Source: an uncultured beta proteobacterium
Lineage (GTDB): Bacteria; Pseudomonadota; Gammaproteobacteria; Burkholderiales; Burkholderiaceae_C
Length of the DNA: 43,017 nt
Direction of reading: 5' to 3'
Assembly: GCA_903914175.1 (NCBI GenBank)
Contig: CAIWNX010000303.1
Location: 1-43,017, forward strand
The notes under the pieces were generated by a model that did no database searches, was not told where the DNA came from, and saw only the letters and a program-made list of their open reading frames with translations. A program made the position numbers and the translations under genes. This document shows, piece after piece, positions 1-43,017 of this stretch (positions are counted from its first letter, which is position 1; each line of letters begins with the position of its first letter).

Positions 1-1166
1 TGGCCCAGTGGCTGCAAGCCCATGTGCCCGAACTGGGTTTCCTGCGGGTCTTCCAGTACCTGACCCTGCGTGCCGTCATGGCGGCCATGACCGCGCTGCT
101 GATGGGCCTTGTGGCCGGGCCCTGGGTGATTCGCCGTCTGACCGAACTCAAGATCGGCCAGCCCATTCGCGGCTACGGCATGGCCTCGCACCTGAGCAAG
201 AGTGGCACACCCACCATGGGCGGCGTGCTGATCCTGCTCTGCATCACGGTGGCAACTTTGTTGTGGGCCGACCTCAGCAACCGCTTTGTCTGGATCGTGC
301 TGGTGGTCACGCTGAGTTTTGGCGCCATCGGCTGGGTTGATGACTGGCGCAAGGTGGTCGACAAAAACCCCGAAGGCATGCGCTCGCGTGAAAAATACTT
401 CTGGCAGTCGCTGATTGGTCTGCTGGCCGCGCTTTACCTGGTGTTCAGCATTTCCGAGAGTTCCAATTTGCGCGTGCTCGAACTCTTTTTCAAATGGGTG
501 CAGTCGGGGTTCGATTTGAACCTGCCGCCCAAAGCCGGTCTGCTGCTGCCCTTCATCAAGGAAGTCAGCTACCCGCTCGGCGTGCTGGGTTTTGTCATCC
601 TGACCTACCTCGTGATCGTGGGTTCGAGCAACGCCGTGAACCTGACCGATGGCCTCGACGGTCTGGCCATCATGCCGGTGGTGCTGGTGGGTGCGAGTCT
701 GGGCGTCTTTGCCTACGTCACCGGCAGTGCTGTTTATTCCAAGTACCTGTTTTTTCCGCACATCCCGGGCTCGGGGGAACTGCTGATCTTTACCTCGGCC
801 ATGGGCGGCGCCGGGCTGGCTTTCCTCTGGTTTAACACGCACCCGGCGCAGGTCTTCATGGGCGATGTCGGCGCGCTCGCACTGGGCGCTGCGCTGGGCA
901 CGGTGGCGGTGATCGTGCGCCAGGAAATTGTGCTGGCGGTGATGGGCGGCATCTTCGTGGTGGAAGCGCTATCCGTCATGCTGCAGGTGAGCTGGTTCAA
1001 GTACAGCCGCAAGCGCACCGGCACCGGGCAGCGTCTGCTCAAGATGGCGCCGCTGCACCACCATTTCGAGAAAAGCGGCTGGCCAGAGACGCAGGTGGTT
1101 GTGCGTTTCTGGATCATCACCATGCTGCTGTGCCTGCTGGGTTTGTCAACCTTGAAGCTAAGGTAG
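1..1166 (+). CDS. mraY: MraY, phospho-N-acetylmuramoyl-pentapeptide transferase (5' end missing)
   Basis: Transfers phospho-MurNAc-pentapeptide from UDP to undecaprenyl phosphate, making lipid I at the inner face of the cytoplasmic membrane. The reading frame is open from the first base of the window (codons from position 3 read [13 protein letters not shown]), so the true start lies just upstream and only a few residues are missing. Family signatures seen: [10 protein letters not shown] in the middle of the protein and the C-terminal HHHFEKSGW loop, both typical of the MraY/WecA superfamily, plus about ten hydrophobic segments. It ends with TAG two bases before the murD start, as expected in a dcw cluster. 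Identification is secure; only the start is unknown. Confidence 0.97.
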
Positions 1167-1168
1167 CC

Positions 1169-2716
1169 GTGAGCACGCTGCACGACCAACACGTTCTGAT
1201 TCTGGGCCTGGGTACGTCCGGCCTGGCAATGGCGCGTTGGTGTGCACGCTGCGGCGCGCAGGTGACGGTGGCCGACACGCGCAGCACGCCGCCGCAACTG
1301 GTCCGCATGCAGTCGGAGTTGCCCGCCGCGCGCTTTGTCAGCGGCGCGTTCGATGCCAGCCTGATCGAGGGCAGCGAGATTCGTGCGGTCTTCAAGAGCC
1401 CGGGTCTGACGCCGCTGGAAGTGGCAGCGGTTGCCGATGCAGCGCATGCTGTGGGCATCCCGGTCGCCGGCGAACTGAGCCTGTTTGCGCAGGCCCTGGC
1501 CGACCTGCGCGCCACGCGCGACTACGCGCCGACGCTGCTGGCCGTGACCGGCACCAACGGCAAGACCACGGTGACGGCATTGACCGGGCAACTGGTGGCG
1601 CGTGCGGGGAAAAGTGTGGTGGTGGCAGGCAATATCGGACCAAGTCTGCTCGACAGCTTGTCTGCTGCGCTGGACGCCGATGCGCTGCCGCAGGTCTGGG
1701 TGCTGGAGCTCTCCAGTTTCCAACTCGATGGCGAAAGCAGCTTCGAGCCCAGCGCCGCTGCCGTGCTCAACATCACGCAGGACCATCTTGATTGGCACGG
1801 CAGCATGGCGGCCTATGTGGAAGCCAAGGCACGGGTCTTTGGAAAACAGGGTCTGATGCTGCTCAACCGCGACGATCCGCTGGTGCTGGCCCTTTTGAAT
1901 CCGCCGCTGCCCGAGGCGCCGACTTTGAAGTCGGCCAGAGCAAAGCTGCAACGCCCCGTGATTCGCGCCCATGTCACTTTTGGCGCCGACCTGCCGACGC
2001 GTCCTGGCGACTTCGGCCTGGAAGAGGTCAATGGCATGGTCTGGCTGGTGCGCGCGCTGGAAGCCGATGAGACCATCAAGAAACGCAACAGCACGCAGCA
2101 ATCCGAGGTCTTCATCCAGCGCCTGATGCCAGCCGATGCCTTGCGCATTCGCGGCCGTCACAACGCGCTCAATGCGCTGGCGGCGTTGGCGCTGGCCTGT
2201 GCGGCAGACTGCGCCCTCGGCCCCATGCTCTACGGGCTGCGTGAATACCGTGGCGAGCCGCACCGGGTCGAGTCCATCGGCAGCGTCAACGGTGTGGAAT
2301 ATTTTGATGACAGCAAGGGCACCAACGTTGGCGCCACTGTGGCCGCTGTGAACGGACTGGGCTCCGAGCGCAAACTCATCGTCATTCTGGGGGGCGAGGG
2401 CAAGGGCCAGGATTTCTCGCCGCTGGCACAGCCGCTGGCACGCCACGCGCGTGCGGTGGTTCTGATCGGTCGCGATGCGACGCTGATCCGTGCCGCGTTG
2501 CAGGACCGTGGTGTGGTCTTGCTGGATGCGGCGTCGATGGAACTGGCGGTCAGCGCGGCGAGCGAACTGGCGCAGCCGGGTGACGCTGTGCTGATGTCGC
2601 CGGCCTGCGCCAGCTTTGACATGTTTGACAACTACGAACACCGCGCCCGTGTTTTTGCGCAGGCGCTGGGTAGCCTGGCCGATGCGGCCGGCGTGGCACT
2701 GGAGGGTGCGCTGTGA
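1169..2716 (+). CDS. murD: MurD, UDP-N-acetylmuramoyl-L-alanine:D-glutamate ligase
   Basis: Cytoplasmic ATP-dependent ligase that adds D-glutamate to UDP-MurNAc-L-Ala. The N-terminal nucleotide-binding motif [10 protein letters not shown], the Mur-ligase ATP loop [11 protein letters not shown] and the downstream DDSKGTN motif are all visible. I choose the GTG at 1169 ([15 protein letters not shown]), because the open frame upstream lies inside the end of mraY; this gives 515 residues, somewhat longer than the usual 440-500. The extra length sits in the central and C-terminal domains (an insert around residues 245-320). The stop overlaps the GTG start of ftsW, suggesting translational coupling. 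Confidence 0.96.
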
Positions 2717-3888
2717 ACGCGCGTGTTGCCAGCAGCGTCAGCGTGCCAGCACGTGTTGTCGGTTTCGACCAGGCTTTGCTGTGGGTCACCGTGGCCTTGC
2801 TGGCCTGGGGCATGGTGATGGTGTACTCGGCCTCGATTGCGATGCCGGAAAACCCGCGCTTTGCCAAGTACACGCACAGTTATTTCCTGGTGCGGCACGT
2901 GGCCTGGCTGCTGATGTCGTTTGTTGCGGCGCTGCTGGCGTTCCAGGTGCCCGTGGCGCGTTGGGAGAAAGCGGCGCCCTGGCTCTTTATCGCCTCACTG
3001 GTGTTGTTGGCCGCGGTGCTGATCCCGCATGTGGGCAAGGTTGTTTATGGTGCACGACGCTGGATCGCGCTCGGCCCCTTTGGGTTCCAGCCATCTGAAC
3101 TGGCCAAGTTCGCGGTGCTCCTGTATGCGGCCGATTACATGGTGCGCAAAATGGAAGTCAAGGAGCATTTCTTCCGCGCGGTCGCACCCATGGGTGTGGC
3201 CGTGGCGCTGGTCGGTGTGCTGCTGCTGGCCGAGCCCGACATGGGCGCTTTCATGGTGATTGCCGTGATCGCGATGGGCATTCTGTTCCTGGGTGGCGTC
3301 AACGCGCGCATGTTCTTCCTGATCGCCACTGTGCTGCTGGTGGCGTTTGGTTTGATGATTGCGCTGAGCGAATGGCGACGCGAGCGCATTTTTGCCTACC
3401 TCGATCCCTGGAGCGAGAAGAACGCGCTGGCCAAGGGCTATCAACTCACGCACTCGCTGATCGCCATCGGGCGTGGCGAGATCTTTGGCGTCGGGCTCGG
3501 TGGCAGTGTCGAGAAATTGCACTGGTTGCCAGAGGCGCATACCGATTTTCTGCTGGCTGTGATTGGCGAAGAGTTTGGTCTGATCGGCGTGGTCTGCGTG
3601 ATCGGTCTGTTTCTCTGGTTGACGCGCCGCATGATGCACATCGGTCGCCAGTCGATTGCGCTGGACCGGATTTTTGCCGGCCTGGTGGCGCAGGGGGTCG
3701 GCATCTGGATGGGTTTTCAGGCCTTTATCAACATGGGCGTGAACCTGGGCGCACTGCCGACCAAGGGCCTGACCCTGCCGCTGATGAGCTATGGTGGCTC
3801 GGCTATTCTGGTCAATCTGGTAGCCGTTGCCGTGGTGCTGCGCATCGATTTCGAAAATCGTTTGATGATGCGCGGGGGGCGCCTATGA
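2713..3888 (+). CDS. ftsW: FtsW, septal peptidoglycan glycosyltransferase (SEDS family)
   Basis: Polytopic SEDS-family membrane protein of 391 residues that polymerises lipid II at the division septum together with FtsI. About ten hydrophobic segments follow a short cytoplasmic N-terminus. SEDS hallmarks seen are [18 protein letters not shown], the [20 protein letters not shown] stretch, the [17 protein letters not shown] loop and the C-terminal [10 protein letters not shown] motif. It starts with GTG overlapping the murD stop (GTGA) and ends in TGA overlapping an ATG at 3885. That ATG opens only a short non-murG frame (to 3983), because extra sequence separates ftsW from murG here. Confidence 0.96.
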
Positions 3889-3925
3889 ACGCGTTCGTTG
3901 CGGTGTTGCAGTGCCACGTGTCACC

Positions 3926-3953
3926 TGGATTGCGGATCAAGTCCGCAATGACG
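3926..3953 (+). repeat. Palindromic intergenic repeat between ftsW and murG
   Basis: An 8-bp perfect inverted repeat (ATTGCGGA / TCCGCAAT, spacer TCAAG) flanked by TGG and GACG. The same architecture (TGGATTGCGGGTC...CCCGCAATGACA) recurs at 40674-40701, so this is a dispersed short palindromic element. It lies in a 91-bp gap between ftsW and murG, a junction that is usually tight or overlapping in this cluster. The transcript could form a small hairpin here without a T-run. Confidence 0.7.
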
Positions 3954-3979
3954 AAGTCAAGATTGCGGCGGTGCCACTT

Positions 3980-5056
3980 ATGAACAAGTGCGCACTCATC
4001 ATGGCAGGTGGAACCGGGGGACATATCTTCCCGGGGCTTGCTGTGGCCCAGGCTTTGCGCGAGCGCGGCTGGCGCGTGCACTGGCTTGGCGGCACGGGCA
4101 GTGCCGCGCAGCCGAGCATGGAAAGCCGTTTGGTGCCGGCGCAGGGTTTTGCGTTTGAGGCGGTCAACTTCTCGGGCGTGCGTGGCAAAGGTCTTGGCTC
4201 GCTGCTGGGTCTGCCCTGGCGCTTGCTGCGCGCCTGTTGGCAAAGCCTGCAGGTGCTGCGCCGGGTTCGGCCCGATGTGGTGCTGGGGCTGGGTGGCTAC
4301 ATCACCTTTCCAGCGGGTCTGATGAGCGTGCTGTTGCGCAAACCTTTGATCCTGCACGAGCAGAACTCGGTGGCGGGTATGGCCAACAAGTGGCTGTCCA
4401 AAGTGGCGGTGCGGGTATTTACAGCGTTTCCCGATGCCATGAAGAAGGGCGTATGGGTCGGCAATCCGCTGCGCGCCGCTTTCATCGGTGTGCCCGAGCC
4501 GGCGGTGCGCTTTGCCACACGCAGCGGGCCGCTGCGATTGCTGGTGGTCGGTGGCAGCCTGGGCGCGCGTGCCCTCAACGACATCGTGCCGCAGGCGCTG
4601 GCGCTGTTGCCAGTGCAGAGTCGGCCGGTGGTGATCCATCAAAGCGGCGCGGCGCAGATCGACGCCTTGCGCGCCAACTATGCGGCTGCCGGTGTGGCGG
4701 CGCAACTCACGCCCTTCATCGACGACACGGCGCAGGCTTTTGCGGATACCGATCTGGTGATCTGCCGCGCCGGTGCCAGTACGGTCACCGAGATTGCGGC
4801 CGTCGGTGCTGCCGCCCTGTTTGTTCCATTCCCGTCGGCAGTCGATGACCATCAGACCGTGAACGCGCGTTTTCTGGTCGGGCGCGGCGCCGGCTGGCTG
4901 GTGGCCCAGCCGCAATTGACGGCGCAATGGCTGGCCGACTGGCTGCAAAAAATCAACCGCGACGCGCTGCTGCGGTGCGCGCAGCAAGCCAGAACACTGG
5001 CCAAGTTCGATGCCAGCGCGCTGGTCGTTGCGGCTTGCGAGGAGGTGGCGCGATGA
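3980..5056 (+). CDS. murG: MurG, lipid II synthase (UDP-GlcNAc transferase)
   Basis: Membrane-associated GT-B glycosyltransferase that adds GlcNAc to lipid I, giving lipid II. The N-terminal [14 protein letters not shown] loop, [19 protein letters not shown] and the C-terminal [12 protein letters not shown] acceptor/UDP motif are all present. I place the start at 3980 ([14 protein letters not shown]; 358 residues, family-typical). The frame stays open upstream to about 3911, but that part encodes the palindromic repeat rather than family sequence. The stop overlaps the murC ATG. No strong ribosome-binding site is visible before 3980. Confidence 0.96.
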
Positions 5057-6465
5057 AGCATGCTGTTCGTCGCATTCATTTCGTGGGCATTGGCGGTGTC
5101 GGCATGTCGGGCATTGCCGAAGTGCTGTTCAATCTGGGTTACAGCGTCAGCGGTTCCGATCTGAGCGACAGCGCCACGCTCAAGCGTCTTGCGGCACTCG
5201 GCCTGCAGACCCATGTTGGCCATGCTGCCAGCCATGTGGCCGGCGCTGATGTGCTGGTGACATCGACTGCGGTGCAGGCCGATAACGCGGAAGTGCTGGC
5301 GGCGCGTGCGCAACAGATTCCGGTGGTGCCGCGCGCCCTGATGCTGGCCGAACTGATGCGGCTCAAGCAGGGCATCGCCATCGCCGGCACGCATGGCAAG
5401 ACAACCACCACCAGTCTGGTCGCCAGCGTGCTGGCCGAGGCTGGCCTGGACCCAACCTTTGTCATCGGTGGGCGCCTTAACAGCGCGCTGAGCAATGCCC
5501 GGCTGGGTCAGGGCGACTACATCGTGGTCGAGGCCGATGAGTCCGACGCATCCTTCCTCAACCTGTTGCCGGTGATGGCGGTGGTGACCAATATCGACGC
5601 TGACCACATGGAGACTTACGGCCACGACTTTGGCCGGCTCAAGCAGGCTTTTGTTGATTTTCTGCACCGCATGCCCTTCTATGGTCGGGCCATTCTGTGT
5701 ACTGACGACGCGGCCGTGCGTGACATCGTGGCGCAGGTGAACTGTCCCATGACCCGCTACGGTTTTGGTGCCGACGCGCAACTGCGCGCAGTGGATGTGC
5801 GAGCCGCAGAGGGGCAAATGCGTTTCACGGTGCAGCGTCGCAACGGCATCGATCTGCCGGACCTGGATGTGGTGTTGAACCTGCCCGGAGAGCACAACGT
5901 GCTCAACGCGCTGGCGGCGATTGCGGTTGCAATGGAACTCGGCGTTGAAGACGCCGCCGTGCAGACGGCGCTGGCCGGTTTCAAGGGGGTTGGGCGGCGC
6001 TTTCAGCGTTACGGCGAGGTGATGGCACGCCAGGGTGGTGCCTTCACGCTGGTTGATGACTATGGTCATCACCCGGTCGAGATGGCGGTCACGCTGGCCG
6101 CTGCGCGGGGTGCCTTTCCGGGTCGCCGTCTGCTGCTGGCGTTTCAGCCGCATCGCTACACCCGTACGCGTGACTGTTTCGATGATTTCGTCAAGGTCAT
6201 GGCGCAGGCCGATGCTGTGCTGCTGGCCGAAGTCTATAGCGCTGGCGAGTCGCCGATTGCCGGCGCCGATGGCCGCAGTCTGGCGCAGGCGCTGCAGCGC
6301 GCCGGGAAGATTGAACCGCTGTTTGTCGATCAGATCGCGGGTATGGCGCAGCGCATTGTGGAGACCGCGCGCGCTGGCGATGTGGTGCTGTGCATGGGTG
6401 CCGGTTCCATCGGCGCCGTGCCGGCGCGTGTTTTGGAACTCGCGCAGGAGGGGCAAAGCTCATGA
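5053..6465 (+). CDS. murC: MurC, UDP-N-acetylmuramate:L-alanine ligase
   Basis: Cytoplasmic ATP-dependent ligase that adds the first amino acid, L-alanine, to UDP-MurNAc. Visible motifs are the N-terminal [17 protein letters not shown], the ATP loop [21 protein letters not shown] and DDYGHHPVE. The start is the ATG at 5053 ([12 protein letters not shown]; 470 residues), overlapping the murG TGA and preceded by GGAGG about 8 bases upstream. The stop overlaps the ddlB ATG by ATGA. Confidence 0.97.
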
Positions 6466-7430
6466 GTGCATTCGATATGAAAACCGGAAAAACAGCAGTA
6501 TTGATGGGTGGCGCGTCGGCCGAGCGCGAAATTTCCTTGATGTCGGGGCAGGGCGTACTGCAGGCGCTGCGCTCAAAGCGTGTTGACGCCCATGCCTTTG
6601 ATCCGTCCGAGCGCGATTTGCTCGAACTCAAGCGCGATGGTTTCACGCGCTGCTTCATCGCGCTGCATGGGCGCTTTGGCGAAGACGGCACGGTGCAGGG
6701 TGCGCTCGAATTGCTGGGCATTCCCTACACCGGCTCGGGCGTGATGGCATCAAGCATTGCGATTGACAAGGTCATGACCAAGCGCATCTGGCGTGCCGAA
6801 GGCCTGGCCACACCGGCGTGGCGACAGGTGGACAGCACCGCTGCTACCGAGCAGGCCTTTGCCGCACTGGGCAGCCCGATGATCGTGAAGCCGTCGCGTG
6901 AAGGCTCCACCATCGGCCTGACCAAGGTCACGGCGCTGGCGCAGTGCGCCGATGCCTATGCGCTGGCAGCCGGGCACGACCCCGAGGTGCTGTGCGAGCA
7001 GTTCATCCAGGGTGATGAAGTGACGATTGCAGTCCTTGGTACCGGCGCCGCCGCGCGTGCGCTGCCGGTGATCCGCATCGTGGCGCTGGAGGGCAACTAC
7101 GATTACCAGAACAAGTACTTCACTGACACCACGCAGTACCTGGTTCCCTGCGGTCTGCCAGCGGGCGAGGAAGAACGCATTCAGGCCATGGTGCTCGACG
7201 CCTACCGCGTGCTGGGCTGCCGCGGCTGGGCGCGCGCCGACGTGATGATTGACGCCGCCACACGCAAGCCCTATCTGCTGGAAATCAACACCTCGCCCGG
7301 AATGACCGGGCATTCACTGGTGCCGATGGCGGCCCGGGCCGCCGGCATCGATTACCCGACGCTGTGCGTGGAAGTGCTGCAGCATGCGGCGCTGGACAGC
7401 AGCGTCAAACCAGCCGGAGGGTCGGCATGA
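6462..7430 (+). CDS. ddlB: DdlB, D-alanine--D-alanine ligase
   Basis: ATP-grasp ligase making D-Ala-D-Ala for the peptidoglycan stem peptide. Start at 6462 ([17 protein letters not shown]; 322 residues), overlapping the murC stop and preceded by AGGAGG. Seen in order: [14 protein letters not shown] near the N-terminus, [15 protein letters not shown], the ATP-grasp [10 protein letters not shown] loop and the C-terminal [12 protein letters not shown] metal/phosphate motif. Its place between murC and ftsQ is the standard dcw order. The stop overlaps the ftsQ ATG. Confidence 0.97.
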
Positions 7431-8212
7431 CCGAGAGCCTGCCAGTGCCGGTTGATGTAAAGCTCATGAACATGATGGCTTCGGTCCTGTTTGTGGTCTT
7501 TGCCCTGCTGATCGCGGGCAGCCTGGCGGCCTGGGTTTCGCAGCATCCGGTTTTCTCCGTGCGCGCCATTGCCGTCACCGGCGAAGTCACGCACAGCAAC
7601 GCGGTCACGCTGCGCGCCAATGTCGCCTCACAACTCAACGGCACCTTCTTCACGATGGATCTGGCGCGCGCGCAACAGGCGTTTGAAGCGCTGCCCTGGG
7701 TGCGCAAGGCCGTGGTGCGGCGTGAGTTCCCGAATCGCCTCAAGGTCGTGCTGCAAGAGCACAAGGCCTTCGCCTATTGGGGGCAGGAAGGCGACTCGCG
7801 CCTGATCAACAACTTTGGCGAAGTGTTTGAAGCCAATGTCGAAGAAGTTGAGCAGGCCGATCTGCCGCGATTGAATGGGCCTGAAGGGCATGGCGCGGCG
7901 GTGCTGACGATGTACCAGACGCTGCAGCCGCTGTTTGAGGGCATGGACATGGTGATGGAGCAGCTTGAGCTCAGCGGCCGTGGCGGCTGGCGCGTGCGCC
8001 TGGACAGCGGCGCCACGTTCGAACTCGGCGGTGGAACGGCGGCGGAGGTGCTTGAGCGCACACAGCGTTTCCTCAAGACCTTAACGCAGGTGACATCGCG
8101 TTACGGACGCGCGCCGGAGGCGTTGGAGTCGGCCGACCTGCGCCATGAGGACGGCTACGCCATTCGTTTGCGCGGGGTTACCACCGGCGCGGTCGGCGGG
8201 CAGAAGAAATAA
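7427..8212 (+). CDS. ftsQ: FtsQ, cell division protein
   Basis: Bitopic inner-membrane divisome protein that links early cytoplasmic and late periplasmic division proteins (with FtsB and FtsL). The start at 7427 ([15 protein letters not shown]; 261 residues) overlaps the ddlB stop. A short cytoplasmic tail is followed by one membrane segment at about residues 15-37, then the POTRA domain ([17 protein letters not shown]... through [17 protein letters not shown]) and the FtsQ beta-domain. Assignment rests on topology, the POTRA motif and position between ddlB and ftsA. Confidence 0.94.
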
Positions 8213-8256
8213 CGGTAACAACGGTAATAGCGGCAACACAAGCAACAGGTGAATAT

Positions 8257-9486
8257 ATGGCGAAAGAATACAAAGATCTGGTCGTAGCGCTGGACATTGG
8301 CACCGCCAAGGTCATGGTGGTGGTGGCCGAGGTGCTGCCCGGGGGTGAGCTCAAGCTGGCTGGCCTCGGGCTGGCACCGAGCAATGGCCTCAAGCGCGGT
8401 GTTGTGGTCAACATCGAGACCACGGTGCAGAGCATTCAGCAGGCCTTGAAAGAGGCCGAACTGATGGCCGACTGCAAGATCACGCGGGTCTACACCGGCA
8501 TCACCGGCAGCCATATCCGGGGTTTCAATTCGAGCGGCATGGTGGCGATCAAGGACCGAGAGGTCAGCGCTGCCGACATTGCGCGTGTGGTGGAAACTGC
8601 CAAGGCGATCAACATCTCGACCGACCAGCGCCTGTTGCTGGTGGAGCCGCAGGAGTTCGTCATTGATGGCCAGGATGTGAAGGAGCCGATCGGCATGAGC
8701 GGCATTCGCCTGGAGGCCAAGGTCCACATCGTGACCGGCGCCCAAAGTGCGGCCGAGAACATCATCAAGTGTGTGCGCCGCTGCGGCCTGGAAGTCGAGC
8801 AACTGATGCTCAATCCGCTGGCCAGCAGCCTCTCCGTGCTGACCGAGGACGAGCGTGAACTCGGCGTGGCGCTGGTTGATATCGGTGCCGGCACCACCGA
8901 CGTGGCGATCTTCACCAACGGTGCGATTCGTCACACCTCGGTGATTCCGATCGCTGGCGACCTGATCACCAGCGACATCGCAATGGCACTGCGCACGCCG
9001 ACCAAGGACGCCGAAGACATCAAGGTCGAGAGCGGCTACGCCAAGCAGTTGCTGGCCGATCCCGATTCGCAGGTTGAAGTACCGGGCCTGGGCGACCGCG
9101 GTCCGCGCATGCTCAGTCGCCAGGCGCTGGCTGGCGTTATTGAGCCACGGGTGGAAGAGATTTTTTCGCTGGTGCACCAGGTCATGCGCGAGTCCGGTTT
9201 TGAGGAGATGCTCTCCAGCGGCATCGTGCTCACCGGCGGCAGTTGCGTCATGCCCGGCATGGTCGAACTCGGCGAAGACATCTTCCTCAAGCCAGTGCGC
9301 CGGGGTTTTCCAAAATACAGCGGCGCCCTGTCGGACATGGTCGCGCAAGCGCGCGCTGCCACCGTCATGGGTCTGCTGGAAGAGGCGCGGCTGGCACGGC
9401 TGCGCGGCTTCAAAGTGGCGCAGAAAGCCGGTTCGATGAAGACCGCATTCAGCCAGGTCAAGGATTGGTTTGTGGGGAACTTCTGA
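8257..9486 (+). CDS. ftsA: FtsA, actin-like divisome protein
   Basis: Actin-fold ATPase that anchors FtsZ to the membrane, 409 residues. Phosphate-1 motif DIGTAKVMVVVAE at the N-terminus, phosphate-2 DIGAGTTDVAIF in the middle and the adenosine motif GIVLTGGSCVMPG are visible. The C-terminal segment (SQVKDWFVGNF) is an amphipathic membrane-targeting helix. An AGGTGA ribosome-binding site sits 7 bases before the ATG. It follows ftsQ by 44 bases. Confidence 0.97.
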   Translation: MAKEYKDLVVALDIGTAKVMVVVAEVLPGGELKLAGLGLAPSNGLKRGVVVNIETTVQSIQQALKEAELMADCKITRVYTGITGSHIRGFNSSGMVAIKDREVSAADIARVVETAKAINISTDQRLLLVEPQEFVIDGQDVKEPIGMSGIRLEAKVHIVTGAQSAAENIIKCVRRCGLEVEQLMLNPLASSLSVLTEDERELGVALVDIGAGTTDVAIFTNGAIRHTSVIPIAGDLITSDIAMALRTPTKDAEDIKVESGYAKQLLADPDSQVEVPGLGDRGPRMLSRQALAGVIEPRVEEIFSLVHQVMRESGFEEMLSSGIVLTGGSCVMPGMVELGEDIFLKPVRRGFPKYSGALSDMVAQARAATVMGLLEEARLARLRGFKVAQKAGSMKTAFSQVKDWFVGNF

Positions 9487-9587
9487 TGCCTACCTTTACG
9501 ACTCCCATGAAAGTATGGCCCTCTCAAATGTCGCACTGGCATTGGCGATGCACGGATCCGCCCTGTTAAGGCAACGAATAAGAAGAT

Positions 9588-9615
9588 TTGAACCACAACG
9601 GCAACTGTTTAACTT
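9588..9615 (+). promoter_or_regulatory. Possible sigma-70 promoter for ftsZ
   Basis: TTGAAC (9588-9593) and TAACTT (9610-9615) are separated by 16 bases, 23 bases before the ftsZ ATG. The 152-base ftsA-ftsZ gap has no convincing gene, and a dedicated ftsZ promoter here is common in related bacteria. This is a pattern match only. Confidence 0.3.
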
Positions 9616-9638
9616 TATTGGAATCTCAGGAGAAAAAA

Positions 9639-10898
9639 ATGGCCATCGAAATGATTGAAGACGTCGCGTTCAACCAAGGCACCCAGATCAAGGTGATCGG
9701 GATCGGCGGCGGCGGCGGCAACGCTGTGGCGCACATGATTGCATCAGCGGTTCAGGGCGTTGAATTTGTTTGCGCCAATACCGACGCGCAGGCCTTGGGC
9801 CGCAGCGCGGCGCACCGCACGATTCAGCTTGGCAGCAGCGGTCTTGGCGCTGGCAGTAAACCGGAACGCGGTCGCGAAGCTGCAGAACTGGCGGTTGACG
9901 ACATCCGCGCCGCGATAGAAGGCGCGCACATGCTCTTCATTACGGCCGGCATGGGCGGTGGCACCGGGACCGGCGCGGCGCCGGTGATTGCGCGCCTGGC
10001 GCGCGAGATGGGCATCCTTACGGTGGGCGTCGTCACCAAACCCTTTGAGTTTGAAGGCGGCCGGCGCATGAGCAATGCGGATGCCGGCTTGACCGAGCTT
10101 GAAGCCAATGTCGATTCGCTGATCGTGGTGCTCAATGAGAAACTGCTCGAAGTGCTCGGTGACGACATCACGCAGGACCAGGCATTTGCCCACGCCAATG
10201 ACGTGCTCAAGAACGCGGTTGGCGGTATTGCTGAAATCATCAATGTACCGGGTCACGTCAATGTGGACTTTGAAGACGTGCGCACGGTGATGGGTGAGCC
10301 CGGCAAGGCCATGATGGGAACGGCGATCGCCTCGGGTCCGGACCGCGCCCGCATTGCGGCCGAGCAGGCCGTAGCCTGCCCGCTGCTCGAAGGCATCGAT
10401 CTCTCTGGCGCCAAAGGTGTGCTGGTGCTGATCACGGCAGCCAAGGGTTCGCTCAAGCTCAGCGAATCCAAGCTGGCGATGAACACGATTCGCGCCTACG
10501 CATCACCCGACGCGCATGTGATCTACGGCACGGCCTATGACGACAGCCTGGACGACCAGATTCGCGTCACCGTGGTCGCCACCGGCTTGAGCCGCCAGGG
10601 TGCACGTCCGAAGTTGATCGTGACGCAAACTGTGCCGCAGGTGCAGGTGCGCACTGGCACGCACGATGTGCCATTCCAGATCCCGACCCTGGAAACACCG
10701 GTCAATGCGAATCAGACCAACAACATGATGGGCAACAGTCCTGTTGGCCGCGCCCAGCCCGACTACGGCTCCATGAGCACACCGAGTGTCTGGCGCACGC
10801 GCGACCGCACGCAAGCCGCCGCCAAGGTGGATGCGCTGGCTTCCGGCGGCATGGATGATTTTGAAATCCCTGCGTTCCTGAGGAAACAGGCAGATTAG
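9639..10898 (+). CDS. ftsZ: FtsZ, tubulin-like division GTPase
   Basis: Forms the cytokinetic Z-ring. Start at 9639 (MAIEMIEDVAFNQG; 419 residues), with CAGGAG at 9627-9632 as ribosome-binding site. Motifs in order: KVIGIGGGGGNAVAHM, the GTP-binding MGGGTGTGAAPV tubulin signature, the T7-loop region (NVDFEDVRTVM) and the C-terminal conserved peptide DDFEIPAFLRKQAD, which binds FtsA. The linker before that peptide is Asn/Gln/Ser-rich, as usual. It lies directly before lpxC. Confidence 0.98.
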   Translation: MAIEMIEDVAFNQGTQIKVIGIGGGGGNAVAHMIASAVQGVEFVCANTDAQALGRSAAHRTIQLGSSGLGAGSKPERGREAAELAVDDIRAAIEGAHMLFITAGMGGGTGTGAAPVIARLAREMGILTVGVVTKPFEFEGGRRMSNADAGLTELEANVDSLIVVLNEKLLEVLGDDITQDQAFAHANDVLKNAVGGIAEIINVPGHVNVDFEDVRTVMGEPGKAMMGTAIASGPDRARIAAEQAVACPLLEGIDLSGAKGVLVLITAAKGSLKLSESKLAMNTIRAYASPDAHVIYGTAYDDSLDDQIRVTVVATGLSRQGARPKLIVTQTVPQVQVRTGTHDVPFQIPTLETPVNANQTNNMMGNSPVGRAQPDYGSMSTPSVWRTRDRTQAAAKVDALASGGMDDFEIPAFLRKQAD

Positions 10899-10910
10899 TA
10901 AAATCAACCC

Positions 10911-11834
10911 GTGCTGCAACAACGAACCCTCAAGTCTCTGACCCACGCCGTTGGCGTCGGGCTGCACAGCGGCCAGCGTGTGGAACTCACGCTGCGCCCG
11001 GCACAAGCCGATACCGGCATCGTGTTTCGGCGTGTTGACCTGCCCGAGCCGGTCGATATTGCGGTGTCGGCCCAGGCAGTGACAGATACGCGACTGGCCT
11101 CCACGCTGTCCAGCGGCAACGTCAAGGTGCACACGGTCGAGCATCTGATGTCGGCTTGTGCTGGACTGGGCGTTGACAACATGTACGTGGACATCAGCGG
11201 CGAGGAGATGCCGATTCTGGATGGCTCGGCGGCTTCGTTCGTCTTCCTGCTGCAAAGCGCGGGCATCGTGCTACAAAACGCGCCGCGACGTTTCATCCGC
11301 GTCACGCGTGCCGTCGAGGTGCGCGAAGGCCAGGGGGCACAGGAGAAGTGGGCGCGGCTCGAGCCCTACCACGGCTACAAGCTCAGTTTCGAGATCGACT
11401 TCGACCACCCGGCCGTCGATGTCACCGGTCAGAGCGTCTGCTTTGACATGAGCACGGGCTCCTACGCCAAAGACATTGCGCGTGCGCGCACCTTCGGCTT
11501 TACCAAGGACGTGGAGATGATGCGCGCCAACGGATTGGCGTTGGGCGGCGGACTCGACAATGCGATCGTGATGGACGATTACAAGGTGCTCAATTCGGAC
11601 GGATTGCGTTATGACGACGAGTTCGTCAAGCACAAAATCCTCGACGCCATGGGTGACCTGTACCTGGTTGGCAAGCCGTTGCTGGCGAGCTACAGCGCTT
11701 TTCGCTCCGGCCACGCCCTGAATAACAAGCTGCTGCGCGAACTGCTGTTGCGCACCGATGCCTGGGAGATCGTGAGTTTTGCAAATGAGAAGCAGGCGCC
11801 GCGCGGTTTTGCACAACTGGCGCCAGCCTGGTAA
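10911..11834 (+). CDS. lpxC: LpxC, UDP-3-O-acyl-N-acetylglucosamine deacetylase
   Basis: Zinc deacetylase that catalyses the committed step of lipid A synthesis; 307 residues from a GTG start ([20 protein letters not shown]). The zinc ligands are in HTVEHLMSA and in [14 protein letters not shown], and the C-terminal [15 protein letters not shown] carries the catalytic histidine. It lies 12 bases after ftsZ, the usual end of the dcw cluster in gamma- and betaproteobacteria. Confidence 0.97.
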
Positions 11835-11852
11835 GCGTCAAGGAGATAACCC

Positions 11853-12029
11853 ATGCTGCTGTTTCGCTGGCTCATCCTTTTGCTGCTGTTGGGCGCTATC
11901 GTGTCGTTCGTCTTCTACACCGCCACCGGGCAGGAGCGCTTCAAGCGCTATGGTCTGCTCACACTCAAGTGGGTCCTGATCGCCGGCTTCGGTTTCTTTG
12001 GCGTGCTGATTCTGGAGAGAATTGCGTGA
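11853..12029 (+). CDS. Small membrane protein after lpxC, function unknown
   Basis: A 58-residue frame starting MLLFRWLILLLLLGAIVSF, with two hydrophobic segments (about residues 5-23 and 40-54) separated by a basic loop (GQERFKRYG). It starts 19 bases after lpxC with a good AAGGAGATAACCC ribosome-binding site, so it is probably translated with lpxC. I do not recognise a characterised family. Position suggests a cell-envelope role, but that is inference. Confidence 0.75.
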   Translation: MLLFRWLILLLLLGAIVSFVFYTATGQERFKRYGLLTLKWVLIAGFGFFGVLILERIA

Positions 12030-12037
12030 CGCTGGTC

Positions 12038-12103
12038 GTCATTGCGAGCGAAGCGTGGCAATCCATGCATGGACTGCCGCGTCGCTTTGCTCCTCGCAGT
12101 GAC
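12038..12103. repeat. Imperfect palindromic repeat at a convergent gene junction
   Basis: GTCATTGCGAGCGAAGC (12038-12054) is followed after about 29 bases by an imperfect reverse complement ending CTCGCAGTGAC at 12103. It belongs to the widespread family of chromosomal palindromes that contain GTCATTGCGAGC. It sits between the plus-strand lpxC group and minus-strand rquA and could act as a two-way hairpin, though there is no T-run. Confidence 0.55.
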
Positions 12104-12143
12104 GCGGTGATGGCAGCACTCGCCATTTCGAAAATCGACCGCC

Positions 12144-12842
12144 TTATCGCGTGATGACGACCTTCTGGTACAGACCGCCGAAGTAGGTCTGTTTCTCAAC
12201 GCCCGCAGGCTTCACACCGGCGGGAAGCCAGTCGGTAATCTGGTTGCGCCAGATGTCCATGGCGAAGGGTTCGAGCGTGGTCAGGATCGGGACCATGATG
12301 TAGCGAAACGGATTGATGGCCACGGGGCGGTGGTAATCGACAAAAATGATCTTGCCGCCCGGTTTGGTGACGCGCAGGGCTTCGGCGATGGACTTCTTGC
12401 GCACATCGGCCGGTTGTTCGTGCAGCAGGAAGAACAGTACAACCGCGTCGCGGCTTGCGTCTTCGAATTGCAGGTCGGTTGAGTCCTGACGCTGCACTGT
12501 CACCTGACTTGCTTGCTTGAGCTTGGCGTGCAGGTTTTGAATCTGGACCGGCGCCACATCGATCACATCGAGATGGCCCTGCGGCCCCAGGCGTTTGACG
12601 AGGTATTCGGTGAAGTTGCCATAGACACAGGCGACCTGTAGCACCTTGCCGTTGACGATGTCACCGAGTTCCTGCAGTGCGGCGTCGCGCAGCTTTGCAA
12701 AATTGCCCCACAGAATCAGGTTGACCAGCCACTGGCGCTCAAAGACGCGCACGGCGTTGGGGTGGACGTAAGCCCACCAATAGGTTTTTTCCAGATACTC
12801 AGGAACGGGGACAGACAGGCTGGCAGATTCTTTCGGGCTCAC
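12144..12842 (-). CDS. rquA: RquA-like protein, rhodoquinone biosynthesis
   Basis: A 232-residue class I methyltransferase-fold protein. RquA makes rhodoquinone by swapping the methoxy group of ubiquinone for an amino group. Features I recognise from that family: an atypical SAM loop VLQVACVYGNFTEYL, in which Gln replaces the usual acidic residue of motif I and VYG replaces GxG; FFLLHEQP; DYHRP; and TLEPFAMDIWR near the C-terminus. A generic UbiE or ubiquinone methyltransferase would have the ExGxGxG loop, which is absent. The start is GTG at 12842 with AAGG about 9 bases upstream. It is the last gene after frdABCD on the same strand, the context expected for rhodoquinol-driven fumarate reduction. 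Assignment is by recalled motifs, not by alignment. Confidence 0.85.
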   Translation of the reverse strand: MSPKESASLSVPVPEYLEKTYWWAYVHPNAVRVFERQWLVNLILWGNFAKLRDAALQELGDIVNGKVLQVACVYGNFTEYLVKRLGPQGHLDVIDVAPVQIQNLHAKLKQASQVTVQRQDSTDLQFEDASRDAVVLFFLLHEQPADVRKKSIAEALRVTKPGGKIIFVDYHRPVAINPFRYIMVPILTTLEPFAMDIWRNQITDWLPAGVKPAGVEKQTYFGGLYQKVVITR

Positions 12843-12845
12843 GAA

Positions 12846-12915
12846 CTGACCTTAAAAAAAATGCCCCCGAAGGGGCGCCCGTCGCAGCTTGCGGCGGGCT
12901 TTTACTTAAGGTCAG
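12846..12915 (-). terminator. Nested hairpins between frdD and rquA, with the rquA ribosome-binding site in an outer stem
   Basis: Read on the minus strand after the frdD stop: one arm CTGACCTTAA (12915-12906), hairpin A GCCCGCCGCA/TGCGACGGGC (12899-12877), hairpin B GCCCC-TTC-GGGGGC (12876-12863) followed by eight T (12861-12854), then the second arm TTAAGGTCAG (12855-12846). Hairpin B with its T-run is a good intrinsic terminator for frdABCD. The two 10-base arms are perfect inverted repeats, and the downstream arm contains the AAGG that precedes the rquA GTG. On the plus strand hairpin A is followed by TTTT. Confidence 0.75.
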
Positions 12916-12925
12916 AGGATACCAC

Positions 12926-13267
12926 TCAGATACGAAACAGGCTCAGGGCCGTGCTAACCGTGCCGGCGGCGGCGACCAGATAGACGACAACCGCGACCAC
13001 CGAGTCCTGGCGCAGGCCAAAGTCAAAGACGGTCACGCGCAGACGGTGCGCGGCATGCCACAGGAACAGGGTGATCACGCCCAGCAGGAACAGCTTGCCA
13101 AACCAGTGCGCGGCGAAAGCGTGCAACTTGGCGTAGCTCAGCAGGTCTGGCGCGTGGCCCAGGGAGAGCATGACGAACAGCAGCGCCAGCACCGGCGCCA
13201 GAAAGGCCGCCAGCGTGCCGCCAGCGGCGAACAGGCTCCAGAAGATCGGTTTATTCGACTTGGCCAT
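12926..13267 (-). CDS. frdD: FrdD, fumarate reductase membrane anchor subunit
   Basis: 113 residues (MAKSNKPIFWSLFAAGGTLA) with three membrane segments. It resembles E. coli FrdD in the N-terminal PIFWSLFAAGG, the APVLALLFVMLSLG helix, the LSYAKLHAFAAHWFGKLFLL stretch and the LWHAAHRLR segment. With FrdC it anchors FrdAB to the membrane and forms the quinol site; no b haem is expected in this family. The frame is open further upstream, but I take the ATG at 13267, two bases after the frdC stop and where family similarity begins. Confidence 0.92.
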   Translation of the reverse strand: MAKSNKPIFWSLFAAGGTLAAFLAPVLALLFVMLSLGHAPDLLSYAKLHAFAAHWFGKLFLLGVITLFLWHAAHRLRVTVFDFGLRQDSVVAVVVYLVAAAGTVSTALSLFRI

Positions 13268-13269
13268 GG

Positions 13270-13662
13270 TTACAGCACTCCTGCGAAGAACAAAACCACC
13301 ACAGTGGCAAGCACCCATACCGCGTAGTGAGCGCCAACAATGTACTTGCCATCGAGGAACTCTTCACCGATCTGCACCGGCATCGCCTTGGGCGTGACGT
13401 TGAACCAGTTGGTCGCGTTATGGACGGCAAAAGCCAGGATGAGGGCAAAGCCGAGGAAACTCATGGGGCCTTTGAGCGCCGCCAGGAAGGCGTCAAAAGC
13501 GGCCTGTCCGCTGGACAGGCGCTCAACAGCGCAGACCATCACCAACGCCAAGGCGCCGATGAAAATGCAGGTCACTTCACGCGACATGTAGCGCATGTAG
13601 CGTGGTTGCTTCAGAAACCAGCCGGTCTTGGAGACCGGGCGGACGTAGGGTTTACGGCTCAT
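13270..13662 (-). CDS. frdC: FrdC, fumarate reductase membrane anchor subunit
   Basis: 130 residues, starting SRKPYVRPVSKTGWFLKQP, very like the N-terminus of E. coli FrdC (KPYVRPM...WW). Three hydrophobic segments are visible (about residues 30-48, 66-84 and 108-128). The TWF-like NWFNVTPKAMPV motif between helices two and three matches FrdC. Its presence, rather than the haem-b SdhC with its own signature, is what makes this operon a fumarate reductase rather than a succinate dehydrogenase. The start overlaps the frdB stop by ATGA. Confidence 0.93.
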   Translation of the reverse strand: MSRKPYVRPVSKTGWFLKQPRYMRYMSREVTCIFIGALALVMVCAVERLSSGQAAFDAFLAALKGPMSFLGFALILAFAVHNATNWFNVTPKAMPVQIGEEFLDGKYIVGAHYAVWVLATVVVLFFAGVL

Positions 13663-14411
13663 TTTGCGCCTCCTGGTAACAGATGTTCCTTGAACCAGTC
13701 AATGGTGCTGGCGACCTTGACCTGCTGCAGCGCGCCGGCCGGATCAACGGCTTTCGGACACACTTCGGAGCAGGCGCCGACAAAGGAGCATTCCCATACG
13801 CCTTCATTGGTGGCAATAACTTCCTGGCGTTCATCGCGACCACCGTCGCGCGAATCCTGGTTGTAGCGATGTGCCAGAGCGATGGCGGCCGGGCCGATGA
13901 ATTTGGGCTGCAGCGCATATTCGGGGCAGGCGGCGTAGCACAACATGCAGTTGATGCACATCGAGAACTGCCGGTACTTCATCAGTTGCGCCGGGGTTTG
14001 CTTGTACTCGCCCTGCTCAATACTTTTCTTTTCCTTGGGGATCAGATAGGGCTTGACGCGCTTGAGCTTGTCAATGAAGTCGTCGGCCACTGTCACCAGA
14101 TCGCGCTCGATCGGGAAGTTGGCCAGTGGCTCAACCCGGATCACGCCCTCATACGAGCGCAGGAAAGCGTGGCAGGAGAGCTTGGGCTCACCGTTGACCA
14201 TCATGCCGCAGCTACCGCAGACCGCCATGTGGCAGGACCAGCGGAAGTTGAGCGTGGGGTCAATCGTTTCCTTGACCGCGGTGAGCGCGTCCAGCACCAC
14301 CCATTCTTCGTTGCACTCGACCGTGTACTTCTGAAAGTGCGGCTCGTTGTCCTTTTCCGGGTCGTAGCGCAGCACTTCGAGCTGAACCATCCTCTTTTTT
14401 AGCTGAGTCAT
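13659..14411 (-). CDS. frdB: FrdB, fumarate reductase iron-sulfur subunit
   Basis: 250 residues carrying three iron-sulfur clusters that wire the quinol site to the flavin. Cysteine groups seen: SCHMAVCGSCGMM...LSC for [2Fe-2S], CINCMLCYAACP for [4Fe-4S] and CSFVGACSEVCPKAVDP for [3Fe-4S]. Length and motif order match FrdB/SdhB. It overlaps frdA and frdC by ATGA on both sides, so the four subunits are translationally coupled. Confidence 0.95.
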   Translation of the reverse strand: MTQLKKRMVQLEVLRYDPEKDNEPHFQKYTVECNEEWVVLDALTAVKETIDPTLNFRWSCHMAVCGSCGMMVNGEPKLSCHAFLRSYEGVIRVEPLANFPIERDLVTVADDFIDKLKRVKPYLIPKEKKSIEQGEYKQTPAQLMKYRQFSMCINCMLCYAACPEYALQPKFIGPAAIALAHRYNQDSRDGGRDERQEVIATNEGVWECSFVGACSEVCPKAVDPAGALQQVKVASTIDWFKEHLLPGGAK

Positions 14412-16165
14412 TTGTGGTCTCCCGAGTAGTCACGCACGCCAGGTGGCGACTTGGTAATCACGACGTCCAGGTAGTCCAGGCGTGGTGCGCTTTGGCCCTG
14501 GTAATAAGCCATGCTGTGGCGCAAGAATGTCTTGTCATCACGCTCGACATAATCGAGTCGCTGGTGCGCGCCGCGCGATTCCTTGCGCGCCAGTGCGCTG
14601 ACGACGAGTGCTTCGGCGCAGTCGAGCATGGAGCCGAGTTCGAGCACCTGGAACAGGTCGGTGTTGAAAACGTTGCTCTTGTCGTGCAGCACGATCTTGT
14701 TGTAACGCTGGCGCAGTTCGGCAATCTTGGCAACCGCTTCCTTCAGACCGACTTCTTCGCGGTACAGGCCGGCGTTCTTCTCCATCGTGTCCATCATTTC
14801 CTTGCGCAGACCCGACATCGATTCGTTGCCGTCGGTGCGTTGGAACAAGGCACGTACGCGCGCTTGCGATTCTTCGGCCCGGGCTTCCAGTGCCGCCTTG
14901 TTCGGTGCCGGCAGCCCCTTCATGTGCTCGATGGCCGACATGGCCGCGCTCTTGCCGAACACCAGCAGTTCAACCAGTGAGTTGGAGCCAAGGCGGTTGG
15001 CGCCGTTCAGGCTGACGCAGGCGCATTCGCCAGCGGCAAACAGACCCGGTAACTGGGTAGCGGCCTTGGTGTTGGTGGAGATGCCCCCCATCATGTAGTG
15101 CACCACCGGGCGGATTGGAATCGCGTCCTTTACGATGTCCACGCCCAGATAGGCGATGCCGAGTTCGCGCACCAGCGGCAGACGCTCGTCGATGTATTTC
15201 TCGCCGAGGTGGCGCATGTCGAGCATGACGCACTCGCCCCACGGTGTGGTGACGGTGTTGCCCTTTTGCAGTTCGTGCCAGTAGGCCTGGCTGACGCGGT
15301 CGCGTGGGCCGAGTTCCATGGTCTTGAGCTGCGGTTTGCCCAGCGGGGTTTCCGGGCCCATGCCGTAATCCTGCAGGTAACGCCGGCCATTCTTGTTGAG
15401 CAGCACGCCGCCTTCGCCGCGGCAGGCTTCGGTCAACAGACTGCCGGTGTTGGGCAAACCGGTCGGGTGGTATTGCACAAACTCCATGTCCTTGAGCGGA
15501 ACGCCGGCACGGTAGGCCATGGCCATGCCGTCGCCGGTCTTGATCGCGCCGTTGGTGCTGAACGGGAATATGCGCCCGGCGCCGCCGCCAGCGATGATGA
15601 CCGACTTGGCGTGGAACTGCTTGATCATGCCGCTGCGCATTTCCATGGCGGTAACGCCCTGGCAACGGCCGTCTTCGACCAGCAGGTCGAGCGCATAGTA
15701 CTCGTCAAAGCGGGTGATGCTGGGGAATTGCAGGGTGGTCTGGAACAGCGTGTGCAGGATGTGAAAACCCGACTTGTCGGCTGCAAACCAGGTGCGCTGT
15801 TTCTTCATGCCGCCAAAGGGGCGAACCGCCACCGAGCCATCGGCTTCGCGGTTCCAGGGGCAGCCCCAGTGCTCCAGCTGTGTTAATTCCTTCGGTGCTT
15901 CCTTGACGAAGTACTCGACGCAGTCCTGATCGGAGAGCCAGTCGCCGCCACCGACGGTATCGTCAAAGTGCAGGTCAAAACTGTCGTCCTTCTTGATGAC
16001 GCCAGCAGCGCCGCCCTCGGCCGCACAGGTGTGGCTGCGCATCGGATAGACCTTGGAGATCAAGGCGATTCGCAGTTTCGGGTCGGCCTCGGCCAGCGCG
16101 ATGGCGGCGCGTAAACCCGCGCCCCCGGCGCCAATGATGGCGACATCGGTAGTGACTATTTCCAT
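14408..16165 (-). CDS. frdA: FrdA, fumarate reductase flavoprotein subunit
   Basis: 585 residues; covalent-FAD catalytic subunit interconverting fumarate and succinate at the cytoplasmic face. Seen: the dinucleotide motif GAGGAG (residues 12-17), the FAD-attachment histidine in RSHTCAAEGG (His45), EFVQYHPTGLPNTGSLLTEACRGEGG, YLQDYGMGPETPLG, the HYMMGGI active-site motif and ECACVSLNGANRLGSNSL. YLQDYGMGPETPLG and GPRDRVSQAYWHE are close to E. coli FrdA, supporting Frd over Sdh. GGAAAGGA precedes the ATG. It lies 62 bases after the CbcL-like gene and may share its transcript. Confidence 0.96.
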   Translation of the reverse strand: MEIVTTDVAIIGAGGAGLRAAIALAEADPKLRIALISKVYPMRSHTCAAEGGAAGVIKKDDSFDLHFDDTVGGGDWLSDQDCVEYFVKEAPKELTQLEHWGCPWNREADGSVAVRPFGGMKKQRTWFAADKSGFHILHTLFQTTLQFPSITRFDEYYALDLLVEDGRCQGVTAMEMRSGMIKQFHAKSVIIAGGGAGRIFPFSTNGAIKTGDGMAMAYRAGVPLKDMEFVQYHPTGLPNTGSLLTEACRGEGGVLLNKNGRRYLQDYGMGPETPLGKPQLKTMELGPRDRVSQAYWHELQKGNTVTTPWGECVMLDMRHLGEKYIDERLPLVRELGIAYLGVDIVKDAIPIRPVVHYMMGGISTNTKAATQLPGLFAAGECACVSLNGANRLGSNSLVELLVFGKSAAMSAIEHMKGLPAPNKAALEARAEESQARVRALFQRTDGNESMSGLRKEMMDTMEKNAGLYREEVGLKEAVAKIAELRQRYNKIVLHDKSNVFNTDLFQVLELGSMLDCAEALVVSALARKESRGAHQRLDYVERDDKTFLRHSMAYYQGQSAPRLDYLDVVITKSPPGVRDYSGDHK

Positions 16166-16227
16166 TTTTTCCTTTCCATCACCGCAGTGATTTCAACTCA
16201 ACAACAGTCAAGACGGCAGTGCCGGCT

Positions 16228-18240
16228 TCAATGACTCGTAAAGAACCCGATGGCGACCCGCGTTAGCAGGGTCAGACCAATCGTGATCAGCGTAAAGCCC
16301 AACACCTTGGAAGCGGCCATCTTGGCAGGCGAAGGCGCGTCAACCAGGTGCTTCTCCAGTTCGCCGCTGTCCACCAGGCGCTGGTATTCGACGCCGTGGT
16401 CATGCTTGAACTCTTCGAGTGAGAAGGTTCCGGTGAACATCACCACTTCCAGCGGGAACTTGTCCGGACGGAAGTGGTTGTTGAAGAAGTGAACCGTGAA
16501 CAGGAACACCACCGCCAGGAACGCTTCTTCGCCGTGGAAGATGGCTGCCACGTTGAAGATCCAGCCCGGCAGGAAGGCGCCGAAGAAGCCCGGCAGCCAC
16601 ATCACGAGGCCACTGCCACCGATGATGGTCACCCCCCAGAACGGGGCCCAGTAGTCAAATTTTTCCCAATAAGTCCAGCGGTCAAACTTCGGACGCGGAC
16701 CCTGGCCAAAGAACCACTGGAACATGGCCAGCATGTCCTTGCCGTCCTGCAGATTGGGCACCATCGAGGTCGGGCCCATGATCTTGAAGGTCTTGCGGTT
16801 GCGAATGATGCCGATGATCATGTAGATCAGGTGCCAGAAGAAGACACCGGCAAAGATCACAGCTGCAACGCGGTGGATGAGGCCCGCGGTGTGCACGCCA
16901 CCGAGCGCCTGCATCAGGGCTGGTGCCCAACTGACGCTGGAATAGAACAGCGGCATACCGGTCAGCGTGAGCACCATCAGGCTCAGGGCGAAGGTGATGT
17001 GGGCAATGCGCCAGATCGGCGTAAAGCGCTGCACGTGCTTGCCCTTGTATTGCGCGGGGACCGAATCAGGCTTGATGTGCGGCTGGCCAGCGCGCTCCTT
17101 GCGCTCCTTGTATTCGCGGTAGAACCAGAGGGCCGTGTGCAGCCAGAAGAAGCCGAAGGTTCCCACCAGCAGTTGCACCATGATCTGCCAGGCGATCCAG
17201 ATTTGCGGGTACTTGTTGAAATCATGGCCATTGCCATGTGGCTGGTAGCTGGCAAAGCCGGCCGGCACATCGGGCAGGCCCTTCTTCGCGTTGTGGCAGG
17301 TCTTGCAGGTGTTGAGCCGGTTGTCCGGGTGCACCATCGACTTCGGGTTGTTGACCTTGAGAATTTCGTGACTGCCGTGGCAGTTGTAGCATTTGGCCGT
17401 GTAGGCATAACCGAGCGTACTGACCTGCCCGTGGAAAGTGTCCTTGTAGGAGTCGAGTTTGTCGACGTGGCAGTTGCCGCAGTTGCTCGAAACGGTCAGC
17501 TTGAACGCATCACCCGAGGTGCTGGTGATCGAGTGGGCGGTGTGGCAATCGGAACAGACCGCGCCTTGCGCCAGCATCTTCTTGCTGTTTTCCTGGCCAT
17601 GCACCGAGGTCAGATAGGCTTCGAGTTGCTCAGCGTGGCAGCTCTTGCCGCAAACTTCGGGAATGCTCAGGCGCCACTGCGTGTGCGCTGGTGAATTTTT
17701 CGGTGGAACGTTGAAGGTGTGCGTGTCGTGACACTGGTCGCACTTGGCATTGGGTTGCGTCTTGTTGTCGGCATTGGGGCGCGCGTGGAACGATTTGCGG
17801 TAAGCCTCGATGTTCTTGAACACGACGCCCAGACGCGGGCGCTCTTCCGACTTGCCGCGTTTGAGGGTCTGCTCCCACAGTTCTTCGTGGCAGCCGGCGC
17901 AATCGACCTTCTTCAGCTCAACGGCTGGGTTCTTGGCGTGGGCGTTGCCTTTTTCGGCGTTGTCCACGATGTCGCTATGGCAGGCCACGCACTGCATATT
18001 GGCGTGCACGCCCTGGCCGAACTTCTCGGTTGGGATGCTGCGCAACAAACGTGGTTTGTTATCAGCGCCCGGTACCTCGGGTTTGTTCTTCTTTCCATCG
18101 TGGCAACTCAGGCAGGTGACGTTGTCCAAAGACGGCGCTGGGGTTGGTGCCGGGGGGGTGGCGGCACTGGCAGAGAGTGCAAGCAGCAGGCTTGCAAGAC
18201 AGACCGCAGTAGTCCACAGGGCCGAACGCTCAAAACGCAT
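16228..18240 (-). CDS. CbcL-like nine-haem cytochrome c fused to a cytochrome b membrane domain
   Basis: 670 residues from the ATG at 18240 (MRFERSALWTTAV), with a GGAAGG site upstream and a Sec signal peptide (about residues 1-27, ending ASA). The periplasmic part carries eight CXXCH motifs (from CLSCH at 43 to CKTCH at 312) plus one CX3CH (CGKSCH, 197-202). From residue about 345 come five to six membrane segments with paired histidines (RIAHITFALSLM, GLIHRVAAVIFAGVFFWHL, VHFFNNHF), like the di-haem b domain of FdnI/HydC. This c-then-b architecture with nine c haems matches CbcL of Geobacter, an inner-membrane quinol oxidase that feeds periplasmic cytochromes at low potential. By context it would exchange electrons between the quinone pool and the small cytochrome encoded just upstream. 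Direction of electron flow is not deducible. Confidence 0.8.
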   Translation of the reverse strand: MRFERSALWTTAVCLASLLLALSASAATPPAPTPAPSLDNVTCLSCHDGKKNKPEVPGADNKPRLLRSIPTEKFGQGVHANMQCVACHSDIVDNAEKGNAHAKNPAVELKKVDCAGCHEELWEQTLKRGKSEERPRLGVVFKNIEAYRKSFHARPNADNKTQPNAKCDQCHDTHTFNVPPKNSPAHTQWRLSIPEVCGKSCHAEQLEAYLTSVHGQENSKKMLAQGAVCSDCHTAHSITSTSGDAFKLTVSSNCGNCHVDKLDSYKDTFHGQVSTLGYAYTAKCYNCHGSHEILKVNNPKSMVHPDNRLNTCKTCHNAKKGLPDVPAGFASYQPHGNGHDFNKYPQIWIAWQIMVQLLVGTFGFFWLHTALWFYREYKERKERAGQPHIKPDSVPAQYKGKHVQRFTPIWRIAHITFALSLMVLTLTGMPLFYSSVSWAPALMQALGGVHTAGLIHRVAAVIFAGVFFWHLIYMIIGIIRNRKTFKIMGPTSMVPNLQDGKDMLAMFQWFFGQGPRPKFDRWTYWEKFDYWAPFWGVTIIGGSGLVMWLPGFFGAFLPGWIFNVAAIFHGEEAFLAVVFLFTVHFFNNHFRPDKFPLEVVMFTGTFSLEEFKHDHGVEYQRLVDSGELEKHLVDAPSPAKMAASKVLGFTLITIGLTLLTRVAIGFFTSH

Positions 18241-18448
18241 GACGAAACCTTCCAAGATGAGTTGCGCGAGTTTAACTGCAACTTTTGGAAGATTCGCAAA
18301 GACTGGCCCCGGTATGACATGGATCAAATGTGGGCGCCGTAACTGGTATTTTGTCGCGCAGACGCACTGATGCAATGCTGCACCAGCGTGTGGGAATCGC
18401 TTGACAATCGGCACCCGGTGGAGTGCCGCGGGCGTTTGAAAGCCCCGT

Positions 18449-18739
18449 TTACTTCAACGACAAAATCCAATCCACCAAAGTCTTGGCATCGGCTTCACTG
18501 ATTTGTGGGTTGGCCGGCATTTCAGTGCCTTTGCCGTGGATGATCTCGTCTGCCAGTTTGGCAGGGGCATCTTTTTGACTGGCGTATTTTTTTGCCAGAT
18601 CCTTGAAACTCGGGCCGGTCTTTGTCTTTTCGATCGAGTGGCAGGTATTGCACTTTTTGGCTTTGGCCAGTGCCTCGTCGGCCAGCGTCGGTGCTGCGAT
18701 CGCGATTGTTGCGGCCAATGCCAAAAGAATACGTTTCAT
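18449..18739 (-). CDS. Small class I cytochrome c (c551/c552 type)
   Basis: 96 residues: a signal peptide (MKRILLALAATIAIAAPTLA), then DEALAKAKKCNTCHS with one CXXCH, and a C-terminal methionine ligand candidate in GTEMPANPQ. A soluble periplasmic electron shuttle by family. GGGAG precedes the ATG. It lies 208 bases upstream of the CbcL-like gene on the same strand, so it is a plausible partner. It is a close paralogue of the cytochromes at 33218 and 42352, sharing the ADEALAKAKKC start, but lacks the glycine-rich insert they carry before the methionine. Confidence 0.92.
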   Translation of the reverse strand: MKRILLALAATIAIAAPTLADEALAKAKKCNTCHSIEKTKTGPSFKDLAKKYASQKDAPAKLADEIIHGKGTEMPANPQISEADAKTLVDWILSLK

Positions 18740-19062
18740 GCGATTGCTCCCAAGTTGTTTTGCTATGGGTTGTGGACCCGATAACCCCGGTTACGGCTGA
18801 TGTGCAGATAACTTTAATAACTATTTTGACGGATCAAGCAGTCGGTGGACTCGCGGGATTCCAGATCGTCGAGCTTTGACTCTGCAATCGCACTTCACCG
18901 CTGGATTTCGAGTGTGCAGCAGCGATAATTCTCTATCGGAGGCTGTGGGCGGTGGAGCAAAAGCCAAACCCTTGCCCAGTGGCGCGCGACAGATATTGCC
19001 ACCTGTTCTCATATGACGCGATTAGGAGGAACTGTTTTGCTGGTTAGCTCACGGATGTGCGC
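18740..19062. other. Divergent intergenic region, 323 bases
   Basis: Lies between the minus-strand cytochrome and the plus-strand HEAT-like gene, so it should hold promoters for both. A short palindrome TAACC-CC-GGTTA (18782-18793) sits about 45 bases upstream of the cytochrome. A strong AGGAGGA (19024-19030) precedes a 9-codon frame (TTG at 19037, stop 19064-19066) that ends over the HEAT-gene ATG in an ATGA overlap. I see no convincing gene of normal size. Confidence 0.4.
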
Positions 19063-20496
19063 ATGACGACGGACGAGGCCAAAGGTCGACTCTACGACAC
19101 AACCCTTTTTGTCGGCGTATTTCGTCGCCGCGCCGCTATCAAGGCACTTGCACAGAGACCTGACGCGTCCGGCGTGGTTGCGCTGGCGCAGGCGCTGCGT
19201 GAGGGACACCCTGAGCGCGGGCGAATTCGAAGCGTCCTGCGCAAGCTTTTGCCGCTGCGCGATAACAATAAGATCGCCGCCCTGTGGGCCCAATGGGCGC
19301 AGGCCCCCGACCCCGAACTCGCAAAGATCGTGGCTGATCTTGGCTGCCCATCCGGACGCACGCAGGACGCGCGGTTCGTGCGAGCGGTTCTTGCGGCCGC
19401 GACTGCGTCTGCTGCGCCTGAAATCCTGCAGTCAGTGGCGGTGTTCGCCCGTTCCCTGCCTGTTAATGACGAAGCGTCGAACGATGGTATCTACGCAGCG
19501 TGGATCCGCAGTCAGTCGACCGAGTTGGAGAAACTCATCGATGAACAGTCCCGTCAGGCCAGCAGCCCTGCGTTGGAAGCCCTGCACGCGCTGGTCACCG
19601 GCAGCTTGGAGCGTTACTTCGAGCTCAATGACTCGGACGGCATGCTGCTGGTTCACGCGTTCCACATGGCGCCGGAACCCTTTCGCGAGAGCATCGCCCG
19701 AACGATCGGTGCAAGCCCTGATCGCGGCCTTCTAGAGAACTATCGCCGCGCCCTGTCAAGCGGTACCGCCGATAGTGCGAGCAATGTTGAGAACCTGAAG
19801 TTGGTGGGCGACGAAGACGGGCTGTTCGAAGTAACCCGTTCGCTGTGCCTTCTCGATGTGGTCGATCTGTGTGAACGCTGGTCCACCAGCGCAGGACGAC
19901 CCGGCGGCACGCAGCAGCGCGCCGCTGTCGAGCGGGCACTTGCTGCCTATCGCACGCTGGGCAGTTTCAAGGTGGAGCGTACCGAGCCGCTGCCCGACGG
20001 GCTGGTGGATGTCTTCGAGTGGTGGCGCCAGGAGAACCCTTCCGACGCGCAACTTCTCTCCGATCTCGACTCGCCCGACCCAATGCGCAAAGCCCGGGGT
20101 CTCTACCTCGGACGCGAGAGCGGACTGGTGGATGATGCGCGACTGCATGAGGCAGCCGGCAGTGAGCACTGGCCGCAACGGCTGGTGGCACGGTTGTTGG
20201 AGCCCGAACTTTTCCCGCAAGCGCAGCAGGATCACGTGTTCTGGGTCAGCGCCTGCGCCGGTGATGCTTCCCTTCTGCTTGCACCGATTGACGGTATGCC
20301 GGAAGACTACGCGCGACACATCGGGCTTCTCGCTCAGGCACGCAGTCCGATCGGGTCGCGCACGCGCGCTTTTCTGGAGATCCTCGGCGCATTTCAGGGG
20401 GTATTTGTGGCCAGCGCGATCGTGATTGACGAAGGAAGCGAGACTGTTGATCGAGGCGCTGTGGAGATCGAGGACGCACCGCATGTGAGTTTCTGA
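19063..20496 (+). CDS. Alpha-helical HEAT-like repeat protein, unknown function
   Basis: 477 residues from the ATG at 19063 (MTTDEAKGRLYDTTLF); a GTG at 19057 is the only other in-frame choice, because a stop lies at 19045. No signal peptide or membrane segment. The sequence is Ala/Leu/Arg-rich and reads as stacked helices: RRRAAIKALAQRPDASGVV near the N-terminus and MRKARGLYLGRESGLVDDA in the C-terminal half look like HEAT or armadillo units, but the repeats are too divergent for me to count. It is the first gene of a four-gene same-strand set with an FGE-fold protein, an Hsp70-like ATPase and an AAA+ ATPase. A scaffold or adaptor role is inference only. Confidence 0.8.
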   Translation: MTTDEAKGRLYDTTLFVGVFRRRAAIKALAQRPDASGVVALAQALREGHPERGRIRSVLRKLLPLRDNNKIAALWAQWAQAPDPELAKIVADLGCPSGRTQDARFVRAVLAAATASAAPEILQSVAVFARSLPVNDEASNDGIYAAWIRSQSTELEKLIDEQSRQASSPALEALHALVTGSLERYFELNDSDGMLLVHAFHMAPEPFRESIARTIGASPDRGLLENYRRALSSGTADSASNVENLKLVGDEDGLFEVTRSLCLLDVVDLCERWSTSAGRPGGTQQRAAVERALAAYRTLGSFKVERTEPLPDGLVDVFEWWRQENPSDAQLLSDLDSPDPMRKARGLYLGRESGLVDDARLHEAAGSEHWPQRLVARLLEPELFPQAQQDHVFWVSACAGDASLLLAPIDGMPEDYARHIGLLAQARSPIGSRTRAFLEILGAFQGVFVASAIVIDEGSETVDRGAVEIEDAPHVSF

Positions 20497-20543
20497 CGCA
20501 CGGGCATAATCGATCAACATCATCACTAATACAAACGTGAACA

Positions 20544-20639
20544 ATGGAACTGCAGGTGTCAGCTAGTGTGGCGGACAGGCTTGGCCCGGATGCATCGCGA
20601 CGCGTCTCAACGGCGCAGCGCCTGGAGCACCCGACATGA
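20544..20639 (+). CDS. Possible 31-residue leader ORF before the FGE-fold gene
   Basis: A frame starting MELQVSASVADRLGPDASRR fills most of the 139-base gap between the HEAT-like gene and the FGE-fold gene, and its TGA overlaps the next ATG (ATGA). No clear ribosome-binding site is seen. It may be a coupling leader, a degraded gene end or chance; the length and overlap are the only evidence. Confidence 0.25.
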   Translation: MELQVSASVADRLGPDASRRVSTAQRLEHPT

Positions 20640-21412
20640 TTGATTCGCGCTCTGGCATGCTGCGGCAGATCGAGCCGGGCCGGTTCCGGGTAGAGCACCC
20701 GCTGGTGGTCAACGCGAAGGACGGCTCCTTCCTCGTGCATGTGCCGGCTGGGGCGTTCGAAATGGGCTCGGTCGAGGGCGAAGGCGCGGGAAATGTGAAT
20801 GAAGATCCGCGGCACCGGGTCGAACTGCCGGCTTACTGGATCGGGGTCTACGCGGTGACGAATGCGCAGTACTTGCGATTTATGGCGGCCACCGGCCACC
20901 GTGCCCCGGACAATCAACGCCACCACGAGAAGGAAATGGCGGATCATCCGGTGACCGATGTTTCATGGGATGACAGCCTGGCCTATGCCAACTGGGCGGG
21001 CTGCAAACTGGCAAGCGAGACGCAGTGGGAACGTGCCTGTCGTGGGCCGCTCGGACTCGTGTATCCGTGGGGAAATGCATGGGACGAGACCAAGTGCCGC
21101 AACGACAAGAACAAGGGAAGCGACCAGACCAATGTGGTGTATGGGTATGCGAATGGGGTCAGCGGCTGGGGAACGTACAACCAGAGTGGCAACGTATGGG
21201 AATGGTGCACGGACTGGTACGACGAGAGCCATTACACGGGTTCACCGAACGACGGCCCCAGGGAGCCCAAGCGCGGTACGTCCCGGGTATTTCGCGGTGG
21301 CAGTTGGCGCTACGCTGATCCGGTCTTCTTCCGGGCTGCGTACCGCGGCTGGTACGACCCCAGCAGCCGCGGCGGCGGCTTGGGGCTTCGCCTTGTGAGG
21401 GCGGCGTCATGA
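20636..21412 (+). CDS. FGE-sulfatase (SUMF1) fold protein, probably non-catalytic
   Basis: 258 residues with the formylglycine-generating-enzyme/C-type-lectin-like fold: VPAGAFEMGSVEGEG, HRVELPAYWIGVYAVTNAQY, VSWDDSLAYANWAG, LASETQWERACRGPLG, YPWGNAWDE, NQSGNVWEWCTDWY and VFRGGSWRY in family order. True FGE enzymes end with a copper-binding Cys pair (CxxxYC before the final GFR); here that segment is FFRAAYRGWYDPSSRGGGLGLR with no cysteine, so oxidase activity is unlikely. No signal peptide: cytoplasmic. Such degenerate FGE domains often serve as binding modules. A GGAG site lies about 9 bases before the ATG. The stop overlaps the start of the Hsp70-like gene (ATGA), so the two are probably coupled. 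Confidence 0.85.
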   Translation: MIDSRSGMLRQIEPGRFRVEHPLVVNAKDGSFLVHVPAGAFEMGSVEGEGAGNVNEDPRHRVELPAYWIGVYAVTNAQYLRFMAATGHRAPDNQRHHEKEMADHPVTDVSWDDSLAYANWAGCKLASETQWERACRGPLGLVYPWGNAWDETKCRNDKNKGSDQTNVVYGYANGVSGWGTYNQSGNVWEWCTDWYDESHYTGSPNDGPREPKRGTSRVFRGGSWRYADPVFFRAAYRGWYDPSSRGGGLGLRLVRAAS

Positions 21413-23034
21413 CCATGGCCATAGACTTTGGCACCTGCAACACGGTGCTGGCACGCTGGAATACCGCCACAAGGCGTGTCGACACGCTGCACATCGAGGA
21501 GATCGGCCGGACCTATCACTACCGTGCGCCAGGCACCGCAGATGAGCGCACGTCCGCTGTCATTCCCTCACTCGTGCATTACGGGGAAGGCAATGCGCTG
21601 AGCATCGGCGCGCCTGTGGAGAAAGCCGGACTCGCCAGCCACCGGGGTACGTTTCGGTGGGTGAAGCTCGACATCCTACGCAACAACAATCGCGCCCGCC
21701 GTATCAACGGCGACCTGGTTACGCCGCGCCAGGCGGCCGACGACCTGATCAGCCGCTCGCTGCTCTCGGCCGGGTTGCAGGCGGATGAAGACCTCGTGGT
21801 CACGCTGCCGGTTGAGGCTTTCGATCACTACGTAGACTGGTTGCAGGGAGCGGTCCTGAAGACCTTTCGCGGCAAGGTGCACATGCTCGACGAGGCCACC
21901 GCCTGCATCCTCGGCTACGACACCCACGTTCGCGAGGGCGAGGTCTACGTCGTAATCGACTTCGGCGGCGGTACGCTCGATGTGTCGGTGGTGAAGACGC
22001 ATGACCTGGCAGTCGACACCACACGTCCCTGTGATGTGCTCGGGCGCGCGGGCGAGGAAATTGGCGGCTCACTCGTGGACCAGTGGATGCTCGCCGAGTT
22101 GCAAGAAAGCTTGAAGCTCTCGGACCAGGATATGGCCGACGTGGGAGCGGCATTGCTGCACCGGGTGGAGGAAGCCAAGGTGCGGCTCTCCGGCGGCGAG
22201 ACCCGCGTTGAAGTCGCTCAATTCAATGACATTACTCAGCAACTGATCAGCCACACCTTCGGCGCCGAGGGCCTGCGCCGCATGCTCGATAGTGCGCGGT
22301 CAGATCTGTCCGGTCTGAGTCTTTACCGGCTGCTCGCACGCACCGTCGAGCGTGCGCTAGATGTCGCGCAGAACAAGTACGGCACGCACAAGTCTGACGT
22401 CAAAGCGGTGTTCATGGCCGGCGGCTCCAGTTTGCTGCTGGGGGTGGCCGGCGTGGTGTCGAATTTGTTTCCCGGCTGCACGGTGCACTGCGAGGATCCG
22501 TTTGAGGCGATTGCGCGGGGCGCCTGCCGCTACGCCGGCGAAGATATGAATCTCACCTTGGTGCACGAGTACTGCCTGCGTGCCTGGGATCCGGCGAAGA
22601 AGGACTATGTGCTGGTCCCGGTTGTGCCCAGAGGGACGCGCTATCCCACGCAAGGGGCGATCTCGACCAAGTACGTGAAGGCGGCCTGCGATGGTGCGAC
22701 CTGGCTTGGACTGGTGGTGGTCGAGCGCTCGGCGATGCTGCGACCGCAGGACGTGTGGGAAGTCGCGGGCGGCCGACTGCAGCGGCGCGAGACCATCCGG
22801 CGCGAGGATGTTTCTCTGCGTGAAATCAATCCAGTGGACCGCGAATTTATCCACGCCGATCCGCCCTGTACTGTGGGTGAGCGGCGCTTTATCGCGGGCT
22901 TCGGCGTCGATGAGAATCGGCGGCTGACGCTTTCGCTCAAGGACCTGCACAAGGGCAATCGATCCTACGTTCAGCTTTCGGGCGGAGAGACGTTGCGCTT
23001 GCCGCTGCGGGACCTGCCGATCGTCAAACTGTAG
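21409..23034 (+). CDS. Hsp70-like actin-fold ATPase without the helical lid
   Basis: 541 residues. The nucleotide-binding domain has phosphate-1 AIDFGTCNTVLA (residues 4-15), phosphate-2 IDFGGGTLDVSVV (183-195) and the adenosine motif MAGGSSLLLG (336-345), all as in DnaK. After about residue 370 comes a short beta-rich part (VLVPVVPRGTRYPTQG, compare DnaK PLIPRNT) and then a unique tail ending DLPIVKL. DnaK is about 640 residues with a helical lid and an acidic C-terminus; both are missing. No dnaJ or grpE is nearby. It overlaps the FGE gene by ATGA and is 22 bases before the AAA+ gene. Probably a specialised Hsp70 working with these neighbours rather than a housekeeping chaperone. Confidence 0.88.
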   Translation: MTMAIDFGTCNTVLARWNTATRRVDTLHIEEIGRTYHYRAPGTADERTSAVIPSLVHYGEGNALSIGAPVEKAGLASHRGTFRWVKLDILRNNNRARRINGDLVTPRQAADDLISRSLLSAGLQADEDLVVTLPVEAFDHYVDWLQGAVLKTFRGKVHMLDEATACILGYDTHVREGEVYVVIDFGGGTLDVSVVKTHDLAVDTTRPCDVLGRAGEEIGGSLVDQWMLAELQESLKLSDQDMADVGAALLHRVEEAKVRLSGGETRVEVAQFNDITQQLISHTFGAEGLRRMLDSARSDLSGLSLYRLLARTVERALDVAQNKYGTHKSDVKAVFMAGGSSLLLGVAGVVSNLFPGCTVHCEDPFEAIARGACRYAGEDMNLTLVHEYCLRAWDPAKKDYVLVPVVPRGTRYPTQGAISTKYVKAACDGATWLGLVVVERSAMLRPQDVWEVAGGRLQRRETIRREDVSLREINPVDREFIHADPPCTVGERRFIAGFGVDENRRLTLSLKDLHKGNRSYVQLSGGETLRLPLRDLPIVKL

Positions 23035-23056
23035 ACACTCAGAACAGGGAGAACGC

Positions 23057-24631
23057 ATGGCATTCAAAGACGAGCTGAAGCTTCATTTCGACGCGCGCAT
23101 CGCGGTCGTCAATGTCGTCACGAGCGAAGAATCACGCGTGCTGCAGGAACTCGCCGAACTGGCGAATGGGCCCGGCTGGTCGCCGAGCGAAGGGCTGTAT
23201 ACCTGGGATGTGGCAGACCAGTTCCAGTGCCTCAGACCCGCCAAGGATCCCTTCGATACCGCGCGCGAGGCGCTGCCCGACGCGATCCTGCGCATGATCG
23301 ACGACTTTGCCGGAAGTGCAACTTTTGTGCTCAAGGATTTTCACCAGGTGTGGCAAGCACGGCCAGAGGTGCTGCGCGCCATTCGCAACCTGGCCGCACG
23401 TTTGCCGGAAAGTGCCCCACGCAAGAACATCGTGATCACCACGCCTGAGCACTGTCTGCCGGTGGAGCTGAAACACGACGTACCGGTGCTGGAACTCGCC
23501 AAACCTGATGCGCTGGAGATGGACGCATTGATCGAGCGCACAGTTGGTGATGCGGGTGTGCTGCGCGATGTCAAGCCTGCGCTGCGCGCCAAGCTGGTCG
23601 AGGCCGCCCTCGGACTCACCAGCACCCAGGCACGCTGGGTGTTTCAGAAGGCGGTGGTATCCAGCGGCGCCAGTCAGCTCGACGAGCGCTGCATCGACCT
23701 CATCATGACGGAAAAGCGCGCCATCATCCGCGAAAGCGGTGCCCTCGAACTCTATCCACGCGTTGAGAGCGCTGAACGCGTCGGCGGCCTGGATGCGCTC
23801 AAGCTATGGCTCGAACAGCGTCAGCTCGCTTTCGCGCAAGAGGCGCGCGAGTACGGCCTGGACGCGCCGCGCGGCGTGGCACTGATCGGCATCCCGGGCA
23901 CCGGCAAGAGTTTGTGCGCCAAGGTTGCCGCTGGCATGTGGAAGCTGCCGCTCTTGCGTCTTGACATGGGTGCGGTTTTCGGCGGACTGGTTGGTGCCTC
24001 CGAGAAGAATATCCGCGAGGCGATGCAAATCGCCGAGGTGATCGCACCCTGCGTGCTGTGGGTGGACGAAATCGAGAAGGCCTTCGCAGGGTCCAGCGGC
24101 GACAGCGGTACGTCAAGCCGGGTGCTGGCGACCTTTCTCACATGGATGCAGGAAAAGCGGGCGCCTGTGTTCGTGTTCGCCACGGCAAACTCGATTGAGC
24201 GGCTTCCGCCGGAACTGTTGCGCAAAGGGCGATTCAACGAAGTCTTCTTCCTCGACCTGCCGACTGAACAGGAACGTGAGCAGATTTTGCAGGTGCACCT
24301 GGAGCGCAAGGGCATCACGATGAGCCGGCTGCGCTTCGACCTGCCAAAGATAGCGCGTGCCACCGAAGGCTTCGTCGGGGCCGAACTGGAGGCGGTGGTC
24401 AATGATGCGATGTTCCCCGCGTTCATGGACGGCAAGCGCGAGATCGAGACGGCCGACCTGCTGCTCGCCGCGGGCGACATGGTGCCGCTCGCCAAGTCCC
24501 ATCGCGATCGGATTGCACAGCTTCGCGAACTGGTGTTGAGCGGTCAGGCACGCAACGCCTCTCGCACCGCAGTGATCGAAGAGGTGAAGGTGGAACAAGT
24601 GCGCGGCGAGCGCCTGCTCGATAACGGGTAA
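23057..24631 (+). CDS. Ycf46-like AAA+ ATPase
   Basis: 524 residues. The N-terminal 220 residues (DARIAVVNVVTSEESRVLQEL, then YTWDVADQF) resemble the inactive domain of the Ycf46 family. The classical AAA module follows: Walker A GIPGTGKS (278-285), Walker B VLWVDEIE (333-340), sensor 1 VFATANS, arginine-finger region LLRKGRFNEVFF and the GFVGAELEAVV sensor-2 helix. The pore-loop region is MGAVFGGLVGASEKN. Family members are soluble; Ycf46 has been linked to photosynthesis control in cyanobacteria, but the general role is unclear. Ribosome-binding site CAGGGAGAA precedes the ATG. It is last in the four-gene set and ends 29 bases from the convergent dihaem cytochrome gene. Confidence 0.9.
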   Translation: MAFKDELKLHFDARIAVVNVVTSEESRVLQELAELANGPGWSPSEGLYTWDVADQFQCLRPAKDPFDTAREALPDAILRMIDDFAGSATFVLKDFHQVWQARPEVLRAIRNLAARLPESAPRKNIVITTPEHCLPVELKHDVPVLELAKPDALEMDALIERTVGDAGVLRDVKPALRAKLVEAALGLTSTQARWVFQKAVVSSGASQLDERCIDLIMTEKRAIIRESGALELYPRVESAERVGGLDALKLWLEQRQLAFAQEAREYGLDAPRGVALIGIPGTGKSLCAKVAAGMWKLPLLRLDMGAVFGGLVGASEKNIREAMQIAEVIAPCVLWVDEIEKAFAGSSGDSGTSSRVLATFLTWMQEKRAPVFVFATANSIERLPPELLRKGRFNEVFFLDLPTEQEREQILQVHLERKGITMSRLRFDLPKIARATEGFVGAELEAVVNDAMFPAFMDGKREIETADLLLAAGDMVPLAKSHRDRIAQLRELVLSGQARNASRTAVIEEVKVEQVRGERLLDNG

Positions 24632-24660
24632 GGTCGGTATCGGCACGCGCCATCCCGGTG

Positions 24661-25326
24661 CTAGCGTCGTTTCGTGGCGCTGTCGGCATTCACCATATAG
24701 GCGATGGCGGCTCGAATTTCAGCGTCGGTGAGGTTGGTCGCATCGCCACGCGAAGGCATCGCACCGTGTCCCTTGATCGCGGAACGGACCAATAACTCGA
24801 ATCCTTGTTTGACCCGTGGGAGCCACGCAGTCCGGTCACCGATTCTGGGAGCGCCCGCCGTACCGTCCTGGTGGCACCTGGCGCAGTAAGTCTGCACGAC
24901 CTCCGCGCCGCCGCGTTCCAAGGCAGACTCGAACTTGCTGACTGGCTCGATCCAGTCACCGCCTGATTGGTTGACCATGTAGGCAATAGCGCGGCTGATT
25001 TCGGTATCGGTGAGATCAGGATTGCCGCCGTGCGGAGGCATTCGGCGAACGCCTTTGAGCGCAGCTTCAGCGAGGCTCGTGAGGCTTTGCGAAGTGAGTT
25101 TCGCCCACGCCTTGCTGTCCCCAATCTTTGGGGCGCCGTCGACGCCGGTTGTGTGACAGGTGGCACACACCGCCGCCACGATTTCCTTGCCAGCGCGCTC
25201 GCGCCCTTGGGCGCCCGCTGCTTGCACTACCGCTGGCAAAAAGAGGAAACAAAACGCCACCATTATCAAAAGTAGCGCTGTCGTGGCGACAGTCAAACGC
25301 CGGTCAACGTTCACTTGAGTATTCAC
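24661..25326 (-). CDS. Dihaem cytochrome c (c5-like tandem domains)
   Basis: 221 residues from the GTG at 25326 (VNTQVNVDRRLTVATTALLL), chosen because AGGA lies 9 bases upstream and a signal peptide/anchor follows. Two similar domains each carry one CXXCH: CATCHTTGVDGAPKIGD and CARCHQDGTAGAPRIGD, each with a later methionine (RRMPPHGG, GAMPSRGD) and an AIAYMVN segment, like cytochrome c5. Periplasmic electron carrier. It is paralogous to the dihaem protein at 37641. It lies just downstream of the two-component genes on the same strand and may be co-transcribed or controlled by them. Confidence 0.9.
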   Translation of the reverse strand: MNTQVNVDRRLTVATTALLLIMVAFCFLFLPAVVQAAGAQGRERAGKEIVAAVCATCHTTGVDGAPKIGDSKAWAKLTSQSLTSLAEAALKGVRRMPPHGGNPDLTDTEISRAIAYMVNQSGGDWIEPVSKFESALERGGAEVVQTYCARCHQDGTAGAPRIGDRTAWLPRVKQGFELLVRSAIKGHGAMPSRGDATNLTDAEIRAAIAYMVNADSATKRR

Positions 25327-25352
25327 GACACAGCTTCCTGCGAGATAGGAGA

Positions 25353-25994
25353 CTATTTGCGCACGTTCTGCCGGGTGGCGAGCAAGGCAGCTTCGACACG
25401 GCTTCGCACGCACAGCTTGCCCAAGATGTTGGTCATGTGGTTTTTGACCGTTTTTTCCGCTAGAAAAACACGCTCTCCGATCTGGCGATTGGTAAGACCT
25501 TCGGCCACCAGACTCAAGATCTTGCGCTCGCGCTCCGACAACTCGCTCAACGGGTCATGCGCGCGTTTGCCTGTCAGTTCGCTCATCAAGCTGGCGGCAA
25601 GCGAGCGCGAAACGTAGACGTCCCCGGCGGCCACCATGCGCACGATGTTGGCCAGATCGTGTGACCCAACGCCCTTCACCACGTAGCCCCGTGCGCCGTT
25701 CTTGAACGCGGCGAGCAAGCGGTCCTCGTCATCGAAAGCGGTCAGCATCACGACCCTTGTTGCAGGGCAGGCTTGCGACAATTTCTCCACCGTTACCAGC
25801 CCGCCCCAGCCGGGCATGCCGATGTCGAGCAGCACGACATCCGGGGCGTGCTCCATGGCCAGGCGCAGGGCTTCCTCGCCGCTCTCGGCCTGCCCGACCA
25901 CGACGATGTCAGGCTCGGCGGCAAGCGAGTGGCTAACACCCTCGCGAAACAGCGGATGATCGTCGGCGATAACGATGCGGATCGGTTCGGTCAT
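25353..25994 (-). CDS. NarL/FixJ-family response regulator
   Basis: 213 residues. An N-terminal receiver domain (IRIVIADDHPLFREGV, phosphoacceptor aspartate in VVLLDIGMPGWGG, lysine in YVVKGVGSHD) is followed by a LuxR-type helix-turn-helix (LSERERKILSLVAEGLTNRQ ... KTVKNHMTNILGKL). Start at 25994 (MTEPIRIV), with GAGGAG upstream and an ATGA overlap with the kinase stop. Transcription regulator paired with the adjacent kinase. Its likely targets are nearby cytochrome genes; this is inferred from position. Confidence 0.95.
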   Translation of the reverse strand: MTEPIRIVIADDHPLFREGVSHSLAAEPDIVVVGQAESGEEALRLAMEHAPDVVLLDIGMPGWGGLVTVEKLSQACPATRVVMLTAFDDEDRLLAAFKNGARGYVVKGVGSHDLANIVRMVAAGDVYVSRSLAASLMSELTGKRAHDPLSELSERERKILSLVAEGLTNRQIGERVFLAEKTVKNHMTNILGKLCVRSRVEAALLATRQNVRK

Positions 25995-27394
25995 GTCTCC
26001 TCGCCGCTGGTCAAGGGTATATCGGCTCGCACCACCGCTCCTTGACCTACAGCGCTCCATATGTAGAAGGTTCCTCCCAGCAGTTCGACGCGCTCGCGCA
26101 TGCCTTCGAGGCCCAGGTGTCCCTCGGTTTGCGCGGTTTGCGGATCGAAGCCTCGTCCGTCGTCACGCACTGAAACCTGCAACCTGTTGTTCGAGGCGCT
26201 CAGCACAATGTGTTGCTTTACAGCGCCGCCATGCCGGTATCCATTTGCCAACGATTCCTGCAGAAGACGAAACAAGGTGATCTTGACCGGCAGCGGAGCC
26301 TCATCCGGCAGGTCGTTGAGGGTCAGTTCGACGTCAACGCCAGAGGAGCGCTTGTAATCGCGTAGCACGCGTCGCGCGACGTCGGTCAGGGACAGCTCCT
26401 CGGTATTGGGCAGGTGCAGCCCCTTGGAAAGAGACCGTACGTCTTCCTGCGCTGAATTCAGCGCTTTTTCAAGCTTCTCGAATTCCTCGGCCACCGGGGA
26501 TTTTTCGCCGGCCGCCGAATTGCAGGAACTGCACATCTTGGACAATGCTTCCATGCGCATGGCCGCAAGCGCAATTCCCTGGACCGGACCATCGTGCAGG
26601 TCGATTGCAATGCGGTGCAGCCGGTGCTCATTGCGCGCCGTCGTACCGCCTGCGGCCCGGGTCATCCGCTCAAGCGCCTGTCCCTTCTCCGCCAACCTGT
26701 TCGTGAGCTGGGAAACCTTCTCCTCCAGTTGCTGCTTCTGAATGACGACGGTGCTGCTTGCGCGCCTGATCAGGACGGCCAGCAGCAGATAAAGGGTTGT
26801 CGCTACCGCGATCACCAGCATCCAGCTTTGCAGCCGGACCGCACCGACGGCTTGGTCCAGCACATCGGTCGTCTGATGGATCTGTGCAACCGTCGGGATT
26901 GATCCGGTTTTCGCTTGATGTACCGGTGCGTAAATTTCAATGAGCTCCGACCCGTGCCCGGCCTGGCGCATCGGATCTTCATCTTTGAGCGTCAATATCC
27001 GCGATGGCGTCTCGCCCCGAAACGCGGCAGCAAGCGCGGGCCCGGTCTCGGATCGCTGACCAATCTGGGTGAGATCCGTGCTGTACAGGACGCGCCCGTC
27101 GCGTGACCACAATTTGAACACGACGATACGCTCTGCAAGCCGCGTCCCGTGCAGCAGCTTGTCCAGCGCAATCATGTCGGCATCGCTCAGCAAACCGTCA
27201 TCGGTGAGTGCCAGCGCCTGGTCAGACAGGACGCTGTCTACATAGAGGGCGTACAACGCGCTTTCATGATCGATCAATTTCTTCTCGGCTGCCCTGCTCA
27301 GCCAGATGCCCGTCACAAGCATCCCGACCAGCAGGGCAGCAGAACTGCCGGCCAGCAGAGAGCGGGTCAGGTTCATTCGAATCGAAGATCGCAT
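25991..27394 (-). CDS. Membrane sensor histidine kinase (NarX/HisKA_3 type)
   Basis: 467 residues: membrane segment at about 13-32, a periplasmic sensor domain to about 188, a second membrane segment at 190-209, a coiled-coil (VIQKQQLEEKVSQLTNRLAE), the HisKA_3 box RIAIDLHDGPVQGIAL with phospho-histidine His267, and a HATPase domain (DDGRGFDPQ, HLGLEGMRERVELLGG). A CxxC pair (CSSC, 288-291) sits in the loop of the dimerisation domain right after the phospho-histidine helix, which is unusual and might be redox-active. Ligand unknown. The start could also be the Met at residue 7; no good ribosome-binding site distinguishes them. Confidence 0.93.
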   Translation of the reverse strand: MRSSIRMNLTRSLLAGSSAALLVGMLVTGIWLSRAAEKKLIDHESALYALYVDSVLSDQALALTDDGLLSDADMIALDKLLHGTRLAERIVVFKLWSRDGRVLYSTDLTQIGQRSETGPALAAAFRGETPSRILTLKDEDPMRQAGHGSELIEIYAPVHQAKTGSIPTVAQIHQTTDVLDQAVGAVRLQSWMLVIAVATTLYLLLAVLIRRASSTVVIQKQQLEEKVSQLTNRLAEKGQALERMTRAAGGTTARNEHRLHRIAIDLHDGPVQGIALAAMRMEALSKMCSSCNSAAGEKSPVAEEFEKLEKALNSAQEDVRSLSKGLHLPNTEELSLTDVARRVLRDYKRSSGVDVELTLNDLPDEAPLPVKITLFRLLQESLANGYRHGGAVKQHIVLSASNNRLQVSVRDDGRGFDPQTAQTEGHLGLEGMRERVELLGGTFYIWSAVGQGAVVRADIPLTSGEET

Positions 27395-27722
27395 GATGGT
27401 TGCCGGATCGTGGTAGAGGCAAATTGGGTCGGTTCAGTATAGGGCATCAAGCCTGCGAAAGAGGGTCGTTTTGCCCTGTTCAGACACTGGGACTTTGTGC
27501 GGGCGCCGATCAGCCAATACCTCTGACGCAGGGTGGAAATTGGCACTGCTGAGGATATTGGTCCCATGAAAAAAAGGACCAAGGTCACGGCTAATTCGTG
27601 ACCATCGCCTGTTGGTTGGGGACCGGGCTTTCTAAACAATAGCGTCCAAGGCATTGCACTGGAGACTGCGGACCCGCTGCAAGGCAAGTTCAACATAAGC
27701 CCTTCCGCAAAGGAGACTAGCG
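27395..27722. promoter_or_regulatory. Divergent intergenic region with two adjacent inverted repeats
   Basis: 328 bases between the minus-strand two-component genes and the plus-strand CBS/ferredoxin/NrfD set. Two inverted repeats abut: TTGGTCC/GGACCAA (27558-27564 and 27576-27582) and GGTCACG/CGTGACC (27583-27589 and 27597-27603). A NarL-like heptamer TACCTCT lies at 27518-27524. These are plausible operators for the neighbouring regulator. No gene seen. Confidence 0.4.
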
Positions 27723-28337
27723 ATGAATAAGATTCTTGAAAAATCAGCCACCGTTATCGGATTGGCACTTATTTCCCCCTTGGCCCTTGCCGCCAATTTG
27801 GAAGAGGTTCAGAGCTTCGTTGGGAAAGCGGTGCCGTCCGCATTTGTCCTGGCGATGATCGTCATGGCCGCCTTTGTGTTCTTTCGGCAATTGCCCAACA
27901 AGAGCGCAGACACTTTGCAAAGCGTTCTCAATAATGAAACCAATGCAACGCAGACCGTGCAGGCCGATTCGCTGGTCATCGAATGCGTGCGCAAGATGGC
28001 CGGCCAGAAGATCGGTGCCCTGATGGTGATGGACGGCGCAAAGTTGGTCGGCATCTTCACCGAGCGCGATGCTCTGAGCCGCGTGCTGGCGGCCGGCCGC
28101 GATCCGCGTGACACCCGAGTCGTCGAGGTCATGACGACAGATCCATGCTGCGCTTCGCCACAAATGACCGTCGGTGCTGCGATGGACCTGGTCACCAAGA
28201 ATCAGTTCCGGCATCTGCCGGTTGTGGAAAACGGCAAGGTGCAAGCACTGCTGTCGAGCCGGGACCTCTCGCATTGGTTGGGCAAGAACCGGACCGGCGA
28301 CCTTCAGGACATGGTCAAACTTTCCCAACAGGCTTGA
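27723..28337 (+). CDS. Membrane-anchored CBS-domain-pair protein
   Basis: 204 residues. AAAGGAGA precedes the ATG. A signal-like hydrophobic segment (6-23) is followed by a second membrane helix (about 38-54, AFVLAMIVMAAFVFF). The rest is a CBS pair: QTVQADSLVIECVRKMAGQK...GIFTERDALSRVLAAG and VVEVMTTDPCCASPQMTVGA...FRHLPVVENGKVQALLSSRD. CBS pairs bind adenine nucleotides and act as regulatory switches. The order with the ferredoxin, NrfD protein and cytochrome just downstream on the same strand suggests energy-state control or tethering of that complex. A soluble paralogue lies at 33742. Confidence 0.88.
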   Translation: MNKILEKSATVIGLALISPLALAANLEEVQSFVGKAVPSAFVLAMIVMAAFVFFRQLPNKSADTLQSVLNNETNATQTVQADSLVIECVRKMAGQKIGALMVMDGAKLVGIFTERDALSRVLAAGRDPRDTRVVEVMTTDPCCASPQMTVGAAMDLVTKNQFRHLPVVENGKVQALLSSRDLSHWLGKNRTGDLQDMVKLSQQA

Positions 28338-28400
28338 TGACAAGCGCCGCCCGCCGCGGCGCTGCTCCCACAACCTAACCGCCGAGCCCAATCAGGAAAC

Positions 28401-29513
28401 ATGGTGCCAAAAAAAGAAGAATTGCCCCGCGTCGATCCTGACAAGGCGTCGCCATCGCAACTGGAAACTCGGTCGATGCCGGTGGAAAAGTCAGAACGCA
28501 AAGCCAGTGCCTCGCGGCGCGGCTTTCTGACCAAGGCGGCCACCGCCACCACACTGAGCGTGACCTCACTGATGGGCACGGCAGCCTTGTTGACCAATTC
28601 CGACGACGCCGCCGCCAACAGCACCTGGGCAGAGTGGTTTCAGGGTAACTACCGTTTGATGACTGAGGCGGAGAAGCAGCAGGCCCGTACGCGCCTGGAA
28701 AAGCGCTACTCAGCCGAATTCCACAAAAAGGTGACGGTCGATGGAACGCCTGCTGCCGAGGGAGTGCTGTTCGGCTATGCGCTCAATGTCCAGAAATGCA
28801 TCGGTTGCCGCCGTTGCGTCAAGGCATGTGTGCAGGAAAACAACCAGTCGCGCCGTGATGAGTCCCGCAAAGGAAAGGAAATTGAGTGGATTCAAGTCCT
28901 GAAAATGGAAAAAGGCGAATTCACCCGGGAAAAGATGAACAAAGGTTACCCCAGCGATGCGGGGATCCAGGTGGGCGGCAATGCCTACAGCCCGGCCGGC
29001 GTGGTGCTCGAAGGTGAGTACCACTATCAGCCCGAGAAGGTCCCCGAGAAGGATGCCTTCTACATGCCGATTGCCTGCATGCAATGTGAAAAACCGCCCT
29101 GCGTCAAGGTCTGCCCGGTGCGTACGACCTATCGCGAGCCGGACGGCATTGTGGTGATTGACTACAACTGGTGCATTGGCTGCAAGCAGTGCGTCGACGC
29201 ATGCCCCTACTGGGCACGCAGATTCAACTTCACCACGCCGAATTTGCCCGAGGCAGAAATGAACCCGGTCACGCATTACCTGGGCAACCGTCCGCGTATG
29301 CGCGGCGTGGTCGAGAAATGCACCTGGTGCGTTCAGCGCACCCGCCAGGGGCGCTATCCGGCTTGCGTTGAAGTTTGCCCGGTAGGGGCGCGCAAGTTTG
29401 GCAATCTTCTTGATCCCGAGAGCGAAGTGAGTCAAATTTTGGCCAAAAAGAATGTTCTTCGGCTGAAGGCGGAACTCAACACTTATCCAAAGTTCTTCTA
29501 CTACTTTGACTAA
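28401..29513 (+). CDS. Tat-exported ferredoxin with four [4Fe-4S] clusters (DsrO/PsrB-like)
   Basis: 370 residues. A long N-terminus leads to a twin-arginine signal SASRRGFLTKAATATT (Arg39-Arg40), so it is exported folded to the periplasm. Four cysteine groups are seen: CIGCRRCVKAC, CMQCEKPPCVKVC, CIGCKQCVDAC and CTWC...CVEVCPVGA, for four cubane clusters. Architecture matches the electron-transfer subunits of DMSO/polysulfide-reductase-type and DsrMKJOP complexes (DsrO). It lies directly before an NrfD-type protein and a multihaem cytochrome, as DsrO does with DsrP and DsrJ, but no dsrM/K or molybdoenzyme gene is present. Substrate unknown. Confidence 0.9.
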   Translation: MVPKKEELPRVDPDKASPSQLETRSMPVEKSERKASASRRGFLTKAATATTLSVTSLMGTAALLTNSDDAAANSTWAEWFQGNYRLMTEAEKQQARTRLEKRYSAEFHKKVTVDGTPAAEGVLFGYALNVQKCIGCRRCVKACVQENNQSRRDESRKGKEIEWIQVLKMEKGEFTREKMNKGYPSDAGIQVGGNAYSPAGVVLEGEYHYQPEKVPEKDAFYMPIACMQCEKPPCVKVCPVRTTYREPDGIVVIDYNWCIGCKQCVDACPYWARRFNFTTPNLPEAEMNPVTHYLGNRPRMRGVVEKCTWCVQRTRQGRYPACVEVCPVGARKFGNLLDPESEVSQILAKKNVLRLKAELNTYPKFFYYFD

Positions 29514-29521
29514 GGAATGAA

Positions 29522-30880
29522 GTGATACGTTCGATCCTTCGATTTGTTGTTGACTTCGCTGCCTATGTCATCAAAGGTGGCCCCAAGTTCTACGCCTGGC
29601 TTGCGTTTCTGGGGGTCTTTGTGCTGGCCTTGTTGTACGGCACCTACCTGCAGGCCACTGAAGGTTTGATCGTCACCGGATTGAGCAATCAAGTCACGGA
29701 TGGCTTGTACATTGCCAACTTCGTCTTTATGGTGGGTGTGGCGGCCGGGGCGGTCACGATTGTGTTCCCGGCGTATGTCTATCACCACAAGGGTTTGCAT
29801 GATGTCACCGTCCTGGGTGAAATGCTTGCCGTCTCGGCCGTCATGGCGTGCAATCTTTTTATCCTGTCGCACATGGGGCGCCCGGAGCGGCTCTGGCACA
29901 TGATGCCGCCGCTTGGCATCATCAACATCCCAAGTTCCGCCTTGGCGCTTGACGTCCTCACGCTGTCAACCTATCTCATTCTCAACCTGGTCGGCGGCTT
30001 CTATTTCATGTACACCCGCTACATGGGTACTGAGGTCAACCGCAAGTTCTACATGCCCTTGATCTATATCTCGATTGTTTGGGCCTTGAGCATTCACACC
30101 GTCACTGCGTTTTTCCTGAGCACCATGCCGGCGCGCCCGATGTGGAACACCAGCATGATGCCGATCCGCTTCATCGCCACGGCATTCGCAGCCGGTCCGT
30201 CGCTGATCATTCTGCTGTTTTTGTACATCCGGAAAAATACCCGGCTGTGGATTGAAGATTCCGCCATCAACACGCTTTCAACCATCGTCACCTTTTGCCT
30301 GGGCATCGCGCTGTATTTGACCCTGTCTGAAATAGTGACGGAACTTTATTCTGTAACCGAACACTCGCTGGGCTTGCAATACTTGATGTTCGGACTCGAC
30401 GGCTTGAACAAACTGGTGCCGTGGTTTTGGACCTCTCTGGTATTCAACCTCGTCGCTTTTTTCATGCTGCTGACGCCCAGTGTGCGCAAAGATTACGGAC
30501 TGCTGCCATTCGCCTGTGTGCTGGCCATCATCGGGATCTGGATCGAAAAGGGCATGGGAACTGTGGTTCCGGGTTTTATTCCAACCCCCATCGGTGAAGT
30601 GACCGAATACGTTCCGACATTGATTGAAGTTCTCATCACGATGGGTGATTGGGCCATGGGTATGCTCATCGCCACCGTGCTGTTGAAGGGTTCCATCGGC
30701 GTCCTGCTTGGGGACGTGAAGCGTGCAAGCCAACCATGGCGCGTGATGAGCGACGATGCCCCGCCTTACCAAACCACCTTCGAGCCGGCCCGGATGGAAC
30801 CGTGGGCGCGGTCCAGTGACCCGGACGCGAAAGTGGACGGGGGTATCGGCACAAGGCGCGGCAACCGCCCGAGCGTCTAA
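29522..30880 (+). CDS. NrfD/DsrP-type quinone-interacting membrane protein
   Basis: 452 residues from GTG 29522, with AAGGA upstream, starting 8 bases after the ferredoxin stop. About ten membrane segments (first at roughly residues 21-40, last near 400) with the NrfD-type histidine/acidic features SHMGRPERLWHM and IEKGMGTVVPGF. The tail after residue 410 is hydrophilic. NrfD proteins pass electrons between membrane quinones and a periplasmic ferredoxin and may move protons. The ten-helix form is nearer to DsrP/HmcC/ActC than to eight-helix NrfD/PsrC. Partner of the ferredoxin and cytochrome either side. Confidence 0.9.
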   Translation: MIRSILRFVVDFAAYVIKGGPKFYAWLAFLGVFVLALLYGTYLQATEGLIVTGLSNQVTDGLYIANFVFMVGVAAGAVTIVFPAYVYHHKGLHDVTVLGEMLAVSAVMACNLFILSHMGRPERLWHMMPPLGIINIPSSALALDVLTLSTYLILNLVGGFYFMYTRYMGTEVNRKFYMPLIYISIVWALSIHTVTAFFLSTMPARPMWNTSMMPIRFIATAFAAGPSLIILLFLYIRKNTRLWIEDSAINTLSTIVTFCLGIALYLTLSEIVTELYSVTEHSLGLQYLMFGLDGLNKLVPWFWTSLVFNLVAFFMLLTPSVRKDYGLLPFACVLAIIGIWIEKGMGTVVPGFIPTPIGEVTEYVPTLIEVLITMGDWAMGMLIATVLLKGSIGVLLGDVKRASQPWRVMSDDAPPYQTTFEPARMEPWARSSDPDAKVDGGIGTRRGNRPSV

Positions 30881-30917
30881 GGCCACGTCGGCGTAGAGTA
30901 AAAGCGAACTAGCGTCC

Positions 30918-31841
30918 ATGAACAACTATTCGTTCGGCAACATGATTCTGGTAATTGCCTGCCTGGCGGCAGTACCTGTGCTGGCGGCAGACAAGCCCTG
31001 TTTTGAAAGCCGAAAAGACGCTTCGGAAGTAACGCCGCACAAGCTCAAGGACGGTCTGCCGAGCGTGAAGTGCTCGCCCAAGACTGGCGCCGTGCTGTGG
31101 TGGGGCGACCCGTTTGATGAAACGGTCAGTCTGGGCGAGTCGCCCACGGTCGGGGATCACCCTGGCGGCGTGGCCGTCGTCAAGCCGCGTGAGGACAAAC
31201 TCGAACTGATGCCGTTGTGTGGGGTCGCCTGCCATAACGGGACCACGCCGCCGCCGCCCAAAGACAAGAACCCGCGCGCGCTGACGATGCACGACGATAT
31301 CGTTCCCGACGCACTGAATTTTCAGCACGGGCGTGGTGCCATATGGTGTCTGGATTGCCATCACCCCACCACGCGCAATAAGCTGTATGACAACTTTGGC
31401 AAGCTGGTCAGCTTCAATGAGCCGCAAAAATTGTGCGGCAAGTGCCATGGCGATGTTTACCGCAAGTGGCGTGAGGGCATTCACGGCAAGCGCATCGGTG
31501 AATGGGCGAGCAATGGCAAGAAGCGCTGGTTCGTATGCACCGAATGCCACAACCCGCACGACGTTCAGCAGGGCACCCGGAACAGGGGCTTTGCTCAGCT
31601 TGAACCGGAACGCGCACCCGAGTTACCCAAGGGTCTGGACAATGCCGACCACGAGCGCCATGACAAGCACAGCGCAGCCCAGCCCGGTGAAGTTGGATTT
31701 GTTGAGCGAGTGATGCAGTTCATGCAGCGCATCAACAATATGTTGCGACCCGATTCGGCTGTGCCCGCGCCGCACGCCCAAGCTACAGAAGCGGGCCAGG
31801 GGGCTGGTCATTCGGGTCAAGCCCTCGGAGTCAAGCCATGA
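30918..31841 (+). CDS. Tetrahaem cytochrome c with one CX3CH site
   Basis: 307 residues with a Sec signal peptide (ending VLAADK). Haem sites in order: CGVACH (CX3CH, near residue 100), CLDCHH, CGKCHG and CTECHN. Reading of the codons at 31217-31234 confirms the three-residue spacing of the first. Additional cysteines occur near the N-terminus (ADKPCFE, VKCSP). The C-terminal third (after about 215) is low-complexity, charged and without haem motifs. It follows the NrfD gene by 37 bases and probably is the cytochrome partner of the module, as DsrJ is in DsrMKJOP. No close named family recognised. Confidence 0.88.
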   Translation: MNNYSFGNMILVIACLAAVPVLAADKPCFESRKDASEVTPHKLKDGLPSVKCSPKTGAVLWWGDPFDETVSLGESPTVGDHPGGVAVVKPREDKLELMPLCGVACHNGTTPPPPKDKNPRALTMHDDIVPDALNFQHGRGAIWCLDCHHPTTRNKLYDNFGKLVSFNEPQKLCGKCHGDVYRKWREGIHGKRIGEWASNGKKRWFVCTECHNPHDVQQGTRNRGFAQLEPERAPELPKGLDNADHERHDKHSAAQPGEVGFVERVMQFMQRINNMLRPDSAVPAPHAQATEAGQGAGHSGQALGVKP

Positions 31842-32179
31842 TTGCGAACACCAGAATTCATTTCGGCCCACCGCTGGCTTTGCTGACGGCGGAGTTGACC
31901 AACACGCTGGCGATCAGCGGAAAGATCAATCGCATGGCGGAGCGCTACCTGGAGATCATGCGTCATCGCGGCCTCGACTTGTCGCAGGCCGAGCGTGACT
32001 GCATCGCGCATGTCTGTGCCTTCGGCTTCGTGGCCCCGCAGGAAATCCGCGAGCTGCCGTTCGAGGTGAGACTGACCGAATTCGAAAGCGAAGGATTGAA
32101 CAAGGAAGCTTTGGCGCAAAGGCTTGAAGCCGCCAGTTTTGAGGATCTGGTTGCCGTGGTCGAGGAACTGGGATTCTGA
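31838..32179 (+). CDS. Hypothetical 113-residue soluble protein
   Basis: Starts by ATGA overlap with the tetrahaem cytochrome stop, so it is probably translated with it. No signal peptide, membrane segment or haem motif; two isolated cysteines (DCIAHVCAFG). Predicted mostly helical, with an acidic C-terminal half ending FEDLVAVVEELGF. I do not recognise the family. Position suggests an accessory or assembly factor for the ferredoxin-NrfD-cytochrome module. Confidence 0.75.
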   Translation: MIANTRIHFGPPLALLTAELTNTLAISGKINRMAERYLEIMRHRGLDLSQAERDCIAHVCAFGFVAPQEIRELPFEVRLTEFESEGLNKEALAQRLEAASFEDLVAVVEELGF

Positions 32180-32268
32180 AGTTTGAACGTTTTTGCAAGT
32201 GCACCCAAATCGGATGAGCCACAAACTGAATGGGTGAAAGTAAAGTGAGTAGTCTAAGGAGATAAGTA

Positions 32269-33174
32269 ATGGGTATCCATCCTGTAACGATAGTTGTGTT
32301 TGTTGTTGTGTTGCTCGTTGGCCTCATGTTGGGCATCGGGCTTCAGAGCGTGATCATCGGCGGCGTTGTTTGCGCATTTGCGGTCTTGCTTCTCATCGCC
32401 TTGCGCGTCGCACGGCAATGGCAAAAGGCGGTGGTTCTCAGGCTTGGGAAATACCAGGGTTTGAAGGGTCCGGGCTTGTTCTATATTGTTCCCTTTGTCG
32501 ACACCATTCCCTATTGGATCGACCTGAGAACGGTTACAACCCCCTTCAATGCTGAAGAGACACTCACCAAAGACAGCGTTCCGGTGGACGTGGATGCTGT
32601 CCTCTTTTGGCGCGTTGTTGATCCGAAAAAAGCAGCGATCGAAGTTGAGAATTACCGCCACGCCATCGCTTGGTCGAGTCAGACGGCGCTGCGCGACGTA
32701 ATCGGCCGAACCGACCTTGCCGAGATGCTCAGGGGACGGGAAAAGATTGACCACGATCTTTGCCAGATGATCGACCAAAGAACTGAAGCCTGGGGCATAA
32801 AGGCTCTGTCGGTTGAAATCCGCGATGTCAAGATTCCAGAGGGCCTTCAAAACGCGATGTCCATGCAGGCGCAAGCGGACCGGGAGCGCCAGGCACGCGT
32901 GATTCTGGCCGATTCGGAGCGCCAGGTTTCCCGGGTCTTTGAAGAGTCTGCTAAAGCCTACACCGGCAATCCGGTCGCACTTCAACTTCGGGGGATGAAC
33001 ATCCTGCTCGAAGGCATGCGGCAGAACTCCACCATCGTCATTGTTCCTTCAAGCGCAGTGGAAACCATGGGCCTTGGCTCCATGGCCGGCATGACGGCAC
33101 TGGCAAAACAGTTGGAGCAACCACAGATTCCCAGGTCCGCTTCAACGCAGTCGAGCGAAGTTCCCCAAGCATAG
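32269..33174 (+). CDS. Stomatin-like SPFH membrane protein (slipin)
   Basis: 301 residues. Two hydrophobic segments at the N-terminus (about 6-24 and 28-46) are followed by the SPFH domain: QKAVVLRLGKYQGLKGPGLF, IPYWIDLRTVTTPFNAEETL, TKDSVPVDVDAVLFWRVVDP, and the ALRDVIGRTDLAEML helix, then a coiled-coil rich in QAQADRERQARVILADSE. Typical bacterial slipin/YbbK-type length. SPFH proteins form ring-like membrane microdomains and often pair with an NfeD protein; no nfeD gene is adjacent here. AAGGAGA precedes the ATG. It lies between two cytochrome genes on the same strand and may organise membrane electron-transfer proteins (inference). Confidence 0.92.
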   Translation: MGIHPVTIVVFVVVLLVGLMLGIGLQSVIIGGVVCAFAVLLLIALRVARQWQKAVVLRLGKYQGLKGPGLFYIVPFVDTIPYWIDLRTVTTPFNAEETLTKDSVPVDVDAVLFWRVVDPKKAAIEVENYRHAIAWSSQTALRDVIGRTDLAEMLRGREKIDHDLCQMIDQRTEAWGIKALSVEIRDVKIPEGLQNAMSMQAQADRERQARVILADSERQVSRVFEESAKAYTGNPVALQLRGMNILLEGMRQNSTIVIVPSSAVETMGLGSMAGMTALAKQLEQPQIPRSASTQSSEVPQA

Positions 33175-33217
33175 AATTCAATCAATCAACCCGCCAACCT
33201 TAATCAAGGAATATCTC

Positions 33218-33532
33218 ATGAAACCTGTTCACTTTGCATTGATCGCCGCAGCCGCAGCCATCGCTTGTACTTCGCCTGCATTTGCGGATGAGGCGCTCGC
33301 CAAAGCAAAAAAATGCACGATATGCCACGCCGTTGAAAAGACTAAAGTAGGCCCGAGCTATCAAGCGATTGCGAAAAAATACGCGGGTCAAAAAGATGCC
33401 GAAGTCAAATTGGCCACATCCATCCTCAAAGGCGCTACCGGCAATTTCGGAACCAATCCCATGCCGCCAAACGCTGGCGTTAGCGAGGCCGATGCGAAGA
33501 CATTGGCGGCCTGGATTTTGTCGTTGAAGTAA
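33218..33532 (+). CDS. Small class I cytochrome c (c551/c552 type)
   Basis: 104 residues: signal peptide to about residue 22 (ending AFA), DEALAKAKKCTICHAVEKTK with one CXXCH and a methionine ligand in NPMPPNAGVSEADAKTLA. Soluble periplasmic carrier. Very close to the 42352 cytochrome, including the GATGNFG-type insert before the methionine. A strong terminator follows, so it closes the 27723-33532 plus-strand series. Confidence 0.93.
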   Translation: MKPVHFALIAAAAAIACTSPAFADEALAKAKKCTICHAVEKTKVGPSYQAIAKKYAGQKDAEVKLATSILKGATGNFGTNPMPPNAGVSEADAKTLAAWILSLK

Positions 33533-33555
33533 GTCGCCTCGTCCTTAGCGGCAAG

Positions 33556-33594
33556 CCTTGCTGACCCACCGACCGAAAGGGTCAGCAAGGTTTT
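33556..33594 (+). terminator. Intrinsic terminator after the class I cytochrome
   Basis: A perfect 12-bp stem, CCTTGCTGACCC (33556-33567) with GGGTCAGCAAGG (33579-33590), loop of 11 bases, followed by TTTT. Confidence 0.9.
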
Positions 33595-33741
33595 GTGACC
33601 GCAAGAGTTTGACCGCCCTTGTGCCGGATGGCCGAGGGCGTCATTCATTGGGTGATCTGTATTTTCTGATTGTTGCAGCAAGACCTATCGGTGTCATTTC
33701 CTACCATCCAGGGGAATTAACTTTTAATGCAGGAGGCGCTT

Positions 33742-34242
33742 ATGTTCAATGAGATCTTGCGAAACGTGATGGAGCACAGGAAATTTCTTGTCGCTTCACC
33801 GGATGAGAGCGTCGCTCACGCTTGCAGACTGATGAAGACCAGGAAGGCGGGGGCCGTCCTGGTCACCAAGGACGGGAGCCTCACTGGAATATTTACTGAA
33901 AGAGATGCGGTGTTTCGCGTGATTGCGCGAGGACTCGATCCCGAAAAGACATCGTTGCGACAGGTCATGACCCTTGAGCCGATGACGCTGGGTCCTGGCA
34001 AAACTTACGGTCATGCGCTTCTGCTGATGCACGATAAGGGCTTTCGGCATATGCCCGTGGTCGAGAACGGCAAACCGATCGGGATCGTATCTTCCCGAAA
34101 CGCAATGGATCCCGATTTGCAAGAGTTCGTCTGGGAAGAGCGGCGACGTGACTACTACTTGCACCCGACTCCAGAAAGAACACGCAACTGTGGCCTGATG
34201 GACTCGCCTTCCTCGCAACAAAACGCCGGGAGACCGGCGTAG
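33742..34242 (+). CDS. Soluble CBS-domain-pair protein
   Basis: 166 residues from the ATG at 33742 (MFNEILRNVMEHRKF), chosen over an ATG at 33727 because AGGAGG (33731-33736) lies five bases before it. Two CBS motifs: DESVAHACRLMKTRKAGAVL...GIFTERDAVFRVIARG and LRQVMTLEPMTLGPGKTYG...FRHMPVVENGKPIGIVSSRN. No signal peptide or membrane segment. Paralogue of the membrane CBS protein at 27723 (shared GIFTERDA and PVVENGK). It converges on the second NrfD module with a 12-base gap, so each ferredoxin-NrfD module has a CBS protein beside it. Confidence 0.9.
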   Translation: MFNEILRNVMEHRKFLVASPDESVAHACRLMKTRKAGAVLVTKDGSLTGIFTERDAVFRVIARGLDPEKTSLRQVMTLEPMTLGPGKTYGHALLLMHDKGFRHMPVVENGKPIGIVSSRNAMDPDLQEFVWEERRRDYYLHPTPERTRNCGLMDSPSSQQNAGRPA

Positions 34243-34254
34243 TTGCGAGTTCGG

Positions 34255-35439
34255 TCATGTCGGCGCGTCGGTCACGTGCTCGGTCCAGGGCGGAAACAGC
34301 CGTGTCAACACAAACAACACGCCCAGCGGCGCTATCGTCAACAGCGCTGCGACCAACCCGCCCTCCTTGCCGAGGAAAGGTAGTTGATAACTCAAGAGTC
34401 CTTTGCCAGTCTTGGAGATTTCCTGACCGCCGATGACCACGTTCCAGCGCATCATGAAGACCGAGAACAGCACCAGGCAGGCGCAGACCGTGACGCCGAT
34501 GACCAGGGCACGCCCCGTGGTGCCGCGCCAGATCATGTAGGAAAGAACGATCAGCGGCGTAATGGCGCCAACGGCAAATTGCAGGATGAAATACGGTAGC
34601 AGCAGCGGACCCGTCACGTACTGCATGATCATGTCCACGCCCTCGCGGCCCTTGTACACGATGTTGGCGAATTCCAGTGCCTCAAGCACCAACGCCACCA
34701 TGATGAAGGACCAGATCGTATAGGCCAGACCTTTCAGACAATCCAGATCGACCGGTATCTTGCGCAGCTTGCACGATAGGACGTAGAGCACGGCGAGCAG
34801 CGAGACACCGGAGATGATGGCCGAGAACAGGAAGATGACCGGCATCAGGTCGGACGACCACCATTCGCGTGACTTGAGCGAGCCATACATGAAGCCGACG
34901 TAGCCGTGCAGTCCGTGCGCGGCCGGAATGCCGATCACCGCCAAAGCGAAGATCCACTTCCTGTCGTAACGCATCGCGTGTTCTGACACGTCATACGAGC
35001 CCAGCGTCAGCAGCTTGTAAAAACGCCCGAGCAAACCGGTTTTCGCTTGTGCCTGTTGCACGATGAACGGACGGTAGGCAAACCAGCCTTCGAGCAGCAG
35101 CAGCGCGACATAGAAACTGGCGAAGAAGCCAAACATCGCCATCGCTGACGAGAGGTGCGGCGTGATTGTCGAGTTGAAGGCGCGCTCCGGGTGACCCAGG
35201 TGCATCAGCAGCGGCACCGGCACAAAGAACATGAAGCTCAGCGAAGTCAGCAACGCCATGTGCGCTACCGGTTTGAGGCGCTCGAAGCCGAACACCTGGT
35301 ACAGGCTTGACACCGTGAAGGCCCCTGCCACCAGACCGGTGAGGTAGGGGTAGACGGCGATCAGAACCGACCACTCGAAGACGGTTTCGTTCGGATAGAC
35401 CCAGCCCGTAAAAGGGGCGAATTGAATAATCGATTCCAC
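34255..35439 (-). CDS. NrfD/PsrC-type quinone-interacting membrane protein (second copy)
   Basis: 394 residues from GTG 35439, which overlaps the ferredoxin stop by one base (TAGTG). About nine membrane segments, with the family motif LMHLGHPERAFN near the second loop, which parallels SHMGRPERLW of the copy at 29522. By family it transfers electrons between quinones and the periplasmic ferredoxin encoded upstream. It is the shorter, PsrC/TtrC-like type, so the two copies are not recent duplicates. No catalytic molybdoprotein gene is adjacent. Confidence 0.9.
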   Translation of the reverse strand: MESIIQFAPFTGWVYPNETVFEWSVLIAVYPYLTGLVAGAFTVSSLYQVFGFERLKPVAHMALLTSLSFMFFVPVPLLMHLGHPERAFNSTITPHLSSAMAMFGFFASFYVALLLLEGWFAYRPFIVQQAQAKTGLLGRFYKLLTLGSYDVSEHAMRYDRKWIFALAVIGIPAAHGLHGYVGFMYGSLKSREWWSSDLMPVIFLFSAIISGVSLLAVLYVLSCKLRKIPVDLDCLKGLAYTIWSFIMVALVLEALEFANIVYKGREGVDMIMQYVTGPLLLPYFILQFAVGAITPLIVLSYMIWRGTTGRALVIGVTVCACLVLFSVFMMRWNVVIGGQEISKTGKGLLSYQLPFLGKEGGLVAALLTIAPLGVLFVLTRLFPPWTEHVTDAPT

Positions 35440-36311
35440 TAGTTCACCTCTTTGTCGATGCCAACGTAAAACACATTCGGCGCATTGCCGGTCTCGGGCC
35501 GCAGAACCTGTACGCGGTTGTTGCGAATGAACAGGCTGATGGGGCTTTGCTTGTCCTTCTGATCACCAAAGACACGGGCGCCAACCGGACAGACCTCAAC
35601 GCAGGCCGGCTTGAGTCCCTTGGTAATGCGGTGGTAACACCAGTTGCATTTGTCGGCTACGCCACGGTCCTCGTCGAAGTAGCGCGCGCCGTAGGGGCAG
35701 GCCTGTACGCAGTAGCGGCAGCCGATGCAATAAGTGGGGTCGATCAGCACGACGCCGTCCTCGGTGCGGAAGGTGGCACCGGTCGGGCAGACCTGAACGC
35801 AGGCCGGGTGCGTGCACTGGTTGCACAGTTTGGGGACGAAGAAGGCTTTTTCCACCTTCTGGTCCTTGTAGCGGTTGGCAAAGCGGAATTCCTTTTCCGA
35901 GCCAGAGGCGGCGATGTTCACCGGGTCTGACTGGCTGTCGATGTGGACTTCCGGGTCGCCTTCAATGTGAACGTAGCGTTCGACCCAGGTGCGGAACTGG
36001 TGCGCGTTCTTGGGAACACTGTTCTCGTTCTTGCAGGCCTCAACGCAGCGCAGGCAGCCGATGCACTTGGTGGCGTCAACGCCAAACCCCCACTGGTGTT
36101 TGGTCCAGTCGTAATCCTTGGTCGGAAATGACGCGCCCGATGCGGCGGCGCCGGGCGGCGCCGTTTCGGGCTTGGCGGCCATGGCTGGCAGCACACCCAG
36201 TGCCGCCGCGCCGACAGCGGCACCGGCACAGCCTGCGGCGGTGCCGAGCTTGCTCAGAAATGCGCGTCGTGCCGCCACGCTTGGATTTGAATCTTCTTTG
36301 TTCATGGTCAT
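35439..36311 (-). CDS. Tat-exported ferredoxin with four [4Fe-4S] clusters (second copy)
   Basis: 290 residues. Twin-arginine signal SVAARRAFLSKLGTAAG (Arg15-Arg16), then four cysteine groups: CIGCLRCVEAC, CNQCTHPACVQVC, CIGCRYCVQAC and CNWC...CVEVCPVGA. Resembles PsrB/TtrB/DmsB-type subunits. An ATG at 36305 (MNKEDSNP) is an alternative start. It lies 12 bases after the hexahaem cytochrome and overlaps the NrfD gene, so the three form one operon. Compared with the 28401 copy it lacks the long N-terminus and the spacer after the first cluster. Confidence 0.92.
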   Translation of the reverse strand: MTMNKEDSNPSVAARRAFLSKLGTAAGCAGAAVGAAALGVLPAMAAKPETAPPGAAASGASFPTKDYDWTKHQWGFGVDATKCIGCLRCVEACKNENSVPKNAHQFRTWVERYVHIEGDPEVHIDSQSDPVNIAASGSEKEFRFANRYKDQKVEKAFFVPKLCNQCTHPACVQVCPTGATFRTEDGVVLIDPTYCIGCRYCVQACPYGARYFDEDRGVADKCNWCYHRITKGLKPACVEVCPVGARVFGDQKDKQSPISLFIRNNRVQVLRPETGNAPNVFYVGIDKEVN

Positions 36312-36323
36312 GTCTTCACTCTC

Positions 36324-37304
36324 TTATTTGGTAGGCTGGCAGCTTTGCGCAGCGTAGAAGGCGGCCAGATCAGCCATGTTGGCATCGCTCAGACCCCGGG
36401 CCACGCCGGCCATCATTGGGTCTTTGCGCAGGCCGGCCTTGAACGCTTTGAGGACGTTGACCACGTAGCCCGGTTTTTGCCCTGCCAGTTTCGGCCAAGC
36501 CGCGTTGCCGCCAACGCCGCCTTCACCGTGACAGGCGCTGCAGTTCTCGGCCAGCACCTTGCCCGCGGCGCTGTTGCCAATGGGTTTGGCCGCAGGCGGT
36601 GTTGCCTTGCACTTCATGCCCGCGAAGTATGCGGCGAGGTTCTGCACATCGGCCGGGCTCAGATCCTGCGTCAGCGGGCTCATGATCTCGTTCTTCTGGT
36701 CACCCGACTTGTAGGCTCCCAGTATGTGTGCCAGGTAGGCTCCGTTCTGACCGGCCAGATTGGGCCAGGTATCGTTCGGACTGTTGCCATCGGCGCCATG
36801 GCAGCCAGCGCAGTCTTCGGCGAGTTTCTTGCCCGCTGCCGCATTACCTGTGATCTTGATGGTGGCAACAACAATCTTGGGTGTGTGCGGGTTGTGGCAG
36901 ACGATGCATTGCTTTCCGGTGTTGTGTTTGGCCAAATCGATTTGCGGTTGCGTGCTGGGCCGTCCCGACATTGTTTCGTGGCACAGGGTGCACAGCTTCA
37001 CGCTGTCCTTCGGGACTGGTAGCTTGTTCTTATCGGTGTGCCCCTGGGCAGGGCCGTGGCAGATTTCGCAGGTGACTGATTTATGGCTGCCGGCCGACCA
37101 TTGCGCATGGCGCTCGGTGTGACAGGCCTGGCAGTAACGAGCAGTTTGCAGCACGGGAGCCTTGGCGGCGATTTCGGGCACTGCGTTGGCGCGGTAATGG
37201 CCGAAGCGGTAAAAAGAATCTGCGATGAGAAACGGTCTTGCAAGAACCGCCACCACTACCAGTCCAAGGATCAGGGATACCAATCGAAATATATGCTTGG
37301 GCAT
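36324..37304 (-). CDS. Membrane-anchored hexahaem cytochrome: tetrahaem head plus two c4-like domains
   Basis: 326 residues from the ATG at 37304 (MPKHIFRLVSLILG), with AAAGG upstream; the frame is open further upstream but shows no family sequence there. One N-terminal membrane helix (about 5-25) anchors it. Residues 58-138 hold four CXXCH (CQACH, CEICH, CTLCH, CIVCH) with several distal histidines. Then two monohaem domains of the c4 type follow: CAGCHGADGNSPNDTWPNLA and CSACHGEGGVGGNAAWPKLA, each with a later methionine. This fusion puts a low-spin multihaem entry domain and class I exit domains in one chain. It heads the operon with the second ferredoxin and NrfD protein and is their obvious redox partner. 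Confidence 0.9.
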   Translation of the reverse strand: MPKHIFRLVSLILGLVVVAVLARPFLIADSFYRFGHYRANAVPEIAAKAPVLQTARYCQACHTERHAQWSAGSHKSVTCEICHGPAQGHTDKNKLPVPKDSVKLCTLCHETMSGRPSTQPQIDLAKHNTGKQCIVCHNPHTPKIVVATIKITGNAAAGKKLAEDCAGCHGADGNSPNDTWPNLAGQNGAYLAHILGAYKSGDQKNEIMSPLTQDLSPADVQNLAAYFAGMKCKATPPAAKPIGNSAAGKVLAENCSACHGEGGVGGNAAWPKLAGQKPGYVVNVLKAFKAGLRKDPMMAGVARGLSDANMADLAAFYAAQSCQPTK

Positions 37305-37640
37305 GCTCGCCTTTCGTTTTGTCTCGTCAAATGGGCAGATGAAAAGGAGGCTACTTGCGTCTGGCCAAGACCGAGCGCTTTGGACCTCCTTCGCACGTTT
37401 TTCTATCTTTCGTGTGGCGTCCATTTTGCGTAACATATTTTTATTACCTTTGTCATAGATCAAGTTTTTGAGGGAAGTTTGCTGAGGGTATTCCCGGGTT
37501 TTCGTGCTTATAAATTTGACCTTTGATTTGGGCTATAGTGAAGCAGATGGGGTGGTCTGCCACCCTTGATTCGATGTGAATCCTGGCGTTCCTTTGGCGC
37601 GCGGTGAGTCGTGATTGTTGATAAAAGCGAGAGTTTGAAA
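37305..37640. promoter_or_regulatory. Divergent intergenic region with an FNR-like box
   Basis: 336 bases between the hexahaem gene (minus) and the dihaem gene (plus). TTGTC-ATAG-ATCAA at 37450-37463 (minus strand TTGAT-CTAT-GACAA) has one perfect and one degenerate FNR/Anr half-site. A TATAGT sits at 37535-37540 with no well-spaced -35. AT-content is higher here than in the genes. No gene seen. Confidence 0.4.
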
Positions 37641-38291
37641 ATGCCCAAAATATTGTTGAAGCGCAGTTCGTCCCTGATCCGTATCGGCGCCAAGTCTGTG
37701 ATTGCATTGTTGTTGCCCATGGTGCTTGGATTGCCGCTCGCGCACAGCGCGCAGCGCAGCGGCGAGAGCATCGTCAAGGAAGTTTGTGCGTCCTGCCATA
37801 CGCGGGGTGAAAAAGGCGCGCCGGTCATCGGTAACAAGGCGGCCTGGGAAAAGCGTAGAGCCCAGGGCTTGTCGAGCCTGTCGCAGCATGCGCTCGATGG
37901 CATTCGCAACATGCCATCACACGGTGGCAGTGCCGGCCTAAGCAGTGCTGATCTGGAGCGTGCCATCACCTTCATGGTCAACAAGTCCGGAGGTAATTGG
38001 GTTGAACCGGTCAACAAGGAGGCGCCGCCAGCAGCGCGCAGCGGCGAGCAGATCGTCAAGGCCAAGTGTGTTGAATGCCATGTCAGCGGCAAAGACGGCG
38101 CGCCCAAGATTGGTGACCGCGATGCCTGGGTTGGGCGTGTGCGCAAGGGCCTTGATGCGGTGATCGCGTCCGGCATTCATGGTCGCGGCTCGATGCCCGC
38201 GCGAGGTGGCCTGGCCGACCTGAGCGACGCAGAAATGCGCGCTGCGGTCATCTATATGTTCAATGAAAGCACCGCTCCCGCCAAAAAATGA
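37641..38291 (+). CDS. Dihaem cytochrome c (c5-like tandem domains)
   Basis: 216 residues from the ATG at 37641 (MPKILLKRSSSLIRIG), with a GAGAG site upstream and a signal peptide ending HSA. Two c5-like domains: CASCHTRGEKGAPVIGN...RNMPSHGG and CVECHVSGKDGAPKIGD...GSMPARGG, each followed by an ITFMVN/VIYMFN segment. Paralogue of the 24661 protein (shared NKSGGNWVEPV / NQSGGDWIEPV linker). Periplasmic carrier. A small hairpin CGGGC/GCCCG lies at 38344-38359 downstream, without a T-run. Confidence 0.92.
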   Translation: MPKILLKRSSSLIRIGAKSVIALLLPMVLGLPLAHSAQRSGESIVKEVCASCHTRGEKGAPVIGNKAAWEKRRAQGLSSLSQHALDGIRNMPSHGGSAGLSSADLERAITFMVNKSGGNWVEPVNKEAPPAARSGEQIVKAKCVECHVSGKDGAPKIGDRDAWVGRVRKGLDAVIASGIHGRGSMPARGGLADLSDAEMRAAVIYMFNESTAPAKK

Positions 38292-38440
38292 CGGTCGGGG
38301 GGTGTTAAAATTTTTCCATTCGTCGAAATGGGCAATGTCGGGACGGGCTGTTCGGCCCGCCCTTGCAACTTGACGCAACGACGACACGAATACACAAACA
38401 AGATCCGTCCTGCTACGGATCATTGGTCAAGGAAAAGTTG

Positions 38441-39679
38441 ATGAAACGAAACGCGCGGATTGTTTTGCTGAAGGGGCTTGTCGCCGGCCTTCTGGGTACC
38501 CTGGCCATGACGGCAGGGCTGGCGCAGACGCTTAATCTGGGCAACGCCAACAGTGCGGAGTTCAAGGTCGTGTATGCCACGGCGCAGGATGTGGCCGAGG
38601 GCAAAAAGGTGGCGCAGACCGCGTGCGCCAGTTGCCACGGCATCAACGGGGTGGGTGGTCAGAAGGGTGTGCCCAATATCGCTGGACAGCGCCCTGTCTA
38701 TATGCACCTTGAAATGAAGGTTTACCAAGCGGGTGGACGTGGCGCCACAGGCATGGCCAATGCGGTCAAATACCTGAGCGATGACGCCATCATGAAGGTT
38801 GCCGCATACTATTCAAGCCGGGATCCCGCTGAGCCCAGCGGCAGCAACGTGAAAGCAGCGCCCGCCAAACCCGACGCAGTCGCCGCCGGCAAAGCAGCGG
38901 CAGTGGCCTGCGGCGGTTGCCATGGTGAGGCCGGTGTCAGCAAACTCGCTGGCATGCCGAGCCTGATCGGCATGGACCCGAAGTACTTCACCGCCGCCAT
39001 CAGCGCCTACAAGGGCGGTCAACGCAAGAACGACATGATGAAGGCCCTGGTGTCGGAGTTGACCGACGTCGAGATCGCCAACATGGCGCTGTACTACGCG
39101 CTGCAAAAACCTGACAAGGCGCAAACGCCGGCGCCCGGCACTGTTGCCGCTGGCAAGACCGCCGCTGCAGGCTGTGTCGGCTGCCACGGTGAAAACGGCG
39201 TTAGCGGCAATCCGGCAACGCCCAGCCTGGCTGGACAGGAGTCGCAGTACTTCATCGCCGCCATGCGTGCCTACAAGGATGGCTCACGCAGCGATGCCAC
39301 CATGAAAGGCCCGGCCGCTTCGCTTGATGATGCGACCGTGAAGAACCTGTCGGCCTATTACGCAAGCCTGGCGCCACAAGCCGCCAAGGTTGCCAAGCCG
39401 CTGACTATCGCCGAGTGGGCCGAGCGTTGTGATCGTTGCCATGGCGTCAACGGCAACAGTGTGGATCCACGTGCACCGGCACTGGCGGCGCAGCGGGTTG
39501 ACTACCTTGATCGGGTCTTGCTGGCCTACAAAAAGGGTGAGCGCAAGAGCAAGGAAATGGCCGTGATGTCCGAAGGGCTTGATGACGCGCTGGTGGATGG
39601 CTTGTCCGCCCACTACGCTCGCCAGAAAGCACGTGGAGTGACCTACCTGATTCTTCCACCGCCACCGCCCGCCAAATGA
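38441..39679 (+). CDS. Tetrahaem cytochrome c made of four c4-like repeats
   Basis: 412 residues from the ATG at 38441 (MKRNARIVLLKGLVAG), with GGAAAAG upstream and a signal peptide ending LAQ. Four consecutive domains of about 90-100 residues, each with CXXCHG near its start and a methionine-containing segment before an AxYYA-type helix: CASCHG, CGGCHG, CVGCHG and CDRCHG. Cytochrome c4 normally has two such domains, so this is a doubled form. Periplasmic electron carrier. It sits between the dihaem cytochrome and a membrane monohaem protein on the same strand. A related four-domain lipoprotein is encoded at 40978. Confidence 0.93.
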   Translation: MKRNARIVLLKGLVAGLLGTLAMTAGLAQTLNLGNANSAEFKVVYATAQDVAEGKKVAQTACASCHGINGVGGQKGVPNIAGQRPVYMHLEMKVYQAGGRGATGMANAVKYLSDDAIMKVAAYYSSRDPAEPSGSNVKAAPAKPDAVAAGKAAAVACGGCHGEAGVSKLAGMPSLIGMDPKYFTAAISAYKGGQRKNDMMKALVSELTDVEIANMALYYALQKPDKAQTPAPGTVAAGKTAAAGCVGCHGENGVSGNPATPSLAGQESQYFIAAMRAYKDGSRSDATMKGPAASLDDATVKNLSAYYASLAPQAAKVAKPLTIAEWAERCDRCHGVNGNSVDPRAPALAAQRVDYLDRVLLAYKKGERKSKEMAVMSEGLDDALVDGLSAHYARQKARGVTYLILPPPPPAK

Positions 39680-39755
39680 ACTCCTGCCGGTGCGCTTTGC
39701 TGTGCCCGGATTGCATTTAACAGAACTTTCAGCCCACCCAATTAACGGATAGATT

Positions 39756-40547
39756 ATGAGCACGAGTAACACGCCACTGCATCGACATTACCTGCATTTT
39801 TCGGAGTTGCCCACCAGTATGCGTGTCATGCAGACCGCCGTGCTGATCGTGCTGGGTCTGGCCTACATGTTCGCCGCGCTGTACCTGTTCCACGTCTACT
39901 CGGGGCGTGACGGTAACCCGAACAACCTGTCTTACGACGATCTGGTTATCGCCTATACCGGCAGCGGCAAGGGCTCACGCCTGGAATCGGCCCTGCGTGG
40001 CCCGATGTCGAGCATGCTGCCGCCGGACGAACTCAATGTGATCGTTTCCTGGGTGCAGCAAGGTGCCGACAAGGACAAGCACGAATCGGTCGTCAAACCC
40101 ATCATTGAAAAGCGTTGCCTCAGCTGCCACGATGGCAGCAACCCGCATCTGGCCAGCCTGAACGGTCTGGAGAATTTGAAGAAGGTGACCGAACAGGACA
40201 CCGGCACCGACATCTTCACGTTGGTGCGGGTCTCGCACATCCACCTCTTTGGACTAACCTTCATTTTCTTCCTGGTTGGTACCATCTTCAGTCATGCCTA
40301 TTGGCGCCCGGTCTGGCTCAAGGCCACGATCGTTGCCCTGCCATTTCTGTGTCTCTCGCTTGACGTCATCTCCTGGTACCTGGTCAAGCTCTACCACCCG
40401 TTTGCTTTCGTGACGATGGCCGCTGGCGCGCTCCAGGGTCTGTGCTTTGCCCTGATGTGGGTGGTGTCCATGTACCAGCTTTGGTTCTCTGGAACCCCGG
40501 AAGCTGTCATGAAGCGCCAAGGTGTGGACGAAATCTCGGTGGGCTAA
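39756..40547 (+). CDS. Membrane protein with one c-type haem site and about five helices
   Basis: 263 residues. One membrane helix at about 27-47, a periplasmic domain of about 100 residues with CLSCHDGSNPHLASLNGL, then four helices (about 155-255) with histidines in RVSHIHLFGLTFIFF and FSHAYWRP that could bind b haem. AGATT before the ATG is a poor ribosome-binding site. I recall relatives carried as misnamed elongation factor-1 alpha entries; nothing in the sequence is a GTPase. It probably is the membrane anchor and redox partner for the tetrahaem cytochrome just upstream. Confidence 0.85.
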   Translation: MSTSNTPLHRHYLHFSELPTSMRVMQTAVLIVLGLAYMFAALYLFHVYSGRDGNPNNLSYDDLVIAYTGSGKGSRLESALRGPMSSMLPPDELNVIVSWVQQGADKDKHESVVKPIIEKRCLSCHDGSNPHLASLNGLENLKKVTEQDTGTDIFTLVRVSHIHLFGLTFIFFLVGTIFSHAYWRPVWLKATIVALPFLCLSLDVISWYLVKLYHPFAFVTMAAGALQGLCFALMWVVSMYQLWFSGTPEAVMKRQGVDEISVG

Positions 40548-40610
40548 AGCGTAAACCACCAGCCGCTGCGGCGGCTGCAGCGCCTATTTTCTGGCGCATT
40601 CTCTTGCAAA

Positions 40611-40636
40611 CAGGCACCTACGTGGTGCCTGTTTTC
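40611..40636 (+). terminator. Intrinsic terminator after the membrane monohaem gene
   Basis: Perfect 8-bp stem CAGGCACC/GGTGCCTG with a 5-base loop (TACGT), followed by TTTTC. Confidence 0.85.
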
Positions 40637-40673
40637 ATTGGCGAGCTCGAAGTGAGCCGTGCCACACGAGGCA

Positions 40674-40851
40674 TGGATTGCGGGTCGAGCCCGCAATGAC
40701 AAGACAGCTTGTCATCCCAGCCCCCAGTTGGTACCTCTCGGCCCCCAGTCGTTACCTCGGGTCCCCGAGTTGTCATCCCGGACTTGATCCGGGATCCAGT
40801 GCAACACGTAGCATGGATTGCGGGTGCTGAAACCCCGGACCTGATCCGGGG
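40674..40851. repeat. Cluster of short palindromic repeats
   Basis: Three palindromes: ATTGCGGG/CCCGCAAT (40677-40697), ATCCCGGA/TCCGGGAT (40775-40795) and CCCCGGA/TCCGGGG (40833-40851), each with a 5-base spacer (TCGAG, CTTGA, CCTGA). Between the first two, about 21-base units beginning CCCCAGT or CCCCGAGT and containing GTTACCT-like sequence repeat two to three times. The first palindrome matches the one between ftsW and murG. Confidence 0.75.
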
Positions 40852-40945
40852 ACGCAATGGCAGAAAAAATTGGTACGTAATGCCAAAAATACTGCACTCT
40901 CTTCCCCAACGCAAAACGCGCACCAATAGGCGCGCGTCGGGCTTG

Positions 40946-40969
40946 GAAAATGGCCCCGGTGTGCGGGGC
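40946..40969 (-). terminator. Intrinsic terminator after the tetrahaem lipoprotein gene
   Basis: On the minus strand GCCCCG-CACAC-CGGGGC (40969-40953) is followed by CATTTTCC, 8 bases after the gene's stop codon. A second GC-rich hairpin with TTTT follows at about 40936-40913. Confidence 0.7.
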
Positions 40970-40977
40970 TGTTTGGA

Positions 40978-42096
40978 TTACTTGGCTGGCTGGCTGGCGT
41001 ACCAGCTGGCGAGGCCTTCAACGATGGCGTTGCTGTACGGGAAGCTCATGGTGTGCATGGTGGTGCTTTCGCGCTTGCCATCACGGTAGGCGCGCAGTGC
41101 CATCACGAGGTAGTCCTTGTCCTGCCCGTTCATCTTGGGCGCAGCCTGGGCCGGGTTGTCCAGTTCATGGCAGTGGTTGCACTTGGTTGCCAGATCCTGG
41201 ATCGAGCTTGGAACCTGGTCGCCGGCCTTGGGGGCTTGTGAGGCGTAGAACGCAACGATGTTGTCGATGTCCTTGTCGCCCAGGTTGGCGATGTAGCGCT
41301 GCATGCCCCAGTTCTGACGCGTGGTGCGGTAAGCGCGCGTTGCCTTGCCCAGGTATTGTGCGTCCTGGCCCGCCAGGCTTGGCGTGGCGGAGTCCACGCT
41401 GACACCGCGTGCGCCGTGGCAGCCGCCGCACATGGCGCTCAGAGCTTCACCGGCAACCGGATCACCCTTGGCAGGTGATGTGCGCTGTGTCGGTGTTTGC
41501 GCAGAGAAATACAGCGCGAGTTTTTCAACGTCCATGCGATCGTCCAGTGTGACCGCTTTCATGGTGGTGGCCTTGCGGTCGTCACGGTGGTATTCCAGGA
41601 TGGCGGCAGTCAGGTAATGCGACTGTTGGCCGGCCAGAGTTGGCGTGCCGGGCGTTTTGGCGTTGCCGTCTTCACCGTGGCACTTGGCACAACTGGCGGC
41701 CAGTGCCTTGCCGGTTTCGTAGGGCGAGGTGTGCTTCACATCCTGCGCCTTGGTGGCCGGAACCGGCGGCAGGCTGGAGAAATAAGCTGCCACATTGCGC
41801 AGATCGGCTTCGGTCATCTGCGTTGCGATGTCGCGCAGCGCAGCGTGTGTGCGCTTGCCGTTTTTGTACTCGTTAAGTGAGGCGAACAGGTAGGCTTCGC
41901 GCTGCGCTGCCAAGTGGGGAATGGCAGGCGCCACGCTGCCGCCGTTTTCGCCGTGGCAGGCTTTGCAGGATTTTTCAGCCAGCACCTTGCCGGCGGCCAC
42001 GTCACCCTTTGGGGGGGCAACGACAGCTTCCTTTTTCTCGCCACAGCCAAACAGGGCCAAGGATAAAACCACAACGCCGAAAATCGTTTTTTTCAT
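40978..42096 (-). CDS. Tetrahaem c4-like cytochrome, probable lipoprotein
   Basis: 372 residues from the ATG at 42096 (MKKTIFGVVVLSLALFGCGE); an in-frame ATG at 42108 adds four residues. LALFGC is a lipobox, so the mature protein is predicted to start at the lipidated cysteine and sit on a membrane. Four c4-type domains follow: CKACHGENGGSVAPAIPHLA, CAKCHGEDGNAKTPGTPTLA, CGGCHGARGVSVDSATPSLA and CNHCHELDNPAQAAPKMNG. The fourth lacks the glycine after CXXCH. Same design as the 38441 protein but lipidated instead of soluble, so the two could work at different positions in one chain. Confidence 0.92.
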   Translation of the reverse strand: MKKTIFGVVVLSLALFGCGEKKEAVVAPPKGDVAAGKVLAEKSCKACHGENGGSVAPAIPHLAAQREAYLFASLNEYKNGKRTHAALRDIATQMTEADLRNVAAYFSSLPPVPATKAQDVKHTSPYETGKALAASCAKCHGEDGNAKTPGTPTLAGQQSHYLTAAILEYHRDDRKATTMKAVTLDDRMDVEKLALYFSAQTPTQRTSPAKGDPVAGEALSAMCGGCHGARGVSVDSATPSLAGQDAQYLGKATRAYRTTRQNWGMQRYIANLGDKDIDNIVAFYASQAPKAGDQVPSSIQDLATKCNHCHELDNPAQAAPKMNGQDKDYLVMALRAYRDGKRESTTMHTMSFPYSNAIVEGLASWYASQPAK

Positions 42097-42270
42097 GGGG
42101 AATCTCATAGATCAATGAACGCATCAGCCGGCTGCACCTGACCGTATTTTTTGTCACCAAACGCAGCGGAGAACTCGCAAATATTATATGCCCAGATCAG
42201 ACTCGAATCAGTTGATTTTCGCTGGGACCATTGCCCTGTTGCGGGGTTCAAGCCCGGTGACTCGAAGCAC

Positions 42271-42301
42271 ACAAAAAAGCCCGCACGAAGCGGGCTCTTT
42301 T
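42271..42301 (-). terminator. Bidirectional hairpin terminator after the class I cytochrome
   Basis: AGCCCGC-ACGAA-GCGGGCT (42278-42296) is followed on the minus strand by six T (42278-42273) and on the plus strand by CTTTT. It lies about 55 bases downstream of the 42352 cytochrome stop. Confidence 0.85.
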
Positions 42302-42351
42302 GCAGCTGCGCCATAACGGTACAGCCAAGTGGTCAAACCGGGATGACGGCC

Positions 42352-42657
42352 TTACTTGACGGACAGAACCCAGGCAGCCAGTGTCTTGGCTTCAGCTTCG
42401 CTGACGCCAGCGCTCGGGGGCATCGGCACGGCACCGAAGGAGCCTGTGCCACCCTTGAGGATGACGCCAACCAGCTTGGCTTCAGCGTCCGCCTTGCCAG
42501 CGTACTTGGCGGCGATGGCCTTGTAGCTCGGGCCGACCTTGGTCTTGTCAGCAGAGTGGCAGGTCGTGCATTTCTTGGCTTTGGCCAGTGCCTCATCGGC
42601 CATGGCGGGTGCAGCGACAGCGATGATTGCGGCGAGAGCGAGGACTAAACGTTTCAT
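42352..42657 (-). CDS. Small class I cytochrome c (c551/c552 type)
   Basis: 101 residues: signal peptide MKRLVLALAAIIAVAAPAMA, then DEALAKAKKCTTCHSADKTK with one CXXCH and a methionine ligand in AVPMPPSAGVSEAEAKTLA. AAGGAAAA precedes the ATG. It is flanked by strong transcription signals on both sides and has the best FNR-type box of the window upstream, so it is probably a highly expressed monocistronic carrier. Paralogue of the 33218 and 18449 cytochromes. Confidence 0.94.
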   Translation of the reverse strand: MKRLVLALAAIIAVAAPAMADEALAKAKKCTTCHSADKTKVGPSYKAIAAKYAGKADAEAKLVGVILKGGTGSFGAVPMPPSAGVSEAEAKTLAAWVLSVK

Positions 42658-42880
42658 GAAATTTTCCTTAAAGTGGTGCTAATGCAATGTACATAACGTG
42701 ATGACAATAACTGCGGCTGACAGGCACCGCGGTTGGCGATTTGATCAGCGCAGGAAAACGGTAAGCATGTGTTGCAGCCTACCGCTTCTCGCGACGGGAT
42801 TTTATCTGAGATTCCTTATGGCGAAGGCTGTTGTCGCACCGTAGTTGAGTCGCTCGACGCCATTGACGGGCAAACCCCTA

Positions 42881-42894
42881 TTGATACAAATCAA
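42881..42894. promoter_or_regulatory. Perfect FNR/Anr-type binding box
   Basis: TTGAT-ACAA-ATCAA matches the FNR/Anr consensus TTGAT-N4-ATCAA exactly. It lies 224 bases upstream of the minus-strand class I cytochrome and 23 bases beyond the stop of the partial gene at the right edge. Centred at -41.5, it would place a minus-strand transcript start near 42846; I see no clear -10 there. No plus-strand gene follows inside the gap. Confidence 0.55.
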
Positions 42895-42916
42895 CATTCT
42901 GACGATTCAATGCGCG

Positions 42917-43017
42917 TTATTTCTTCTTCTGGTACTGGGCAGCGTTCTGGGCAGCATCTTTGTTCGGTTGCTTGGCGATGACCAGGCCCTTCAAGCCTTC
43001 GTAAACGCCGGCGTCAA
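42917..43017 (-). CDS. C-terminal end of an unidentified protein (cut by the window edge)
   Basis: On the minus strand the frame runs from the window edge to a TAA at 42919-42917, reading DAGVYEGLKGLVIAKQPNKD and then AAQNAAQYQKKK. The Lys/Gln/Ala-rich end is typical of a real C-terminus and codon use matches the neighbours. About 33 residues are too few to name the protein. Confidence 0.6.
   Translation of the reverse strand, partial: DAGVYEGLKGLVIAKQPNKDAAQNAAQYQKKK

What the first reader, a model, noticed from the sequence alone, without database searches (positions are those of the whole stretch)
19063..24631. Unassigned four-gene set: HEAT-like protein, degenerate FGE fold, lidless Hsp70, Ycf46-like AAA+
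Seen: four same-strand genes, the FGE and Hsp70 genes overlapping by ATGA and the AAA+ gene 22 bases later, inserted between cytochrome genes and having no transporter, nuclease or toxin nearby. Two different ATP machines (actin-fold and AAA+) are joined with a binding-type fold and a helical scaffold. Known: FGE-fold, HEAT and AAA modules recur in NTP-dependent conflict or sensing systems; Ycf46-like AAA proteins lack a settled role outside cyanobacteria. Inference: this may be a self-contained protein-remodelling or surveillance device in which the FGE-fold protein or HEAT protein selects a client for Hsp70 and AAA+.
Basis: partly seen in the sequence, partly recalled or inferred. Interest (0 to 1): 0.85.

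Follow-up and report, generated by a model that had tools for sequence, protein, structure and literature searches.

The report
Chaperone gene set with lectin-fold sensor
Four neighbouring bacterial genes form a conserved unit that seems to pair a lectin-like recognition protein with two ATP-driven chaperone machines, and in one distant relative the same unit carries a built-in mutation machine that diversifies the recognition protein, which hints at a sensing or defence role that remains untested.

Summary
The four genes are real, in the stated order and coordinates, and under purifying selection. They are a conserved module: the same order recurs in four other betaproteobacterial lineages (82-89% DNA identity), and in one (L009) only these genes align, both flanks differing. 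In 398 phylum genomes the HEAT-like and Hsp70-like genes occur in the same two, one being the window's own.

Within a 125-base core, template/target mismatches in two FGE genes fall only on template adenines (13 and 21, against 0 of 95 other bases). FGE is thus a recognition module. The window's copy lacks both catalytic cysteines, has a fixed binding face, and its genome shows no reverse transcriptase.

My reading: a chaperone-driven recognition device of the DGR-linked conflict-system kind, with Hsp70/Ycf46 replacing STAND or MoxR-vWA ATPases. No effector was found, the DGR link is proven at one locus, and function is untested. Dedicated quality control is the main rival.

The parts
19063..20496 (+). 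HEAT/ARM-like alpha-solenoid protein, 477 aa (adaptor or scaffold, inferred)
   Evidence: fused to an FGE domain in one relative (P0068) and to WD40 in a Pseudanabaena relative
20636..21412 (+). FGE-fold (C-type-lectin-fold) protein, 258 aa, without the two cysteines of the enzyme motif; proposed recognition module
   Evidence: relatives in L039 are DGR targets
21273..21397 (+). segment homologous to the variable repeat of the DGR-diversified FGE genes of L039; no sign of diversification in the window lineage
   Evidence: no RVT_1 and no template repeat found in the own genome
21409..23034 (+). Hsp70-like ATPase with a beta-type C-terminal domain and no helical lid, 541 aa
   Evidence: two phosphate-binding motifs kept in 117 of the 120 listed relatives
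23057..24631 (+). Ycf46-type classical AAA+ ATPase, 524 aa; Walker A, Walker B and arginine-finger motifs present

Best explanation
The four genes encode a chaperone-driven recognition device. The FGE-fold protein binds one particular ligand, probably a protein, through its lectin-type face. The HEAT-like solenoid couples that protein to the ATPases. The lidless Hsp70 acts as an ATP-dependent switch or holdase, and the Ycf46-type AAA+ ring remodels the captured complex. The set is a reduced, fixed-specificity form of a larger system (with GrpE, a 4Fe-4S/radical-SAM protein, DUF1257 and DUF2997) whose FGE subunit is diversified by a DGR in a Ca. Thiodictyon-like genome. The likely purpose is detection of an invader or other non-self protein. 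SHOWN HERE: gene order, co-occurrence, purifying selection, folds (predicted), loss of the FGE cysteine pair, and the DGR signature on two FGE genes of the relative. INFERRED: every physical interaction, the order of events, the ligand, the immune purpose, and whether the window's lineage ever had a DGR.
For: Conserved order in L005-L009, at 82-89% DNA identity to the window, left flanks differing, and in L009 only 19064-24630 aligned. HEAT and Hsp70 in the same 2 of 398 genomes, own genome included. Protein clusters share longest-contig lengths: HEAT/Hsp70 14 (chance about 1.1), Hsp70/AAA+ 17 (about 0.9), HEAT/AAA+ 6 (about 0.75); compared were all 101 HEAT clusters, 120 of 259 Hsp70 and 120 of 7,775 AAA+ clusters; the chance figures are a rough density estimate. 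HEAT-FGE fusion P0068. Operon with DGR in L039: RT, HRDC, template repeat; mismatches at A 13/30 and 21/30 against 0/95 at other bases in a 125-base core. Several FGE or HEAT-WD40 paralogues beside one chaperone set, as expected of interchangeable recognition parts. In L023 a bpMoxR gene of the MoxR-vWA-beta-propeller type lies about 12 kb away with HEAT-WD40 genes between. DGR-diversified lectin-fold proteins are proposed antigen sensors in STAND and MoxR systems (PMC10907252, passages and sections). A precedent for chaperone-dependent phage sensing is DnaJ with bNACHT25 (PMC12169576, abstract).
Against: No effector domain (nuclease, protease, TIR) in the four proteins; PADLOC gives only IetA and TRIP13 models on the AAA+. 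One locus alone proves the DGR link; outside the 125-base core a 135-base alignment adds two non-A mismatches for each target. In the Magnetococcales genome the DGR template found is not cognate to the FGE genes beside Hsp70, and L011 keeps only an HRDC homologue. The set is not always complete: no HEAT match in G1156 or G1158, no AAA+ in G545 or G1156 at E 1e-45. Related AAA+ proteins occur without the partners. In the betaproteobacteria the lectin face shows no excess change. Single-sequence tblastn found HEAT on none of 72,556 plasmids (the profile does match L023), and no viral contig. The right flank (24661 onward) is shared by L005-L008, so the set is not freely mobile there.
Confidence: 0.5

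Rival explanations
1. A dedicated protein-quality-control or assembly machine for a host complex: FGE-fold and HEAT proteins recognise one endogenous client, and Hsp70 with AAA+ fold, assemble or recycle it (an Hsp70/ClpB-like division of labour).
For: Two chaperone-type ATPases with intact motifs; lectin face without excess change and strong purifying selection; no effector; cytochrome genes on both sides.
Against: Rare and patchy: Hsp70 of this family (E up to 1e-50) in 1 of 399 family, 1 of 399 order and 2 of 398 phylum genomes, the own genome included each time. Left flank differs in each of the four other lineages and both flanks in L009. A DGR on the FGE genes (L039) is hard to reconcile with one fixed client.
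Confidence: 0.27
2. A spin-off of a Ycf46/Ycf35 (DUF1257)/DUF2997/4Fe-4S module whose main job is redox- or light-linked regulation or radical-SAM-type protein modification; FGE and HEAT parts only aim it.
For: Related AAA+ genes neighbour DUF1257, DUF2997 or a 4Fe-4S/radical-SAM gene in L012, L023 and L039, and in all five further plasmid loci read (L042-L046: cyanobacteria, Treponema, Rhodococcus; five of 693 records). A DUF2997-ycf35-fed7 gene cluster is reported in Synechocystis (PMC4284462, one passage).
Against: The own genome and those of L005-L009 have no DUF1257, and the 4Fe-4S/radical-SAM gene of L010 has no match in the window or L005-L009, yet the four genes are kept. L042-L046 show no FGE, HEAT or Hsp70 match.
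Confidence: 0.15
3. Unrelated genes that happen to be neighbours.
For: Gap of 139 bases between HEAT and FGE; in the fragmented Magnetococcales genome HEAT lies on another short contig than Hsp70; some genomes lack one component.
Against: Conserved order in five lineages including the window, fusion P0068, co-occurrence in the same 2 of 398 genomes.
Confidence: 0.03

Closest known systems
DGR-linked STAND and MoxR-vWA (VMAP) ternary conflict systems (PMC10907252; PMC7159879)
   Same: FGE/C-type-lectin recognition domain diversified by a DGR (here in a relative); an NTP-driven chaperone-type core; HEAT and beta-propeller scaffolds; purple sulfur bacteria and cyanobacteria among the hosts
   Different: No MoxR, vWA, VMAP or STAND NTPase in the four proteins or in the ten L039 proteins scanned; the core is lidless Hsp70 (with GrpE in relatives) and a classical-clade Ycf46-type AAA+; no known effector; the window copy has no DGR
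GAP1-N2 / DO-GTPase systems with HSP70 and GrpE (PMC7159879, passages)
   Same: HSP70 plus GrpE in a predicted conflict context; an HSP70 without the peptide-binding domain is reported there
   Different: Those are built on GTPases with GAP1, tubulin or FNIII-DnaJ partners; none was seen in the window proteins scanned
Hsp70-ClpB bichaperone disaggregase
   Same: Hsp70 and AAA+ partner working in sequence (analogy only)
   Different: AAA+ is of the Ycf46 type, not Hsp100; no J-domain protein among the nine window proteins scanned; FGE and HEAT partners
IetAS anti-phage pair
   Same: AAA+ domain similarity (IetA, E 3.2e-23)
   Different: No subtilase among the neighbours scanned; the match covers the AAA domain only
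AAA+/DUF1257 (Ycf35)/DUF2997 loci of cyanobacteria and their plasmids
   Same: AAA+ 35-48% identical to the cyanobacterial plasmid copies listed; in L039 and L012 the same partners
   Different: No DUF1257 in the window's genome; adds FGE, HEAT and Hsp70

Membership tests
MoxR-vWA ternary conflict system | MoxR-clade AAA+ with a vWA-domain protein | tested here: not met
   Pfam scan of the four window proteins and five neighbours shows no MoxR or vWA family; the AAA+ is PF00004 with AAA_lid_3
STAND-NTPase conflict system | STAND/NACHT NTPase | tested here: not met
   Only a sub-threshold nSTAND3 match on the AAA+, 14.7 bits against cut-off 27.2
DGR target gene (window) | Reverse transcriptase and adenine-specific TR/VR pair in the genome | tested here: not met
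   0 RVT_1 matches in the own genome; the L039 RT has no match there either; apart from itself the VR-like segment finds nothing above 30.1 bits, E 0.48. The draft genome is 96.88% complete, so an unassembled DGR is not excluded
DGR target gene (relative L039) | Reverse transcriptase and adenine-specific TR/VR pair | tested here: met
   RVT_1 49.2 bits, HRDC 69.9 bits; mismatches 13/30 and 21/30 at A, 0/95 at other bases in the 125-base core; in a 135-base alignment 88% of 16 and 92% of 24 mismatches are at A
Formylglycine-generating enzyme | Catalytic cysteine pair (recalled) | tested here: not met
   The four aligned solved chains have two cysteines in the C-terminal motif, the window protein has none there
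Hsp70/DnaK | Hsp70 nucleotide-binding domain with ATPase motifs | tested here: met
Hsp70/DnaK | Helical lid (SBD-alpha) | tested here: not met
   The model ends in a beta domain (residues 387-540) with one five-residue helix and no lid
Ycf46 family | Full-length orthology to chloroplast/cyanobacterial Ycf46 | tested here: inconclusive
   Source labels only (P0249, P0333; other labels on P0268, P0275) and linkage to DUF1257 in relatives; no named Ycf46 sequence compared
HEAT-repeat proteins | HEAT repeat signature or clear HEAT fold | tested here: inconclusive
Known anti-phage system (PADLOC 2.0.0) | Match of the system's own models | tested here: not met
   No match for HEAT, FGE or Hsp70 at E up to 1; only IetA and TRIP13 models for the AAA+

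The most novel reading that the evidence does not exclude
A further class of DGR-linked recognition systems, not described in the papers I could search: Hsp70-GrpE and a Ycf46-type AAA+ (with a 4Fe-4S/radical-SAM protein, DUF1257 and DUF2997) take the place of STAND or MoxR-vWA ATPases. A hypervariable FGE protein, docked on a HEAT solenoid, hands non-self proteins to a chaperone relay. In the betaproteobacterial lineage of the window the reverse transcriptase has been lost and one specificity has been fixed: an adaptive sensor turned innate.
Probability: 0.4. Interest if true: 0.85.

Novelty: new variant of a known kind. Interest (0 to 1): 0.68.

Why it matters
If true, it links molecular chaperones directly to targeted hypermutation: a DGR would feed diversified binding proteins into an Hsp70/AAA+ machine, tying protein surveillance to a form of bacterial adaptive recognition. 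It would also give the poorly understood Ycf46, Ycf35/DUF1257 and DUF2997 proteins a testable context outside photosynthesis. The window set, with four genes and a fixed binding face, is a small and tractable entry point.

Tried and rejected
DGR in the window genome: sought by RVT_1, by the VR-like DNA and by the L039 RT; nothing. DGR of G1153 as a source for L007's FGE: its RT (40% identical) lies in L066 with another target and, by my reading of the ORFs only, integrase-, lysozyme- and methylase-like genes; not this system. DGR of the Magnetococcales genome: RT, HRDC and an asparagine-rich repeat in L067, but mismatches to the L011 FGE genes fall on other bases too (14/22 at A, 27/92 elsewhere), so it is not their template. 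Window segment against the L039 template: 24/30 mismatches at A, 24/95 elsewhere (p 1.5e-7). I do not count this as proof of past diversification, because lectin-face positions vary across FGE proteins anyway (entropy 1.85 against 0.64 bits over 7 proteins, leaving out FGE2, FGE3, L005, L007 and L008).

Viral link: scans with the Hsp70 and HEAT alignments and the RT gave 7 distant Hsp70 relatives (23-26%), no HEAT, and one distant RT (26%). Plasmids: HEAT tblastn none; Hsp70 in five records, at 31.7% (L023) and four at 23.4%. Prevalence searches count only E up to 1e-50, so distant variants are not counted and fragmented genomes may be missed.

Literature: in the listings of searches, and in the passages opened, I saw no description of this gene set. 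Supplements (including the gene tables of PMC10907252) could not be opened, so the Thiodictyon locus may be listed there. The VIA search of the Hsp70 model tested mainly residues 1-379.
Full report
OBSERVATION. The window (contig C303 of a 4.05 Mb draft genome in 322 contigs, 96.88% complete, 5.26% contamination) holds four plus-strand genes: HEAT-like 19063-20496, FGE-fold 20636-21412, Hsp70-like 21409-23034, AAA+ 23057-24631. The ATGA overlap and the 22-base gap are as described. Cytochrome c genes flank the set. Pfam, NCBIfam and PADLOC recognise the FGE, Hsp70 or AAA domains but not the HEAT-like protein, and no complete defence system.

EACH PROTEIN. HEAT-like: the AlphaFold model (alignment of 23 sequences) is an alpha-solenoid (pLDDT 83) with only weak matches to HEAT/ARM chains. 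Relatives of about 611 residues carry an inserted stretch that, by eye, resembles the neighbouring part. FGE: clear FGE fold; the two cysteines present in the four aligned solved chains are missing; TvpA, a DGR-type variable protein by recall, is among the solved relatives (2y3c, E 4.6e-12). Hsp70-like: nucleotide-binding domain plus a beta domain and no lid; best matches include DnaK lid-deletion mutants. Two phosphate-binding motifs are kept in 117 of the 120 listed relatives of 259 found. AAA+: Walker A, Walker B and arginine-finger motifs are present. The pore-loop motif is GGLVG in the window; the eight commonest motifs among the 120 listed relatives (87 of 120) are aliphatic too, where the four aligned Cdc48-type modules show MWFG, KYYG, KWVG and KMAG.

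IS IT ONE UNIT? Of the eight loci from the single genome-contig scan with Hsp70, five (L005-L009) hold all four genes in order. L005 and L006 are 99.98% identical, so these are four lineages, 82-89% identical in DNA to the window. The alignable stretch starts at window 19004 (L005, L006), 19011 (L007), 18843 (L008) or 19064 (L009); in L009 it ends with the AAA+ gene, while in L005-L008 the right flank is shared. The other three loci are partial: L010 (4.3 kb) has GrpE, Hsp70 and a 4Fe-4S/radical-SAM gene; L011 (5.9 kb) has FGE, FGE, an HRDC homologue, a GrpE-like gene (GrpE match just under the Pfam cut-off), Hsp70 and an FGE start; L012 has an Hsp70 fragment, the 4Fe-4S/radical-SAM gene, a broken AAA+, DUF1257 and DUF2997. 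dN/dS is 0.06-0.22 for each gene against L005, L007, L008 and L009. Among 398 phylum genomes, Hsp70 (E up to 1e-50) and HEAT (E up to 1e-5) are found in the same two, the own genome and G545. The family and order samples (399 each) show Hsp70 only in the own genome; a family sample around L010 shows 3 of 116, L010's own genome included. Not every genome shows every part: HEAT is found in 8 of 10 genomes or records searched (G545 and G1157 give the same places, so count once; absent from G1156 and G1158), and AAA+ at E 1e-45 in 10 of 12 (absent from G545 and G1156). Shared longest-contig lengths between protein clusters exceed a rough chance estimate. One relative (P0068) fuses HEAT and FGE in one ORF.

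THE FULLER SYSTEM. In a 125-base core the FGE2 and FGE3 variable repeats differ from the template only at template adenines (13 and 21 of 30; 0 of 95 other bases; Fisher 8e-10 and 4e-17). A 135-base alignment shows 16 and 24 mismatches, 88% and 92% at adenines, so two in each fall elsewhere, outside the core. FGE5 differs at 18/30 A and 14/95 other bases, FGE4 at 21/31 and 34/95, so these two are not clean targets now. The order FGE-HRDC-(Avd)-RT-FGE recurs in an annotated DGR on a Prosthecochloris plasmid (L097), which supports the identification. A Pseudanabaena plasmid (L023) has GrpE, Hsp70 (32% identical), DUF1257, an ATPase, DUF2997, AAA+ (48%) and a protein whose N-terminus matches the HEAT profile (E 4.5e-20) ahead of WD40 repeats, with further HEAT-WD40 relatives and, about 12 kb off, a bpMoxR gene next to an annotated VWA gene. 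G545 (Magnetococcales; by position the same genome as L011) carries WD40, HEAT and an FGE start on another contig (L041). G1209 has Hsp70-FGE beside a divergent caspase-FGE gene, a 4Fe-4S/radical-SAM-AAA+ pair and DUF1257 on other contigs.

WHAT THE WINDOW LACKS. Single GrpE, 4Fe-4S/radical-SAM, DUF1257 and DUF2997 queries had no tblastn match (E up to 0.01) in the window or L005-L009. DUF1257 is absent from the own genome and those of L005-L009, and also from G545 and G1156; it is present in 4 of 12 genomes or records searched. No RVT_1 was found in the own genome. The window's lectin face shows no excess of amino-acid change among the betaproteobacteria.

HOW IT MOST LIKELY WORKS. I infer capture of a ligand by FGE, docking through the solenoid, and ATP-dependent handling by Hsp70 and AAA+. 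What happens to the ligand, or what signal follows, is unknown. The DGR in L039 suggests that in one relative selection favours changing what FGE binds, which is easier to explain by non-self recognition than by one house client. Against this, no effector is visible, the link rests on a single proven locus, and related AAA+ proteins work with other partners elsewhere.

COMPARISON. STAND- and MoxR-based DGR systems (PMC10907252: outline, passages, section 6 and section 11 part 1; PMC7159879: passages; PMC8195603: passages) share the lectin-fold sensor, scaffolds and an NTP-driven core, but their defining ATPases are absent here. 'Hsp70' does not occur in the main text of PMC10907252. HSP70-GrpE does occur in GAP1-N2 GTPase systems (PMC7159879, passages), where the passages name no FGE, HEAT and Ycf46 set. 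The searches listed under Tried and rejected showed no description of this set; supplements were not readable. Other papers seen only as single passages or abstract: PMC4284462, PMC10954446, PMC13131479, PMC12169576.

VERDICT. A real, conserved and, as far as I could search, undescribed module; a new variant of the DGR-linked, NTP-driven recognition systems; function unproven.

Noticed in passing
L068, L069, L070 (G1264): Three further DGR-like loci with adenine-biased template/target pairs and RT matches in the same genome as L039.
   Followed up: partly
L066 1-14042 (G1153): DGR with an adenine-biased pair among phage-looking ORFs, in the genome that also holds L007; unrelated to the four-gene set.
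   Followed up: partly
L044 11327-15551: Treponema succinifaciens plasmid: a 4Fe-4S gene and a Ycf46-type AAA+ sit inside a contractile-injection-type gene cluster (VgrG/baseplate V annotations).
   Followed up: no
L045 4252-7989: Rhodococcus plasmid: AAA+, hypothetical, DUF2997, helix-hairpin-helix and 4Fe-4S genes in a row, an actinobacterial version without Hsp70 or FGE match.
   Followed up: no
L042 6168-25535: Geminocystis plasmid: AAA+ with DUF1257, DUF2997, RloB and DUF4007 annotations in a region that also holds DndB and toxin genes.
   Followed up: no
L040 489-2378 and 15778-17991 (minus): Two caspase-FGE fusion genes, one divergent from Hsp70-FGE; possible effector-type partners.
   Followed up: partly
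L012 7986-12465: Decayed copy: Hsp70 seen only as its last 129 residues, AAA+ broken, a stray AAA+ fragment downstream.
   Followed up: no
P0022, P0034 and other ~611-aa HEAT relatives: Extra internal stretch of about 134 residues that by eye resembles the neighbouring segment: the solenoid may grow by duplication.
   Followed up: no
L039 3255-5588 (minus): Protein kinase domain fused to a Ycf46-type AAA+.
   Followed up: no
window 24661-30880: Diheme cytochrome, response regulator, histidine kinase, CBS, Fe-S and multi-pass membrane protein genes; the stretch next to the AAA+ gene is shared by L005-L008 as far as their contigs reach.
   Followed up: partly
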